Positions 1-64,000 of a DNA stretch of 64,000 nucleotides are shown here, piece after piece. The notes under the pieces are model-generated. The model was not told where the DNA came from. It was given only the letters and a program-made list of their open reading frames with translations, and ran no database searches. The stretch's first letter is position 1, and each line of letters opens with the position of its first letter. Made by a program: the position numbers and the translations under genes. Source of the stretch: Eremomyces bilateralis CBS 781.70 (lineage: Eukaryota; Ascomycota; Dothideomycetes; Eremomycetales; Eremomycetaceae); assembly GCF_010015585.1 (NCBI RefSeq), contig NW_022985075.1:372001-436000 (forward strand), in the 5' to 3' direction.

Positions 1-1016
1 TATCACTCCAGTTACCATTCCACCATCGTCCCAGGGACACGGCTTACGGCAAAGGCTGTGGTATCCGAGGATAAAGGGCGAGTACCAAAATCCCACGCCG
101 CATAAACGAAACGCTGGTATTCCCGTGGGATGAAGCGCCGTGCCAGATTCACGAGCAGCGCAGCTCAAACAAAGTTCTATTCGTGACGCAGGACTTCTCA
201 CAGAAATCCCTCCTGAAAAGGGGCTTAGATAAGAAGACGCGGGTGGAGCCTGGTCATCACATGACACTCCGTGAAGGAATACATCATCAGCAAATTCGCC
301 AGCCGAATTGTCGAAGAGACAAGATCTCTCTATGCGGTGTAAATGGGCTAAAGACATGGATCGGTGACTGTGCACCGCCCATTCATATCTTCGCTTAATC
401 ACCGAATAAGGAGCCGCGTCATCGAGACGTTGTACCTCATGTAGGAAGAGTTGGGTAGTCGACAGTGGCGCAAGCTGGGTGCCGTGTCATGCAATCTTCG
501 GGTCGCATTGCTGGCTACTACCATCTGAGTGTCTGTAATCTAGAACGGCCTAGCGCTAGAAAGAAGTGCTCATTGACAGTTGTACTGAGAGGATTCACTT
601 CGAATCTGGAGCGGAGTCCGCTCGAAGAGTCGTGGATAGGGTACTGATATAACCATCCTGATTCAGGCAGCTTCTTCATCCGAATATTCTGGCGATCCAG
701 ATACGCGCAGCATCCGGATAGAGCGGAATCTTGCAGGATCCAGTCATATCCACTGATTTTTTTATTGGAAGGGCAGCCACGTCGTATAATGGACAGGTCT
801 CACGACTGCCGCAATGACGAGCGAGGCGCCTTCCAAAGGGGCAGCTGGAGACTTCGCACAATACACAGCCTTTATTTCCGTTTCGCCGTGGACCGTGGTT
901 TGATTGCGACTCATGAGACGTACTGTCGCTGGCGATAAGGGGGTGCGGCAGGATGCGGCATGCATTAATTTTAGTAATTGGAGCCCGACGTGGCCCAACA
1001 TGAATCCGGATGGAGG
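1..1016. other. No gene recognised
   Basis: There are short open frames on both strands, but none has a recognisable domain, a consistent splice structure or a family signature. The minus-strand frame over 676-1158 has several Cys residues and could be a spliced continuation of the secreted-protein candidate that starts at 1334, but I could not build a convincing model. Confidence 0.4.
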
Positions 1017-1334
1017 TCATATGTTCAGTTGCGGCCAGTTCATATAACATTGCGCCTCCAGAATCCAGGGTAGAGAAGATCGGATATGTTGATAATACGT
1101 GAATGGACCACAGCGGTGGACCGTGGCGTGGCAGAGCAGCCGGATATCTGAGGGACAAAACGCAAGCCCGACGTGGAATTGCCCTGTATCAAGGAGAACC
1201 GGTAAACCAGGCCAGATTGCGCTGATCGTGTTGCCGAAGGGGAGGACAGCTCCAGCGTTGAGGGTGCCGTGCGTGGTCAAAAAGGTAGTCAGTAAGAGAG
1301 TGAGTATTTGCGGCCACCCAGGCCATTTCAGCAT
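1017..1334 (-). CDS. Possible small secreted protein (first exon or whole gene)
   Basis: The 105-codon frame opens with an ATG followed by a signal-peptide-like start: two basic or polar residues, then a hydrophobic Leu/Thr-rich stretch (LTLLLTTFLTT) and small residues (LNAGA) where signal peptidase could cut. The rest is mixed, with three Cys residues and no known domain. A GTATTA donor-like site near codon 82 could splice to frames further down the minus strand, so the true C terminus may differ. The family is not recognised. The alternative is a chance open frame in a gene-poor region. Confidence 0.28.
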   Translation of the reverse strand: MLKWPGWPQILTLLLTTFLTTHGTLNAGAVLPFGNTISAIWPGLPVLLDTGQFHVGLAFCPSDIRLLCHATVHRCGPFTYYQHIRSSLPWILEAQCYMNWPQLNI

Positions 1335-2385
1335 TCGTCAAGCGCCTCCCCTCGAGTCCGTGCTAAAGGAGCAGCGGTATCGTGAGAGAAATCGGGGAAA
1401 GGGAAATGCGTGGGCTGGCTCCGAACAAGACATTCGTATCCAAAGGCGAAGCCGACTATTGTACCGACGGTTGGCTCTGGAGGGTCCCATAATGCCTTCG
1501 AAAAGCGGGGTTGAAGCCGGCGGTTCCAGTTAGGCCAGGAAGTGGTGATAGATCTGGAAAAGAAGGGTGTGGGAGCGGTAGGGAGGACGGCGCATTTATG
1601 TAGGAAAATGACTAGAACGAGGTGGGGTCGACGGGGGATGGGCAGCTGAGAAACGATGGCGCAGAGATAGCGCTAAGTCAGAGGCGGTTCGACGAGCCCC
1701 CTAAACCCAAAGAGGCAGCGTACCTAAAGTCCTGGACAGATTTTACGATAGTACCGTAGATACTCTCCCAGAGTGCCCATGACATTATTCCTCGGAGTCG
1801 TCGCGGTATTGCGAGGTAGTTGAAGCGGGCCCCGGACTTCGATTTGGATGGTAGCCGACGGAACCCCCATCGGTTCGAGACGAACCGATATGTCCGCTGA
1901 CTGGTTCGGAGTGTCGGACGTGGTGGAGTGGGCTTGCTCTCCATGTCCTATGGAATGGGGAATTGCAGTGGAAGCCTTGAGTTTGGAGATAGAGGCTGGG
2001 GTGGAGGTTGAGGCTGAGATTGTAGTCTTGTTGACGAAACGCCTTCGTGGCTTGGACTTTGTCGCCGCCTTTAGAATGCCACATGAGCGGGCATGCCGTT
2101 TGCCCGCGAGCGATGTCGCGAATCAGAATGCGGGGCGTTCGTCTTGGCCGAATCCGCTGTCGCTATCATTGCCGCTGCTGCTGTAACCACTCAACTCTTG
2201 CTCGCCAAAATCCTCAGTGTCGAGCCTGTCAGTAGGCGAAGAGCGACGAAACTGAATAGATCGACTGCTGCTGCCATCATCACCGACATCTTCGTTGCTC
2301 TTTCTGTCGTGGAAGACTTGAACCGACACGCTTCATTGCATCTAGGCTGGTGATGAATCGTCATGACTAGTCGACTAGTGCCGCC

Positions 2386-2887
2386 TTAATGACGGGATTC
2401 CGAAAGCTGCTCGGCTGGACCGTCTTCGACTGAAGCAGATCTCTTTCCGGGCGGTGGTGGATCAGGGGAGTTGTTTGCAGTGGATGTCCGATCTGCACAA
2501 CTGTTGAGGGGGGTATTCGGTTCAGTCATCTGGCTTGCTTGAAGCAGATCGTCCTATACCTACAATAAGCTTTTGTCCAGGGATGCTAGATTTTGGTGAC
2601 TTACCTGCGCCAGCTGTTTTGATACCATCACCTGGATTCCTACCATCTAAGCCGCTCACGGACGTTGATATAATAGGCTTCGACAGCGCACCTAGATTGC
2701 CTTTGGCTTGGTCCGTAGTCTTGGCTCGCATTGCACCCTGGTCGGGATTCTTAACTGCTGGCGTGTTGCGCTTCAACAGCTCCTGGTGCGAAGGCAGATA
2801 GTCATCCGAATCAGAACCATAATCATTGGCTTCGCTCTCCTCGAGAACGATTGGTGTCGCAGGTAGAAATTGGCCCAGGGGTCTCAT
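2386..2887 (-). CDS. Hypothetical low-complexity protein (144 aa, tentative two-exon model)
   Basis: Exon 1 is 2605-2887 and exon 2 is 2386-2537. The intron has a perfect GTAAGT donor but a weak TTCAAG acceptor. The first exon reads like a real fungal protein: an acidic patch (SDSDDYLPSHQELLKR) followed by a Lys/Gly/Ala-rich segment. The second is rich in Pro, Ser and Asn (PDPPPPGKRSASVED). No catalytic or binding motif is seen and I do not recognise the family. More coding-like frames lie on the same strand on both sides (2924-3385, with SVNEYAVDFTAKVYRMEGE; and 2123-2329, acidic and Ser-rich), so this may be the middle of a longer gene whose splicing I could not resolve. Confidence 0.35.
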
Positions 2888-5243
2888 TCATCCATGCCGG
2901 ACTGGAAAGTTACTTTTGGAGGCTTATTGTTCGTTCCCGTTATTATCTTTACCGTGCTGTTCATCCCCCGACCTCGACTCGGTCAGGGTGTTGGAGAGGT
3001 CGCAGTGTTCTCTGCCGTCGCCCCCTTTGTTTCCTCGTTTCTCAGCGGCCGTTCTGCTACGAAGTCGTACGTTACTTGAAAGCTCCCCTTCCATACGATA
3101 AACTTTAGCCGTAAAGTCGACGGCATATTCATTTACGGAAATATTTTCTGGACGAGGCTTTGATCCACGCGGCTTTCGCTCCGGCGGGTGGGTATAATAG
3201 TTGAAAGAGATTGGTGCTGGTGAAAATAGGTGCCGTTGTGGTGGGTTATCTTGGTGACATCGGTCGAGACTTCGCGTCACTGCTGTAGCTGCGAAGTGAG
3301 GGGGACCGGAGAGCATAAAATCTGAGAGGGGTGACAATAGCTGAATTACTGCTTGGCGGAATCGCTTCATAGCGGGTAGGTACATGTACCCGCGGACTGC
3401 TACGTGCAGGGAGCCCTATATCAAGGGTCCCTGGAATTTGACCTTCATGATACGGTTAAAGTTGACAGAAATCTCGTGTCTCTAGCTCATTTGTCTGACA
3501 CTGTATTATGGCATCATATTGCATCAATGCGAGCGCGGATCTTTGAACAGCTAAACACTCCCTAGCAGTTCCACTCGTGGATGTCTGGATCAGATCGAAG
3601 ACCAAGTTGCGGTGAAAGACTTGACATATTGAGTGATACCGTCTCAAACACCGGCTTCACATGACATTGAACGCAATCATAGCCTCGACAAATGGAGTGT
3701 GAGCGTTGAACTTCCATTTGAATCCGATGATGCAAATTGCGTGACACGACATACTAATTAGAACTGGGGGGTTGTCGCTGATGTATATCGGATGTTTCCA
3801 CCGGACAAGTATGTGGGTGAGAAGGGGACTTAATGACAACAGAATGAAGGATTGGACGGCATAGAATTACAAAACTGGCCTTGTATGACTGACTTCGCTG
3901 GACTGAGACTTGCTACATGTCGGGCCAGAAGAGAAATAAATCGAGTCTAACAGAGGTGACGAAAGGAGACGTGTCGTTTGGTTCAAACGGGGACAGGCGG
4001 TCAAGTAGCTGTGATCATAGCGCCAAAGACGCAGGCATGATCGCTGGGCTATGAAGAATGAGGCGGCAGGAACCATTTGGTTAAGAATAGATGGTGACGG
4101 GGGACCGTTTTCGCTTGCATGTCTAGAAGTGGACCCTTGCCGCCCTCAAGAGACAAGAATCGAGGGTGTGATGTTGAGGCTCTACCCTAAGGATGCTGCA
4201 GTCATTTCCACACTGACCGAATGTCCTACCTGAGTGAATGTAGAAAGTGAAAACTGCTGGCTCTAATTATTCCCCTGAAATGTTTGTTTCGATTGCATAA
4301 ATCGATGCCAATTTCTTCGGTTAAGAAAGCGGCCGGTGGATGGACCACAGCATGGGCGGATATCTTCGCATCCTGACGCGTAGCACCGGTAAGAGAATAG
4401 TATTCCGCTGGGAGAACGGTCAATCCAGAGAATGGAGCTGTGTGATTGACTCGGAAAAAGCACGCGGGCCCAAAACGGGTGGGAAAAGTCTAGTGGAAAT
4501 CTCCGCAGTTCTGGAAAATGTCTTACCGCCGGCCTTGGGCGTCGAACGGTCGACAGGATCTTGTGTTGGTATTCGGGACTGGCCATAGAGCGGCAAAGTT
4601 GAACTGAGCCTTTGTCACTAGTGAGACAAGTGACATCGATGCCATGCTGCTGCTTGTTAACCACGGTGCCGGGTTTGCCTATGAGCCTTGTTGCATTGGT
4701 GTGGTAGTTAATACGTCCGAACGGGCCTTGTTCAGACCGATCGACGCACCCAATGAAATCTATAACATGAATCATTTGTCTCCTAACTCCTCTTTACACC
4801 CATCCTCTTCTCCCTCTTGCAAGCAAAGTTGTGGCCGTCCGCAGTTTCAACTAGGAACGCCGCTAACATTTTCCTCGGCTCCATTACTTGAACGTCTCTC
4901 GCAGGAAGTGTCCTATTGGAGCCGCAAGGGGCAACATTTCCTCGGGGATGGTGGGCGATCGCTCGCTATCCTTGGTCCACGTCGGCGCCTCGAAACACCA
5001 CGGAACCGCCGGAGAGAATTAGCATCGGCAATATCCTCAACTGTTGCACGTCCCTGGTTGACAACGTGAGAGTGTTTCGTAATATTAAAGAGTCGCTTGT
5101 TCCCGGTCGTGGCCATCTTGGTAAGATTTCGAATCTCATGAGCAGCGCTCCCCCGGTGACGATATTGGCTCTAACTCAAGCACCAGGAACCATCCGAACA
5201 GGGTATCCCAAAGCCCCAGTTGACGCTTTGAATACCGTCGCGA
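2888..5243. other. Mostly non-coding; one coding-like minus-strand frame
   Basis: The minus-strand frame over 2924-3385 (153 codons) has protein-like composition and may belong to the tentative gene below it. Otherwise I see only short overlapping frames with no domain or conserved motif between about 3400 and 5243. Confidence 0.35.
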
Positions 5244-5251
5244 TCACGTGC
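5244..5251. promoter_or_regulatory. CACGTG (E-box-like) element
   Basis: TCACGTGC lies 147 bp upstream of the start codon at 5398. The same 8-mer, in either orientation, recurs upstream of several other genes in the window. Confidence 0.4.
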
Positions 5252-5397
5252 AGTCCATTCCTTTCGACAGAACAAGGCGCACGGGATTGTCGTGGTTTCA
5301 TGGAGCTTGGTGATCGAGCGGGGCCGCGGACGTGCCAACCAGCGAACCTACCACCTCCCCCATTGAGACTCGTATTTGGGAAATCGTGATCAAAACC

Positions 5398-6339
5398 ATG
5401 GCACCCAGGAATCCCAGCTCTTCAGACAGGATCGACGATTCCTTGTCCGACCACCAGCTCCGCCAGCGTCGACAAAACCGAAGGCTTGACATTTATCCAA
5501 GCTCTTTACCGCATGAGGCTTACTTGCGGAACCGCGAGCTAGACGATTCTGAATCACTCATCGTACATTTTGATGAGAATGATCTAGCCGGGATCGACAG
5601 ACCACCCGATCACGAACGGGAAGGCCCGCTCCTAGTGAGAACCCCCACCAGTTCGAGCACAGATCCGTCCGCACCGTCGCAAACGGACTCGTCGAACATG
5701 TCTGCAGTGCTGTCTGCTTCCGATCAAGATACCGCTCCGACTACAGACATTTGGGGGTCGGCTTCAGCTATTTCAGAGCCGGCTTCAGACGCTGAAGTCC
5801 TTTCAATCTGCCCATTTTGGTTCCTGGGCTGCTTGCGGTGCCAATTTGACAACCTCTTGCAGTGCTTCTTGCATTCACTAGTGCACTTCCGCGAGCCAGG
5901 GACATTAAATCCCAGTCCGGACACCAGACACGTCTATATGGAAAACATCGAGTGTAATCCACACACCATGCACCTCGTCCAACCCCCCAACCGAGTATCC
6001 TGCCCTTTTCGAGACTGCAACTGGACAGAAAGCAGGATTTATGGCGATGAGTCGAACAACCTCTCGGTCGAAGACGACTGGGCTCATTGGCGAGCCAGAT
6101 TGGAGCACATCGAAGCTCACTTGAGGAATGGGAACAACCTGCAGCTGAATGGCAAACCCGAGTATGATCTCGCTCACTTCCTCCACAACAACAACTTGAT
6201 CACTCGCGTCAAGTTCCGCGACTTATACGAGGACTGGAACATGACTCGATCCCCCTCGATGCAGTCTAATGTTCGAGTCCACGGTGGTGAGGCGGAAAAG
6301 AGACTCCGCCGCAGAGGGAGGGAAACCGTGCCGCAATAA
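5398..6339 (+). CDS. Hypothetical protein with two Cys/His-rich zinc-finger-like segments
   Basis: A single-exon frame of 313 codons. The frame is open further upstream, but only to a GTG, and the first ATG (MAPRNPSSSD) is taken as the start. The N-terminal 130 residues are Ser/Asp/Thr-rich and probably disordered. Two candidate metal-binding segments follow: one near residues 137-165 begins CPFWFLGCLRC and has His residues about 20 positions on, and one near 201-240 begins CPFRDCNW and ends in H..RLEHIEAH. This spacing resembles the degenerate C2H2-like modules of fungal proteins of unknown function. The C terminus is basic (KRLRRRGRE). No function is assigned; nucleic-acid binding is only a guess. 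Confidence 0.7.
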   Translation: MAPRNPSSSDRIDDSLSDHQLRQRRQNRRLDIYPSSLPHEAYLRNRELDDSESLIVHFDENDLAGIDRPPDHEREGPLLVRTPTSSSTDPSAPSQTDSSNMSAVLSASDQDTAPTTDIWGSASAISEPASDAEVLSICPFWFLGCLRCQFDNLLQCFLHSLVHFREPGTLNPSPDTRHVYMENIECNPHTMHLVQPPNRVSCPFRDCNWTESRIYGDESNNLSVEDDWAHWRARLEHIEAHLRNGNNLQLNGKPEYDLAHFLHNNNLITRVKFRDLYEDWNMTRSPSMQSNVRVHGGEAEKRLRRRGRETVPQ

Positions 6340-9300
6340 AAGAAGGCGCCGTATACCTCATCATGCTTCGAAGTATACGGCTTAGGTTGCGACCTGGATG
6401 GTACGGCATCTCGAACTTCGGAAATGTGCACTGTCGATTCAGGTCAAGTTTCGCAGACTCTTGAAAGACACATTTTGAAGGCGCCTGTTGGGCGTTTCGT
6501 CGGCGTTCCCCTTTAACCAAGACATCAACTTTCTGTTCCCATAACCGATGGTCATGGCATTTTCAAGGTCACCAGGAGATTGAAATAGAGTTCCGGATTC
6601 GGTGGGACCGAACCAAATTAGTGCCACCGGGTCGACGCGCTTTCCCCTCCCACCCTTCAGTTGTGTTCGTCTAAACCAACCTGCTGGATTTTCAGACAAA
6701 CGGACCCAACTCATCGCCAAAGAATTGGAGTCAGAATCGAACCCGTGTTTTTGTCCCCTATCACCACTAAACAGGCGATGCCTGATATCCGACGATCTTT
6801 TCGAACCTCGGCAGCCATATGAATGTTATGAGCATGGCCGCGAAATTTCCCAAGACCACCAGTATCTAGACTGAAACCGATCCAAACTTTTTCAGCGATG
6901 TCCACACCAATTCGCTCGGAAGGTCTTGCGTCCAAAAAGATCTTCTTTCTTCCGATTCCCTGCTTTCGATATATGGTGCTTTTCCCTTCTCTTCTCTGGA
7001 ATCCCTGATGCTCTTAGTAGGCAGCATGCTGCTTCCTTCCTTCCTCTGTTCGTGTGTGGTTTCATGTGGTTTGTATATTTGTAAAATAAAATTCAGACTC
7101 GATTCCGTTCACTCGTTGCGGTTATGGTGCCGTTCCCTTCTCCTCTCAAAAATCCTTGATGCTCTTAGCAGGCAGAATGCTGCTTCCTTCTCTATTCGTG
7201 TGTGTAGTTTCATATTGCTTGTATATTGTTTGTAGTAAACAAAATTCAGGTTCGATTTCGTTCACTCGTGGCGGTTCCGCACCGTTGTCGGAATCATGAA
7301 GGGACTGCGGTTCCCGGTGTCCCCCACGCTTCACCCCATCTTAAAAAAGAACATTAAGACACATTTGGCCGGTCAAGGTCCACTCGTTGAATGCTGAAAG
7401 ATATCCGGCCGCTTTGGGGAGCCGCCTTTCATATCGGTAGCATGAGGTGGTCGGTATTCCATGTTGCGGAGCATCTCGACGGGTCTCCAGAATGCATACA
7501 GTTGGAAATTTCGGAAAACGAGCTGCTCCAGGAGAGTTTAGGGTGGATGCTGTCAATATTGTGCAGCAATGTGCCGTAGGGAGTCGAGGGATCGTGTAAG
7601 AGGTAGGAAAGGGATGAGGAATGTGGAGATTGGGGTTATAACCGACAATGGGCAGAAAATGTATTGACGATATTAGAATGTATTTCGCCTTTTTGGAAGT
7701 TAGGACATCAGATTTCTCTAGTTATACCTTTCAGTATCGCCTCACCCGTAGCAAAATAATGGTGTCATCACAGGTGTGTGCAACATGAGAGAATCAAGGA
7801 TGACACCGAAAGTCTGGAATCTCCGGGTAGATCGTCGGAGGCGAAAAATATCAAACACACTGACTCGCGTCCCCTGACTGTAACCTGAAAGAAGAAAAAA
7901 TCAATAACTCTTTGCCATCACAATCAACGAACACGCCCCCACAAGCGACATATCACACTTCGTATCCTTCGAAGATATACCACTCGACGGGTGGTGGCCG
8001 CCTCTTAGGCCGCATGGATAATAGGTATAAAACGAGAATCTAAATCTTTCGATGCAACTGGCGTTTGGGCTCTAACATCTCAACTTCAATCCTTCGTCAG
8101 GCGTTCCATTCTTTTAAACAGTCTTTCTTTCTTCAGGTTGCGAGTTGCGTTTCAAATCCCCTCTTCATAAAGTCAAAGAAGAGTTCCGCGCTGGCTAGAC
8201 GAAGAAATATCGGGGATTATTGACAGAGCCATAACGAACGTGTCTTATATCTCCACGGGGCATTCAAGATGGCATCCACGCCCTTATCTCCCGGGAGACA
8301 GCTGTTTATTCTATGAATGCCTTGGGAGCTCCGCAGGTTTCGTCGCGTCTTCTCAGGAAGCAAGGTAACGGATCCAGGTCATGTGGTATTCTTGTGCCGG
8401 TGTGGACCATGTTGCTGGACATCGTTTCATTTATCACGCCCTATATTCCGCAAAGAGCATGCAGTTCTGCCATTACGTTCCCTCCGAACCCGGGCGTATC
8501 CACCGTTCCAGCCTTATTGTCTGGCGTAGATTTACCAATGAGTTACAGTCTAGGCTATGTACATGAGTAAAATAAATCTCACAACCAGCTGGAGAATTGG
8601 ATTATCAGCAAGCCAGAGCTAGTTAGGCATCACTTCGTCTCCTTCAAGCACCTTATCTGCTATTATTGCCCAATGCTCGACGTCCACGAACCCAAACACA
8701 TTTGGTGACGTGCACCAGTTCTTCACTGGTCCGCCCAGCTCAGGTCTGGTCTCATAGGTTGCTGTCCGAGAAGCACTATGCCCTCGCCCTGTTTTACCAA
8801 CCCATGCTTAACAGGTTGTCCAGTCACTATCACATCACATTTCCACAAGGGTTCTGTTCACATCAACCAACTTGTTGGCTGTGGCTTGAAATCCGAGGCG
8901 ATGCTGATTCTCCTTTTACTCTCCGTTGTTGTTTCAGCGCCCAATCATGTTGGCAAATGAAAGTGGCCAATAGTTGAAGCTGCTCTTGGTTTGACCTTGC
9001 ACCAGACGCACTAGATGCCCTGGGGCAAGGTGAGCCTTGAGTCAACCTTGACTGTATAGTCGTTTCCGCGTCTACGATATGGTTTAGTTGCAGTCTTGGG
9101 GTCCTGTGCGATACCACGATCTAAGCAGAATATCATGTCCCATAGACCTATTCTAATGTTGTACTGACGGGGAGATATTGTGCCGAGAATACTATGGCAT
9201 GGATGCCACCAACAACCTCCCTTATCACAACCAATAAATCCCACCAGCATTTAGACTTCACTGCAAGAGCTGTATCCAACCACTAAACGCCACACCAAAC

Positions 9301-9378
9301 CGAACACCCGTGGTCCCCTAACGCCAAACGCATATGCCTCGTAAGATCCACGTCGCTCCATCCTCGAACCCCCCCCTC
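6340..9378. other. 3-kb intergenic region, no gene recognised
   Basis: Apart from the tandem duplication listed separately, I see only short frames in several overlapping registers (for example three plus-strand frames over 8313-8570) without domains or consistent splice sites. A short unrecognised multi-exon gene around 8270-8980 cannot be excluded. Confidence 0.45.
6975..7278. repeat. Diverged tandem duplication, two units of about 151 bp
   Basis: Unit 1 (6975-7125) and unit 2 (7126-7278) share an order of landmarks: GATGCTCTTAG.AGGCAG, ATGCTGCTTCCTTC, TTCGTGTGTG, GTTTCAT, TTGTATATT, AAAATTCAG, TCACTCGT.GCGGTT. Many differences are C/T or A/G transitions and there are a few small indels. 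Neither unit codes for a recognisable protein. It looks like an old local duplication. Confidence 0.8.
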
Positions 9379-10236
9379 TCAACTCTTCAACGCCTCCAGT
9401 CGCCCCCTCATCTGCGCCAACATCTCCTCCTGATCCTCCTCCTCCCCCTCCTCCTCTACCGGCTCCTCCCGCACCGGCACGCTCGGCACCTCCTCTGGCG
9501 TCGCCTTCGCCGGCAACCGCCCCTTCAGCACCTCCGTCAACACCTTATCCACCTCCGTCTCTGCCTCCTCCTCCTCGAACTCGTCCTCCTCCGGCAGCGA
9601 ATCCCCTACCATCTCCTCGATGATCCCCGCCTTCACTAGCTCCTGACTGAGCTCCCGCATCGTCCCCGTCAGCTGCCCGAGGCTGATCAGCTGGTTGACG
9701 TCCTTCATGATCCCCGTCGATTTCTTGATCGACCCCTCGATCCGCCGGAGGGCGAACGCTTCGTTGACTTGCATTTGGACCGAGTGGAGCTGCGCTTTGG
9801 AGGTGGCGAGGCGCGCTTTCTGCCGGCGGATGCGCACCATTTCTTTGGCGAAGGTACGGGTTTCGCGTTGGGCTTGGGCGGCTTGAGAGGGATTGCGTTC
9901 GGCGCGTTTGGAGGATTGGAGGATGAAGGTCTTGGTTTTCGATCTAGTGTTGGTTGTGAGAAAGGTCGACTTTAAGATGGTAGCCCGAGCTGTGTGGACG
10001 TACTCGAGGAGGCCTAAGTTCTGTATGTCCCGATCTAGCTGGCGTGAATGTCAACCACTGGCGGCGCGTTTGGAAGGGTGAATGCGTACTTTCCGCGCGT
10101 TCTTCCGTACGAGGGCATCTGTCGTGTCGTAAGCAACCATAACATGTCGAGTCAGTACTCAGGACCATGACGCACTGCACTTCTGCCGCTGCTCCTCTGG
10201 AGTCGGCCCAAACACGAATGAGCGGATGGTTTGCAT
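9379..10236 (-). CDS. vps24: ESCRT-III subunit Vps24 (CHMP3-like)
   Basis: Four exons (10176-10236, 10090-10118, 10004-10038, 9379-9943) give 229 codons, the usual size for the family. The three introns (57, 51 and 60 bp) split the conserved N terminus: FGPTPEEQRQKCNALVRKNA is built from exons 1 and 2, and LDRDIQNL comes from exon 3. The last exon carries the Snf7-fold core (GSIKKSTGIMKDVNQLI, LTGTMRELSQELVKAGIIEE), an acidic linker, and a C-terminal DQEEMLAQMRGRLEAL resembling the MIT-interacting motif bound by Vps4. The family co-polymerises with Snf7 on endosomes to form multivesicular-body vesicles. The start at 10236 was chosen because it yields the basic, helix-0-like N terminus. The only oddity is a long Glu-rich stretch before the C-terminal helix. 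Confidence 0.93.
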
Positions 10237-10778
10237 GACTGCGAAAGTGTTGTGGGCGGGTCCCTCTCGTTCTGAGTTGAGATACAAATGAGGGTGGGTA
10301 CGAAACGGTTAACCTGTAGTGCCAACCAAAGGGTATCACCGCGACATCTTCAAGAGGCGTATACAGTAAAGTCACGACGAACCCGGCGGGATAATATGGA
10401 ATCGCATAAGATATGACATGGATGGCTGGGCTTAGCTGCCTCTAGCGGTTGATTCCTTGATGCCTGATGTAAGAGGTCCATGTCACGTGCCACAGAACAA
10501 AGTCCCTGTTTGGTCTGGTGAAGTTCAGCAAAGCGAGAATGAGCCGTACTACGTAGTAAGGCAAACGAAGAAATGTTCTGTTATATTCATAGGTATTTTC
10601 CCGGAATTCACCATGGGCACTAATCGGTATATGTCTCCTGCACGTAAGCCCAACAGACCCGACCCATGCATTGCGTCGCATAACGCCCCGCTGCAAATAT
10701 GATTTGATGTGTTCTCCCATCAAAGTACAGACCAGACCGGACGTCCGATATCTCCATGCCACAAAAGCCCACAGCATC
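10237..10778. other. Intergenic region upstream of vps24
   Basis: It holds the presumed vps24 promoter and the 3' flank of the GAR-domain gene. TCACGTGC is the only element I can point to; the frames here are short and featureless. Confidence 0.5.
10483..10490. promoter_or_regulatory. CACGTG (E-box-like) element
   Basis: TCACGTGC lies about 250 bp upstream of the vps24 start codon. It is one of the recurring copies of this 8-mer in the window. Confidence 0.4.
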
Positions 10779-13700
10779 TCACTCCAACCCTTTCCTAAAC
10801 AGTCGCTTGACCCCGCCCACATTCCCTAAACTTCCAAACTCGCCACCCAAACTCGCCATCTTCGCCCGCTCCACCATCCCCTCCACCCATTCCTTCTTCT
10901 CCCCGCTCAATTCCAGCTTCTTCACAGCCGGACCCGCCAACCCCACTTCTTGTGCAGATGTGAACGGAGTGCTGGCGCTCCTTCTAGAGTTGGCGGACTG
11001 CGGTCCGACGGACGGGGTCGTCTCACGTGACCCATGATCATCCGTTCCACCCCCCGGGAAGACCTCCGTGGAGGTACCGAGCTCCTTGCTAAGTGGCGTG
11101 CCAGCCATACTCGGCTCTCGGGATTTCGGGCTGGAAGTCAACACCTCGAACCCCACCCCGCCACCGACTGACCCCTCCGCATTGTCGACTCTCGTCCGCC
11201 GACCATGGTGTTCGATGTAGTTCTGAAGATACGCCCCGAGGTCCGCCCAGCCGCCGCCGACGCGGACCATCACCCGATCGCCGATACGACGGATGTGGAG
11301 CTTGAGCGGAGGAGCGGAGGTTCCCGGCCGATGGAGGTGATAGAGGCGAATGTCGGAGTCCGAGGAACCGGAAGCGTTGGGGACTTGAACTAGCGTGGAT
11401 GGAGCGGCGGATACGGAGCGGAAAGCAGGTCGGCGATGCGAATCGCTGGGAGCGCCGACCGGTCGGAGCTTTGAAGATGGCTCGGAATCTGGTGCTGGGG
11501 AGTTTCGACCTGATTCTGGCATTAACGACGGGGAAGCTCTACCAGATCGTAAATGTGATGGGGTAATTGGGGGTTTGAGCGGGGTGGAAGCCGACCTCGA
11601 ACCACTGGTGCGTGGTCCTGGAGGTCGCTTAGCGATATTGATTGTAGAAACTTTGGCGTTGGATTTAGGTCCGATTGGAGTGGTAGGTGTTGTGGATATT
11701 CTGTCGGAGGTAGGGACGGGTTGTAGTTTAATATTACCAGATACACTGCTGAGGATATCTGATATCTGCGCGTTCAGATCCGCTTTAGAAAATACTGTCT
11801 CCGTTGGCGACGCTTGCGGAGAGGCCACATCACTAGGATTGGATATAGCCGTATTGGAATTGGAGCCGTTCCGCATTCCTTCGTTATGTTGTCGAGCTTT
11901 ATTAATCCGGAGTGCTAACGGTGGCGCCTGGGAATCTGTCTTTTGGCGTAGAGGAGAATCTTCTACTGTAGCGAATGATGCACCGACTGGGTCAGAAGCT
12001 GCTGAGCTGGCAATAGATGAGATGCTGCCTGCTCGATATCGGCTACCTTCGGTGGGCCTCAGATCATTGCTAGGCGCCCCTTCTTCTTCAGATCGATCCG
12101 GGGCCGGAGGTGGAGCGCCCTCTTGTTGGGTAGTAGGACCTCCGATGGGGTCAGACTCGGATGTACGGCGACTTTGACCGTTTGAAAGAGCGGAAGGTGA
12201 AGTTGCCGTGGAGGCTCCTTGTGAAGAGGTGTGTTGAGGCATGCCTAATATCGAGCCAGAGCTGTTGCGACGGATATTGATGCTCTTGACCTAGATAGGA
12301 CGTTAGAGGTGGATATAGGCCGGAAGGGGGAATCAACAGTACCTGAGCACGGGGAAGGGACCCAATAGATGTTACCGAAGCCCTCTTAAGTGGAAACGGA
12401 GGCCTAGAATCGGCTTTACCGCCGTCGTCATCACCTGATGGCTCCCTAACTGGCTCATGCTCAGGTAGCCGAGTACTGGATTCACCAATAGGTTCGGGTG
12501 ACGCTGGAATATCGGCAGCTTCTTGGTCAGTGTCTGTCGCACTATGGATTTTCGACGCGGCAGGTTGTTCTAGGGATGATGCACGATTAACGTCTTGGGT
12601 GGTCGCACTCTCGATCAACTCTTTGGCGCCGTCTTGTACTTGCGTTACCGCTATTTCGTCCGGCAGAATAGCAGGGCCTCCAGCCAGCATATCGTGGTGT
12701 TGTATATCGGTCGGGGACAGAGTTTCATCCGGCACAGAGCTCTGCTCAACGTCTTGTCCCTGCTGTTTTACTAACCGCATCTGCAGATCGAGCACACCAT
12801 TCCGACTCTCAACGGCCCACCGTCCATATTCAGTTTCAAGATCTTCAAAATCATCGATCCACTGGTCCGGCAGGGAGTCCTCCAACCCTTCCAGGGCATC
12901 GAGCATGTCATCCAGCTTTCGGCCTAGCGAGGTGATCTTCTGCTCTAGAACGCCCTTGATAACCGTCAACGCTTCGGCATGTTGGGTAATGGATGTATCC
13001 GTGAGGCCAGAGCTGGCAACTGGCTTGATAGCTTCCCAGCCAAGCTCCATGGCTTTCGTCGCATGGTCGAGGGACTCTAGGAACTGTGGCAGGCCTCTTA
13101 ACACGCGCAATCGGACAGACCATGTATCTAAGGATGATCGGAGTGAGTAGAGGTCGGGTAAGCATTGCATGAGAAGATGTGTCGTCAAAAGAGGCATGTC
13201 ATCCATCAATTCGAGGCGCGCGAGTTGACTCTCCGTTCGACTTGCATGGGAGTAACTGGAGGTTGGGCGTGATCGGCTTGAATAGTAGCCCAAGACGCGA
13301 TCTTTCAAGTCTTCCAGCTCGAGGCCGGAAAGTGAGCCTTGTATGTCATCGAGGCGCGTTTGATGCAGATTTATCCGGGTAAGGGTAAAGGGACCATTGT
13401 CGTTTAGGACCGTATCGAAGTTGCCCGCCTTGTTTATGCCTTCCTCTCTGGCATGTTCGTCATCCGTCTCGTCTCTCATCTTAAATGAGCCACTCCAGCC
13501 CCATTTCTGGATTTCATTGCACCATCCCCTCAACCTCTCCGCGGCCTGTGCAACGCGAATAGCCAGCTCCTTCTCCGCCGCGGTAGCTGTCCGAATCGCT
13601 ACAAGTAATCTCTCATCGGCTATCACCGGTTCTTTCTCTTGTATTTGATCAACATCGCGGTCACGAAACTCCACGGCCTGTATAGCCAGCAGTGCCTGTC

Positions 13701-13875
13701 CTGGTGACACTCTTCTTAATCCATTGACAGCCGGGTCGGCATTCTGCGCCGAATTCGTTCGGTCTCGGGATTTTGCAGGCGATATGACCACTTGAGGAGT
13801 GACGCCGGATTCGTATAAGGACGGGGACAGACGCGTCGGGTCGGTAAGATCCCAGGGACCCAAAGGACTGGACAT
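10779..13875 (-). CDS. GAR (GAS2-related) domain protein, probable microtubule-associated
   Basis: Two exons (12343-13875, 10779-12290) separated by a 52-bp intron encode 1014 residues. The splice joins ..SLPRAQ to VKSINIRRNSSG in phase. The N-terminal half is helical and charged, with Leu/Trp heptad-like spacing that suggests spectrin-like or coiled-coil structure. After a long Ser/Pro-rich disordered stretch, the GAR domain lies near residues 819-880 (LKLHIRRIGDRVMVRVGGGW, then LGAYLQNYIEHH). In spectraplakins and Gas2 this domain binds microtubules, so a cytoskeletal role is inferred by homology. An ATG nine codons upstream is possible, but MSSPLGPWD is the more typical start. Many plus-strand frames across it are antisense shadows. 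Confidence 0.88.
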
Positions 13876-14604
13876 GGTGTGTTTGTCGTGGGTGCGGCAC
13901 AAGAACGCTATCGGGAAGGAAGAGCAGTGAGGTATATTGTTCGCATGTCGTTATTTCGAACCTCGCGATCGGCGGAATCTAGAATTGCTCAGATGGTTGC
14001 TCGACTCCACCAAGAGGGCGATCCTGGAGGGCATGTAGGCGGGGAGTGTGCTACATCTGATGTCCCGGAACGGTCTCTTTTCTTCGGAGAGAGAGCGACG
14101 TGAATGGGAGCGAAGACAAAGCAGGAACCGATTGAATAGTTGGAGTGATGATGATTTACACTATGGATCAAAGGAAAGCCTGCAGACTGCAGACGTCAGT
14201 CGTGGCTCAACCTGGATGGGGAAGGCGCCAACGTGAACTTCCGAAGGCCGAACTGAAACATGGACCCACCGATCCACAGGGCTGGATCGCATTTAATGCC
14301 CTAGTGCCTTGGTGCCTTACAAGTCTCGATCTGAATGTAGCTGCTTTATTATCAAAGACTAATTAGCGAGGCCATTGACCTCGTGGTAACTACAGCTTGT
14401 GTTATTTCCTTATCCTATATACCTTGGTAGACAGAGCTTTTGTTGATATGCAAATGATATCCAAATACCATGAACCTCGTCACAATATGGTTCAATCCTC
14501 CACGGTCTCATTGCCCGGCCATACCAATCCTGTGCAGGCACTCTCCACCAGGTCTCTCAAACGCCGATGCTAAACCAAAGCAGAGGCAGCCCAGCCGCTT
14601 AGAC
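13876..14604. other. Intergenic region between two minus-strand genes
   Basis: It contains the presumed promoter of the GAR gene and the 3' flank of the Hsp70-like gene. No coding segment or recognisable motif is seen. Confidence 0.5.
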
Positions 14605-16811
14605 TCAGTGGAATTTCGCCGCGACGACCCCGTAACGGACGCCATCGACCTTCAACTCAAAGGTCAAACCAGCGCTTTCAATCCGCATATCGAGCGTGAA
14701 ATCCAGATTATCAAATTCCACGCCTTTAGTCGTAGTCAGTCGCGTGAACAGGGACCGTGGGACGGCGTTGAGGTCTGTCCGCAGGGTGCAGACGGTGGTC
14801 AACTCCTTGTGGTACGCGTCCGGCGCGTCGTCGTCGTTGCAGCCGATGAGCTCATCCTCGACGATGAGGGATTGGCCGGGGCGGAAATTGCGAGTGTAGT
14901 GGAAGGAGATGGGGTTATGCTCTGACACTTGCTGATCCTATGGCTGAATGAGCACTTGATTCCCCAGGCTGAAATGAATGAGTATACCTTGGCAATGTGC
15001 CATTGCATCCTGTCACTGACCATCCACCGCTCCCACAGCGGACTCCAGTATCGATCTTCCATTGGATGCCTCGTGGCATCGAAAACTGTCGCGTAACTCG
15101 TCCCATAATGCCATCTGCTTCTTCTAGAAATCACCATACTCCCTTCCAACCCCCTCAGCACCGCCCCCCGAACAACCGCCGTCCACGCATACATCGGGTG
15201 CATGACCTCGATGGCGCTCGAGGAATCCGTACAGGCGGCATGCGTGGGTTTCTCCGTGTACGGCGGTGGAGGTGTGGCGTTGAAATTGGCCTTCATACAT
15301 CGATAGAGATAATTTGACTGCCCAAAGCCACCAACTAGCACAATGCCGGAGACGACACCCCCTTTCCCCCTGATACTGCTCACCTGTCCCTCCACGAGCT
15401 CCACCACCTCCTTCACCACGGGCTCGAAAATCTCTTTGATTTGGGAGGGCGACATGGTCATGAACCCGTCCATGACCCCTGCGTCTTCATCGTCGGGCAA
15501 TCCCGGGAACGGGATGTTGACTTCCTGGTGCTCTTCTTCGCTGTAGGTCCGTTTGACGAATTCGTCGAAGTACTTGAGGCCCATGTTCCAGGTCTTGGGC
15601 TTCTTTTCCCGCATGCGACTGTAGTGCTCTTCGCCGATGCGCTGCTTCACATGCTCTTCAAACCTATAATTAAGGAATGCAGATCCACAGAGTCCACCAT
15701 TGCCGACTGCTGATTCTTCAACTCGTAGCGGATTAAGCTGGGTGATCTGATAGGCTATTAGGTCGACAGTCCCACCCCCTATCACAAAGTCAACTCAACA
15801 TCCACCGCAGACAAGATGCCGCGTAGTAGCAGCAAATCTGAGGCAAGGTTTACTTACCAGCGTCACAAACGATGAAGTTGTCGCCAATACTGAGATGATT
15901 TGGCTGGATCGCTTTCAGCGTATACACCGCCGCCGCCTCGGGCTCCGAAATCAACTTCAAATCATGCCGACTCCCCATCCCAGCTCTTTCTGCCGCTGAT
16001 AGTGTGCCTGCTTTCGCTGCATCCGACCAGACTGCCGGCACCGTCAACACGAACTCGACCTTCGTCCGCGCCATGAAGCTCTCGCCGTAGCGCATGGTCA
16101 ACGTTTCGACCGTGTGCTTGTAGATCTGGGTGAGATAGTCCGACACGGCATCGCCAACGGTCCGCTCGTATTTCCGCAGCTGTGCGGCTGTCTCCAAGGG
16201 CGAGACGAAGTGCGGGAGCTTCTGGTTGTGGTCGAGAAACAGCTTGATGCAGCGGAGGCGCGTTTCCTCAGGCTTGAATTGGAAGCCCCATTTGATGCCT
16301 TGTGGGCGAGGTGGTTCGGTACCATCATCATTCAGTGATAGCGGTGTGTCTGGGGCGTCTAGGAGGTCATAGTATCCAATCTCCGTCGGCACTTTGTCCG
16401 ATGTGATTCCGTTCCCTCCAGGCCATCTGCAAGGTAGCGACTTAGATTTTTGACTCAATAAGTTTGCATGAATGATTACCTACGTTTTTATTATGTCAAT
16501 TTCATCCGGACACCCGCTATACACGGCGGCCACCCTACCTCGTATCGGCGGTCAGAAGAGGGGACGCAGATCATTTGGGCGCGCGATCGGACCAGCACTC
16601 ACGCAGAATAAGTCGTGCCGAAATCAACCCCCACAATCAATCGATTCTCTTTCTGACTCTGATAAGCCAGATCTTGATCAGCAAGTGGGGAAGGGGACCG
16701 CGGTGCCGTCATCAACGTCGGTGCCGTATCAGCGGCGATAATGGTTCCCATGGATTGGTGAAGGGTTCCCAAGCCGTAGCTCGAGGATCGTTTGGGGATC
16801 TCAATCGGCAT
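14605..16811 (-). CDS. Hsp70-family ATPase (non-canonical fungal Hsp70-like protein)
   Basis: Five exons (16603-16811, 16484-16534, 15858-16426, 14988-15778, 14605-14931) give 648 residues; the introns are 56-79 bp. The actin/Hsp70 ATPase signatures are present: phosphate-1 loop VGVDFGTTYSA near residue 60, phosphate-2 loop DAGGGTVDL near 275 (rebuilt across intron 3), and adenosine motif VLVGGFGQSNYL near 425. The C-terminal part does not resemble the substrate-binding domain and lid of ordinary Hsp70, and there is no EEVD or HDEL tail. This places it with the Hsp12A-like or fungal-expanded Hsp70 relatives, whose clients are mostly unknown. The ATPase fold is secure; the cellular role is not. 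Confidence 0.88.
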
Positions 16812-17636
16812 CTTTGCTATTCATTTGATTACATCTGTCTCTTAAATCCAGGTCGCCTGGGAAATTCCACCAGGCTATTCCGTACAGATGGATCTGCTGG
16901 CGTTGGGGTTCACAGCCAACGTTAGGCGAGCCCTTCAGGGACAAGCGCGTTTGGGGTTGCAGACCGCTCAGGGACGTCGTGTTAAGTGAGGGGCAGGACA
17001 CGGGCAACCGAGACACACAACGAAACAGCTAATAGCACCGTGTATATGCAAGCAATCCAAATCCAATATCAAGCAATTGAAACATTTATTGCCGTTGGAG
17101 AAGCGGACTGCGGAAAATAGGATGAAGCACGCGCCTGAGAATCGATCACGTCGACCGCTGGTAGCTCAGGGGTCGAAGCCCCAAGGCCCCAGGCCCAGGG
17201 TTCAGCCCTTCGGAACTCGATTAATCGAATAATTTATAATCGAATCCTTCGGGCGCACGTTTCCCCTGGTTCCATCGTATTCACTAACTCGGTAATGATA
17301 TCCGCCAGGACTGAGGACTTGACTACTTGCGAATTGAGGAGAGTCGCGATGCGCCATAATTCGTTCTCATTAATACTCCATGTTCTGCTGAAGCCTTGAA
17401 ACCTGAAGTACACGAAACCTGTCCGTGTCTGAGGGGTTTGGTCATTGTGCGAATTTTTTTAAGCTTCAACCCGTGCCCCAGCAAACACTGCTCCACGGCC
17501 AAGGACATATATTAAAATTTGACGTTTACCAAAGCGTGGAGGCCAATAATTCGAAAGTGGAATTGCAGTCGGCGGGGTTATTGTTATTTTTATTGAAATG
17601 GTATAACATGTCCCCCAGTATCCCGGAACGAGGACC
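16812..17636. other. Intergenic region
   Basis: It holds the Hsp70-like promoter and the 3' flank of the permease. A 12-bp palindrome (TCGATTAATCGA, about 17218) and a GC-rich stretch at 17158-17215 are visible. No gene is recognised. Confidence 0.5.
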
Positions 17637-19473
17637 TCAATCATGGAAGACGATTCTTGGACCCTGATAGTGCTTCCGGGCATAACAGAACCAATTCACC
17701 GTTCCAAAAAACGCTGCAATCCCTAAGATGACAACGTTGTAATCTATTCTGTTAGATAGATCTTCGTGGTGGGTGCTGCGCTGGACTTACTCATGGATTC
17801 TGCGGTGACCGGTACAAACGCCGGAAACAGGAAAAATATGCACAATATCGAAGGCATGCAAACAGCCCAGACGTTGATTATCCATCCAGCCCAGTTCGGC
17901 AAGCCGAATGCTCGGTTCCTCGGCAGGTACGTCGTGGATCTTCTCTGATACAGAACCAATGCCGTTGGCATGATGAAGGATAGCAACTGGAGTGTCACGC
18001 ATGAAGACACAAGAGCATTGAAAGCTGGATGCGAAAGTCAGCACAAATGCGGTTCCATTCGTCCCGGGAAACTCGGCTTACCAGTGTCCGATGCGAGAAT
18101 GAGCAGCCCACAGGCAGCAAGAACCCCCCAAACGACGAGGATGGACGATACCGGGACCTCGAGGGTAGGATGGATCTGACGAAACAGTCCCGAAAAGACG
18201 AGTGCATTGTCCCGCGCCAACGCCCAAGTGATTCTCGATGCAGTTTGAATCACTGCATTTAGAACGAAAAAGGTCATGATGACACCGGCAATCAGCAGGC
18301 CAACAGCTCCGGCGTCTGAGCGCAGTCCAACGCGGTTGATCTCGAAGGGCAGGTAACTAGAGACAATATGGTCAACGCATATCCGCCTTGGAGTGTGTGG
18401 CAGCCTTACCCTTCAATGGCAAGAACCTCGTCAAAATCAGATATACTATACAGTATCGCGATGCCAAAGGTGAAAGCGGTGATGAAGCCGATACCAATGG
18501 CGCTGACGCCTGCTAAGGGAACAGAAGTCCGGGGGTTGGGAGCCTCCTCAGCCATATGTAGTGCAGCATCCAGCCCAGCGAAAATAAAGGATGTCGTTAG
18601 GAGTGCAGTGAGGAAGCATACACCATCAGGCCAACCAGTACTGTTCGAGAAGGTCGTCCATACAAATGTATGTGAGGCTTTCGGCGACGAGCGAATGAAT
18701 AACCCCAGAGTCGAGATAATGAACATGATGATGGTCGTTGCAACTAAACAAAGGGGCCAGGTTAGTCTTTTAAAAGGTTGCGGGTCAGGAAAGCGCTCAC
18801 ATCCAATGTCATGGGTTCTCGGCAGCTTCTTCAGCGCCAGCACGTTGTAAAGCACGACTATGAAACCAAATGATTCATAGATCAAGAAGGCATGCCATTT
18901 CTGCAGCACAAACTCCGGGTGGTAATATGTTACTATAGCCGGGATCTGCTGGCTCGGGATAACGATGATCGCAGCGCCGATGGCTATCCATGAAAGGTTC
19001 GCGAGAATCCCACAGGTGTACGAGAGACCGCGATTGAACCGTTTCGGCGCCAGGATCGAGACGAAGTGGTACTGGCCTCCCGCAGTGGGATAGACACTGG
19101 CGAGCTCGCCCATGCTCAGGGCGATGGCCATGTAGGCACTGGCAGTGATCATCATACCGTAGAGGAGCGTTGCAGGGCCGCCTTGGATCAGTGCGATTTG
19201 AGAGCTGGCGGACAGACCAGCCCAGCTGTTGCAGATGTTGAAGCATAGAGAGATCATGGTCACGGCACCGATGCTCTTCTTCATCTGGCCCTGGCCACCA
19301 GCCATCGTCGTCTGCACAATATCCCCGGAGGCATTGCTGGTGGTTGGTCCGGCGGCGTCATTGTTCTTCTCAATTTGGCCGGATTCTGCAGGGACATTAG
19401 TGTGGGAACTTGATGCCATAGATAACGGATACTGACCCAACGAAGAAAACTCAATATGCGTGTTGGACCCCAT
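17637..19473 (-). CDS. APC-superfamily amino acid/GABA/choline-type permease
   Basis: Five exons (18801-19473, 18410-18743, 18082-18356, 17791-18024, 17637-17743) give 540 residues; the four introns are 47-57 bp. A hydrophilic N-terminal tail of about 70 residues precedes roughly twelve hydrophobic segments. The early helices resemble fungal GABA/choline permeases (SIGAVTMISLCFNICNSWAG, MGELASVYPTAGGQYHFVS), with TTSFIFAGLDAALHMAEEAP in the middle as in UGA4-type carriers. It is probably plasma-membrane uptake of an amine, amino acid or GABA-like compound; the substrate cannot be read from sequence. It is divergent from the amine oxidase at 20353, and the 879-bp spacer carries tandem GATA sites, which suggests nitrogen-regulated co-expression. 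Confidence 0.9.
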
Positions 19474-19670
19474 GGTTCTGGAAGAGATTTGATATCCCGA
19501 GAATCAAACTGTACAAAAGGATGTTCAAGGAGGATCAAATACAATTTGCAAGTTCCCATAGAGGTACCGCTTTTATACATATGTAGCCTCTCGGGAACGA
19601 AAGTGAATATCCCTTCCACTGGTTGGACTGATAGAGCGAAGGCTATTCAATTTCGTCCGCCCGGGGGGCA

Positions 19671-19690
19671 CTTATCAAGTCTTATCAAGT
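19671..19690. promoter_or_regulatory. Tandem GATA-factor sites (CTTATCAAGT x2)
   Basis: Two perfect, adjacent copies of a 10-bp unit each contain CTTATC, the complement of GATAAG, so that on the minus strand both read TGATAAG (consensus HGATAR). They lie about 200 bp upstream of the permease start and about 660 bp upstream of the oxidase start. Paired HGATAR sites are the classic target of AreA-type nitrogen regulators in Aspergillus. Single HGATAR matches are also present at 20080-20085 and at 23709-23714. Confidence 0.6.
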
Positions 19691-19979
19691 GTAGTTGGGC
19701 GTTCGCAATCGAACAAGATACGTCGACAGTGGACTTGCTCAGAAGACGGCTCCCGAAGCGAGTCAAGTCTGCGCTACAGCCCAAGGGGAAGATACTGAGG
19801 TAATATCCGCCTGGGCCTTCAGCCAATCCAGCCAGTGAAGCTTCAGCGATGTCCCGGGAACCGTCCAGTCAACGGGCCCATACCCCTCACAATGCGGGGA
19901 ATTGGGCGATCCCGGACTGGAGAGTGCGAGTTAGTTATAAAGGAATCATGGAAACTACATCGTCAGTCAGTCTAGCTGT

Positions 19980-19990
19980 CACCGCGGCTA
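19980..19990. promoter_or_regulatory. Cluster motif copy 1, CACCGCGGCTA
   Basis: It lies in the permease/oxidase divergent spacer. The core CCGCGG is a back-to-back pair of CGG half-sites, the arrangement many Zn2Cys6 proteins bind. A TATAAAGG sequence at 19936-19943 lies just upstream on the oxidase side. Confidence 0.5.
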
Positions 19991-20058
19991 ATTCGATACG
20001 CTAGGTAGGGGTTGCTAGACCCTGTACGATACCACGCGTCGATTAATGCGCTAGCACA

Positions 20059-20068
20059 CACCGCGGCT
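20059..20068. promoter_or_regulatory. Cluster motif copy 2, CACCGCGGCT
   Basis: The second copy is in the same spacer and orientation, 79 bp after copy 1 and about 290 bp upstream of the oxidase ATG at 20353. Confidence 0.5.
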
Positions 20069-20352
20069 CACTAGCGGGTAGATAACCCCATCAGGGCAGA
20101 TCAGCTACGACTAAGCGTCGACCCCTGCATGCCGAAAATGCGGAGAAGGACTTCATGAACCATCGGATACGGGATAACGTCAGTTATCTAATTAATTTGT
20201 TCGCTGCCACGGATGGCCGCTGGCGGCTTGGGCGTATAAGACCGACGCTCCTCATGCTCCGTTCGGGAAAGACATTGATTCGCACTTCTCTGTCGAACCG
20301 ACGAGCCGTCATAACACCCTTCTCATCCGGACGCAAACCCAGACTTCTCACA

Positions 20353-21846
20353 ATGGTTGCAGCCGCTGAATCCGTCGACGTTCTAGTGGTGGGCGCCGGT
20401 TTGTCCGGTCTCCGAGCCGCCGTCGATGTTCATCGCGCTGGACTTTCGGTCGTCGTGCTCGAAGCACGGGACCGCGTCGGCGGCAAGACACTGAGCGTCG
20501 CCGCCTCGCATCTAGGTGGGAAGGTCGACCTCGGGGCTGCCTGGATCAACGACACCAACCAGAGTGAGATGTACAAACTCGCTCGCGAATTCGGCTTCGA
20601 CCTCGTCGAACAACGCTCCTCCGGGTTCAATCTGACCAAGGGATTGGACGGAAACCTGGTTAAGTTTCCGTTTAACTCGTCGGGCCCGGCGTCACCGCAA
20701 GATGAGGCTGCCCGGGATGCCTTTTACGGAGCACTGGTGGAACACGTCTCTGTGGCGAATCATGAGAGTCCGCATTTGTGCCCGGACGCACTGAAATTGG
20801 ACTCGATGACCTTTGAAGAATTCGCCAGGGCGGAATCGAAGAGTGAGGTCGGTGTCAATGTCGCAAATAGGATGTCAGCCGCGCTTCTCGGTGTGGATGC
20901 CGAAGAAGTGAGTGCATTATTTATGGTGGATTATATCCAAAGTGGAACCGGTCTTGAAAATATGTCATCGGATCTGAAGGATGGAGGACAGTACCTGCGG
21001 AACCGACAAGGTAAGATAATATTCTCCCCCGTTTTCTTCGGATACCAAAGCTAATTCTGCGAAGGGAACCAGGCATTCTCTGCCCGCATGGCAGCCAAGC
21101 TCCCTCAGAACTCCCTCCAGACATCGACAGCTGTGTCCAAAATCACGCAGTCGGGGTACAATATCTGTGAGGTTACAACAACCTCGGGATCAACCTATTA
21201 CGCAAAAACCGTCATCGTTTCGGTGCCCACCTGCGTTCTGCCCTCTATCACATTTGATCCACCTCTACCACCGGCCCGGATGTCTCTTTCTCAGAACACA
21301 CAATTGGGCTATTACGCCAAGGCAATTTTCATCTTTGATCGTCCCTGGTGGCGTGAAGCTGGTCTGAGTGGAATCATGGAGTCCGACGAAGGCCCGATAA
21401 GCTTTTCACGAGACAGCTGTGTTGAGGCGGATGGCCAGTATAGCATCACCTGCTTTATCGTTGGCGATCCTGGAAGGCGATGGTCGAAATGGTCTGCGGC
21501 CGAGCGCCGAAGACGAGTAGCGGAACAGTTCGATGCCCACTTCGGGCAGGCCGCAAGGGATGTAGGAGTGACGGTCCCGGCGGCGGTCAACATTATTGAA
21601 AAGGAATGGATCAAAGATCCTTGGGCCTGTGGAGCGCCGTCCGCGGTGATGATGCCGGGCACCTTGACGGGAGATGCAGGCAAATCCATTCGAGAGCCGT
21701 TGAGGAATGTGCATTTCGTCGGGACGGAGACAGCACTGGTATGGAAAGGATATATGGAGGGAGCTGTTCGATCTGGCATAAGGGGAGCACAAGAAGTAAT
21801 CCAGAAGCTGTCGAGTCGGACCCTGGAAAGGGCAAAGTTGTCCTAG
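20353..21846 (+). CDS. Flavin monoamine oxidase (stand-alone)
   Basis: Two exons (20353-21010, 21065-21846) with a 54-bp intron give 479 residues. The N terminus is a Rossmann FAD site (DVLVVGAGLSGLRAA, VVVLEARDRVGGK) and the C terminus the conserved FAD/active-site segment (FVGTETALVWKGYMEGA). The Lys that contacts N5-bound water in MAOs is present (GYYAKAIFIFDRPWW), as is the second cage Tyr (KGYMEGA). At the position of the covalent-FAD Cys of human MAO (SGGCY) the sequence reads CGAP, so FAD is probably non-covalent and the first cage Tyr is missing. The predicted reaction is oxidative deamination of an amine to an imine plus H2O2; the substrate is unknown. Its neighbours are the permease (divergent) and the regulator (convergent, 34 bp). 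It ends AKLS, not a canonical PTS1. In-frame ATGs at 20155 and 20254 could add an N-terminal extension. Confidence 0.92.
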
Positions 21847-21880
21847 TATGTCGGGTATATTGGAGTGACCCAAGATAGTG

Positions 21881-23606
21881 TTATAACATTGGAATCCAGA
21901 ATCCTTTCTTTTCCATTAAGTACAAACCGTATGGTCCAAATGCTTGTGCACAATCCGTCTCCCAAAGCAGCTCCAGTACGTTGCAAATTGCAAAAACATG
22001 TTTCATGCGGTATCTGGACGCCCTCAAGCTTCCAACCAACTCGCAGCGCTCCGTAATGTTGGTCATGCACGATCCAGCCATGACGAGAGGCCACAGCATA
22101 ATGGTTTGCCATCGAGATGGACCTAGGGAGTGCGAAATCTCGATTATTGCATCAATGTGCGATTGAATCGCGTGCCGAGTCTCTGGATCAGAGATTAGTG
22201 AGCCCGCAAGCGCCGCTGCAAGATAAATACGCAAGCCGTATCGAAAAGCCTCGGCAGCCAATCCTGCCTCCTCGTAGTCGGCAGGATCGTCATTTGGAAA
22301 TGGTGTTGGGAGCACCCAAGAGTCGATCCGGTTCTCTAGGCTTTCATAAATCCGCACCGAATCCAGGGATGGTGATGCAACTCGGGCTTCCTCCTCCGCC
22401 AATCGTCTAGCAGCTAGCAGCGTAACTTGAGGGATCAGCTCAAACAGTCCATGACAGTCACCGAACATGGTGCCAAATGTCGAATACGAGCTGAGATTGC
22501 TCAGACATGTGACAAAGGAATCATAATGAACGGCACACCCTGATCCAGTTCCATGAGGCTTGCAGGAGTTGGTTATCAGAATGTAAGCGTAGAGCTCTAG
22601 ACACAGGCCTAGTGAGGCAGTATTGTTGCTGGATCCAAGATGGCCATGGTTATGTAAGTGTGCCAAAAGCGGGTGGATTAGTTCCCGACTTGCACGCAGG
22701 TGTTGAAAGATTGTGCCTTTAATGTCTCCAGATATAAGCTACGCATATAATTAGGGCGATACTGAAGAATTTTCAGATGGGACCAACCTCGTAGTGGCAC
22801 AGCACTATCAAGACCAGAAGCAAGCTCAACGTCTTCTGAAAGTCGTCCGAGCCCAGGCTGCCCAATTCGGATCGCAAGCCGCGGACAACGACTGAATAAT
22901 GCTGCCATGTTGCGGTTTGGATCCGAACATCCGAATCCCTTTGGAAGGCCAGATGTGTTCCACTGAGGGCGAGCACGCTATGCATGAGCAAATCGTCCGT
23001 ATAGGCGAGCGGCACAATGTGCGTGACAAAGGGGTTCTTCTGAACTGGGGCTGTCGCCAACATCGGCCCCGTCTGAACCAAGTAATGGCTAAGCAACATG
23101 CTAGAGTCCGGGGTAAGGATGCAAGCTCGTCCAAATCCGTTAGTCAAACCTGGCGGAAGCATTGGGGGCGTATTGGTGGGTATCAGTTCGCCTCCTCCAG
23201 AAATTACATCCCTTAATGTGCTTTCGACAGGAACCTCGCGTTGCTGAAGCGGCCGGTCCGAGCAAGATGTCGACTTCTCGGGCTGGTCGTGAGATGCGCT
23301 GCCTGCTACCGGCAACGGCCACTGGCAGTTTTCATGATTCCGCCGACAACCAGCGCAACGCGGTTTCGTCTCATCGCATTTCTTCTTCCTCCGACGACAC
23401 GTAAAGCAGCCCGTCTTAACCCGGGGATAGTTTGGTCGCAGGAGCGGCCGGCTGATTAGACGCGGTGTTGAACTGGCGTGGGTAAGCCGCACGGTTTCGG
23501 TTTTGTCACGTCTGCACAGATCGACGCGTGGAGGTGGAGCGGCCGCAGGCGCGGGGTCGATGTCGAAATGAACGAAGATTGTGCTCGTATCGGAATCCTC
23601 AAGCAT
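21881..23606 (-). CDS. Zn2Cys6 transcription factor of the amine cluster
   Basis: Two exons (22788-23606, 21881-22738) around a 49-bp intron give 558 residues. The binuclear zinc cluster near residues 66-92 has Cys spacing C-x2-C-x6-C-x6-C-x2-C-x6-C (GCFTCRRRKKKCDE, then PRCAGCRRNHENCQ). The rest matches the general layout of the fungal-specific regulatory domain 2 family: a helical region starting with ILTPDSSMLLSHY, HSVLALSGTHLA, a GDIKGTIFQHLRASRELI segment across the intron, and a C-terminal region ending shortly after CNVLELLWE. It acts in the nucleus. Its position between two oxidases, with a promoter divergent from the Rid-oxidase fusion, suggests a pathway-specific regulator binding CGG-type sites (inference). 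Confidence 0.92.
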
Positions 23607-23858
23607 CGTACAATGGGGTCTGCACGCGGTGGTTTGGGATCAATCAGTGCCCACAGAAGAGTATATGGTCTACATTCCGTGGAAATAGGTGATCGGGCGA
23701 TGGAGAGGTGATAACAAAGAGTTTAAGAGGGGACAAACATAAAGGTCGGCATCGACGGCATGCGTTGAGAAGCACTGGCGCGGGGAAAGGGGAATCCCAG
23801 TGGTGACAGCGAATGAAATGGCATGTGGAGATCCACACTCTAACTTTAGTGTGTGTCC

Positions 23859-23899
23859 TAACTAACTAGTTAGTTAAGTTAACTTAATTAGTTAACTAA
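23859..23899. repeat. Cluster of perfect TTAGTT/AACTAA palindromes
   Basis: Three perfect palindromes are packed into 41 bp: TAACTAACTAGTTAGTTA (23859-23876), TTAAGTTAACTTAA (23874-23887) and TTAGTTAACTAA (23888-23899). Related imperfect units (CTAACTTAGTTAG, AGTTAACTAAGTTAG) continue to about 23933. They lie about 255 bp upstream of the regulator start. They could be operator-like binding sites, a hairpin-prone tract, or a simple-repeat expansion. Confidence 0.75.
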
Positions 23900-24199
23900 C
23901 TTAGTTAGTGAACTTTAAGTTAACTAAGTTAGCTTATGGAGGGTTGGTTAAGTGCCAAAATAAAAGCATCTCGAGAGTTGATCTAAAAGAAACTTACGAG
24001 TGGCGTCTCCATGTCGCAGCGATATCCATAGCCCACCATAGGTACAGATCCCGTATCCGTCTCTGCGTATCTGCATTGGGTTGTAGTGCCTTGCATTGCC
24101 ATTTGCCAGCACGTCGCCACGTCCCGGTAGCAGGGATTCGGGCGGCTAATCCGGACCCAGGACCATGGTATGGTACAGTCGACGGCTTGATTTACATCA

Positions 24200-24210
24200 C
24201 ACCGCGGCTA
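24200..24210. promoter_or_regulatory. Cluster motif copy 3, CACCGCGGCTA
   Basis: It lies about 390 bp upstream of the fusion-gene start, in the same orientation as copies 1 and 2 relative to the downstream oxidase. Copies 1 and 3 share 11 bp. Confidence 0.5.
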
Positions 24211-24599
24211 GATATACGACCTCCCTCTAGCAGACAACTCCTCTCGACCTCCGCGCTACAAAAGGGTTTGTATTACTTCATGTTTTGTTATTGATCTGGC
24301 AGTCGTCTTGCCGCGCTACGGTCTAGTGCAACAAGTCAGTGATGCCCCCTGGGGCGTTGTTGGAAGCCCGGCCTGGACGGCCACCGCTCTCCCCTGGCGT
24401 GGAGATTTCAAAACTGGATCCTCACGGATGCTGAAATTAAGTAGGTAGGTAGGCCATGCTCTTCAGGCGCCTGTGGCCTTTACCTTTTCTTTTCTCGACC
24501 CTGCCATCTTTCTCTGCACCCCTCTGCTATCCCCGCTGCGCCTTCCCCTACGCACTTCAGTCCGAACATTACACCTAAGTCCGTATCTTGCTTTGCAAT

Positions 24600-26642
24600 A
24601 TGTCTCCTAGGATACCTCCACCAGACATCACCTTCGTCGACTCTCCCGCATTGCCGGATCCGCAGTGGTACTCCCACGCCGCCTCCATAAACGGAGCGGG
24701 CCGCCTAATCTTCACCTCCGGCCAGGTCGGCCAGCACAAAGATGGAAGCTTCCCACTCAGCTTCGGCGATCAAGTGAAGCAGGCTGTCGCCAACCTCGCC
24801 GATGTATTACGGGCGGCGGGCGCAGCGCCTCGCGACGTTGTCCAACTGCGCTTCTATTGCGTCGACTGGTCCATGGATATCGGAGGCGATCTGGTCACTC
24901 CTGTGCTCGCTCTGCTCACCGAGACCTACGGGGTAACGTATCGCCCACTCACGACTCTCGTCCCAGTTCCGAAGTTGGCGTTCCCGGAAGCCAAATTCGA
25001 GATCGAGGCCGTGGCAAGCGTGGGCGGGTTATCGCGGCCATGGGTGTTGGCAGACGGTCATCTTCCCAACGGAGCTCAAACTCTCGTTGCCAACCGATTC
25101 CCTGTGCCTGCGGCAGAGGTGGATGTTCTGGTGGTCGGGGGAGGTTTCTCGGGTCTGATGGCAGCATATGAGTGTCAGCAAGCGGGTCTAAAGACTGTCT
25201 TGCTCGAGGCTCGGCATCGCGTTGGCGGTCGAAGCTGCTCGTTGGCTCTGAAGAGTGGCCCTGGCGTCATTGAGCTGGGCGCCACCTGGATCAACCGCAC
25301 GACTCAGCCAGCCGTCTACGCTCTCACCGAGAAGTTCGGTCTGGAGACAGCCGAGCAGTACACCACGGGTCAGGAAATCTTCCAAGGATTAGACGGATGC
25401 GTAACGAAAGTTCCAGATCCCCAGTCGCGTCGAATAAGCGTATGTGAATCCTACCCATAGCCTTGTCAATTCATTCACCGTCTTGCGCAGCTAACAGTAT
25501 TCATCATAGGACTCAGACCCAGAGACCACCGAGAAAGTACAGAAGCTCTTCCATCTGATTGAAGAGGCGGCCAACCAGCAGGACATTCGAAAATGGGACA
25601 GTTTCCCAGAGCACGAAGACGTCACTGTGGCAGAATGGGTTACGCAAAAGCGACTGTACGATAATGCCACCGTTCGAGCACAATGCCAACATTTGACGAG
25701 TGCCATTGTCGGACGCGAGCCGCACGAAACCGGAGCGCAATACTTCCTGGACTATATCAAGTCCGGCTGTGGCCTCACCAGCATCATTAGCGAGGGTGAA
25801 TTCGGCGCGCAGTCCCTGAAAGTCAAAAAAGGTACGAGTAGTGAGTGAATCGGCCATGTGGAACGCTCTTACAATGACCCATAGGAACATCGTCCATCGC
25901 AATGGCTCTTGCTTCCGAAATTGGCCCTGGCAATGTCTTCGTCCATAGCCCCATCAACACCATCGTCCAGTACAGAAAAGGAGCCACCGTCACCACCACC
26001 GGCGGCCAAACGTTCACCGCGAAGAAAGTGATCCTCGCCAATCCGACCAACACCTACAGCAACATCCAGTTCTCACCCCCGCTGCCCGCCGCAAAGCGAA
26101 CCCTCGTCTCGCGCACGAAGCCCGGCGTATATGCCAAAATGGTAATTTCTTACACCTCCCCGTGGTGGCGAACCGCCGGACTGGTCGGCAAGTTCTCCTC
26201 CCTGCTGGGGCCTATCTGCTTCAGCTGGGATACTAGCAGTGTCCCCGATCAGCAATATAGCCTTGCCTTCTTCATCGCCGGCGAGCGCGCCGCCAAATGG
26301 CATGCGCTTAATGCGCTCCGTCGTGAAGAAGCGGTGATCGAGCATCTCGCGACCCTGGTTGGACCCGAGCTAGCTGATAAGGTGAGAGATGTGCTCGAGG
26401 TGAATGAGGTAGAGTGGACCAAGGAGGAGTATATTGGAGGGGCACCGACGAGCACAATTGGCCCGGGACTGCTCCGTAAGTACGGCGCGGAGTTGAGGAC
26501 ACCGTTTAGAGATTTGCATTTCGCTGGTGGGGAACTGGCATTTGAATGGAAAGGATATCTGGAAGGTGCCGTTACGTCTGGGAAGCGAGCTGCCAGTGAG
26601 GTGATTGACGTATTGAAGAGCGGCGATGGAAGTAAACTATAG
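24600..26642 (+). CDS. Rid (YjgF/YER057c/UK114) domain - flavin monoamine oxidase fusion, PTS1
   Basis: Three exons (24600-25439, 25510-25831, 25885-26642; introns 70 and 53 bp) give 639 residues. Residues 1-142 are a Rid domain (GRLIFTSGQVGQHKDG, ANLADVLRAAGAAPRDVVQL, then FEIEAVA). A linker runs to about 172, and the FAD amine oxidase follows (VDVLVVGGGFSGLMAA, LLEARHRVGGRS, ending HFAGGELAFEWKGYLEGA). The junction lies inside exon 1, so the fusion is not a splicing artefact. The MAO Lys (GVYAKMVISY) and one cage Tyr are kept; the covalent-FAD Cys position reads Ala (IGGAP). The last residues are SKL, a canonical peroxisomal signal. Canonical RidA hydrolyses reactive imines, the product class of amine oxidases, which makes the pairing logical. 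But the signature Arg is displaced (YRPLTTLV instead of PARS/T), so deaminase activity is uncertain. The start is the first ATG. Confidence 0.93.
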
Positions 26643-27275
26643 GTTTGGTTAAGTCTTAAAAAGGTTGCTTGATATTGGCTTTCAAGTTATTATCTTCCTT
26701 CTTGACAATCTCAGACGGTTTTCATGGCATGATACATACTCTGTGGATCTACCAATCACCGTGCCGCCTTCATCGGGCATTCAACATACGTATTTGCTCA
26801 ATCTAGAAAATCATCAGAGGACTGTTGGTGAGTAAAGGGGAATTGGAATTTCTACAAAACAGCTCTCAATAACAGGAATTCATGGGCCTGGTCTATACAT
26901 ATGATTTCGGAGGTGATACTCGACACCTCAACTGCTCAGGTGACGACCATACCACCACGTGTAGAAGGACCTTGTCTTGGTCAATTCAAGTCAGATACGT
27001 TGAATGTATTTCCCGCGCGCTGTAAACAAATCCGAGTAAACGAATTCGCTTTAAACGAGTTCCTTCGCCCCAATGTGGTCCGGCTCGCTGTATGACGCGG
27101 TCAGTCCTGGTATATCGCCTGACATGACAGAATGTCAAAAGTCAAACAACATCCAGAACATGCTGATTCTTCGCACATTGACTAATCGGCACAGCATTGA
27201 AATAGGCCGTGACAACTCAAGTAGTGCGGGGTTCTCGATAAGAGCTCGAGGGGCAAGTCGGAATGGGACCAAAAG
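26643..27275. other. Convergent intergenic region
   Basis: The 3' flanks of the fusion gene and the RING-CH gene meet here. The short plus-strand frame at 26901-27095 has no support. Confidence 0.5.
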
Positions 27276-28361
27276 TCAAGGATTCGATTGCGGTGGTATT
27301 TCAGCTTCATCCGCCTCGTCATCATCATCACCTTGCACGTCCATCACACGCTCCCCAATTTTCTTAAGGGTTCTTTTGCTGAACGTACGAACACCGCGCC
27401 AGATGGCCTAGGTGGGAAGTCAGACGACGTCAACCAGTTGGTCCAGAAGACTCACATATAAAACTGTACCAATGCCGACCATCACAGCAATCCAGCTAAG
27501 ATTAGCAAGCCTCTGCCGCCCTGTGGTACCTCGCGCACGACCACCCCCAACGCGGATATTGAACCAGTTCCAAGGCGAGCTGAGAAACACCTTGAGGAAT
27601 CCGAGCAGGCCCAAAGAGGCCATGCCTTTGAGGAAATGGTCTGTCCAAGTGAATGGCTCCTCCACTTCGTGCCAATCGGGTTCTGTGCGGCTAATTTGAG
27701 ACAAAGTTCCCAACGGGTCAACGTAAAGGTTAATGATTGGATCCGCAATGAAGCCCAATAAGAACACGGCCAGCAGCAGGATCGCAATGGTGAGCGCTAC
27801 TTGAGCGACTGTGATCGTCAGACCATGCCAGAGAGATGCACTGTAGCATAGATACTAACCAGCACTGCTGATAATCCTCGCCCACGACATCCGCTGCAGG
27901 TGGTACCGAAACCCACACGTTGGACACTGCCAATAATTCCTCCTACCATATGCAGGGTCCACATGCCGCCACTTCTGCAAGCAATTCTCATGAACATATT
28001 TCGACGAGCCTTTGCATTTGCAGGGGCGCAGGAGACGCCCTTCCTCAGAGTCGTAGGTTACCGACGGTCCTGCTTGAAAGATGCCGGGCAGCGACTCCGA
28101 CGGAGGATGGTATGTGGGATGGACGGTATCTAAACATATCCGACACGTCCTGGGTTTCCACTGGCGTTGCTTGGGGGGGATATTCGTCTTTGGTGAAGCC
28201 GAAGCTTCCGGTGGTGCACGGTTGCCGCTGTCCGCCGGTGAGCTGGAGGATGGACCGGGTGCTCCAGAAGCTCGATGACGGGAGTCGTTGTTAGCAGGTC
28301 GGGGGGTGTCATCTAACCACTCCCAGCTGCCAAGATCCCTTCCAAATGCAGATGCGCTCAT
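27276..28361 (-). CDS. RING-CH (MARCH-type) membrane E3 ubiquitin ligase
   Basis: Three exons (27860-28361, 27456-27808, 27276-27407; introns 51 and 48 bp) give 328 residues. The N terminus holds a C4HC3 RING-CH finger: Cys73/76, Cys114/116, His124, Cys127, Cys146/149 (CRICLDTVHP, CKCKGSSKYVHENCLQKW, WQCPTCGFRY), with an insertion between the second and third Cys typical of fungal members. Three hydrophobic segments follow (about 171-190, 226-243, 268-288), then a basic stretch and an acidic tail (DDDDEADEAE). This is the layout of membrane-anchored ligases of the endomembrane system or mitochondria. The second intron is required: without it the frame stops 46 codons early. The start is the first ATG (MSASAFGRD); the frame upstream opens only with TTG. 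Confidence 0.9.
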
Positions 28362-28859
28362 TGTAAACCTGTAGGTCAAGCTCTTTTAGTGTATTCGTCC
28401 CAAACGCAGGGATTCCCTTTGTCAAGTAATCAAACTAGCAGCTGTCATGAGCCACTGGATAGATACATCTTCGCCTTGGACCGGCATTGGATCAAGCGAG
28501 TCTAAAAGAAACAAGGAGACCAAATGGTGAAGTGAATGTTGAACGTGGTATGTTTACCGAAGAGCTCCAAAGAATGAAGTCGAAAGATTTGAGTATGGAG
28601 AGGGGTCACGTGCAGTATCGGCCTTGACGCCTCAGCGCGCAGGAACATCAAGGAGCCGCGTCAAGCTGGAGCTCTGCCTGGACGATGGAGCTTCAGTTAC
28701 ACCGTTGAAGATACCACCGACATCTTTGTTCCCGAGAAGTATTCACATCTCAAACTCCTCGAGACCTCTCTTCAGCAACTTTTCGATACCCAGAATTCCG
28801 GTACTGTCTTCGCACTACTTGGCCATTCCCACCCACGCCTTTGCTACAATCAAGAGGCC
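28362..28859. promoter_or_regulatory. Divergent promoter, RING-CH gene / proteasome alpha-2
   Basis: A 498-bp spacer with TCACGTGC at 28606-28613, midway between the two start codons. A short open frame at 28624-28887 overlaps the proteasome start in another register and is not taken as a gene. Confidence 0.6.
28606..28613. promoter_or_regulatory. CACGTG (E-box-like) element
   Basis: TCACGTGC lies about 245-255 bp from both divergent start codons. Confidence 0.4.
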
Positions 28860-29906
28860 ATGGCGGACCGCTATTCCTTCTCATTGACTACCTTCTCTCC
28901 CAGGTAAACATGTTTCCCCGATAAAATGGCGACAAATGTACTGACTTCTCCCAAGTGGTAAACTGGTTCAGATCGGTCGGTTACAAGCTCATCCATTTTG
29001 CACCTGAACTCATGCTGATCGACCACAGAGTACGCCCTCAATGCCGTCAACCAAGGAGTTACGTCCCTGGGTATCAAAGGTACTGCTATCCGACTCACGG
29101 CCCTTGCAGTTGATCTAACTTCTCCCAGCAACAAATGGCATCGTCTTAGCCACCGAGAAGAAATTCTCGTCTCCCCTCATCGACTCCGAATCCTCCTCCA
29201 AAGTCAGCCTCATCACCCCGAACATCGGTATGGTCTACTCTGGCATGGGTCCGGACTACAGGATATTAGTCGACAAGGCCCGCAAGGTCTCCCATACCGG
29301 ATACAAGCGCATCTACAATGAATACCCTCCGACGCGGATATTAGTGCAGGACGTTGCGCGCGTCATGCAAGAGGCGACCCAATCTGGCGGTGTCCGACCT
29401 TACGGTGTGAGTTTGCTGGTCGCAGGATGGGACGACGGTATCGAACCGGAGCAGGAAGACGATGGCGAGGCAGGCGAGACCGGTGAGGAGAAGAAGGCGA
29501 AGTCGGGCAAGACGGGTGGCATCCTGAAAGGCGGGCCCAGTCTGTATCAAGTCGATCCAAGCGGCAGCTACTTCCCGTGGAAGGCAACGGCGATCGGGAA
29601 GAGTGCCACGAGCGCGAAAACGTTCTTGGAGAAGCGATACAATGAGAGTCTGGAACTGGAGGACGCGATTCACATCGCGCTGTTGACGTTGAAGGAGACC
29701 ATCGAGGGCGAGATGAACGGCGATACCGTCGAGATTGGTAAGGAACGCTCGCGCATACCAATACCCCAAGCTAACTAGTCGCCATAGGTATCGTTGGTCC
29801 ACCCGAGGAGCGATTACTCGGTTACGAAGGCGTTGCCGGTGCCACTGGGCCCCGATTCCGCACCCTCACCTCTCAAGAAGTCGAAGACTACCTCACCAAC
29901 CTGTAG
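28860..29906 (+). CDS. pre8: 20S proteasome subunit alpha-2 (Pre8/PSMA2)
   Basis: Five exons (28860-28903, 28956-28975, 29029-29079, 29129-29737, 29788-29906) give 280 residues. Exon 2 is a 20-nt micro-exon; the introns are 49-53 bp. The N terminus [20 protein letters not shown] followed by [11 protein letters not shown] is the alpha-type proteasome signature whose H0 helix lines the ring. The rest follows alpha-2 ([34 protein letters not shown], then [11 protein letters not shown]). Relative to the usual 230-260 residues there is an insert of about 35 charged residues between VAGWDDG and [12 protein letters not shown]. It works in the 20S core in nucleus and cytoplasm. The product ends EVEDYLTNL. 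Confidence 0.96.
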
Positions 29907-29999
29907 GCCCCCGATGTACACGTTCGCAAAATCTTGCATGGACAGGGTATATAGCGGTTTCTTTGGTACAATTACATGGAGTCTCATGAGCGACAAGGT

Positions 30000-31565
30000 T
30001 TAATATCGGAATTTCGCGAATTCCGCCTCCTCTGCATGCCTCCTCTTGACCAGTGCAACAATCGATGCATCGTAGTAGTCTTCTGGGTTTTTGCCTGGCT
30101 TCAGGACTTCCTTCTCATGTACTGCTACTTCATCCCGCGTCATGCAGACGACATCCTGTATGTTCAACTTCGTCACTTTTTGCCCCGGAATGCTCGTATC
30201 CACAAAGTCGGCCGGTGGTGGACGCCATCTGACCAGCGCGAGTTTGGTATGTAGACCGCTCACCACGCTCTTGCCGCGGAACACCTCCTCAATGAGATAT
30301 CCAACATCCGCGGCGCTGAGAGGCATTCGCAATCCCTCTTGGTCAAAGCCCCAATGCCTCGCGAGCTTCTGTTCATACCCAAGGAGCCCACCGTGAACTC
30401 CTTCGTATAGTTTCTCCCTCCCTTTACTCGCGATGTACTCGTGCGGATAGCCGGTGATCTCTAGTATGACATGGTTTGCGATCGTGAGCCCGAACATTGC
30501 TGGCATGGTCCCCAGCACGGGGAGGATCCGAACACGAAAGTCCGGCATGACGCCCAGCTCGCCCACTTTTCCCTTCTCGAACTCGTCGTCCGGTAGCGGC
30601 AGTAATTTGGCCTTTCCGGGAACGAACTTCTCCGATGAGAATACCACGGGGACGCCATCCGCAACGCCGAGGAGTCGAAGTCGTCGCCGCACAGAGCGCG
30701 AGAGTGGATCATCGGTACTCGCGGAGATATCACCGATGAAGATGCGCGTCGGATCGGACTTGCAGCCCGCGCCCATCGAAGAGATCACGGGGATGTCATT
30801 CTTATGGCAGTAATGCAGCAGGTCGACCTTCGTTTCAATATTGTCAATCGCATCGATGACAAAGTCGGGTTTCCTCCCATCCGGCAGACTACCCAGCAAC
30901 CGCTCTACCGATTGAGCGGTGAGCATCTCATTGCAACAATCGAAGTGCACCCACGGGGCGACTTGCTCCAAGCGACGACGGAGGGTATGCACCTTGGGTG
31001 TGCCTACATCCGCCAGCGTCGCTACAGCATGTCGGTTCAGCGACGACAGCGTCACCTGGTCAAAATCAATCAGCCGGATATTGCTGACGCCGGACCGGGC
31101 CAGGGCAGCACAAGCATGCGAGCCAACGCCACCCAGGCCGATGACGACGATAAACGATGAGCGGAGCGCAGAGAGTCCTTCATCGTTCAAGAAGACGCGG
31201 TTGCGAGCCAATTGCTCGAGGATCAGCTCATCGTCGTAATCCCCTTGCTGGGCGCGGATGGCAAGCGCTCGACTGTGCTCATCTTCTTTGCTGGGCGCAA
31301 AGACCTCCGATGCGGCGCCGAACTCGGTCAACTAAACCGAAATTAGTCATCGAATCAATGCGGACAACGGGGGAGCGGTTACTTTTGTCGCCAGATGTTC
31401 ATCCGAAATCGATGGAATGGATGCTTTTAGATCCTCCACGCGCTGTCGTCGCCGAATGCTCTGAAATGTGAGGATCGCGCATGAGAAAAACGCTCCGCTG
31501 ACCACGGCGGTGGTTATGAGCTGCGCCTTATGGCTTGATACGGAATGGGATATCCATGATGACAT
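30000..31565 (-). CDS. tcd1: tRNA threonylcarbamoyladenosine dehydratase (Tcd1/Tcd2 type)
   Basis: Two exons (31383-31565, 30000-31331; intron 51 bp) give 504 residues. Residues 14-35 form a hydrophobic anchor (AQLITTAVVSGAFFSCAIL), matching the mitochondrial outer-membrane attachment known for yeast Tcd proteins. The ThiF/E1-like domain follows, with ATP/dinucleotide site VVIGLGGVGSHACAALARSG, IRLIDFDQVTLSSLNRHA, and DFVIDAIDNIETKVDLL plus PVISSMGAGCKSDPTRI. The family converts t6A37 of ANN-decoding tRNAs to cyclic ct6A in an ATP-dependent dehydration. Its stop is 93 bp from that of the proteasome gene (convergent). A GCACGTGA element lies about 98 bp upstream. Assignment to Tcd1 rather than Tcd2 is arbitrary. 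Confidence 0.92.
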
Positions 31566-32574
31566 CTCCTCTAACGGACGGGTTGTATTTGTTGGATTAA
31601 TACAGACGGAAGATTGCAGTGGTCGTTCGGATGAGAATCTTGCATCATCGTAAATTATATTTGCACGTGAGTTGGTATCAGGGCGAAATCTCCAATATTA
31701 ATAAATATGCTCTCAAAGTTAGCTAACTATATAATTTTGAATATTTAAAACCCAAAGATCTCCAATTTTAAATTATCCACATGCAAATAAATATTGAGGT
31801 TGCCTTGCCAATGGTGTATGGTATGCATACATACATAAAAACATCTCAAAATGCATACTATTTCATTGCCAACTGGTGCTCGTCAAGGCTCCCTGGCTAT
31901 CACCGGGTGAAGAAGTCGATATTCAAAAAATGACCTTCTGACTAGTCACTACCATGTCCAACAACCAACTATCCATACCCAGTCTTACATGAGTTGCTTA
32001 CAGTAAGGAAGGCGAAGAGTTCCAGGTTCCAGCATCTGAACCATCACGCTGAGGTTGACCCATCTTATTGGCACATCACCATCCCTATACGTACCATGCG
32101 ATGTGTTTCACCAGGAACCCCACTATCATATTAATGATTCAGGAATGAAAATTCCAGTGGCATCGTGAGATTGTTGGTGATCGTTCCTGGTCTTCGTACT
32201 ATTACAACTTACCAGGAGCCTGCAGTGAGGACCCCAACGGTTGCGTGGGGGCACCGGCATAACTTCGGTATTCCTATACCACAGCCTCAACCTTAACCTC
32301 TCTTTGAGTAAATAGAACAATCGTAAGGAAATATTAGTATTGTTCTTCCATGAAAGGGCTGCATTCCGGTGTTCAAGGTTGTCCAATATGTTCCGTTTGC
32401 GCTTTGTGTCTTAATCTGAATCTGGATCTTGTAATATGGCCGGTGTGAGCAAACACTGTGGAACATAAACTTCCACAATCCTCCCCGACTTTTAACCACC
32501 TTCTCTCACTTCCATCCTTCCCTTGGCTGTCTAGATTGGTGAAGAGAGGGAATCATCAACGCAAAGATCCAAGG
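31566..32574. other. Divergent intergenic region with AT-rich segment
   Basis: A 1-kb spacer between TCD and ICMT. About 31640-31800 is markedly AT-rich and contains a 12-bp palindrome AGTTAGCTAACT (31717-31728) and two related units (AATCTCCAATATTAA, GATCTCCAATTTTAA). No coding frame is supported. Confidence 0.55.
31663..31670. promoter_or_regulatory. CACGTG (E-box-like) element
   Basis: GCACGTGA lies 98 bp upstream of the TCD start codon. Confidence 0.4.
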
Positions 32575-33491
32575 ATGATGCGGCCACAACAGACTCCCTC
32601 CACATCCGCTGCCCCTGGACTTTCGAACTCGAGTAGAACCCGAGCCGTGCCGCAAATGGAGACCGATTCCGAAGACACCGAACTCAGTAGCAGCGACCAA
32701 CTAGGGCCCGGAGGCCCTTTGGCTATCTACTCTGATTTGCTTCCAAACGGCAAACGATCTCTCTCAGCTATTGCTCGTAATGCCTTCATCCTAGGTCTCG
32801 TCTTTGGCTGCAGCCTCTTATCGTGCATCATTCTTTTCACTCAGTCCCCATCGAACCGGTTTTGGCGCCCGTTCTTCTTCCTCTCGACACTCTCGAGTTT
32901 CCATTACCTGGAATTCTGGACGCATGCCTACGCCAATGTTCCGAACGCCGAAGTCAGCAGCTTCTTGCTCTTCACCAACGGGAAGGCGTACCAGGCCAGC
33001 CATCTGTCGGCGTTCCTGGAGACGGTCATTACGGCGTGGTTCTTTCCGGACTGGCAGGACCACTTTTCGAGACCAGCGCTGCAGATACTTGGTCTTGCTT
33101 GCGTGATAATTGGCCAGACGGTTCGCAGCGTCGCCATGGTTCAAGCGGGAACCAATTTCAACCATATTGTCCAGTCCAAAAAGAAAGAAACCCATATGTT
33201 GGTCACCTACGGCGTTTATGCATGGCTTCGACACCCGAGTTACTTCGGATTCTTTTGGTATGCGGTGGGTACGCAACTGGTCTTGGGAAACCTGCTCTGC
33301 ACCATCGCGTTTTCGGGGGTCTTGTGGGCGTTTTTCAACCACCGGATCAAGCGTGAGTTCGCCTGCCACATTCCTCTCATTCAGTTCACTAATAGTACAT
33401 AGAAGAGGAGAAATTCCTGACGAACTTTTTTGGAAAGGACTACACCGCGTACAAAGCCAGCACTCTGGTTGGCATACCGTTCATCCGATGA
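32575..33491 (+). CDS. ste14: Isoprenylcysteine carboxyl methyltransferase (ICMT, Ste14-like)
   Basis: Two exons (32575-33352, 33403-33491; intron 50 bp) give 288 residues. After a Ser/Thr-rich N-terminal tail of about 60 residues there are several membrane segments (RNAFILGLVFGCSLLSCIIL, HYLEFWTHAYAN, ALQILGLACVIIGQTVRS). The conserved cofactor-binding end reads VTYGVYAWLRHPSYFGFFWY, then EEKFLTNFFGKDYTAYK from exon 2. ICMT uses SAM to methylate the C-terminal prenylcysteine of CaaX proteins such as Ras, Rho and a-factor-like pheromones in the ER membrane. The family end (GIPFI) is reached only after splicing. The first ATG of the frame is used; an adjacent second ATG is equally possible. 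The stop lies 24 bp from the convergent gene. Confidence 0.93.
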
Positions 33492-33515
33492 CAGCCATCT
33501 CGCAAGCCCATTGGC

Positions 33516-34190
33516 TTAATATAGGAGATCTTCGTCACGTCGCCTCTTACGACCAACCTTCTTTAGGACACCAAACAAACCTTCAGAATCTCTTCGAGTG
33601 CTCCATCCACCTTGCTTGTCCAACCCAGCCATTGTCCTATCAAAGTCCTTCCATGTATTGCACTTCAAAAAATGCTTGCTCGACCCAGCAAATCCCAAAC
33701 CCCTATCCCTCAGTTCCGACTCACGTCTGTTGCCCAGTTTGCAGTTCGGTCTCGGATTAAAACGGCGGTTCGATCGGCTCGTCCTCTCGCCCTGAAAAGT
33801 ATTGAGTAATCGACTATTCACTTCCATCCGCGCCGCTGCTGTCATCAATGTCAGCCCACATCCCGCCAACCACCCTCCAGTCCTACCAATCGCATGCGAC
33901 GCGCAACGTCCGTATCCCGCCAACCGGTCATGATACCAATCCCAGACCCAAGGCGGCGGCGGCGGACCCACCCACACGGGACGAAACAGCTCTCGGGGCG
34001 GGCTGATATCGGCTGACGAATACGTGCGATGCTCCGGGCAGAAGTTCTTGACGAGGAACCGGCCCGTACCGAAATGCGGACACGGGTTCGTGGAGGAGTT
34101 CATGATGTGCCGAGACGCGCCGGAGCATCGGCCGTATGAATTTTGCTCGCATTGGCAGTACTCGTGCTTGATCCAGATTTGTCCGCACAT
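33516..34190 (-). CDS. Hypothetical Cys-rich protein
   Basis: A single 224-codon frame. The N-terminal 55 residues carry six Cys and several His residues (MCGQIWIKHEYCQCEQ, CPHFGTGRFLVKNFCPEH) and could bind metal. This start resembles other short fungal proteins that begin MCG followed by Cys/His pairs, none with known function. A Pro-rich patch (VGPPPPPWVWDW) follows, then a poorly structured basic C terminus ending KKVGRKRRRDED. The C-terminal half may be untranslated if an unrecognised intron exists. The gene is convergent with ICMT. Confidence 0.55.
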   Translation of the reverse strand: MCGQIWIKHEYCQCEQNSYGRCSGASRHIMNSSTNPCPHFGTGRFLVKNFCPEHRTYSSADISPPRELFRPVWVGPPPPPWVWDWYHDRLAGYGRCASHAIGRTGGWLAGCGLTLMTAAARMEVNSRLLNTFQGERTSRSNRRFNPRPNCKLGNRRESELRDRGLGFAGSSKHFLKCNTWKDFDRTMAGLDKQGGWSTRRDSEGLFGVLKKVGRKRRRDEDLLY

Positions 34191-34526
34191 GGTGATAGTG
34201 AGGGGTTCAGGGGCTTTGGGAAATTGGGTTGTGTTCTCCGAGTTAAGGGTGGATAACTATGTTTATGAAGCCAAGTGATAACAATGATACGGTATCCAGA
34301 GTTATATTTTCGTATGGATTGGAGCGTCTGGGTTTGCTTGTTTATGGGGAGACGGAGATGAAGGCTGGGAGGTGGGAGGTGTTGTCAACAGACTAGTCAT
34401 GTTTACAATTTACCTAAAGATACTAGAAAATAGACCACATGACAGATCGACCTCTGACTCCAACAGCAAGTTGGCTGTCGCTTTTCCTTGACCCCGTCGA
34501 TTTTGATTCTTTTACAATGACCCATT
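34191..34526. other. Intergenic region
   Basis: The presumed promoter of the Cys-rich gene and the 3' flank of TTI1; nothing else is recognised. Confidence 0.5.
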
Positions 34527-37500
34527 TTACACGACTCTGATAAAGTTCCACCGTCCATCACCCGGTGGCTCTTGAACCCGCTCCAGTTCCGGCTTGAACA
34601 CCTCATATATATGACTGTTCTCCGATCTCTGCCCCAATTGTATCATGGCTAGCCACACAGCATCGGCATTCCGTTGCTCGAAAACACTTCGAATATCTAG
34701 GTCCATCAATTGGTGCGAGAAGAGTGCTAGGGCCTCATCAAAGATATCGTCGTTGACCCGAACATTCTCAATAATGCTCAATATGAGCTTCGAAGCGCTA
34801 TCCTTGAATGACTTCATCGACTGGTCAACATATGGTTCGGGGGCTGACAAATCCGATGTACCCCTCGGCAGTGCCGCAAGGCTTTTGTCGTCTCTTCCAC
34901 TTCTGTCTGTACCTTTCCCAACTCCAGAGTTGGCTCCCACGACGGCTCCTTGCGTCTTGGTCCTGAGGACTCCAATAATCCGATGCCACTCGTCCTGTAT
35001 CCGCGACTTCACAAACTTCCCGGCATACTCGCACATCGTCCGCACGACATCAAGCGCCGCGGCGGCAACATATGGTTCTTGATCGCCGATGCGCACGACC
35101 ACAACCGGCCAGAGCGTGTTGATCAGAGGCAGGAGAGTATCCTCGTGCTTTGAGATTGCAGGCAATGTGATGGTGAGGAGTGACAGGATCGATCGTCGGA
35201 AGGGCGCGGACTGGTATGGGAGATAGTGTTGCGTCAGCTCTGATATGTTGAATAGTAGGCGGTAGGTCTTGGTCTCTGAAATTGATTTCCCGGCGTCGTC
35301 TTCTGTCCCGAGGGAAGTTGGATCGTTCTCGTCATCGCTGTGGTCTATATTGGAGGCTGAAAGATCCTTTCCCTTCGTCTCGACTATAGCATCCTCTTCT
35401 TCTGATGCCAGCCTGGCCGCCTTCTTAATACTCAGCAGCACATCTTCAAACGTGCAATCATCGATCGGATGACCACGGTGATCCTCCCCGCCTGCGGTAA
35501 TCTCCAGCTGCGGTGCCTTGACCCCTTCATCAGCAATGACCTTGATTACCGCGAACAGCAACTCCACGACGTCCGGAAAGCCATGGAAAGACTCCAGCGC
35601 TGCAAATATCGTGTCGACGACATCGTCGATAAACGGAAGTATCGACGGCCCGCACAGTCGCACCATCATCAGAAGCACCATCGGCGCGCCTGCCGAGGTC
35701 TCGAACGCGTTCAGTTTGAGGCCGACCGCGTTGACTAGATAGTCCGCGTTGGAGACGATCAGCTCGCGGACGTCGGTGTAGTTGCATGCCTCGGCGATGA
35801 TGTTGAGGCATGCTGCGGCGTGGTCTCGGAGCCCTTTGACCGGTGATCCGATCAATTGAAGCACGGGGAACAGCGCATCCACCAGGTCGAGGGAGAAGTC
35901 CTCGCCTGCCTGGTGGGCCTGTTCGGCGATACACTCAAGCGCGAGCGCCTGGAGCTGCCAGGGGGAGGAATTTGCATCGGATTCCTCCAGGATAGCTAGA
36001 GACAAAGCGTATAACTGCTCTAATGACTCGAAAGGAGAAGACTCAGATTCAATATTCAGGAACTGGGTTGTATCGGATTCGATTGCCGCACGCAGAATAT
36101 TGAGTGAGAGCCAGAACGAAGCCATCTGCTCCTCCCCAGATCCATACTCAACTGAAGCTAGAAGACCGTCCAAGTTGTTTTGCAGTAGTTCTGATGAAGG
36201 GAAACCGCTGACGAAGCTTGATATCGTCGTGAGGGCATCTTGATCGTTTGAGGAGTCTCTGAATACAGGGCTAAACACTGTCGAGCCCCGAATATGACTG
36301 GTTGGGATGCTGTCTAATGCAGCATGACCAAAGACTCCTTCTGAAATTGATGCCTTTGGCAGCGCCTTCGGAATTGATAGTAAAGTGCTCTCGAGGAGGT
36401 TGGTAATGAGTGACTGCTGCAGAATGCTTATTCCAGAGTCTGAATCAGAAAAGAGACCGATAGTGAGCTTAATAGCTTCAAGAGAGCGTAGCCGTGATAC
36501 TGGGTCTGATGTCTGTGAGAGCCTCGGAAGCGCGAGAACCCAATCGTGGGCGATCTCTTCCAAAAGTCCTGACAATTTGTCGTCGAGTAATAGGTTGCCC
36601 TTGAGTCGACTGACCAGCACGGTACTGTCATCGGTGTCGATGGATGCCAGGCAGGTCTCGAGCAGCAACCGCAACGAGTCTTGCAGTGCTGATCTGCAGT
36701 TTTCGATCAGGTCCGCACAGAGTTCTGCCACCGCGCTTCTGACCTCGCGACGCTCATGACTACGGAATTTTACAACGTTCCCGATGACAACCTTGATCTG
36801 CGATACGGCCTTGGTAGTCCATTCAGGGGACAGTTCTCGTTTGGTGTTTGGTGCCTTGGACGTTGTCATCTCCGTATGATTCGAGGCCGCTGCGAGCTCC
36901 ACAGTCTCTCCAAACATCCGGACAAGGACAAGACTAAGCAACTGGATTGACGCCACAATGACGGACGTAGTCCGCCGTCCGGTGGCCTTTGGGGCAAGTA
37001 CCTTGCTGAGTGTTGAGACTATACCAGGCAAGAACTTCGTGCCCAGGGTGACGCGATCCGGGTACATCTGAACGAAAGTATTGATAGCTGTCAAAGCTAA
37101 CCTCTGTATCTCAACCGACGGACCATCCTCAATCTGCTGGAGCACTTCAAATACCGCTTGCCCAACATGAGGAATATTCTTGGATTCCGCGATGCTTGAG
37201 CCAACCGGGCTGCTTCCCAGGGCCGAGAACGTGAGGTTGACGCATTTCAAGGTCTGACAGACCAGCTCCTCTGTGATTTTGTCGGCATTTTCCTTGTCCA
37301 TCAAAGGAGACAGACGATCAAGCAGCCGGATCGCCAGTACGGGGGGGATATTCACCCGCCATGCCGACTGGAGCAGCGCAAAGACGGATGCACATGCCAA
37401 CTCGAGGGCTCGACCCGAAACCTTGCGGAACTGGTCTAAAACATGGTCGATTGGAAAATAGACATAATCGGCAATCTTGTCGTCGACTGCCTGTGGGTCC

Positions 37501-37718
37501 TTGGAGATGATTTCTACAAGTTCGCGGTGTACTGCAGTTAAGGAAGAGACGACTGCATCCTGTATCGCTTTCGAGCTGGCAGAGGCACGTAACTCTAAGG
37601 CGGCCTGACTTAATGACACGCATGAGGGACGTAACTGATACACGGTTCCATCAGTGAAATAGTTTAAGGAACGGCGGAGGACACATACCCGCTGAAAGAC
37701 AGCTCTTGTGCGTTCCAT
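34527..37718 (-). CDS. tti1: TTI1, HEAT-repeat subunit of the TTT (Tel2-Tti1-Tti2) complex
   Basis: The frame is open for 1063 codons, but a 54-bp in-frame intron (37635-37688; GTATGT donor, CTGAT branch-like site, TATCAG acceptor) probably removes 18 codons. That joins MERTRAVFQR to LRPSCVSLSQAALELR and gives 1045 residues. The spliced N terminus and the next block (VDDKIADYVYFPIDHVLDQF, GRALELACASVFALLQSAWR) are the diagnostic start of TTI1. The rest is alpha-helical HEAT-like, with a charged low-complexity insert (ASNIDHSDDENDP). TTT is an Hsp90 co-factor that matures PIKK kinases (TOR, ATM/Tel1, ATR/Mec1). The gene is divergent from PDS5 over a 738-bp spacer. Confidence 0.92.
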   Translation of the reverse strand: MERTRAVFQRVCVLRRSLNYFTDGTVYQLRPSCVSLSQAALELRASASSKAIQDAVVSSLTAVHRELVEIISKDPQAVDDKIADYVYFPIDHVLDQFRKVSGRALELACASVFALLQSAWRVNIPPVLAIRLLDRLSPLMDKENADKITEELVCQTLKCVNLTFSALGSSPVGSSIAESKNIPHVGQAVFEVLQQIEDGPSVEIQRLALTAINTFVQMYPDRVTLGTKFLPGIVSTLSKVLAPKATGRRTTSVIVASIQLLSLVLVRMFGETVELAAASNHTEMTTSKAPNTKRELSPEWTTKAVSQIKVVIGNVVKFRSHERREVRSAVAELCADLIENCRSALQDSLRLLLETCLASIDTDDSTVLVSRLKGNLLLDDKLSGLLEEIAHDWVLALPRLSQTSDPVSRLRSLEAIKLTIGLFSDSDSGISILQQSLITNLLESTLLSIPKALPKASISEGVFGHAALDSIPTSHIRGSTVFSPVFRDSSNDQDALTTISSFVSGFPSSELLQNNLDGLLASVEYGSGEEQMASFWLSLNILRAAIESDTTQFLNIESESSPFESLEQLYALSLAILEESDANSSPWQLQALALECIAEQAHQAGEDFSLDLVDALFPVLQLIGSPVKGLRDHAAACLNIIAEACNYTDVRELIVSNADYLVNAVGLKLNAFETSAGAPMVLLMMVRLCGPSILPFIDDVVDTIFAALESFHGFPDVVELLFAVIKVIADEGVKAPQLEITAGGEDHRGHPIDDCTFEDVLLSIKKAARLASEEEDAIVETKGKDLSASNIDHSDDENDPTSLGTEDDAGKSISETKTYRLLFNISELTQHYLPYQSAPFRRSILSLLTITLPAISKHEDTLLPLINTLWPVVVVRIGDQEPYVAAAALDVVRTMCEYAGKFVKSRIQDEWHRIIGVLRTKTQGAVVGANSGVGKGTDRSGRDDKSLAALPRGTSDLSAPEPYVDQSMKSFKDSASKLILSIIENVRVNDDIFDEALALFSHQLMDLDIRSVFEQRNADAVWLAMIQLGQRSENSHIYEVFKPELERVQEPPGDGRWNFIRVV

Positions 37719-38456
37719 ACTGTGGGATTTATTTATATATTCCCGGTCTCAGATCGAGTGGGCTCTTAAAGGGCATGTTGGAGGGTTCCTTGAAGCCATG
37801 TGGATTCCTCTTGGATGACAAGTAAGCTCCGTATATTTAAGCAATTCCTATGCCTAGAAAGTGGCCATGAACAGGATTAGAAATACCCGAATGCATGTTT
37901 AACGTGTCGGGGTGTTGGACTGGTCTTAGTGGTCTATTGATGGCTTGATGCCAAAATCCATACGTTATGGAGAAGGATGTCGGATTTGGAATAGCGTGAG
38001 TGTCCGTGAGAGCTTGTCGTGTCGTGAACCCTTGAATCTTAAGTGTCGATTATCGTGTTAATCAATCCCACGTCTGGCGACATCTTACTCTGTCCAGATA
38101 TCTTACTGGATCTCTTCGAAAGAGGGGTCGAAATTCATTTTTCATGCCCAGAATCCGGAGGTCTGTTCCGAACCTGACATCTCATCGCGACATATTCATA
38201 CGTCACTTGCCCTCTCCGAACCAATGCTTAACACGAGGTGATCTCATTGTCCTGTCGCGTTAACTGGCTCGGCGCACTCCACGGCTTTTCACGAGCAAAT
38301 CCACCTCCGACTCCCAGGACGCGTTGTACTTTGTGGGACGTGACAACTTACGACTTGAAACCGATTTCGGCCCATGCCATGCACTGATCTTTGGATTTCA
38401 CCTGCTCACTCGCTTTCGACCCCCCACATCAGGAATACATCAGACGATCGTTCGAG
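37719..38456. promoter_or_regulatory. Divergent promoter region, TTI1 / PDS5
   Basis: A 738-bp spacer with no coding frame that I support. No specific element is recognised. Confidence 0.5.
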
Positions 38457-41400
38457 ATGGCTCGTGGGGACGCGCAAGGAAGCGACGCGCAAATGGATTC
38501 TCAGCAATGGGAGGGCCAGCGGGATCTACGTTTCAACGACGAGTTGTCATGGCGCGCCGGCCGAACAATTCCAGTTCGCGACCTCTTCACGCGCCTCAAA
38601 GCTCTCTCTGCGGAGCTCCGGGCGGTCGAACAACACGAGATCAACCGCGATTCTCTACTCCCGGTCGCGAAGTCGTTAGCGAGTACCAATCTGCTAAACC
38701 ACAAAGATCGCGGAATAAGAGCGTGGACGTTGTGCTGTGTGGTCGACATCTTGAGTCTATGTGCCCCTGATGCGCCGTATAGCGGAACCCAACTGAAGGT
38801 TCGACGGCTCGAACTATGCGGGAAGTTGACATGCTAAACAGTCGCAGACACTCTTCAATGCCATCATTTCGTCCATCCTCCCCGAACTCGCCAATCCAAG
38901 CAACTCCTATAACGAACAGCATGCATACGTCCTCAAATCCCTCGCCGAATACCAGACCATTGTCCTTCTTATCGATGCCGATCCTTCTAATAACCTTCTT
39001 GAAGCATGCTTCCGTGCCTGCTTCGATGTCTTGTCTGGGCCGTCGAAGTCCGATTCTGGAGAGGAGCTGTCCATCAACGTCCAGAATTATATGACTGATA
39101 TTCTCATTGCCTTGGTAAATGAGACGTCCGGGTCCCTCCCGACGGAAGTGGTGGAGATCATCCTCGCCCAATTTCTCCGAGCCGATCCATCCACGATATC
39201 TAACAATGCGCCTGCTAAAGGAAAGAAGGGCTCGGTAGTGGATACCACGCAGTCGACGTTACTGATCAAAGATGCGCCCGCAGCCTACAACATGGCCAAG
39301 AACCTCTGCAACAGTTGCGCTGGGCCCATGGCTCGGTGTGTTGGGACGTATTTCAGCACCATCATTGCCGATAACGCCTTGAGTTCGTTGCACCTAGGTT
39401 CCAATAGCGCGTCAAGATCCAAGTCCAGCAAAAGGGCGCCAGACTCGGACGACATAGACGGAGCAGGTGGCAAGCACGTTTCGGAGGAAGATCTTCAGGA
39501 GGTTCGCAAGGCCCATGGCCTAGCGCGCGAGCTATGGCGAGCCTGTCCAGATGCGCTCGTCGAAATCATTCCGCAACTTGATGCTGAGCTTCAGACGGAA
39601 GACATGCACCTCCGCCTTTATGCGACGGAGACGATAGGCGATATGGTGGCGGGCATCGGAGCCGCTGGGCCACCGACGATATCGCTCCTAAACCCTCAAG
39701 CCTATCCCTCACAGAGCCTTGCCAGCGCTGCGGATGGCCCAGAGGAGTACAACTTCCTTACCACCCCGACGTCACCGCAGTCTTTTATGTCCCATCACTA
39801 TCAAGCATTTCAAAATTTCCTCGGCCGAAGGAATGACAAAATACCTTCGATTCGCGCTGCAGCTATCACGGGTATTGGACGGATTCTGCTCACTTCAGCG
39901 GGCGGCGTTGGCCTTGCTCCAGATGATGAGCGGCAGTTGCTCAAGTGCTTTTCCGATATGCTCGTTGATGGAGACGATAAGGTTCGCCTCAGCGCGATTC
40001 GGGCAATTGAGACGTTCGATTTCAAGACCATCGTGCAGAGGCTGGGCAATAGCGGCCCGGTTGATGAGCCTGGGTCGATCCTCAACCGTTTGGCTGATCG
40101 ACTGAAGGACAAGAAACCCAATGTTCGATCCGAAGCTATGGTTCTGGTTGCAAAGATCTGGGGTGTCGCCGAGGGCGCAATTGCAGAGGGGAGCGAGCGA
40201 ATGGCCAAGCTCTTCGGATTGATGCCGTCCAAACTCTTCGAGACCTACTACATCAATGACCCTGATATCATAGCCAATGTCGATCGGTTGACGTATAACT
40301 ATTTACTACCGCTGGGATATCCTTCGATCAAGTCCAAAAGTTCAGCCGCACAAAACGGCAAATCAAAGGCGAAGAACGACCAAGCGAACGGATCGACAGA
40401 GGAGAGCCCCGACCAAATACGTACCGAGCGCTTCTTAGTACTGGTCAAAGGCCTGGAATCCAGAGCAAAGAGTGTGCTTCTGAAAAAACTAGCGTCACAG
40501 GGGAGCGCGGCCAAATACATGAATGCCTTTATCCAGCGATGCGAGCAGTACAACGGTGGTGTGACTGACGGAGACGATACCGCGATCAAGACCCAGTTGC
40601 AAATGATCATTCAGTTCTACGCGAAGACACTCCCGGAACCGTCCCGAGTCACAGACGACCTGTGGAAATTCGCCGAGATCCATGATCGGCGGTGTTACGC
40701 GCTAATCAAATTCTGCATGGATCCGGAAAGCGACTACTTGAAGGTGTCTCGGTCCATTCGTGAGATCACGAAACGAATCACCGAAGCGGCTGGTCCGAAT
40801 TCCTCTCTTCTCGATGTCCTTACCATCCTTCTCTATCGGGTCAGCGTGCTTGTCTACAACAAGAGCCACGTCCCTTCGATTATCGACTACTCCCGGAGCA
40901 ACGGCAAAGGTCTTGGACAAACCGCTCACGACATCCTCAAAGAGATATCGTCCCACACTCCCAGTATCTTCAAGGCACATGTGAAGGAGCTGTGCCAAGC
41001 CCTTGAAAGCGACGTTCCTTCGACCGATTCACCGGTGAAGCCGGGAGCCGTCGACAATCTCAAAGCCTGTTCTGGATTTGCACGGCATTTCGCAGACGAG
41101 GTCCCAAAGGACCGGAAATTTATGCAATGTCTCCTTGCCTATGCGACGTATGGCACGCCGCCAAAAGCGGCGAAGCACGCTGTCACGATCATTCTCACGA
41201 CCACGGATAAGAAGGAGCTGCTAGCCAGGGATATCTTCCAGAAGTGCACGTCAGGTTTCCAATATGGCTCGAAGCATTCTCTGTCGCGACTCGCAGCATT
41301 AAGCCAACTGATGCTTCTTGCTTCCGATAAATTGGACTCCAGTGAGGTCGACCAGATAATCAGTATCGCGATCAAAGACGTGTTGCAAAACCCAGAATCG

Positions 41401-42877
41401 GCCGAGGCGGCCGACGCAGATCCTGGTCCAGATCCAGATTGGCGAGACGTACCCGACGAAGCGTGCGAGGCAAAGATGTGGGCGTTGAAGATCCTCGTCA
41501 ATCAGTTGCAATCGTGTGAAGATGAGAAAACCATCAAGGACATTGCTGACCGCGGATTCAAAGTCCTGCATACCCTCATATCTCAGGGCCACCTCCCCAA
41601 GACAGGACCGTCGCCAAAGGCGCACCAATCGAGAATGCGACTTTTAGCCGCTCAACTCCTGTTGAAACTCACCACGGACCGACGGTTTGATGCTTACCAA
41701 GGGCTGCGCGAGTTTAACCGACTGGCTCTCGTGATTCAAGACCCTCTTCCGCAGGTGCGCAGCGGCTTCGCCAACAAGTTGATGCAATATTTGGGCCAAA
41801 CGAAACTTCCCCAGCGCTACTACACCTATACCTTCTTGCTCGCATATGAACCCGATAGAGAGATCAAGGACACCGCGACAACATGGATCCGGTCTCGTGC
41901 CGCTGCTTTTGCCAAAGCCAAAGACACGTCGATGGAGGGCACCATTGCACGAATAATCAGTCTCCTTGCGCACCACCCCGATTTCGAACCGAGCATCGAA
42001 ACACTTCGTGACTTCGTCAAATACATCCTGTTCTACCTGGAATGCGTTGCGAACGAGGACAATCTCTCCCTGATATACGCCATCGCCCAGCGTATCAAGA
42101 CCGTTCGCGACGCGATCAATCCGAAGAGCGAGAACATCTATCAGCTGTCCGACCTCGCGCAATCCGTGATCCGCCGATTCGAAGACATCAAGGGTTGGTC
42201 GATCCAAGCGTTACCAGTGAAGCCCAGCTTGCCGGCCGCCTTGTTCGCGGTTCTCCCGAGTCACCAAGTCGCGCAGGACATTGCCAACAAGCAGTACATC
42301 CCCGAAGAACTCGACGAGGAAATGGAGGACGTGGTCCGGGCCGGTCTCCGCCCGAAGAAGGTAACTCCGCACATCCCCGCTCCAGCGACTCGACTGACCT
42401 GTACAGCGCAAACACGACCGAACGGCTCAACCACCGGCCAAGCGGTCACGGGCGAGCCAGACCGCCGCCGGCGCGCCACGGGCGAAATCCGCAAAGAAAT
42501 CAGTCAAGTCGCGTCACGTTCGAAGCAGTCCGGCGTTAAAATCTGATGATTTGGAAGGGGCGGAGCGGCGGCGGAGCGGCCGTCACACGGGCACGAAGAA
42601 CTACGCTGAGTCATCTGGTGACGAGGATGGAGAGGGGAAGGGTGTAGGACCAGGGGAGGATGTTGCCATGGAGGATGAAGAGGATGAAGATGATGGAGAT
42701 GATGTTCATGAGGGAGAGGCGGAGGACCAGGATAACCAGGCTGATTCTCAGGAGAGTGAGGAGGAGGTCGTAGATGAGGATGTGGTCGAGGAGGAGGAGG
42801 TGGTCGCAGCCGAGAAAGTGGAAGAAGTTTCACCCGCAAATGTGAGGCGCTCAGCAAGGGCAGCGAGGCGAAGATAG
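38457..42877 (+). CDS. pds5: Cohesin-associated protein Pds5 (BimD/Spo76 family)
   Basis: Three exons (38457-38798, 38848-42360, 42407-42877; introns 49 and 46 bp) give 1441 residues. The N terminus (LRFNDELSWRAGRTIPVRDL, LLIDADPSNNLLEACFRACF) and the long HEAT-repeat body (DKVRLSAIRAIETFDFKTIV, KKPNVRSEAMVLVAKIWGVA) are characteristic of Pds5, the cohesin regulator of sister-chromatid cohesion and DNA repair (A. nidulans BimD). The second intron (GTAACT donor, CTGAC branch, TACAG acceptor) is needed: reading through it gives a stop at 42546, whereas splicing joins a Lys/Arg-rich tail (KRKHDRTAQPPAKRSR) to a long Asp/Glu-rich one ending NVRRSARAARRR. The basic-then-acidic tail is usual for fungal Pds5. 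It acts in the nucleus on chromatin. Confidence 0.95.
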
Positions 42878-43528
42878 AAGGACAGAGTCAAGTGAACAGG
42901 ATGATTCTAGAGCGTGTTTCATGTGATACAGTGTAGGAGCGTTCGAGCAACTGCAACGGAGTGAGGCATGGCGTTGAATGGGGGATTTGGGCCTTTCGTC
43001 CTCATTCGATCTTTATGTACTCGGACTATACGATGGTCTTTGTCCAATACGGGTTTCGTCAATATCTCTAGTTGGGTATCTGCATCTCGTTTGTGTGCCT
43101 GACGAGCGAGTCTTACATGTAACTGTCATGGAATGTGTACTTGTAGCTGCCAGGGGATATATAAGACCTGGCCCTTTATCAGCGGCATACGTTGGTCTGG
43201 TACGATTCACGAGATCAATGCTCGGATGCAGTATTCACTGGAGACCTAATTCCATGCCCTGATTATATTCCCTGACTCTATTCAGTATTGCCCGATTCCC
43301 ATAACATGAATGATCTTCGTGGCTAATTCAGTGCATTTGGTCCTCTGTTCTGATTTCTGACTAAGCATCAGCAGCTTTACGATCCCAAATCCCGTATCTG
43401 ACATACAACAGCTGAAGTTCCTCCGAGCACCACCTTAAACCACATTCATTCATTCTTGCGACCCTCCAACCGCGCGAACCATGCGTCTCCCCCCCGGCCC
43501 ATCTCTATGAACCCGGATTTCCCTCGCG
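42878..43528. other. Intergenic region between two plus-strand genes
   Basis: The pds5 3' flank and the ceg1 promoter. An out-of-frame ATG at 43507 lies 22 bp before the ceg1 start and could act as a short upstream ORF. Confidence 0.5.
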
Positions 43529-44749
43529 ATGAGCGGCCCGGTCCCCCAAATCCCCGGGATCAAATGCGAGCCCGCGCTCGCCGAGGAGTTCCGCAAGGAG
43601 GTCGCGGAGCTGCTGCATCGACGACAGAGCTCGTTCCCCGGTGCGCAGCCCGTGAGTTTCGCGCGGCATCACCTCGACGAGCTGCAGAAGCGAGAGTAGG
43701 TAGGCGCGTGAATCGCGCGCGAGATCGCTCCTGGGATGTGCGGTGGCTGATCGCGCAATAGCTATTACCTGTGTGAGAAAACCGATGGCATTCGTTGCCT
43801 ACTGTATTGCACTGAGGACGAACGAGGGAACGAGATCCATTATCTGATCGATCGGAAAAACGACTACTATTTCCTACAAACCCTGCACTTCCCACACCAG
43901 GACGATCCGGAATTCCGGGAGTTTCACCGAGGGACTTTGATTGACGGCGAGCTGGTGAACGATACGCTCGAGAATGGACGGAAGCAGCTCCGGTACCTTG
44001 TTTTCGACTGCATCGTGCTAGATGGCGAGCTGCTGTTGCAAAAGCCGCTGGACAAACGGATCGGCCGATTTGGCGAGTTCGTCTTCAAACCGTACCAGAA
44101 ATTCCTCAAACGCTACACCGACGCCCTGGGGACCATGCCGTTCGAAGTCAAGTTCAAGACGATGGAGAAACCGTACGGCATCGAGATGATGTTTCGCGAT
44201 AAGCTACCGAACCTCCCGCACGGAAACGATGGCCTGGTGTTCACCTGCAAAGAGACTCCGTACGTGATGGGCACGGACGACCACATCCTGAAATGGAAAC
44301 CCGCACACGAGAACTCGATCGATTTCCGGTTACGGCTCGGCGAGTTCCCACTGATGAGCTCCAGCGACCCGAGGGAGGGACGGATCCCCGACTACGATGC
44401 AAAGCCTACATTTGAGCTATATGTGTACCATGGCGGGAAGGACTACCAGAGCTACGCACCTCTGTTCGTGACGGACGACGATTGGGAGAGCATGAAGCGA
44501 ATCGACGAGCCGATCGACGGCCGGATCATCGAGTGCTACAAAGCCGAGCAGGGTCGGTGGCGATTCAAGCGCGAGTCGGACGGATCGCCGCGATTCCGCG
44601 ACGACAAGTCGGACGCGAACCATATCTCCACCGTGCACAAGGTGATGCAGAGCATCGACGACGCGGTCTCGGAGCAGGACTTGCTGCAGGTCGCAGGGGC
44701 GGTGTACAAGGCGTGGAAACAGCGGCATCCGGAAGAGCTACGGCGGTAG
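43529..44749 (+). CDS. ceg1: mRNA guanylyltransferase (capping enzyme alpha subunit)
   Basis: Two exons (43529-43695, 43762-44749; intron 66 bp) give 384 residues. The nucleotidyltransferase motifs are in order: motif I EKTDGIR with nucleophile Lys62 (rebuilt right after the splice), motif III LIDGELV, motif IV DGLVFTC, and motif V ILKWKP, followed by an OB-fold end (GRIIECYKAEQGRWRFKRES). The enzyme forms Lys-GMP from GTP and transfers GMP to the 5' diphosphate end of nascent mRNA, in the nucleus with the triphosphatase subunit and RNA polymerase II. The start ATG gives MSGPVPQIPGIKCEP, the usual N terminus; other frames across exon 1 are shadows. Confidence 0.95.
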
Positions 44750-44959
44750 CACTGCGATAAACGGGGTGATTTATTGGTAGGAATGGTTCCTGGGAGTTTG
44801 GTCACGGCGTAGCGATGGAAACGCGCTGGTTTGAATCGATACCCCGGGATAGTATCATGTCATGATCCAGCTATTGGTATCGTAAAAGTAGGGTTGGCTA
44901 GGGAGCTGGGATATAAGAATCTAATTTACAGGTGCTGCGATTGAGCGGCGCTTCCCATA

Positions 44960-46317
44960 TTACGCGGGAGCCGTTAATTGCTGCTGCTGTGCTTGGAAAA
45001 ATCGCTTTTGCTCCAGACATCGCTCGCTCGTGCATGCGGGGCACCGCAGGAGCATCTGCGGCGAGCAACTTAGCCCGCTTTTCAAGTGATCAAGCGCGAT
45101 TTCCGCCAGAGCTCGAATGAAGACCGGACTCCCGTTCAAGCTCTCCACCCGCTTCACGCCCTTCGCGCCCTCGTGTTCGGCTTCCGCGATGACCTCCTTG
45201 TCCAGCTCGAACAACGTCTCGATATGATCCGACGTGAATGCGATCGGGATGAGCACGAGATCCGTCTGCCCCTTTTTCACGTACTCAGACACCGTCATGC
45301 TCGTCTGCGGACCCAGCCACGCGGATGGGCCGACTTGCGACTGCCAGGCTAGTCGGTACGGATTCTTGAACCCGAGCCGCTGCATCACCGCGTACACGGT
45401 CGCCCCCACTTCGGCCGGGTAGGTGTCGCCACGGTTGACGACGCTCATCGGTAGACTGTGCGCGGAGAATACCAGGACCGCCTTATCCCTTCGGTCCTCG
45501 GGGTACGTCCGCAGCGTCGCTTCGATATTCTGTGCGAAGGCCTCGACGAGCCCGGGGTGGACCGGCCATCGGTCGATCGCACTCCACGTTATTGATCCGC
45601 CCCCCGGTGACATATCGTCCGATTTCTTCCCCTCGAGCCGGTGTCTCCATTTCCAGAGCTCGTTCAACGAGCTGCCCGTGGTGGAGCAGGAGTACTGGGG
45701 GTATTGTGTAAACGCCACGGCGCGGCCGCCCTTGCCGTTGCCGAAGCCGTCGGCTAGCAGTTTGGCATACATATCTTCCGTGAGCGGGTCCGCGTATCGA
45801 AAGGCGACATACGGCTTATGCGGTGCGGTTTCAGGAGACATCCGGTCGAGGAGCTTGCACATCTCCGCGGCCTGGTATTCGGACCATTTTCGAATCGGTG
45901 AGCCGCCCCCGATATCTGCGTATTGCTTCTTGATCTTCGGGGTTCTTCTTCGGGATATTAATGGACCTAGGTAGCCTTGTAACCGGCCCAGTGGGATTAA
46001 ATCGCCATCGGCCTGTGCAATATCGGTCAGTTGGTAGTCCTTGGTCCGAGAGAGGGAAGGCGTACGAATAATCGGCTTAAGAAGTCGCCCACTTCCCCTG
46101 TCGTGGAGGGACCGCCCATGTTCAGAAAGACCATAGCCGTCGGCCCTTTCGACCCCGACTTATCCTGCGTCACAGGCGGTACCACAGCAGCATAATGCCG
46201 CGATGGTATCCATCGTGACAATGATAGTCCCGCGCTGACTTTCGATGACTTGTGATTGGCCGCTCGAGCAGCAGCTCGCGGAAGGGAATTGAGGGCGGGC
46301 GGAAGTCGACAGGACAT
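44960..46317 (-). CDS. hem15: Ferrochelatase, mitochondrial
   Basis: Two exons (46066-46317, 44960-46012; intron 53 bp) give 434 residues. The first about 50 residues are Arg/Ser/Ala-rich without acidic residues (a mitochondrial presequence), then TAMVFLNMGGPST begins the enzyme. The metal-inserting His is in FSAHSLPMSVVNRGDTYPAE, the second conserved site is IAFTSDHIETLFELD, and WQSQVGPSAWLGP is present. The C terminus carries RCPACTSERCLEQKRFF, the Cys pattern of the [2Fe-2S] cluster seen in animal and S. pombe enzymes but absent from S. cerevisiae. It inserts Fe2+ into protoporphyrin IX at the inner membrane as the last step of haem synthesis. It is divergent from KU70 over 430 bp with two CACGTG elements. 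Confidence 0.96.
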
Positions 46318-46494
46318 GATGGATTATAAGTGATATATGTTCCAGACGCTATAACAATTCCATTGTTTCCAGAACTGGCAATGAAGGGAAGAAGTGTTCA
46401 GTTGTAGACTTTGTAAAGATTCGTCCTCGGAGGCGGAGTGTAGGCGAGTCCGGCGTCATCGGCCATCTCGGGCATTTCGCTCATCCAAACTTTA

Positions 46495-46541
46495 GAGCAC
46501 GTGAACTACTGAACTTACCAATTTCTAAAGGGAGCACGTGA
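46495..46541. promoter_or_regulatory. Pair of identical GAGCACGTGA elements (hem15/ku70 divergent promoter)
   Basis: Two exact 10-bp copies (46495-46504, 46532-46541), 37 bp apart and in the same orientation, lie in the 430-bp spacer. CACGTG is the binding site of bHLH-type regulators (Cbf1/USF-like) in fungi. Which gene they serve is unknown. Confidence 0.5.
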
Positions 46542-46747
46542 TAGCGCGTCATCATCGCCCAGGGGCCAGGCAGCCACGCGTGTCGATCGCGCTCTAGGAC
46601 ATATCACATCGCATATCAGACATCGGACATGGAACGAGGTCGTCGTCAAAAACATACCACCGTCCTTGAAAATAACACAGGGAAGATTTACACCACTCGT
46701 TTAGATTCGTTCGGATTGGACACCCGTCTAGAAGTTCAGTCAATAAA

Positions 46748-48807
46748 ATGCCCGGGTGGACCAACGACTCCGAGAAAAGAGACGGGGACGAGGAGGAGGA
46801 TGAAGAGGTGGATGATTCGGGATACAAAGCCGTCAAAGACGCCGTCATCTTCGCGATAGATGTCAGTCCGTCCATGCTGAAGAAACCACCGAATTCCAGC
46901 GACCGGAAAGCCGACCGGGATACCGCAGCGTCCGCCGCTCTGAAATGCGCGTACCAGCTGATGCAGCAGCGGATCATATCCCATCCGCATGATATGATGG
47001 GCGTGCTGCTGTTTGGCACCGAAGAATCCCGTTTCACGGAAACTGTAGATTCCGGGTCCGCCAGCACCCTGAACTACCCTCATTGCTATGTTTTGACCGA
47101 TCTGGATGTCCCGGCTGCGGCAGATGTGAAGAAGCTTAAAAGCCTGGTTGAGGACGAGGAAGAGGCGGAGAAATTTCTGAAGCCATCCTCGGAGCCTGTT
47201 TCTATGTCCACTGTGCTCTTTTGCTCTAATAATCTATTTACAACCAAAGCCGCGAACTTCGCGTCGAGGCGGTTATTCCTAGTAACGGATAACGACGATC
47301 CACATCTGAACGACAAGGCACTTCGTGCGTCCGCTGCGGTCCGAGCGAAGGACCTCTACGACCTTGGGGTGGTGATTGAGCTATTCCCCATATCCCGGGG
47401 GGACCATACGTTCGACCGTACCAAGTTTTACGATGTATTCATCCCGTAAGCCCGATCTGAACCTGTTGCTGACTCACATAGGACATCGTATATCGCCCAG
47501 TTTCTGCAGATCCGGAAGCACCTGCGCCCATTGCTGGCGAATCGAGGGTTTCTGTCAGTGGAGACGGGATCACATTGTTGCAGTCCCTTCTCTCCAATAT
47601 CAACTCCAAAGCAGCACCGAGACGCGCCCAATTTACCATACCTCTCGAACTGGGGCCTGGGCTCCGGATTGGAGTGAAAGGATTCACATTAATCAAACGT
47701 CAAGAGCCGGTTCGATCATGCTACATTTGGTTGAGCGGTGAGAAGCCGCAAATCGTCACGTCGTCTACTACGAAGATTGCAGAAGATACGGCACGTGCTG
47801 TTGATAAAAGTGAGATCCGGAAAGGTTTCCGGTTTGGTGGCGAGGTTGTGTCTTTTACGCCCGAGGAGCTGGCTGCGCTCAAGAACTTTGGCGACCCAAT
47901 CATCCGAATCATCGGCTTCAAATCGCTCGACAGTCTTCCGTTCTGGGCGATCACGCGCGCCCCGTATTTCCTCTACCCGACTGAAGAAGATTTTATCGGC
48001 TCCACTCGAGTCTTCTCCGCGTTGCACCAGAAGCTCGCCAGGGACAAGAAATTCGGTCTCGCTTGGTTCATCCCCATACGAAACTCGCATCCTCGACTTG
48101 CGGCGATCATCGCTGGAGAAGAACGGCTAGATGAAGATGGGGAGCAGGTCATGCCCCCTGGCCTCTGGGCAGTGCCTCTCCCATTCGCCGATGACATCCG
48201 GCAAAATCCAGACACGCATCTCATCCGCGCGCCCAACAAACTGATTGATCTCATGCGAGATGTGATTCGACAACTTCAGCTTCCGGGCGCAAAGTATGAC
48301 CAGAAGAAGTACCCCAACCCATCGCTTCAGTGGTTTTACAAGATCCTCCAATGCCTCGCACTCGACGAAGACATCCCTGAAACCCCGGAAGACAAAACCA
48401 TCCCGAAATACAAGCAGATCAACAAACGAGCAGGGGACTACGTTCTGGAATGGGGGAGAGAGCTGGAGATACAGTATCAAGGATGGATGGCAAGTCAGGG
48501 CTATGGGCAGGTCAAGCCACCGGGGAAGCGAATTGCGGATCGAACCGCGGAGAAAGGACCGGCGAAGAAGATCAAGGCGGAGGACGGTGGGACGACTAGC
48601 TCTGCCATGGCGAAACATTTCCAGAAGGGAACGTTGGCGTCCGTGAGTGTCATCGCAACAGCGAGGGTGGACAACCGCTAACGTGATACTCCGCAGCTCA
48701 CCGTCGCAACCTTGAAAGAGTTCGCAGCTGAGAAAGGCATCAAAGTCTCCGGCAAGAAAGCAGATATCGTAGCCGCGGTTGAAGAATATTTCGAGACCAA
48801 GAGTTGA
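46748..48807 (+). CDS. ku70: Ku70, ATP-dependent DNA helicase II subunit 1
   Basis: Three exons (46748-47434, 47482-48642, 48697-48807; introns 47 and 54 bp) give 652 residues. An acidic N-terminal stretch leads into the vWA-like domain ([32 protein letters not shown]), then the Ku core ([52 protein letters not shown]). Exon 3 encodes a C-terminal SAP domain ([20 protein letters not shown]). It binds DNA ends with Ku80 for non-homologous end joining and telomere maintenance. The first intron must use the weak donor GTATTC to keep the frame (..KFYD to DIVYRP); a better-looking GTAAGC 12 bp on would leave a 35-bp intron and shift the frame. Start MPGWTNDSE precedes the acidic stretch. Confidence 0.95.
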
Positions 48808-49451
48808 TTCTAGAATACTCTAATCGCATGAACATCAGACCGCACGGACGCTTACCCAGGTTTCAAAAACATATTTTCAAGAACCCTACAACTTTGTGGC
48901 CCCAAAGTATCATCCTGGCCTCGCGCATCATGATTCGGCTTCCACCCGAACTCCCCAGCCGGCTCATGTTCTGCATTTTTTGATACAGGACCGGTTTGAG
49001 GCAGATGGCGTGCATCCGCACGTTCGGGGCCGAGGTCCTCCACCACGACCGCTTCCATCGGCGCAAGTCTCCAAAATCGGCGCTCTCAAACCATCGCGGC
49101 TCCGAATTTGGCGAACAATCAACCTCCAACCGACGCCCCGAATCGCCGATCGGTGGAGGTGGTGGGCGGGCCATGGACCTTAGGGCTTGGTGATCGACGG
49201 AAATCGTGTTTCGGCTGTCCCAGCGCCCGCGGACTCGGATCGCTGCCAGGATGATTCCGACGTGTCCAAGAATAGTGCAAGAGCCATCGTCGATCGTCGA
49301 CCGTCAATGATATATGATTAACGCCATACATGCTATACAACTTTCACATGTGACTTGATATAGTCTCAACTCAACCATTTGCTCGCGTTCATCAACTCCA
49401 ATCCACCAGCCCACTCGACTCGGGTATTCTCTCTATCCAGATCAACCAGCC
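48808..49451. other. Convergent intergenic region
   Basis: The 3' flanks of ku70 and vps72. A minus-strand frame at 48863-49174 has no recognisable domain and is not annotated. Confidence 0.5.
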
Positions 49452-51530
49452 CTACGCCACCACTACCTCCTTCTTCCCATCCTTCGCCCCAACCGCCCCC
49501 CCTCCCGTCCCATCCTCCCCCTCCTCCGCTACCGTCCCATCCGCAAACCATCCCGGCACCCCCGCCGCTGGCGCACCCCTCCCTCCCGTCACTACCGTCC
49601 CCACATAACACCCTAACAACGCACTCCACCGACACCCCCCCGCCAACACGCTCTTCAACAGCCGATACGCGCGCGCATCCGCATACGGCAGCCCGGTGCC
49701 CGGGTCGCGGAAGTGCGCGGGCGTGCCGGTGATGATGCAGGGTTCCATTGATATATGGGACGCGTCGGTGGCGGCGGCGGAGAGGGCGGTGGCAGCGGTG
49801 GCGGTGGCTTTGGGGCGTTTGGGGGGTTTGGTCGGGGGGGGGAGGGCGCGCGGGTTGGAGGGGTCGTAGGAGAGGAGTAGCTTGAGGAGGGCAAGGGTGT
49901 CGCGGGGTTCGTGTTTGGAGGGTTTGGAAGTTTTGGAGGGGGGGGTGGGAGGTGTGGGGAGGTCGGGGGTGACGACGGTAATGAGGTTGCGGGTTGCGAG
50001 AATGGCGGGTGGGGGGGGAGGGATTGGAAGCTCTTGTTTGGGTGGAGGGGATGGTAGGGTCGATGCGGAAGGCTCTTGTGGGATTTGAGCTGGCGGTTGG
50101 GAGGGAACTGGCTGTTCTTCCGTGACTTGAGGCGGTTGTAGAGATACGTCTGGCAGTCCTTCGGGAGCTTGAGGAGCAATTGGAGAAGCGCTTGACATCT
50201 GCTGCTGTACGTCCAAAGTGTTTTGATCTCGTTCGATACTCTGTGGCTGAGACATAGGTTGCGGCGGGTCTGGCTTTGGCGAATCTGGCTTTGGCGAGTC
50301 TGGTTTTGGCGAGTCTGGTTTTGGCGAGTCTGGTTTTGGCGGAGGATCGATGACCGGTTGGACAGGTCCTTGCTTATCTGGAAGTGAGGCCCAATACTCG
50401 ATCCCCTCGAGAAATTCATCGGCGGCTGTAATCTGCGTGGGGCCAGTCGCGCCGTGATCTGCCCCGGTCGTAGCTTGCTCGATATCCGTGTGGGATGGTT
50501 GTACTGGATTCTCGTCGATGTCCATAGGTCCTGCGACGACGGATCCGGATTCCAACGGATGTTGCGCAACCGGTGGAGCCGACGGTACTGTCACAGCAGT
50601 CTGCTGCTTCTTGATCTCCGCCTCCTGCTTCTTGATCTCCGCCTCCTCAATCGCCTTCACATCCCCATCTTTCCCCACATGCTTTATCTCCTCCCCCATC
50701 CATACCGCCGGCCCGCTCCAATACCTCACAAACGCCCCCTCCAACTTCCGATTCTTCATCGCTTCCAACTTCGCCGCCTGCTCCTCCATCCGCATCTTCT
50801 CCGCCTCCTCCCACCGGTTCAGACTGTTGCTGTTCTGCCGCTCCACAGCCGCCGCCTCCGCCAGGTGCTCGGCCTGCGTCATCGCTTTGGGCTTCTCCCG
50901 GTCGCGCCGCGCTTCGGCCGCTTGCATGATCGCGAGGGTGCGCAGACGGTGCTTCTCCTTTTCTTGGAGGCGTTCCTGCGTCTCGACGCGGTTCATCTGC
51001 GCGAGTTTGCGCGAGGACACGCGCTTGGGTCCGTCCGCATCCGTCGGCAGCCAGGAGACGCGCTCCGGCTTCTTCTTCGGCGGCGCGTCGGCCGCTTCAA
51101 CGGGTCCCTCGCTCGCGGGCCCCGTACCCGGCGGCATGGCGGCTTTCACCTTCTTTCGTGGCACCACCTGCTGAAACACGGTCCCCCTCTTCCGCTTTTT
51201 CCCCGTCCCCTCCGCGCGCTCCTGCTTCTTCAACTCACGCTCCCCCGCCTCCTCGTCGCCCTCGCCCTCGTCCTCGTCCTCATCGCTCGACGACTCGAGC
51301 GAGATGTCGCCTTGGTCTTCGGCCGCTTCGCCGCCGAACTCCTGGTCATCAGCCTCCTCTTGCCACATGGAATCGTACTCGGTCTGCGCGGCTTGTTCGG
51401 ACTCTTCGAGCGCGAGGAGGCGGGACATGAGGTTGCCAGCATTGGAGCGGCGCGAGCGGGAGACGACCATGGAGGGGCCGTTGTCTTCCTCCGAAGAGGA
51501 AGAGGCGGAGCGGTCGTCGTCGTCGGACAT
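49452..51530 (-). CDS. vps72: Vps72/YL1, H2A.Z chaperone subunit of the SWR1 complex
   Basis: A single exon of 692 residues, longer than the yeast homologue because of disordered regions. The N terminus is typical YL1: RSRRSNAGNLMSRLLALEE, a long acidic segment (SSDEDEDEGEGDEEAGE) and a basic patch (KKRKRG), which in the family bind H2A.Z-H2B. A charged helical stretch follows (RVETQERLQEKEKHRLRTLA, KLEGAFVRYWSGPAVWMG). The conserved YL1_C domain lies near the end (CIITGTPAHFRDPGTGLPYA, YRLLKSVLAGG). Between them is Pro/Gln-rich low-complexity sequence including five PKPDS/P units. The C-terminal 60 residues are Gly/Ala/Glu-rich. It acts in the nucleus in exchange of H2A for H2A.Z. Confidence 0.93.
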   Translation of the reverse strand: MSDDDDRSASSSSEEDNGPSMVVSRSRRSNAGNLMSRLLALEESEQAAQTEYDSMWQEEADDQEFGGEAAEDQGDISLESSSDEDEDEGEGDEEAGERELKKQERAEGTGKKRKRGTVFQQVVPRKKVKAAMPPGTGPASEGPVEAADAPPKKKPERVSWLPTDADGPKRVSSRKLAQMNRVETQERLQEKEKHRLRTLAIMQAAEARRDREKPKAMTQAEHLAEAAAVERQNSNSLNRWEEAEKMRMEEQAAKLEAMKNRKLEGAFVRYWSGPAVWMGEEIKHVGKDGDVKAIEEAEIKKQEAEIKKQQTAVTVPSAPPVAQHPLESGSVVAGPMDIDENPVQPSHTDIEQATTGADHGATGPTQITAADEFLEGIEYWASLPDKQGPVQPVIDPPPKPDSPKPDSPKPDSPKPDSPKPDPPQPMSQPQSIERDQNTLDVQQQMSSASPIAPQAPEGLPDVSLQPPQVTEEQPVPSQPPAQIPQEPSASTLPSPPPKQELPIPPPPPAILATRNLITVVTPDLPTPPTPPSKTSKPSKHEPRDTLALLKLLLSYDPSNPRALPPPTKPPKRPKATATAATALSAAATDASHISMEPCIITGTPAHFRDPGTGLPYADARAYRLLKSVLAGGCRWSALLGCYVGTVVTGGRGAPAAGVPGWFADGTVAEEGEDGTGGGAVGAKDGKKEVVVA
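50270..50345. repeat. Coding 15-bp tandem repeat (PKPDS x5) in vps72
   Basis: Near-identical 15-bp units (GGCGAATCTGGCTTT and GGCGAGTCTGGTTTT) repeat five times and encode SPKPD on the minus strand. Copies 3-5 are almost perfect, which suggests recent slippage. Confidence 0.85.
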
Positions 51531-51740
51531 GGTGAATGGTGGATGTGGAGGGAATGGAGTTGTTGTGTTGGAGAATTATCGCTGAAGCGGTTGCATTTTT
51601 AGTTCGAGGTTGTTGACGTCCTCGGAAATGGCTCGAGGGTGACGTGGATCCGAAATGGATTGAAACGTGGATGAGTTGATCGAAGGCGAAGGGGAGCTTG
51701 CCATCTCCAAGTCGTTCAAATGCGTCCGTTGGACGCGGAC

Positions 51741-51780
51741 TGGAACTGGAACTGGAACTGGAACTGGAACTGGAACTGGA
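51741..51780. repeat. (TGGAAC)n microsatellite, 6.7 copies
   Basis: Perfect hexamer repeats lie about 210 bp upstream of the vps72 start codon. Confidence 0.95.
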
Positions 51781-51895
51781 GCGATATTGAGGCGCCGAGG
51801 AATCAAGGCATCAAGGCACCAAGGCGTAAATAGCCACGCCACCTCTGCAGCTCAGCCAGCTCTGCGCCTCTGCTAGATCCCCTCTGCACGTGATA

Positions 51896-51903
51896 TTCTA
51901 GAA
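51896..51903. promoter_or_regulatory. CACGTG (E-box-like) element
   Basis: GCACGTGA lies about 366 bp upstream of the vps72 start codon. Confidence 0.35.
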
Positions 51904-54900
51904 TCTACACTAGACCGTTTCAGAGTGGCTGAAACATGAAACACGGCTCTTGCTCCCCAGTTTCCATCTCTCCAGCAGTCCAACTCGTTTATGATTCATC
52001 AGTTCATGGCTCATGCTCTTCCATGTCCACCAGGTTTCCGCGGTTCGACTGGACCATGATCAGTACCGATCGCGGGGGAATGCATCCTGAATTCCCAATA
52101 TTCCTGGGTAATTGGGCCGTGTCCTCCATTTCGATGTTCATGCAAGGGACATATCACATATCTGACATCTACGATATGCGCCCACTAAGTCCAGTCTAAT
52201 ATTGATGGCACGTCATCTGGTCTCCGCCAAAAACTCAAGATCCACACATATTAGACAATCCTAAATCATTGCACGCTTGACAGAGACAGAGTTGACAGTT
52301 GACGCTAACTACGGAGGTCGGAGTCCTCAAGTTCCAACGCATTGAATGGAGGACCACTAGCAATCCAGGATATTCTCCGAAACACCGGCTAAATCCCGCC
52401 GGGGCCGCCTAGCTCGGGGTTGTCAGCATGGCGCGGGAAAGCCACATCGTCAAGTTTCAACCTTCTTTGTCACGGCGCGAATCACATTGATTGCCTTCGC
52501 GTTGACATGCAGGCCATCATTCGAGATTACCATAAGCGAGGCACGTCGGTGAACCACACAGCCTGGATCAGCATCGTCGATGGCTCGGTAATGATGCCGA
52601 ATCCAGGGAGGAGTGCAGGTCCCTGTCCGACGTGAACAGCAGACCCCGCTGCGTGCGCCGGATTGATTGAGGCAACTCTCAGCTTTGGGTCGCGAGGTTG
52701 GTCCAGCGTAAAAATTTATCTGGGAGGGAAGTCATGGAGTGTGTTTCCACCAGTCGTAAGGATCCCGGGCATTTTAACTTTGGCTAGTGGTACTACAGAG
52801 CAAATGGCGGAATAATTGTTCTCTAGACATCAGAGGATCGGAATGGGAGATCGGAATATCGACTATCCTGTCCGTCATAAAACTCGATATATGCGGCAAT
52901 CAAGCGCTCTGGTTTCAAATCAAGCAGAACATTAGCAACCCCGTCACATCAAAAGCGGGGCAATCTACATTCTCTCGACTGTAAACCGTTTCTTAATGGT
53001 TTAGATCCCACAATATTTCCGAAGTGCTGAGACTGGTCACTTGACGACCGACGACTGACGAGGCTGGGAGGAACCCCTGGATGGTTTATACGGAAGGAGT
53101 GAAGCGCCAGTGTTTGAGAGTAAATAGGGGGTGCATCATCCACGCCCAACGAGCTCGTAGCACCGGCACCACCCAGGCACGCATGAAAGCTGGGCGCCGA
53201 CGGGTTTGTGTGACGAACCTCGACAAGCGCTGGCGAAGGGGGGCGTATGGACCAGTGGGTGATGGCGAATCTTGTCAACCAGGCCATTGGGTCAGGTACT
53301 GGATGACGGGGCAGACATGAGATATCGGAATGATGAGGGGGGTGGTTAAGTCGAGACGAGCGGAGATGGGACCTGGGATGCGCAACGTAGGTAATCTGGG
53401 CCTCAGCGATGGGGCGGAAGGGCGAAGAGGGTAGATTGAGGTCGCGGGCACTGCCCTACAAGGTGATCAGACGGGGAGATAAATATAGAGTAGGTCGTAT
53501 ATATCGAGGGTCTGGACGCGGAGTTACCTAGGCCTCGGTCGGGTCGAGGCAGTGGTGGGAAACGCCGAAGAGTTGCATGAGGGAAGTTGGTGGGTTTATA
53601 GCGGATAGATGCACGCCTTTGTCGTAGACAGATCCCATTGATGGTTAGGACTTGATGTCCCCTCGACACTGAATCAAATCGAAAAGAACTTGACACGGCG
53701 TGACGCTAGACGTCCTGGACGGCCCTGTCACACGACGTTTACGAATTCCTTCAGGGTGGATTGGGATTGCGATTGCTCGCTTTGAGAGTGAGACGGAAGT
53801 TCCTGAAAAGATCATAGACTACAGAAGCAGGGAGCGATCAAAAGATCAAGAGATCAAAAGATCCAGAGATCGAGAGACGGTCCACAGATACAGCCATACA
53901 GCACAGTTCATTGAAGCTGGACTAAGGACTTTCTATTGGAGTGTTCTGCGGATCTACCAAATACGGAGTGGACAGGATCCCCGTTGCAAAACTCGCCTTT
54001 ACGCCTTTTAGCCTTTAACTTCACTACTGCACAGTTCACTTTCACTTGGACTGCTCTCTGGTGGACGACATTGACATCGACCAACTACTGCGCCATCCGT
54101 TCAACGCCAACGCTAACGCCAACGCCAACGTCTCCATCTCCATCTTCAACTCCAACTTCACCTTCATCACCATCATCCCTCTTCTCTCTCCATTCTCACA
54201 CCCCATTCCCTCTCTCTCCTCCTCCACATCTTCATTTCCCTATACTTCTTCTCCTTTTTCTCTCTTCAGACTTCAACGCTCTACATCACCGAGGCGTCCT
54301 CCTCTGTCATTCCCACCACCTTTTCAGCTTCCATTTCTTCTCCAGCTCACCCCTTGCGATCCGTCGATTCCAAGATTCACTCGACTGCTCCCTGGTAGCT
54401 ATCCGACCCATCTTCCGACCATCTCGTCGCCGCAGTCCGCCTGTACGCCATCGTTCCTGTCTCGTCTTCGACCAACGACATTCGGAGCAACGAGAACACT
54501 TCGTTTCGGCACATTGGCTGCATCCATCGCTTCGTCGTCACTCCTTTCCTGAGGCGCCCATTTCGGTTCATATCTCCCTTGCAGAACTGGTCTTCAAATA
54601 ATCCGAGCCGATTGACGCGAGATTCCGGATCGTCGATTCTCGAGTTGATCACGTTGCATCGACCGAAAACAACCCTCGAACTCCGATCCGCAAGTTTTGA
54701 CGCCCTGGCATCAACGGTCGGAAATTCGAATCCCTCGGTCCTCAATATTGCGCTTCATCGCTCGACCTGGGCATTTCCCCGCATTGCCGTTCACTCCTTT
54801 GGCCGGTTTCATTGCCATTTCCAACGTCCGTCGAGGGTCATTCCCCAGTGCGCTATTGGCGCGAGATACCACGCACCCAACGACGCCTGGCTTGAATAAG

Positions 54901-54919
54901 CCCGAATATATAATTCATA

Positions 54920-57900
54920 ATGGGACCATCCACTCGACCTGAACACCACCTCAACCTCAACTACCTCCCTCAGCTGTCCTCCAACAAATCGCGCTCCGGC
55001 TCGTCCACCGCTTCGACATCGCCCATCGAGCCGCCCTCGGGAGGATCGCTGCGATTCCCCATCGGTTCTGGAAGCTCACTGGGATCCGTCCCAGCGCCGA
55101 ACCGGCTGGGTTCCGGATCCCCATCTCACGAGTTCAGCGGCCGTCTTTTCCCTAAGCGGTAGGTTGTATCCACGCATTTCTGTGCCATCGACTAACCATC
55201 CCCAGCGCCCGCGAGATCCAGGCTCAAGAAGGTCTTAACCCCCAACCATGGGGTCCCCCGACCAGCGGAAACTCCACGCCCCTCCGTGAGACGATCCCCG
55301 AGTCGCCGAACGGGGAAAGCTTCCCCGATTTCAACCAACCCTTCGGCGCCGAAACCACTCCCATCGGGTCTGCACCCCAAGTAACAAAGCGAGGACGGGC
55401 GGGGACATTGCCATCACGAATCCCATCGGCCGGTAGCCTTTCGAACAGCTTCCTCTCTCAACCGAGCCTGCTTCCTCGCACGTCGCGACCCACCCCATCC
55501 ACCAGCCCGTTCCAGCCCGGATCCAGCACCCCTTCCGAACCCCTCGGGTTTTCCGCCTCGATAAACCCCAATGCGGCCAAACTCGCCCAACTGTCGCGCC
55601 TCCGTGCGGAATCCATGCCGCAGCGTGGGCTAGGCAACCCCATCGGTTCGCTGTGGGCCCCGTCCCCCTTCTCTCAATGGGGCGGTGGCCAATCCCGACT
55701 GAGGGGCAGCACGCTCGCGAGCATCCGATCCTCCGATGGCCCGGCCTCTCCGCAATCCGCGTTTTCTCGAGACTCGCTTGCGGACACAGATGTCAAGACC
55801 CTCGACTATCTCGGACTGGTGGATACCCCTCAACAAAGCCGCGCGACGCTGGCTCCTTCCGATATTGAAATGCTGCTGGAGGGCCAGCGCAACCATATCG
55901 GTCTGGGCAGCATCGGAGACAAGAACGCCAATCGGTTCCGCTCTTATTCCGTGAACGCCAAAGAAAAATACGCGGACGAGGAAGAAATGGGGGCTTATAC
56001 TCCTAGCTACGGCAGCGCCCTCAACACGCCCGATCCCAGCTCCGCTGCCGCGTTTGCAATCCACGAAGCCGTCCGCCAACACAATCTCGAAGTCCAAGCG
56101 TTCGCCAACTTCGCCAGTCAGAACCGTCCCCGTGCAAGGACCGCTGGCGTCCTAGATTCCCCGTCCTCACGGTTGATGCGCTCCTATATCCCCACTCCAT
56201 CCCGACTCGACTCGAGCATGACGGCGGCCGAGCTGGATATCTCCGAACATTCGGAGTACGCGGGCCTGGCCGAGGCCGTGCAAGGACTCCAGCTCAACAT
56301 GAAGCCGCTGGACATCCCCGGCGAGGAGCAACTCAGCGCGGAGAGCCCAACGCGCGCGCTGTGGCTGGGCAACATCCCGTCGTCCACCACGGTGTCGTCG
56401 TTGAACGTGATTTTCGGAAACTTCGGCACCATCGAGTCGGCGCGCGTCCTGACGCACAAGAACTGCGGGTTCGTCAATTTCGAGACGTTGGAGAACGCAG
56501 TCCGCGCGAAGTCGCAGCTGAACGGGAAGGAAATCTTCCCCGGTGCGGGCCCGATCCGGATCGGATATGCCAAAGCGCCGAGTACGTCGGGCACGCCTGG
56601 GAAGAATGGACTCTATCCTTCCCCGAGCCCAGATCCGTATGCGAAAGGCGAGGATTATGTTGCCGCTGACACGCTCGCTACTCAATCTTCTGGGGCTGGC
56701 GAGACGGTATCTGGCGCCCCCATCACGCCTGCGCTGGTTGACATCCGAGGCGACATTGTTAGCATCGTCAAGGACCTCGGTGCCAATGACGAGGAGCAAA
56801 TGCGCGTTGCCGCGCTCGTCGAGCATGCGATCCAGAACGATCATTACGTGAGCGAGATCCCCCCGATCCCGGAACCGAGCCACAGCCGTGTCCACGACGC
56901 CCCGCGCCTGCGCGAGATCCGCAAGCGGATCGGCAACAACGCGTGCTCCCAGGTCGAGGTGGAAGAGATTGCGCTCGCCATGCTCCCGGAGATCGCGGAA
57001 CTGGCCTCCGACTACCTGGGTAACACGGTGGTGCAGCGGCTCTTCGAGTTCTGCTCGGACAGCGTCAAGGAAGCGATGCTGCGCGAGATCGCGCCGCACC
57101 TCGCAGAGATCGGCGTGCACAAGAACGGCACCTGGGCGGCGCAGAAGATCATCGACGTGGCGCGTACATCCAACCTGATGGGCATGATCGTCGACTCGCT
57201 GCGGACTGCCAGCGTGGCGTTGTTCCTCGACCAGTTTGGGAACTATGTCATGCAGGGCTGCTTGCGTTATCAGACCCCACTGAATGACTTCATCTTCGAG
57301 GCGATGGTGAGCCGGCTGTGGGATCTAGCGCAAGGCCGGTACGGTGCGCGTGCGATGCGTGCCTGCTTGGAGAGCCACCATGCCAGCAAGGACCAGCAGC
57401 GGATGGTCGCGGCGGCCATCGCCGTTCATAGCGTGCAGCTGGCGACGAACGCGAACGGCGCGTTGCTGCTCACCTGGTTCTTGGACACCTGCACGTTCCC
57501 CCGTCGACGCACCGTCCTCGCTCCGCGCCTAGTCCCGCATCTCGTCCACCTCTGCACCCACAAGGTAGCCTATCTCACGGTCCTGAAACTCATCAACCAG
57601 CGGAACGAGCCCGACGCGCGCGACACGATCCTCCAAGCGCTGTTCTTCTCCCCCAACGACAAGGTCCTCGACGACATCCTCAGCGACCAGGCGTGCGGCG
57701 CCACCCTCATCTTCAAGGTCCTCACCACCCCGTTCTTCGACGAGAAGATCCGCGCCGACGTCGTCGCCAACGTGCGCAACGTCCTGCTGCGCATCAAGGC
57801 CCAGCCGCAACAGGGGTACAAGCGCCTCATGGACGAAGTCGGCCTGTCCACCCGCACGGGTGGCCCTGCTCGCGACGCCCCCCTCCGCGAGCCCGCCGAG

Positions 57901-58520
57901 CACACCCGCCCGGGATCCAACCATGGCGCGCACGTCAACCCGCACCCACCGGACACCCGATCCATGTACGCGCCGCCGAATGGGTACGCCCCCATGGGCC
58001 TCGAACGCACGGGCAGCATGGACTCCAACCAATTCGAAGCGACCTTCCCCCTCACCGTCAACACGATGAACGGACCAATGTACTCCAACGCCGCCAACCT
58101 CCCCCTCGCTGCCATGACCCCCCAGTCCGGCATGCCCTACCCCCCCGCCATGATGCCCAACATGTCCCACTCCCCCCGCCCAGGCCCCGGGGCGCCTTAC
58201 TACCCCACCGTCGACCTCAACGGCTACCCCACGCCCACTACCCCCATGAATCCCCACCAGTTCCGCGGCCTGTCTGGCAGCCCCGCCGGGGCACCTGGGA
58301 TGCCGATGGGGGGGAGCCCGATGCTACCGCAGACGGGATTCCCCCCGGGAGGGTATGGGGGGAATATGATAGGGAGCCCGGGGATGTATGCGGGGTATCA
58401 GATGCAGTATATGCCGGGGCAGCAGGCCCAGCAGGCGGGAGGTGCGAGGAGAGGACGGGTGAGTCGATGAATCCTATACTGTGAGTTGAGGATGGTGACT
58501 GACTGCTTCTCCAGCGCTAA
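54920..58520 (+). CDS. JSN1/Puf1-type RNA-binding protein (RRM plus Pumilio repeats)
   Basis: Three exons (54920-55158, 55206-58458, 58515-58520) give 1165 residues. The last exon is only CGC TAA: the donor GTGAGT, a CTGAC branch site and a TCTCCAG acceptor support it, and the product ends RRGRR. Without that splice the frame ends at 58470 (..RGRVSR). A long Ser/Pro-rich N terminus leads to one RRM near residues 459-540 (RALWLGNIPSSTTVSSLNVI, CGFVNFETLENAVRAK). Pumilio repeats follow near 660-960 (LASDYLGNTVVQRLFEFCSD, GVHKNGTWAAQKIID, FLDQFGNYVMQGCLRY), then a Pro/Met/Gly/Asn-rich tail. Yeast Jsn1/Puf1 and Puf2 share this layout and bind mRNAs for membrane-associated or mitochondrial proteins; targets here are unknown. 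Confidence 0.93.
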
Positions 58521-59644
58521 GTGACGGCCTTTCCCGATAGCTACTTGCATGTTTCTGGCGCGCTCGTGTACCCGCCTCTCCGCGTGATGCATGTTGCATC
58601 CACCACTGGTCCCTGCAACAGGGTGGCGTTCTGTCTCGAACTTTCTCACCTTTCCTTTCTCACGCACCTCGCCATCGTATCGGTGCCCACGGCTGTTTCC
58701 CGCCTCCGATCGCGTGGTTCCCCGTTTCGCTACCCGCGCGGGCGCCGGTTGCTCGGGCGGCGTTGACGGACGGGGCCATGGCACGGGGGGTTTCTCCTTG
58801 TCGGATTGGGTGCTTTGGGTTTCTTCGGCGATACTACAAAAGGGATTGCAAAATTCATGAAATGGGCGGAGGGCGGTGGGTGGACGACTGTACCCTTCGT
58901 TTTTTTTGTTTTTTTCTACTTTCTCATGACGGCTCCCTCGCCATCGAGGGTGCCTTTTTCCGCAACGCATCGGGCACATGTGTCCACTAGTCCGCGGTTT
59001 TTACGAGACTCTCTCGCTCTTACGAATCCGTCCGCCCCCGCCGTGGTTTCCGGGCCGCTCGTCACTTTGTTTTGTCTTCATGTAACTTCTTCATTTCCAT
59101 TCGCGACGACGACCGAACCCAATTCCATCATGGACATAACGACTTTGATCTGATGCAATGGGAGAGAGATTCCGGAACCGGTGTTGGGTTGGGATGGCGT
59201 GAGGGCTCTCAATTCATTGTGGTTTTTTGATTTCTCTCCTTCCGTAGCAAATCAAAAAAGTACGAACGATTGCACGCTGCGTGAGTGAGTGACCTGCCAA
59301 GCCGTGGACCAGATCACTCGTCAACCAAATAGTGGGACAATCGTAACAGACAAAACAAGGTATTCGAATGCGTGTAATCAATATATTTTGATCCCGATAC
59401 CAGGAGAAGAGCACCGAGTTGAACTAGCCCCGACTCCAGTATGTCCAGATGCAACTACGATACACCTATCCCCACCGCCATCGCCCCGGTGAATGAACCT
59501 TTTCATCGGTCATGACCGTATCAGAGGTAGAGAAAACCGCCTGATATCGTGTGTGCTTGGATGATCCATTCTGCGCCAACCCTGTGACCGCAGACCACCA
59601 CCACTGCAGCCACCGTCCCCATCCCCGTGCTAGAAGCGATGCGC
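58521..59644. other. Convergent intergenic region
   Basis: The 3' flanks of the PUF and eS24 genes. It is rich in T runs (TTTTTTTTGTTTTTTTC near 58901). Short frames only; no gene is recognised. Confidence 0.5.
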
Positions 59645-60270
59645 CTATTTGTCCTTCTTCTTGGTGGCGCCCTTCGTCTTCGCCGTGCCGCGGAACTCCT
59701 TGGATCGGTTCTTTCGTTGTTTGCCTGTGTAACGACAGTGTCAGTCATTGCTTCCTCTCAATCAAACCCATTGGCTCCCATCGAAATTCCACCCTATCGT
59801 GGCTCAATGGCGAAAAGGAAAATAACAATCCAAAACGTACGCTGCTGCCTGCTCGCGCGCTCGCGCTTGGTAGCCATGCCGAACCGGACGAGCCGATACT
59901 GCGGCTCGAACTTCTTCATCGAGTCGTTGCTGTCGTAGATGAGGGCGAAGCCAGTGCTCTTGCCGCCGCCGAATTGCGTCTTGAAGCCGAAGACGGAGAT
60001 CTGGTCCTTGCCGGCCTTGTACAGCTCGGACAGCTTGTCGCGGAGCTCATCCTTGGAAACGTTCGCGCGGTTGGGGTGGAGGACGTCGCTGGGTGAAAAT
60101 GGCACGGGTTAGTTGGACGATCACAGGATGGTGGACTGGGGTTGGAGGGGATTTCGGAAGGGGGATTCGGTGGGATAGAGGGAGAAGACGTACACGACCA
60201 TCTGTCGTCGCCCCAGGAGCGGGTTGCGGATGAATTTCCGGGTGCGGAGGGTGACTTGTGAGTCGGCCAT
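59645..60270 (-). CDS. rps24: 40S ribosomal protein eS24
   Basis: Three exons (60194-60270, 59841-60088, 59645-59724) give 134 residues, the standard length. The two introns (105 and 116 bp) are the longest in the window, as is common in ribosomal protein genes. The protein reads [20 protein letters not shown] at the start, [20 protein letters not shown] and [20 protein letters not shown] in the middle, with a Lys-rich end ([10 protein letters not shown]). It is a component of the small ribosomal subunit needed for 18S rRNA processing. An additional intron in the 5' UTR is possible between about 60296 and 60365 but not proven. Confidence 0.97.
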
Positions 60271-60808
60271 CGTGATGATCGTGGATGATGCCTTCAAAGG
60301 TTTTCGCTCGTTAGCCCGTGCCCTCCCATCAATTGTCCATTTATCTGGACGCGCAAGGAAGCATACCCGAATCTAAAAAGTCAGTAAAGGAGATTACGGT
60401 CGGTGCGCGAGGATGGCAGTGAAGTCGAGAGAATGGAGGAGTGTCGTGAAACTCGTGATGGCAGATGTGGAGGGTCTTGGGGGAGAGAGTTCGGTTGTGC
60501 GCTTAGTCACGCGAATTTTGCTGTGAGTGGTGCGAAGATTCGTGTGCTCGCTTCTGATTGGCTTAGTGTTGCAGCGTTGGCTGTGGCGTTCAATGCAGGG
60601 GTCAAGCCACACGAAGCGGGCCGAACAGACCTGACAGAGTCACCTTCAATTGATGTGGTGGCACGAGTGGGAAGGTTTGCTTCTGTTCAGATATATTCAC
60701 CTGGAAGCGAAGCATAACATTTAAATTCAATCCGTTTCAATCAGTGGCGCCTGCGTATCCGATGAAATCGATCTACAGCTTCCTTTCCGGGTGCCACGAA
60801 CCGCCAGG
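60271..60808. promoter_or_regulatory. Divergent promoter region, rps24 / methyltransferase
   Basis: A 538-bp spacer containing the eS24 leader. No distinct element is recognised. Confidence 0.5.
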
Positions 60809-62081
60809 ATGATGGCTGGAGACTTGGAACTGCTTCGCCGACAGTATCTCCAGCGAGTTCCGCTGTCCAGTCTTTCGTGGCCGTCAGAAGAGTTATTGAA
60901 AAAGATCGATGTACAGGAATGGCTGCATGCGAGCTGTTTCGATAACCAGAATATCACATTTTTGCCACAGGAGCCATACAGACTGCTCGTTTTGAAGAAG
61001 TTGATTGCTAGCATTGAAGCGGCTATGGATGACCCGGACGAGGATGTATGCCTTTCTCTCTCTTAGAATCACTTTCATCTCTATGATTTTTTCCAATCGC
61101 TCCTTCAATGCTGAAGGAGGTGTCTAGGAACTATCCGAGTCTCTCATGTCCTCGCTTGTCTCCCTTGTTTCTTCTCCTCCACCTCTCGAGTCTACAGCTG
61201 CACAGCAACCGTCTTATGTCACCTATCACTTTCCCGTGCCGTGTTCCTCGGGATCGGCGGCCAAAACCAGCATGTCACCATCATGGGGTGCCGTCACGAC
61301 GCTCGAGTCGCGCCATATTCTCTCATCCTCTGGCACCACAGGGCTGCGAACCTGGGAAGCGGCTCTTCATCTTGGCGCGTATTTATCATCGAACGGGCAA
61401 GAGTCGGGGAAGCTCTGGGTCCGTGGCAAGCATGTCCTAGAACTCGGAGCGGGCACCGGGCTGCTGTCCATCCTGTGCGCCAAGCATTTGGCCACGAGGA
61501 CCGTGACTGCGACGGATGGGGATGAGCGAGTATTAGAAACGTTGGAGAACAATGCGTTTCTCAATATGCCGGAATCGGACACGATCAAATCATTCCCATT
61601 TAGATGGGGACGGTCACTGGTCGGTACTCTACTAGAGAAGCGGATTATGGCAGATGACCCAGTCGATCTCGTCATCGGGGCGGACATTGTGGGTTTCCGA
61701 ACAATTTGCTTTGGGTAGGGCTCATGCGATGTAGACGTATGACGATGCAATCATCACTCCTTTAGTCAACGGCTTCCGCGAGCTGACTCGCCTCCGACCG
61801 ACAGTGGAATTCCTAGTTGCTGCGTCGGTTCGAAACAAACGAACGTTGGAGAAGTTCGTGGCGCGATGCGGTAGGTACTCCCCGTCACCGCGGAAGTATT
61901 TCGCTCGCATTTTGTCTATGTCCATTGACTTTGGTATTCTGGCGTAGAACAAGGGGGTTACCAGTTGACCGACGTCCCATACACTCCGGAGCCTGAGCAT
62001 CTGCAACAAGGTCCATTCTATTCAACGACTGCTCCCTTCCGAATCATCCACATCACCAGAGCCTCGGTAATCGCGTACTAA
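60809..62081 (+). CDS. efm3: EEF2KMT/FAM86-type protein-lysine methyltransferase (Efm3-like)
   Basis: Four exons (60809-61045, 61128-61688, 61735-61870, 61948-62081; introns 82, 46 and 77 bp) give 355 residues. The N-terminal FAM86 segment (LLRRQYLQRVPLSSLSWP) precedes a seven-beta-strand methyltransferase. It has TWEAALHLGAYL, SAM motif I KHVLELGAGTGLLSILCAKH, an acidic post-I residue in TVTATDGDERVLE, and DLVIGADITYDDAIITPLV across the second intron. Family members use SAM to methylate a lysine of translation elongation factor 2 (yeast Efm3, human EEF2KMT). The start is the first ATG of a double ATG; the upstream frame opens only with GTG. The assignment is by domain layout, so the exact substrate is inferred. 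Confidence 0.88.
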
Positions 62082-63697
62082 GCGAATAGGGGCGGGGCGT
62101 ATTGCTCCAGGCCATTAGATCGGAGCAATTGATTCCCTTATTATCAGATGTAGCCCATCTACATTGTGAAGGGGATTCTTGAAGCAGTCCAGGCTCCCAC
62201 ATCCAACTATGCTATGAGAAACCTGGTAACGAGCAACCCCGCTCCGTCGTGAAGGTTTCAAGGAACTACGGGTTCATATCTGATAGCCATCAGATTTCGT
62301 TCGCCCCGTATGACATTAAAAAAATGCCTCTGTTCATCGGGGATATTTTTATGGGAATAGATTGCGCAACGCTCAAGGCGGACCTAGCATATGATCCTGG
62401 TGTACGATTGAGAGATATAATGATCGATGTAGATTTGTTCAGGGATAAAATCCGGGCAATTGGGTTCACCGAGCTAGGTGTGGTTGCAAACGTTTGAGAA
62501 CAAACTGCGCCATTTCAATCCGTAGGCTACTAAATATATCGGTAGCTAATTTCAGGCTGGGATTGCGTACTGTTGCAAATTTCCGTACCCTGATGGCACA
62601 GCTGCGGGATTTCTGTCCAAGCATTCCAAACAAGCTGGAGAGGAGGTTTCGTCCACATCGCAACCAGTATAATCAAATCGGGCGTCGTTAGATTCATTTA
62701 TTGGCCAGCAATGGACTCATATGTTGAGCTTATATGCATGGTAGTTGGGAAGGTAGTTCAATAATTGACAAATGACAACCAAGGGCACAAAATCTTCTCT
62801 GTTCCCCAAGCTGACGCTAACACGTTTCTGCCCGTTCTAGGTTGATTTGTTCTAGAACCGTTGTACCTTGGTGGGCCATTCAACAAAACTTTCACCGGGT
62901 GTTGTCATGGTGGAACCCCTGGGCCTGATGAGTGGTTTATTGCTGGATATGTTGCCCGTCTCGTAATCAGAACCCCAAATGACGCGCGTGCGGCTTTGAT
63001 TGGGTCGATGGTCGACCTTCCACCGCATGAGGTGGTGAGTTGGAAGACTGGAGAAGTCTGAGGGATTTCCCACCTTATGCCATGTGGCTGACTGGCTGGT
63101 CCGTGAAAGGGCATTTGACGTGCTTACAGGCCTTCATCACGATTAGGGGACAGATATATCTAGCTTTTGAGGATACCGATGAGTTATAATAATGAATCAT
63201 CCTGACCGCGCATCTTCTCCTGTTTCCTTCCTTTGGTTACAGCTCCAAAGCATTCTTTCGAGTCATCACCTATCCTCAGCCCCCAGTTAAGCCTAGCAAT
63301 AGCCTGGCATATATATACTTCCATTAAGTCCTATACCTTCCTACAGTACCCTATCGACATATTACCAGGTTCTTTCTTGTTGAGCATTCGTGCAACATCG
63401 ATATCAACCAATACCACCCATTGTCCGCTCTTCATTCGCTCGACCCTTTATCAATCCATCCTGGTTCATCGGCGCCCCCCACCACCACCAGATCGGCTGT
63501 CATCAGGGCACACACCTTCTGCTATCAGTCCGCGTGTGACTCCGATTCAGGAACGCGTCAAGATATCAGACCAAAGACCGTAAATTTAGAATCGAAGGGA
63601 ATTGCTGCTACGACGTTGATTAAGCACAAAGGCCATTTATTACCCCTCTCAAAGACTCGATCTGAATCCCCTGGCTAAACCCGATTCGGCGAGCAAC
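62082..63697. other. Unresolved region, possible gene remnant
   Basis: A plus-strand frame over about 62183-62497 reads like coding sequence (PRSVVKVSRNYGFISDSHQI, then KADLAYDPGVRLRDIMIDVD) but has no ATG start, and I found no partner exons or family. It may be an eroded fragment of a metabolic gene. Shorter plus-strand frames at 62861-63061 and 63233-63583 have no support. Confidence 0.25.
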
Positions 63698-64000
63698 TCA
63701 GGGCTGGAACTTGGAACTTGGAAGAGACGCGGGGCAATTGGCGCAATTGGACTCTGTCCTCCGCAATCTGATAAGCTCGGTCGAGTGAGCAACGTCAACT
63801 GCATCCCCAGCTGCAGAGTGAACACCCCTCCTGATCAAGCCATCAATCTCCGTGTCCGTTACCTTATCGGCCGCCACATTCGCTCCAGGAATCCCTATCA
63901 GTCTCGAGATATCGTACCGACAGGTGCTTACCTTGCATTCCCACTTCTGAAAAGGGATCCCCTCCCTCATCGAGTCATCGCCCATCAAAGACTCCTTCCT
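63698..64000 (-). CDS. Possible 3' exon of a gene entering from beyond the right edge
   Basis: The frame is open from the window edge to a stop at 63698 (about 100 codons). It reads as ordinary protein (FQKWECKVSTCRYDISRLIG, then TDTEIDGLIRRGVHSAAGDA) with five Cys residues, ending PASLPSSKFQP. No family is recognised. If it is a complete gene, the first ATG is at 63985. It is partial by position, so the family may only be clear from the neighbouring sequence. Confidence 0.35.
   Translation of the reverse strand, partial: RKESLMGDDSMREGIPFQKWECKVSTCRYDISRLIGIPGANVAADKVTDTEIDGLIRRGVHSAAGDAVDVAHSTELIRLRRTESNCANCPASLPSSKFQP

Follow-up and report, generated by a model that had tools for sequence, protein, structure and literature searches.

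The locus considered here raises two linked questions: whether a fungal gene that appears to join a Rid domain to a flavin-dependent amine oxidase encodes both as a single protein, and what an attached Rid domain might do there. The gene was examined within a window of 64,000 nucleotides from Eremomyces bilateralis CBS 781.70 (assembly GCF_010015585.1, contig NW_022985075.1, positions 372,001-436,000 of the forward strand), the term 'window' denoting that entire stretch. A preliminary description of this DNA had reported an uninterrupted exon that carries a Rid domain along with the beginning of the oxidase, and a protein ending in SKL, and had proposed a self-contained unit that oxidises an amine, handles the resulting imine and confines the peroxide to one compartment.

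The fusion gene (window 24600-26642, plus strand) runs in three exons from the ATG at 24600 to the TAG at 26642 and encodes 639 amino acids; its parts, and those of its neighbours, are collected in Table 1. As originally described, a single stop-to-stop frame (24579-25460, plus strand) runs unbroken through the Rid domain and on into the amine oxidase, including its FAD-binding start, and both domains score above their Pfam cut-offs: PF01042 matches residues 24-140 (58.1 bits, cut-off 27.3), while PF01593 matches residues 183-628 (187.8 bits, cut-off 19.8) across profile positions 1-443, that is, over the whole profile, which confirms the earlier assignment to the amine oxidase class. Three in-frame donors are available for intron 2, yielding proteins of 639, 641 or 642 amino acids (with intron 1 at 25440). 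The GTACGA donor of the 639-residue form is a weaker consensus than GTGAGT; that form is nevertheless preferred because its intron 2 then matches, in place and phase, the intron of a neighbouring paralog (AO1), both introns lying inside a G codon when the alignment is read (KK/GTSS in the fusion and RQ/GNQA in AO1, the slash marking the intron).

The choice of donors at intron 2 lends something to the alternative that the fusion is an artefact of the gene model, and that the Rid protein and the oxidase are made separately from two genes; the single open exon across both domains speaks against it, as does the distribution of methionines (residues 1, 92, 187, 394 and 473, none of them between the Rid domain and the FAD motif). 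Since no methionine intervenes between residues 92 and 187, an oxidase started after the Rid domain would lack the FAD motif, and the two-gene alternative, deprived of a start codon between the domains, was rejected as extremely improbable. By sequence, Rid domain and oxidase are encoded as one polypeptide.

Table 1. Features of the fusion gene and its neighbourhood (window coordinates)
Feature	Position	Strand	Basis
Fusion exon 1: Rid domain (aa 24-140; 24669-25019), linker (about aa 141-173), FAD-binding start	24600..25439	+	ORF, splicing, Pfam
Codon of T118, at the RidA catalytic arginine position	24951..24953	+	three alignments
Fusion intron 1 (GTATGT...CATAG)	25440..25509	+	splice model
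Fusion exon 2, amine oxidase	25510..25831	+	splice model
Fusion intron 2, donor GTACGA preferred; alternative donors 25838, 25841	25832..25884	+	paralog intron position and phase
Fusion exon 3: remaining amine oxidase, terminal SKL, stop TAG	25885..26642	+	splice model, Pfam
AO1, second amine oxidase, 479 aa, intron 21011-21064, C-terminus ...ERAKLS	20353..21846	+	Pfam, splice model
Zn2Cys6 / Fungal_trans_2 regulator, divergent from fusion; ends approximate, start by eye	21884..23606	-	Pfam
AA_permease_2 amino-acid permease; divergent from AO1; start codon placed by eye; model traced down to 18409, with further exons possible below	18409..19473	-	Pfam
CACCGCGGCT copy 1, upstream of AO1	19980..19989	+	motif scan
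CACCGCGGCT copy 2, upstream of AO1	20059..20068	+	motif scan
CACCGCGGCT copy 3, 391 bases upstream of fusion ATG	24200..24209	+	motif scan

Among solved structures, the oxidase half is closest to cyclohexylamine oxidase (6lqc, E 2.2e-56, 194.8 bits), a further amine oxidase (8i6i), 8p84, putrescine oxidase and MAO-B, and it shares the full-length PF01593 fold with cyclohexylamine oxidase (6lqc/4i58), putrescine oxidase, MAO-B and 8p84. Its FAD dinucleotide motif (VVGGGFSGL...EARHRVGGRS) is intact by eye. Residue A574 (in YIGGAPTS) faces the cysteine of the bacterial monoamine oxidase 8p84 (RGCYGA), which we take to be the flavin-linking cysteine position of MAO-A and MAO-B; the fusion, lacking that cysteine, resembles cyclohexylamine oxidase, which likewise reads GGAP where 8p84 has GCYG, and Lys472 of the fusion is a lysine in 6lqc and 8p84 as well. 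Because alanine replaces the cysteine, the FAD of the fusion is probably not covalently bound. The best explanation of these resemblances is that the oxidase half is an FAD-dependent primary-amine oxidase of the monoamine oxidase and cyclohexylamine oxidase kind, the activity itself being a prediction. The matched oxidase chains (431-534 amino acids) align from their own N-terminus and so carry no Rid domain there, to which the fusion adds both Rid and SKL. A fungal amine oxidase, Aspergillus niger MAO-N (2vvm, 3zdn), matched far more weakly, with at most 88.3 bits as against 194.8 for 6lqc; it presumably has a peroxisomal-type C-terminus and no Rid domain.

The C-terminus of the fusion reads SGDGSKL directly before the stop, so that the SKL of the preliminary description is indeed an ending of PTS1 type (SKL or a conserved variant). 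Only two of the 1308 six-frame stop-to-stop frames of at least 30 amino acids in the window end in SKL, the fusion gene being counted in, and about 0.03% would be expected from residue frequencies; on these figures a chance SKL is unlikely. Targeting of the fusion to peroxisomes through this tripeptide is thus predicted.

The role originally given to the Rid half, hydrolysis of the imine in the manner of RidA, lacks support in that form. According to extracts of PMC4433059, RidA depends on an arginine, Arg105 in TdcF, by which the ligand's carboxylate is contacted, and this residue is kept in Rid1-3 and not in Rid4-7. In the Rid5/Rid6-like group, as defined in the same extracts, the arginine position is variable while the glutamate and a tyrosine or phenylalanine are kept; Rid proteins without the arginine are predicted not to hydrolyse amino-acid imines, a criterion repeated in extracts of PMC5619798, and the sole tested case, Rid7 of S. 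enterica, did not hydrolyse leucine imine (PMC4433059, extracts). In three alignments of the fusion the position of TdcF Arg105 is occupied by T118, while Y24 and E134 are retained, a combination (variable arginine position, Glu and Tyr/Phe kept) that fits the Rid5/Rid6-like proteins. With RidA (YjgF/TdcF/UK114) the domain has in common the Rid fold and the Tyr and Glu positions; it differs in having T118 for the catalytic arginine and in falling far under the cut-off of the RidA-subfamily model TIGR00004 (29.4 bits against 106.25), a threshold that a RidA encoded on C17 of the same genome, taken as a control, also just misses (103.5 bits).

An alignment of 23 rows, in which the fusion stands with 22 prokaryotic Rid sequences (every match that phmmer gave for the Rid half in the examined loci, less the window's own copies), has a residue other than arginine in that column in 21 rows including the fusion, arginine in one (a cyanobacterial Rid) and a gap in one; the rows were picked by likeness to the fusion and do not estimate the frequency of arginine loss. 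The Tyr24 column of this alignment holds tyrosine in 21 of 23 rows and phenylalanine in two, and the Glu134 column glutamate in 22 of 23 with one gap. By eye, all six plasmid relatives examined also lack the arginine. Identity to the bacterial relatives reaches about 43% among the matches listed. A profile made from the fusion Rid domain and nine bacterial relatives found its best PDB match in 5v4f (128.3 bits, with 57.8 for TdcF and 59.8 for YjgF), which is YyfB, a protein of unknown function according to its entry. These arginine-less relatives are standalone and bacterial, whereas the present copy is fungal and fused.

Structure prediction is consistent with the Rid fold that had been proposed for residues 1-142. 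An AlphaFold model of residues 1-150, of low confidence (pLDDT 63.8, pTM 0.61, from four sequences), retrieved only Rid-family structures among its best 50 Foldseek rows (assigned to the family by title or by PDB molecule name), with TM-scores of 0.44-0.62 of the query; a model of the whole fusion reached a pLDDT of 35.9. On these alignments and models, the first domain is a Rid domain by fold that lacks the signature of RidA activity, and it groups with the arginine-less, Rid5/Rid6-like proteins and not with the RidA type. Its occurrence in a fungus is noteworthy because Rid1-7 are said, in extracts of PMC5619798, to be exclusively prokaryotic; the tests described in those extracts covered Rid1-3 only, and extracts of PMC7221256 give a classification of Rid proteins without function.

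The replacement of the catalytic arginine by T118 and the low TIGR00004 score, set beside that of the C17 RidA, favour an alternative in which the Rid domain is non-catalytic and stabilises or regulates the oxidase, either as a scaffold for trimer formation or as an allosteric module that senses a ligand, within an otherwise ordinary peroxisomal amine oxidase. The same alternative draws on the typically trimeric state of Rid proteins, on the existence of tandem three-domain RidA proteins and on the inactivity of the S. enterica protein (PMC4433059, extracts). Against it stands the retention of Tyr24 and Glu134 in nearly all sampled relatives, which suggests a retained pocket, together with the fact that the arginine-less protein tested was assayed on an amino-acid imine; since it is the ligand's carboxylate that the arginine touches in TdcF (PMC4433059, extracts), hydrolysis would still be possible for imines that carry no carboxylate. 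A scaffold or sensor is the main rival to such hydrolysis, and is regarded as a real possibility at somewhat less than even odds.

The genome offers its own points of comparison, with PF01593 matching 12 stretches and PF01042 five. A phmmer search with the oxidase half, which covered the oxidase loci at C17:450-454 kb, C17:520 kb, C4, C20 and C28 as well as the window (a set from which the C17:174 kb and C1:109 kb hits of PF01593 are absent), recovered the fusion itself, AO1 and, weakly, C4 (28.3 bits). Two standalone RidA proteins are encoded, and both keep the arginine (PARTALQV on C17, PARSCVAV on C16); the Rid match on C4 lies within a 902-residue frame that, we assume, resembles Dph6. A separate observation concerns locus L014, which is the region of C17 at about 517.2-521.8 kb. 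It contains a standalone RidA with catalytic arginine (5165-5647, minus strand), whose start MKLISIFATCLAVAGTACA looks by eye like a signal peptide, divergent from and about 2.1 kb apart from a secreted-looking oxidase (7728-9752, plus strand); the solved structures nearest to this oxidase are those of L-lysine oxidase and other L-amino acid oxidases. This oxidase is probably an L-amino acid oxidase, the imines of which would carry a carboxylate, and the two genes possibly form an exported oxidase/deaminase pair. The genome thus holds an arginine-bearing RidA whose divergent neighbour is a probable L-amino acid oxidase on the one hand, and an arginine-less Rid domain fused to a monoamine-type oxidase on the other.

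That Rid proteins associate with amine oxidases has been known from bacteria. In extracts of Niehaus et al. 2015 (PMC4433059), Rid genes of bacteria are described as clustered with genes for FAD amine oxidases, the Rid protein being RidA or sometimes Rid3 and bearing the arginine; the same two kinds of protein are therefore paired as in the fusion, but as separate genes and with the arginine present (PARTAVQV in the pair described next, against T118). That unfused bacterial counterpart (L201, Roseiarcus phylum) consists of a PF01593 amine oxidase gene at 1735-3354 and, about 24 bases on, a Rid gene at 3379-3876 whose product has a signal-like N-terminus.

The fusion itself was not seen among prokaryotes in the plasmid, contig and two-phylum samples, among the matches listed. 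Of 72,556 plasmid records 142 matched the fusion, and none of the 142 has 80% of the query covered (40 matches being listed); a first scan of a genome contig collection confirmed no fusion, and a second found nine loci, all matching from residue 155 or later, and again no fusion. In the phylum of Saccharopolyspora, 298 of 396 genomes matched (the best three candidates per genome being scored), with no match over both domains among the matches listed; the earliest of these starts at residue 124, contains an internal stop and lies on a fragment (L042, from G131) in which phmmer found no Rid frame. A junction query at E 1e-8 matched 47 of 398 genomes in the phylum of Roseiarcus (best eight candidates scored). 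The sole match extending well into the Rid half among the matches listed (G588) was discarded as a fusion, having an internal stop and proving to be a DAO-family flavoprotein; a Rid gene lies elsewhere on that fragment, beside another DAO-family gene. None of the open-access papers listed by literature searches describes a Rid-amine oxidase fusion, as judged by title, opening of the abstract or extracts; domain databases may list the architecture.

The neighbourhoods of the bacterial relatives were also surveyed. None of 18 bacterial Rid loci had an oxidase homolog in the flanking stretch examined (phmmer, E 1e-3), and among five close Rid relatives on plasmids with annotated surroundings none had a gene annotated as a flavin monoamine oxidase in its neighbourhood; in two of the five a different FAD oxidoreductase lies some 5 to 6 kb from the Rid gene. 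The best E-value, among the best 50 of 119 records, belonged to the Rid protein of Shinella sp. HZN7, presumably a nicotine degrader; its gene does not lie beside an oxidase, and the idea that the closest bacterial Rid genes belong to nicotine or amine operons was dropped. Four close relatives on plasmids of Shinella, Roseateles and Sinorhizobium (L072, L073, L074 and L077) have, by eye, a hydrophobic signal-like N-terminus, and their genes adjoin YafY- or TetR-type regulators; these are possibly exported arginine-less Rid proteins. Two scans of viral contigs confirmed no relatives of the fusion Rid domain, pattern scans of the same contigs yielded three Rid sequences, and a contig of the viral collection (L131, 3611-4231) encodes a Rid protein with TSTTVQI at the arginine position, apparently without the arginine.

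The surroundings of the gene indicate that 'self-contained unit' was too strong a term. The same locus holds a second oxidase (AO1: PF01593 213.3 bits, no Rid domain, no PTS1), a Zn2Cys6 regulator between the two oxidases and a permease on the far side of AO1, and an apparently common promoter motif. AO1 is 37% identical to the oxidase half of the fusion by MAFFT, or 39% over 448 aligned positions when a 469-residue splice variant of AO1 is used.

The 10-base motif CACCGCGGCT occurs three times in the window, in each case upstream of one of the two oxidases (two copies for AO1 and one for the fusion); shuffled windows contained 0.16 copies on average, and none of 100 reached three. Throughout the genome there are 45 copies in 26.6 Mb, fewer than for a reversed control pattern (108). 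The Poisson probability of three copies in 4.2 kb, about 6e-8, is post hoc because the motif was picked by eye before testing. Looser forms were not enriched, whether ACCGCGGCTA with one mismatch (5 against 3.0 expected) or the core CCGCGG (23 against 22.9 expected). The likeliest reading of the clustering is that both oxidases are under common control, perhaps exerted by the Zn2Cys6 regulator. Nitrogen-type GATA control was considered and set aside, HGATAR giving five sites in the gap between permease and AO1 (p about 0.06 by simple shuffles) and one in the gap between regulator and fusion.

A compact locus with permease, regulator, two oxidases and a common motif would also suit a biosynthetic or salvage role, in which the Rid domain binds an imine or enamine or hands it over (for example for cyclisation or coupling) without hydrolysis. 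Pfam was run on 20 frames between about 5.3 and 48.7 kb of the window (frames under 170 amino acids being mostly left out), of which 14 match a family and six none; no polyketide, peptide-synthetase or terpene core enzyme is among the 14, and several are housekeeping proteins, namely PDS5, TTI1, mRNA capping enzyme and Ku. With this gene content a biosynthetic or salvage role appears improbable.

The reading preferred here, to which we would give a probability of roughly 0.4, is that the gene encodes a peroxisomal amine oxidase, inducible and equipped with a Rid domain that speeds the hydrolysis of a carboxylate-free imine; in broader terms, the protein is most likely an inducible peroxisomal amine oxidase with a Rid domain that acts on, or scaffolds the handling of, such an imine. 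In the proposed sequence of events: (i) the fusion and AO1, perhaps joined by the permease, would be expressed together as an inducible set of genes for amine utilisation; (ii) an amine would be taken up and oxidised in the peroxisome, giving an imine and H2O2, with peroxisomal catalase removing the latter; (iii) the Rid domain, which probably assembles into the trimer usual for Rid proteins and so brings three oxidase units together, would meet the imine as it leaves the oxidase; and (iv) the Rid domain, with Tyr24 and Glu134, would speed hydrolysis of that imine to an aldehyde or ketone and ammonia. The arginine, it is proposed, would be absent because an amine-derived imine has no carboxylate. 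A related prediction, and no more than a prediction, exists for a Rid6 protein of a bacterial nicotine cluster: in extracts of PMC7688666 the authors expect that protein to take an enamine derived from an amine as its substrate.

This preferred reading gains from the pattern of residues, in which T118 has replaced the arginine and yet Y24 and E134 are kept while the pair of standalone RidA proteins in the same genome retains the arginine, and from the bacterial clustering of Rid and FAD amine oxidase genes, including the unfused pair of L201. Several observations weigh against it: the published criterion that Rid proteins without the arginine have no deaminase activity (PMC4433059 and PMC5619798, extracts); the arginine carried by the oxidase-clustered bacterial Rid proteins (RidA/Rid3 and L201); the 18 bacterial loci and five plasmid neighbourhoods without an amine oxidase beside the Rid gene; the ability of AO1 to manage without a Rid domain; and the low confidence of the Rid model, together with a motif that was noticed before testing and unenriched in its looser forms. 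The more specific claim, that the fused Rid domain is a working imine hydrolase with a new specificity, directed at imines lacking a carboxylate, so that the missing arginine would signal an altered substrate with function retained, is put forward as rather unlikely on present evidence.

As far as the searches reach, what is new is the covalent form of the association, with a peroxisomal tag and a Rid domain of the arginine-less type. Rid proteins of that type are widespread in bacteria, and extracts of PMC4433059 describe their function as completely unknown in 2015. The covalent fusion names a partner, and the imine should therefore be the product of the attached oxidase. If the domain does hydrolyse that imine, the arginine-less Rid subfamilies would acquire their first substrate class, delivered to them by an oxidase on the same chain.
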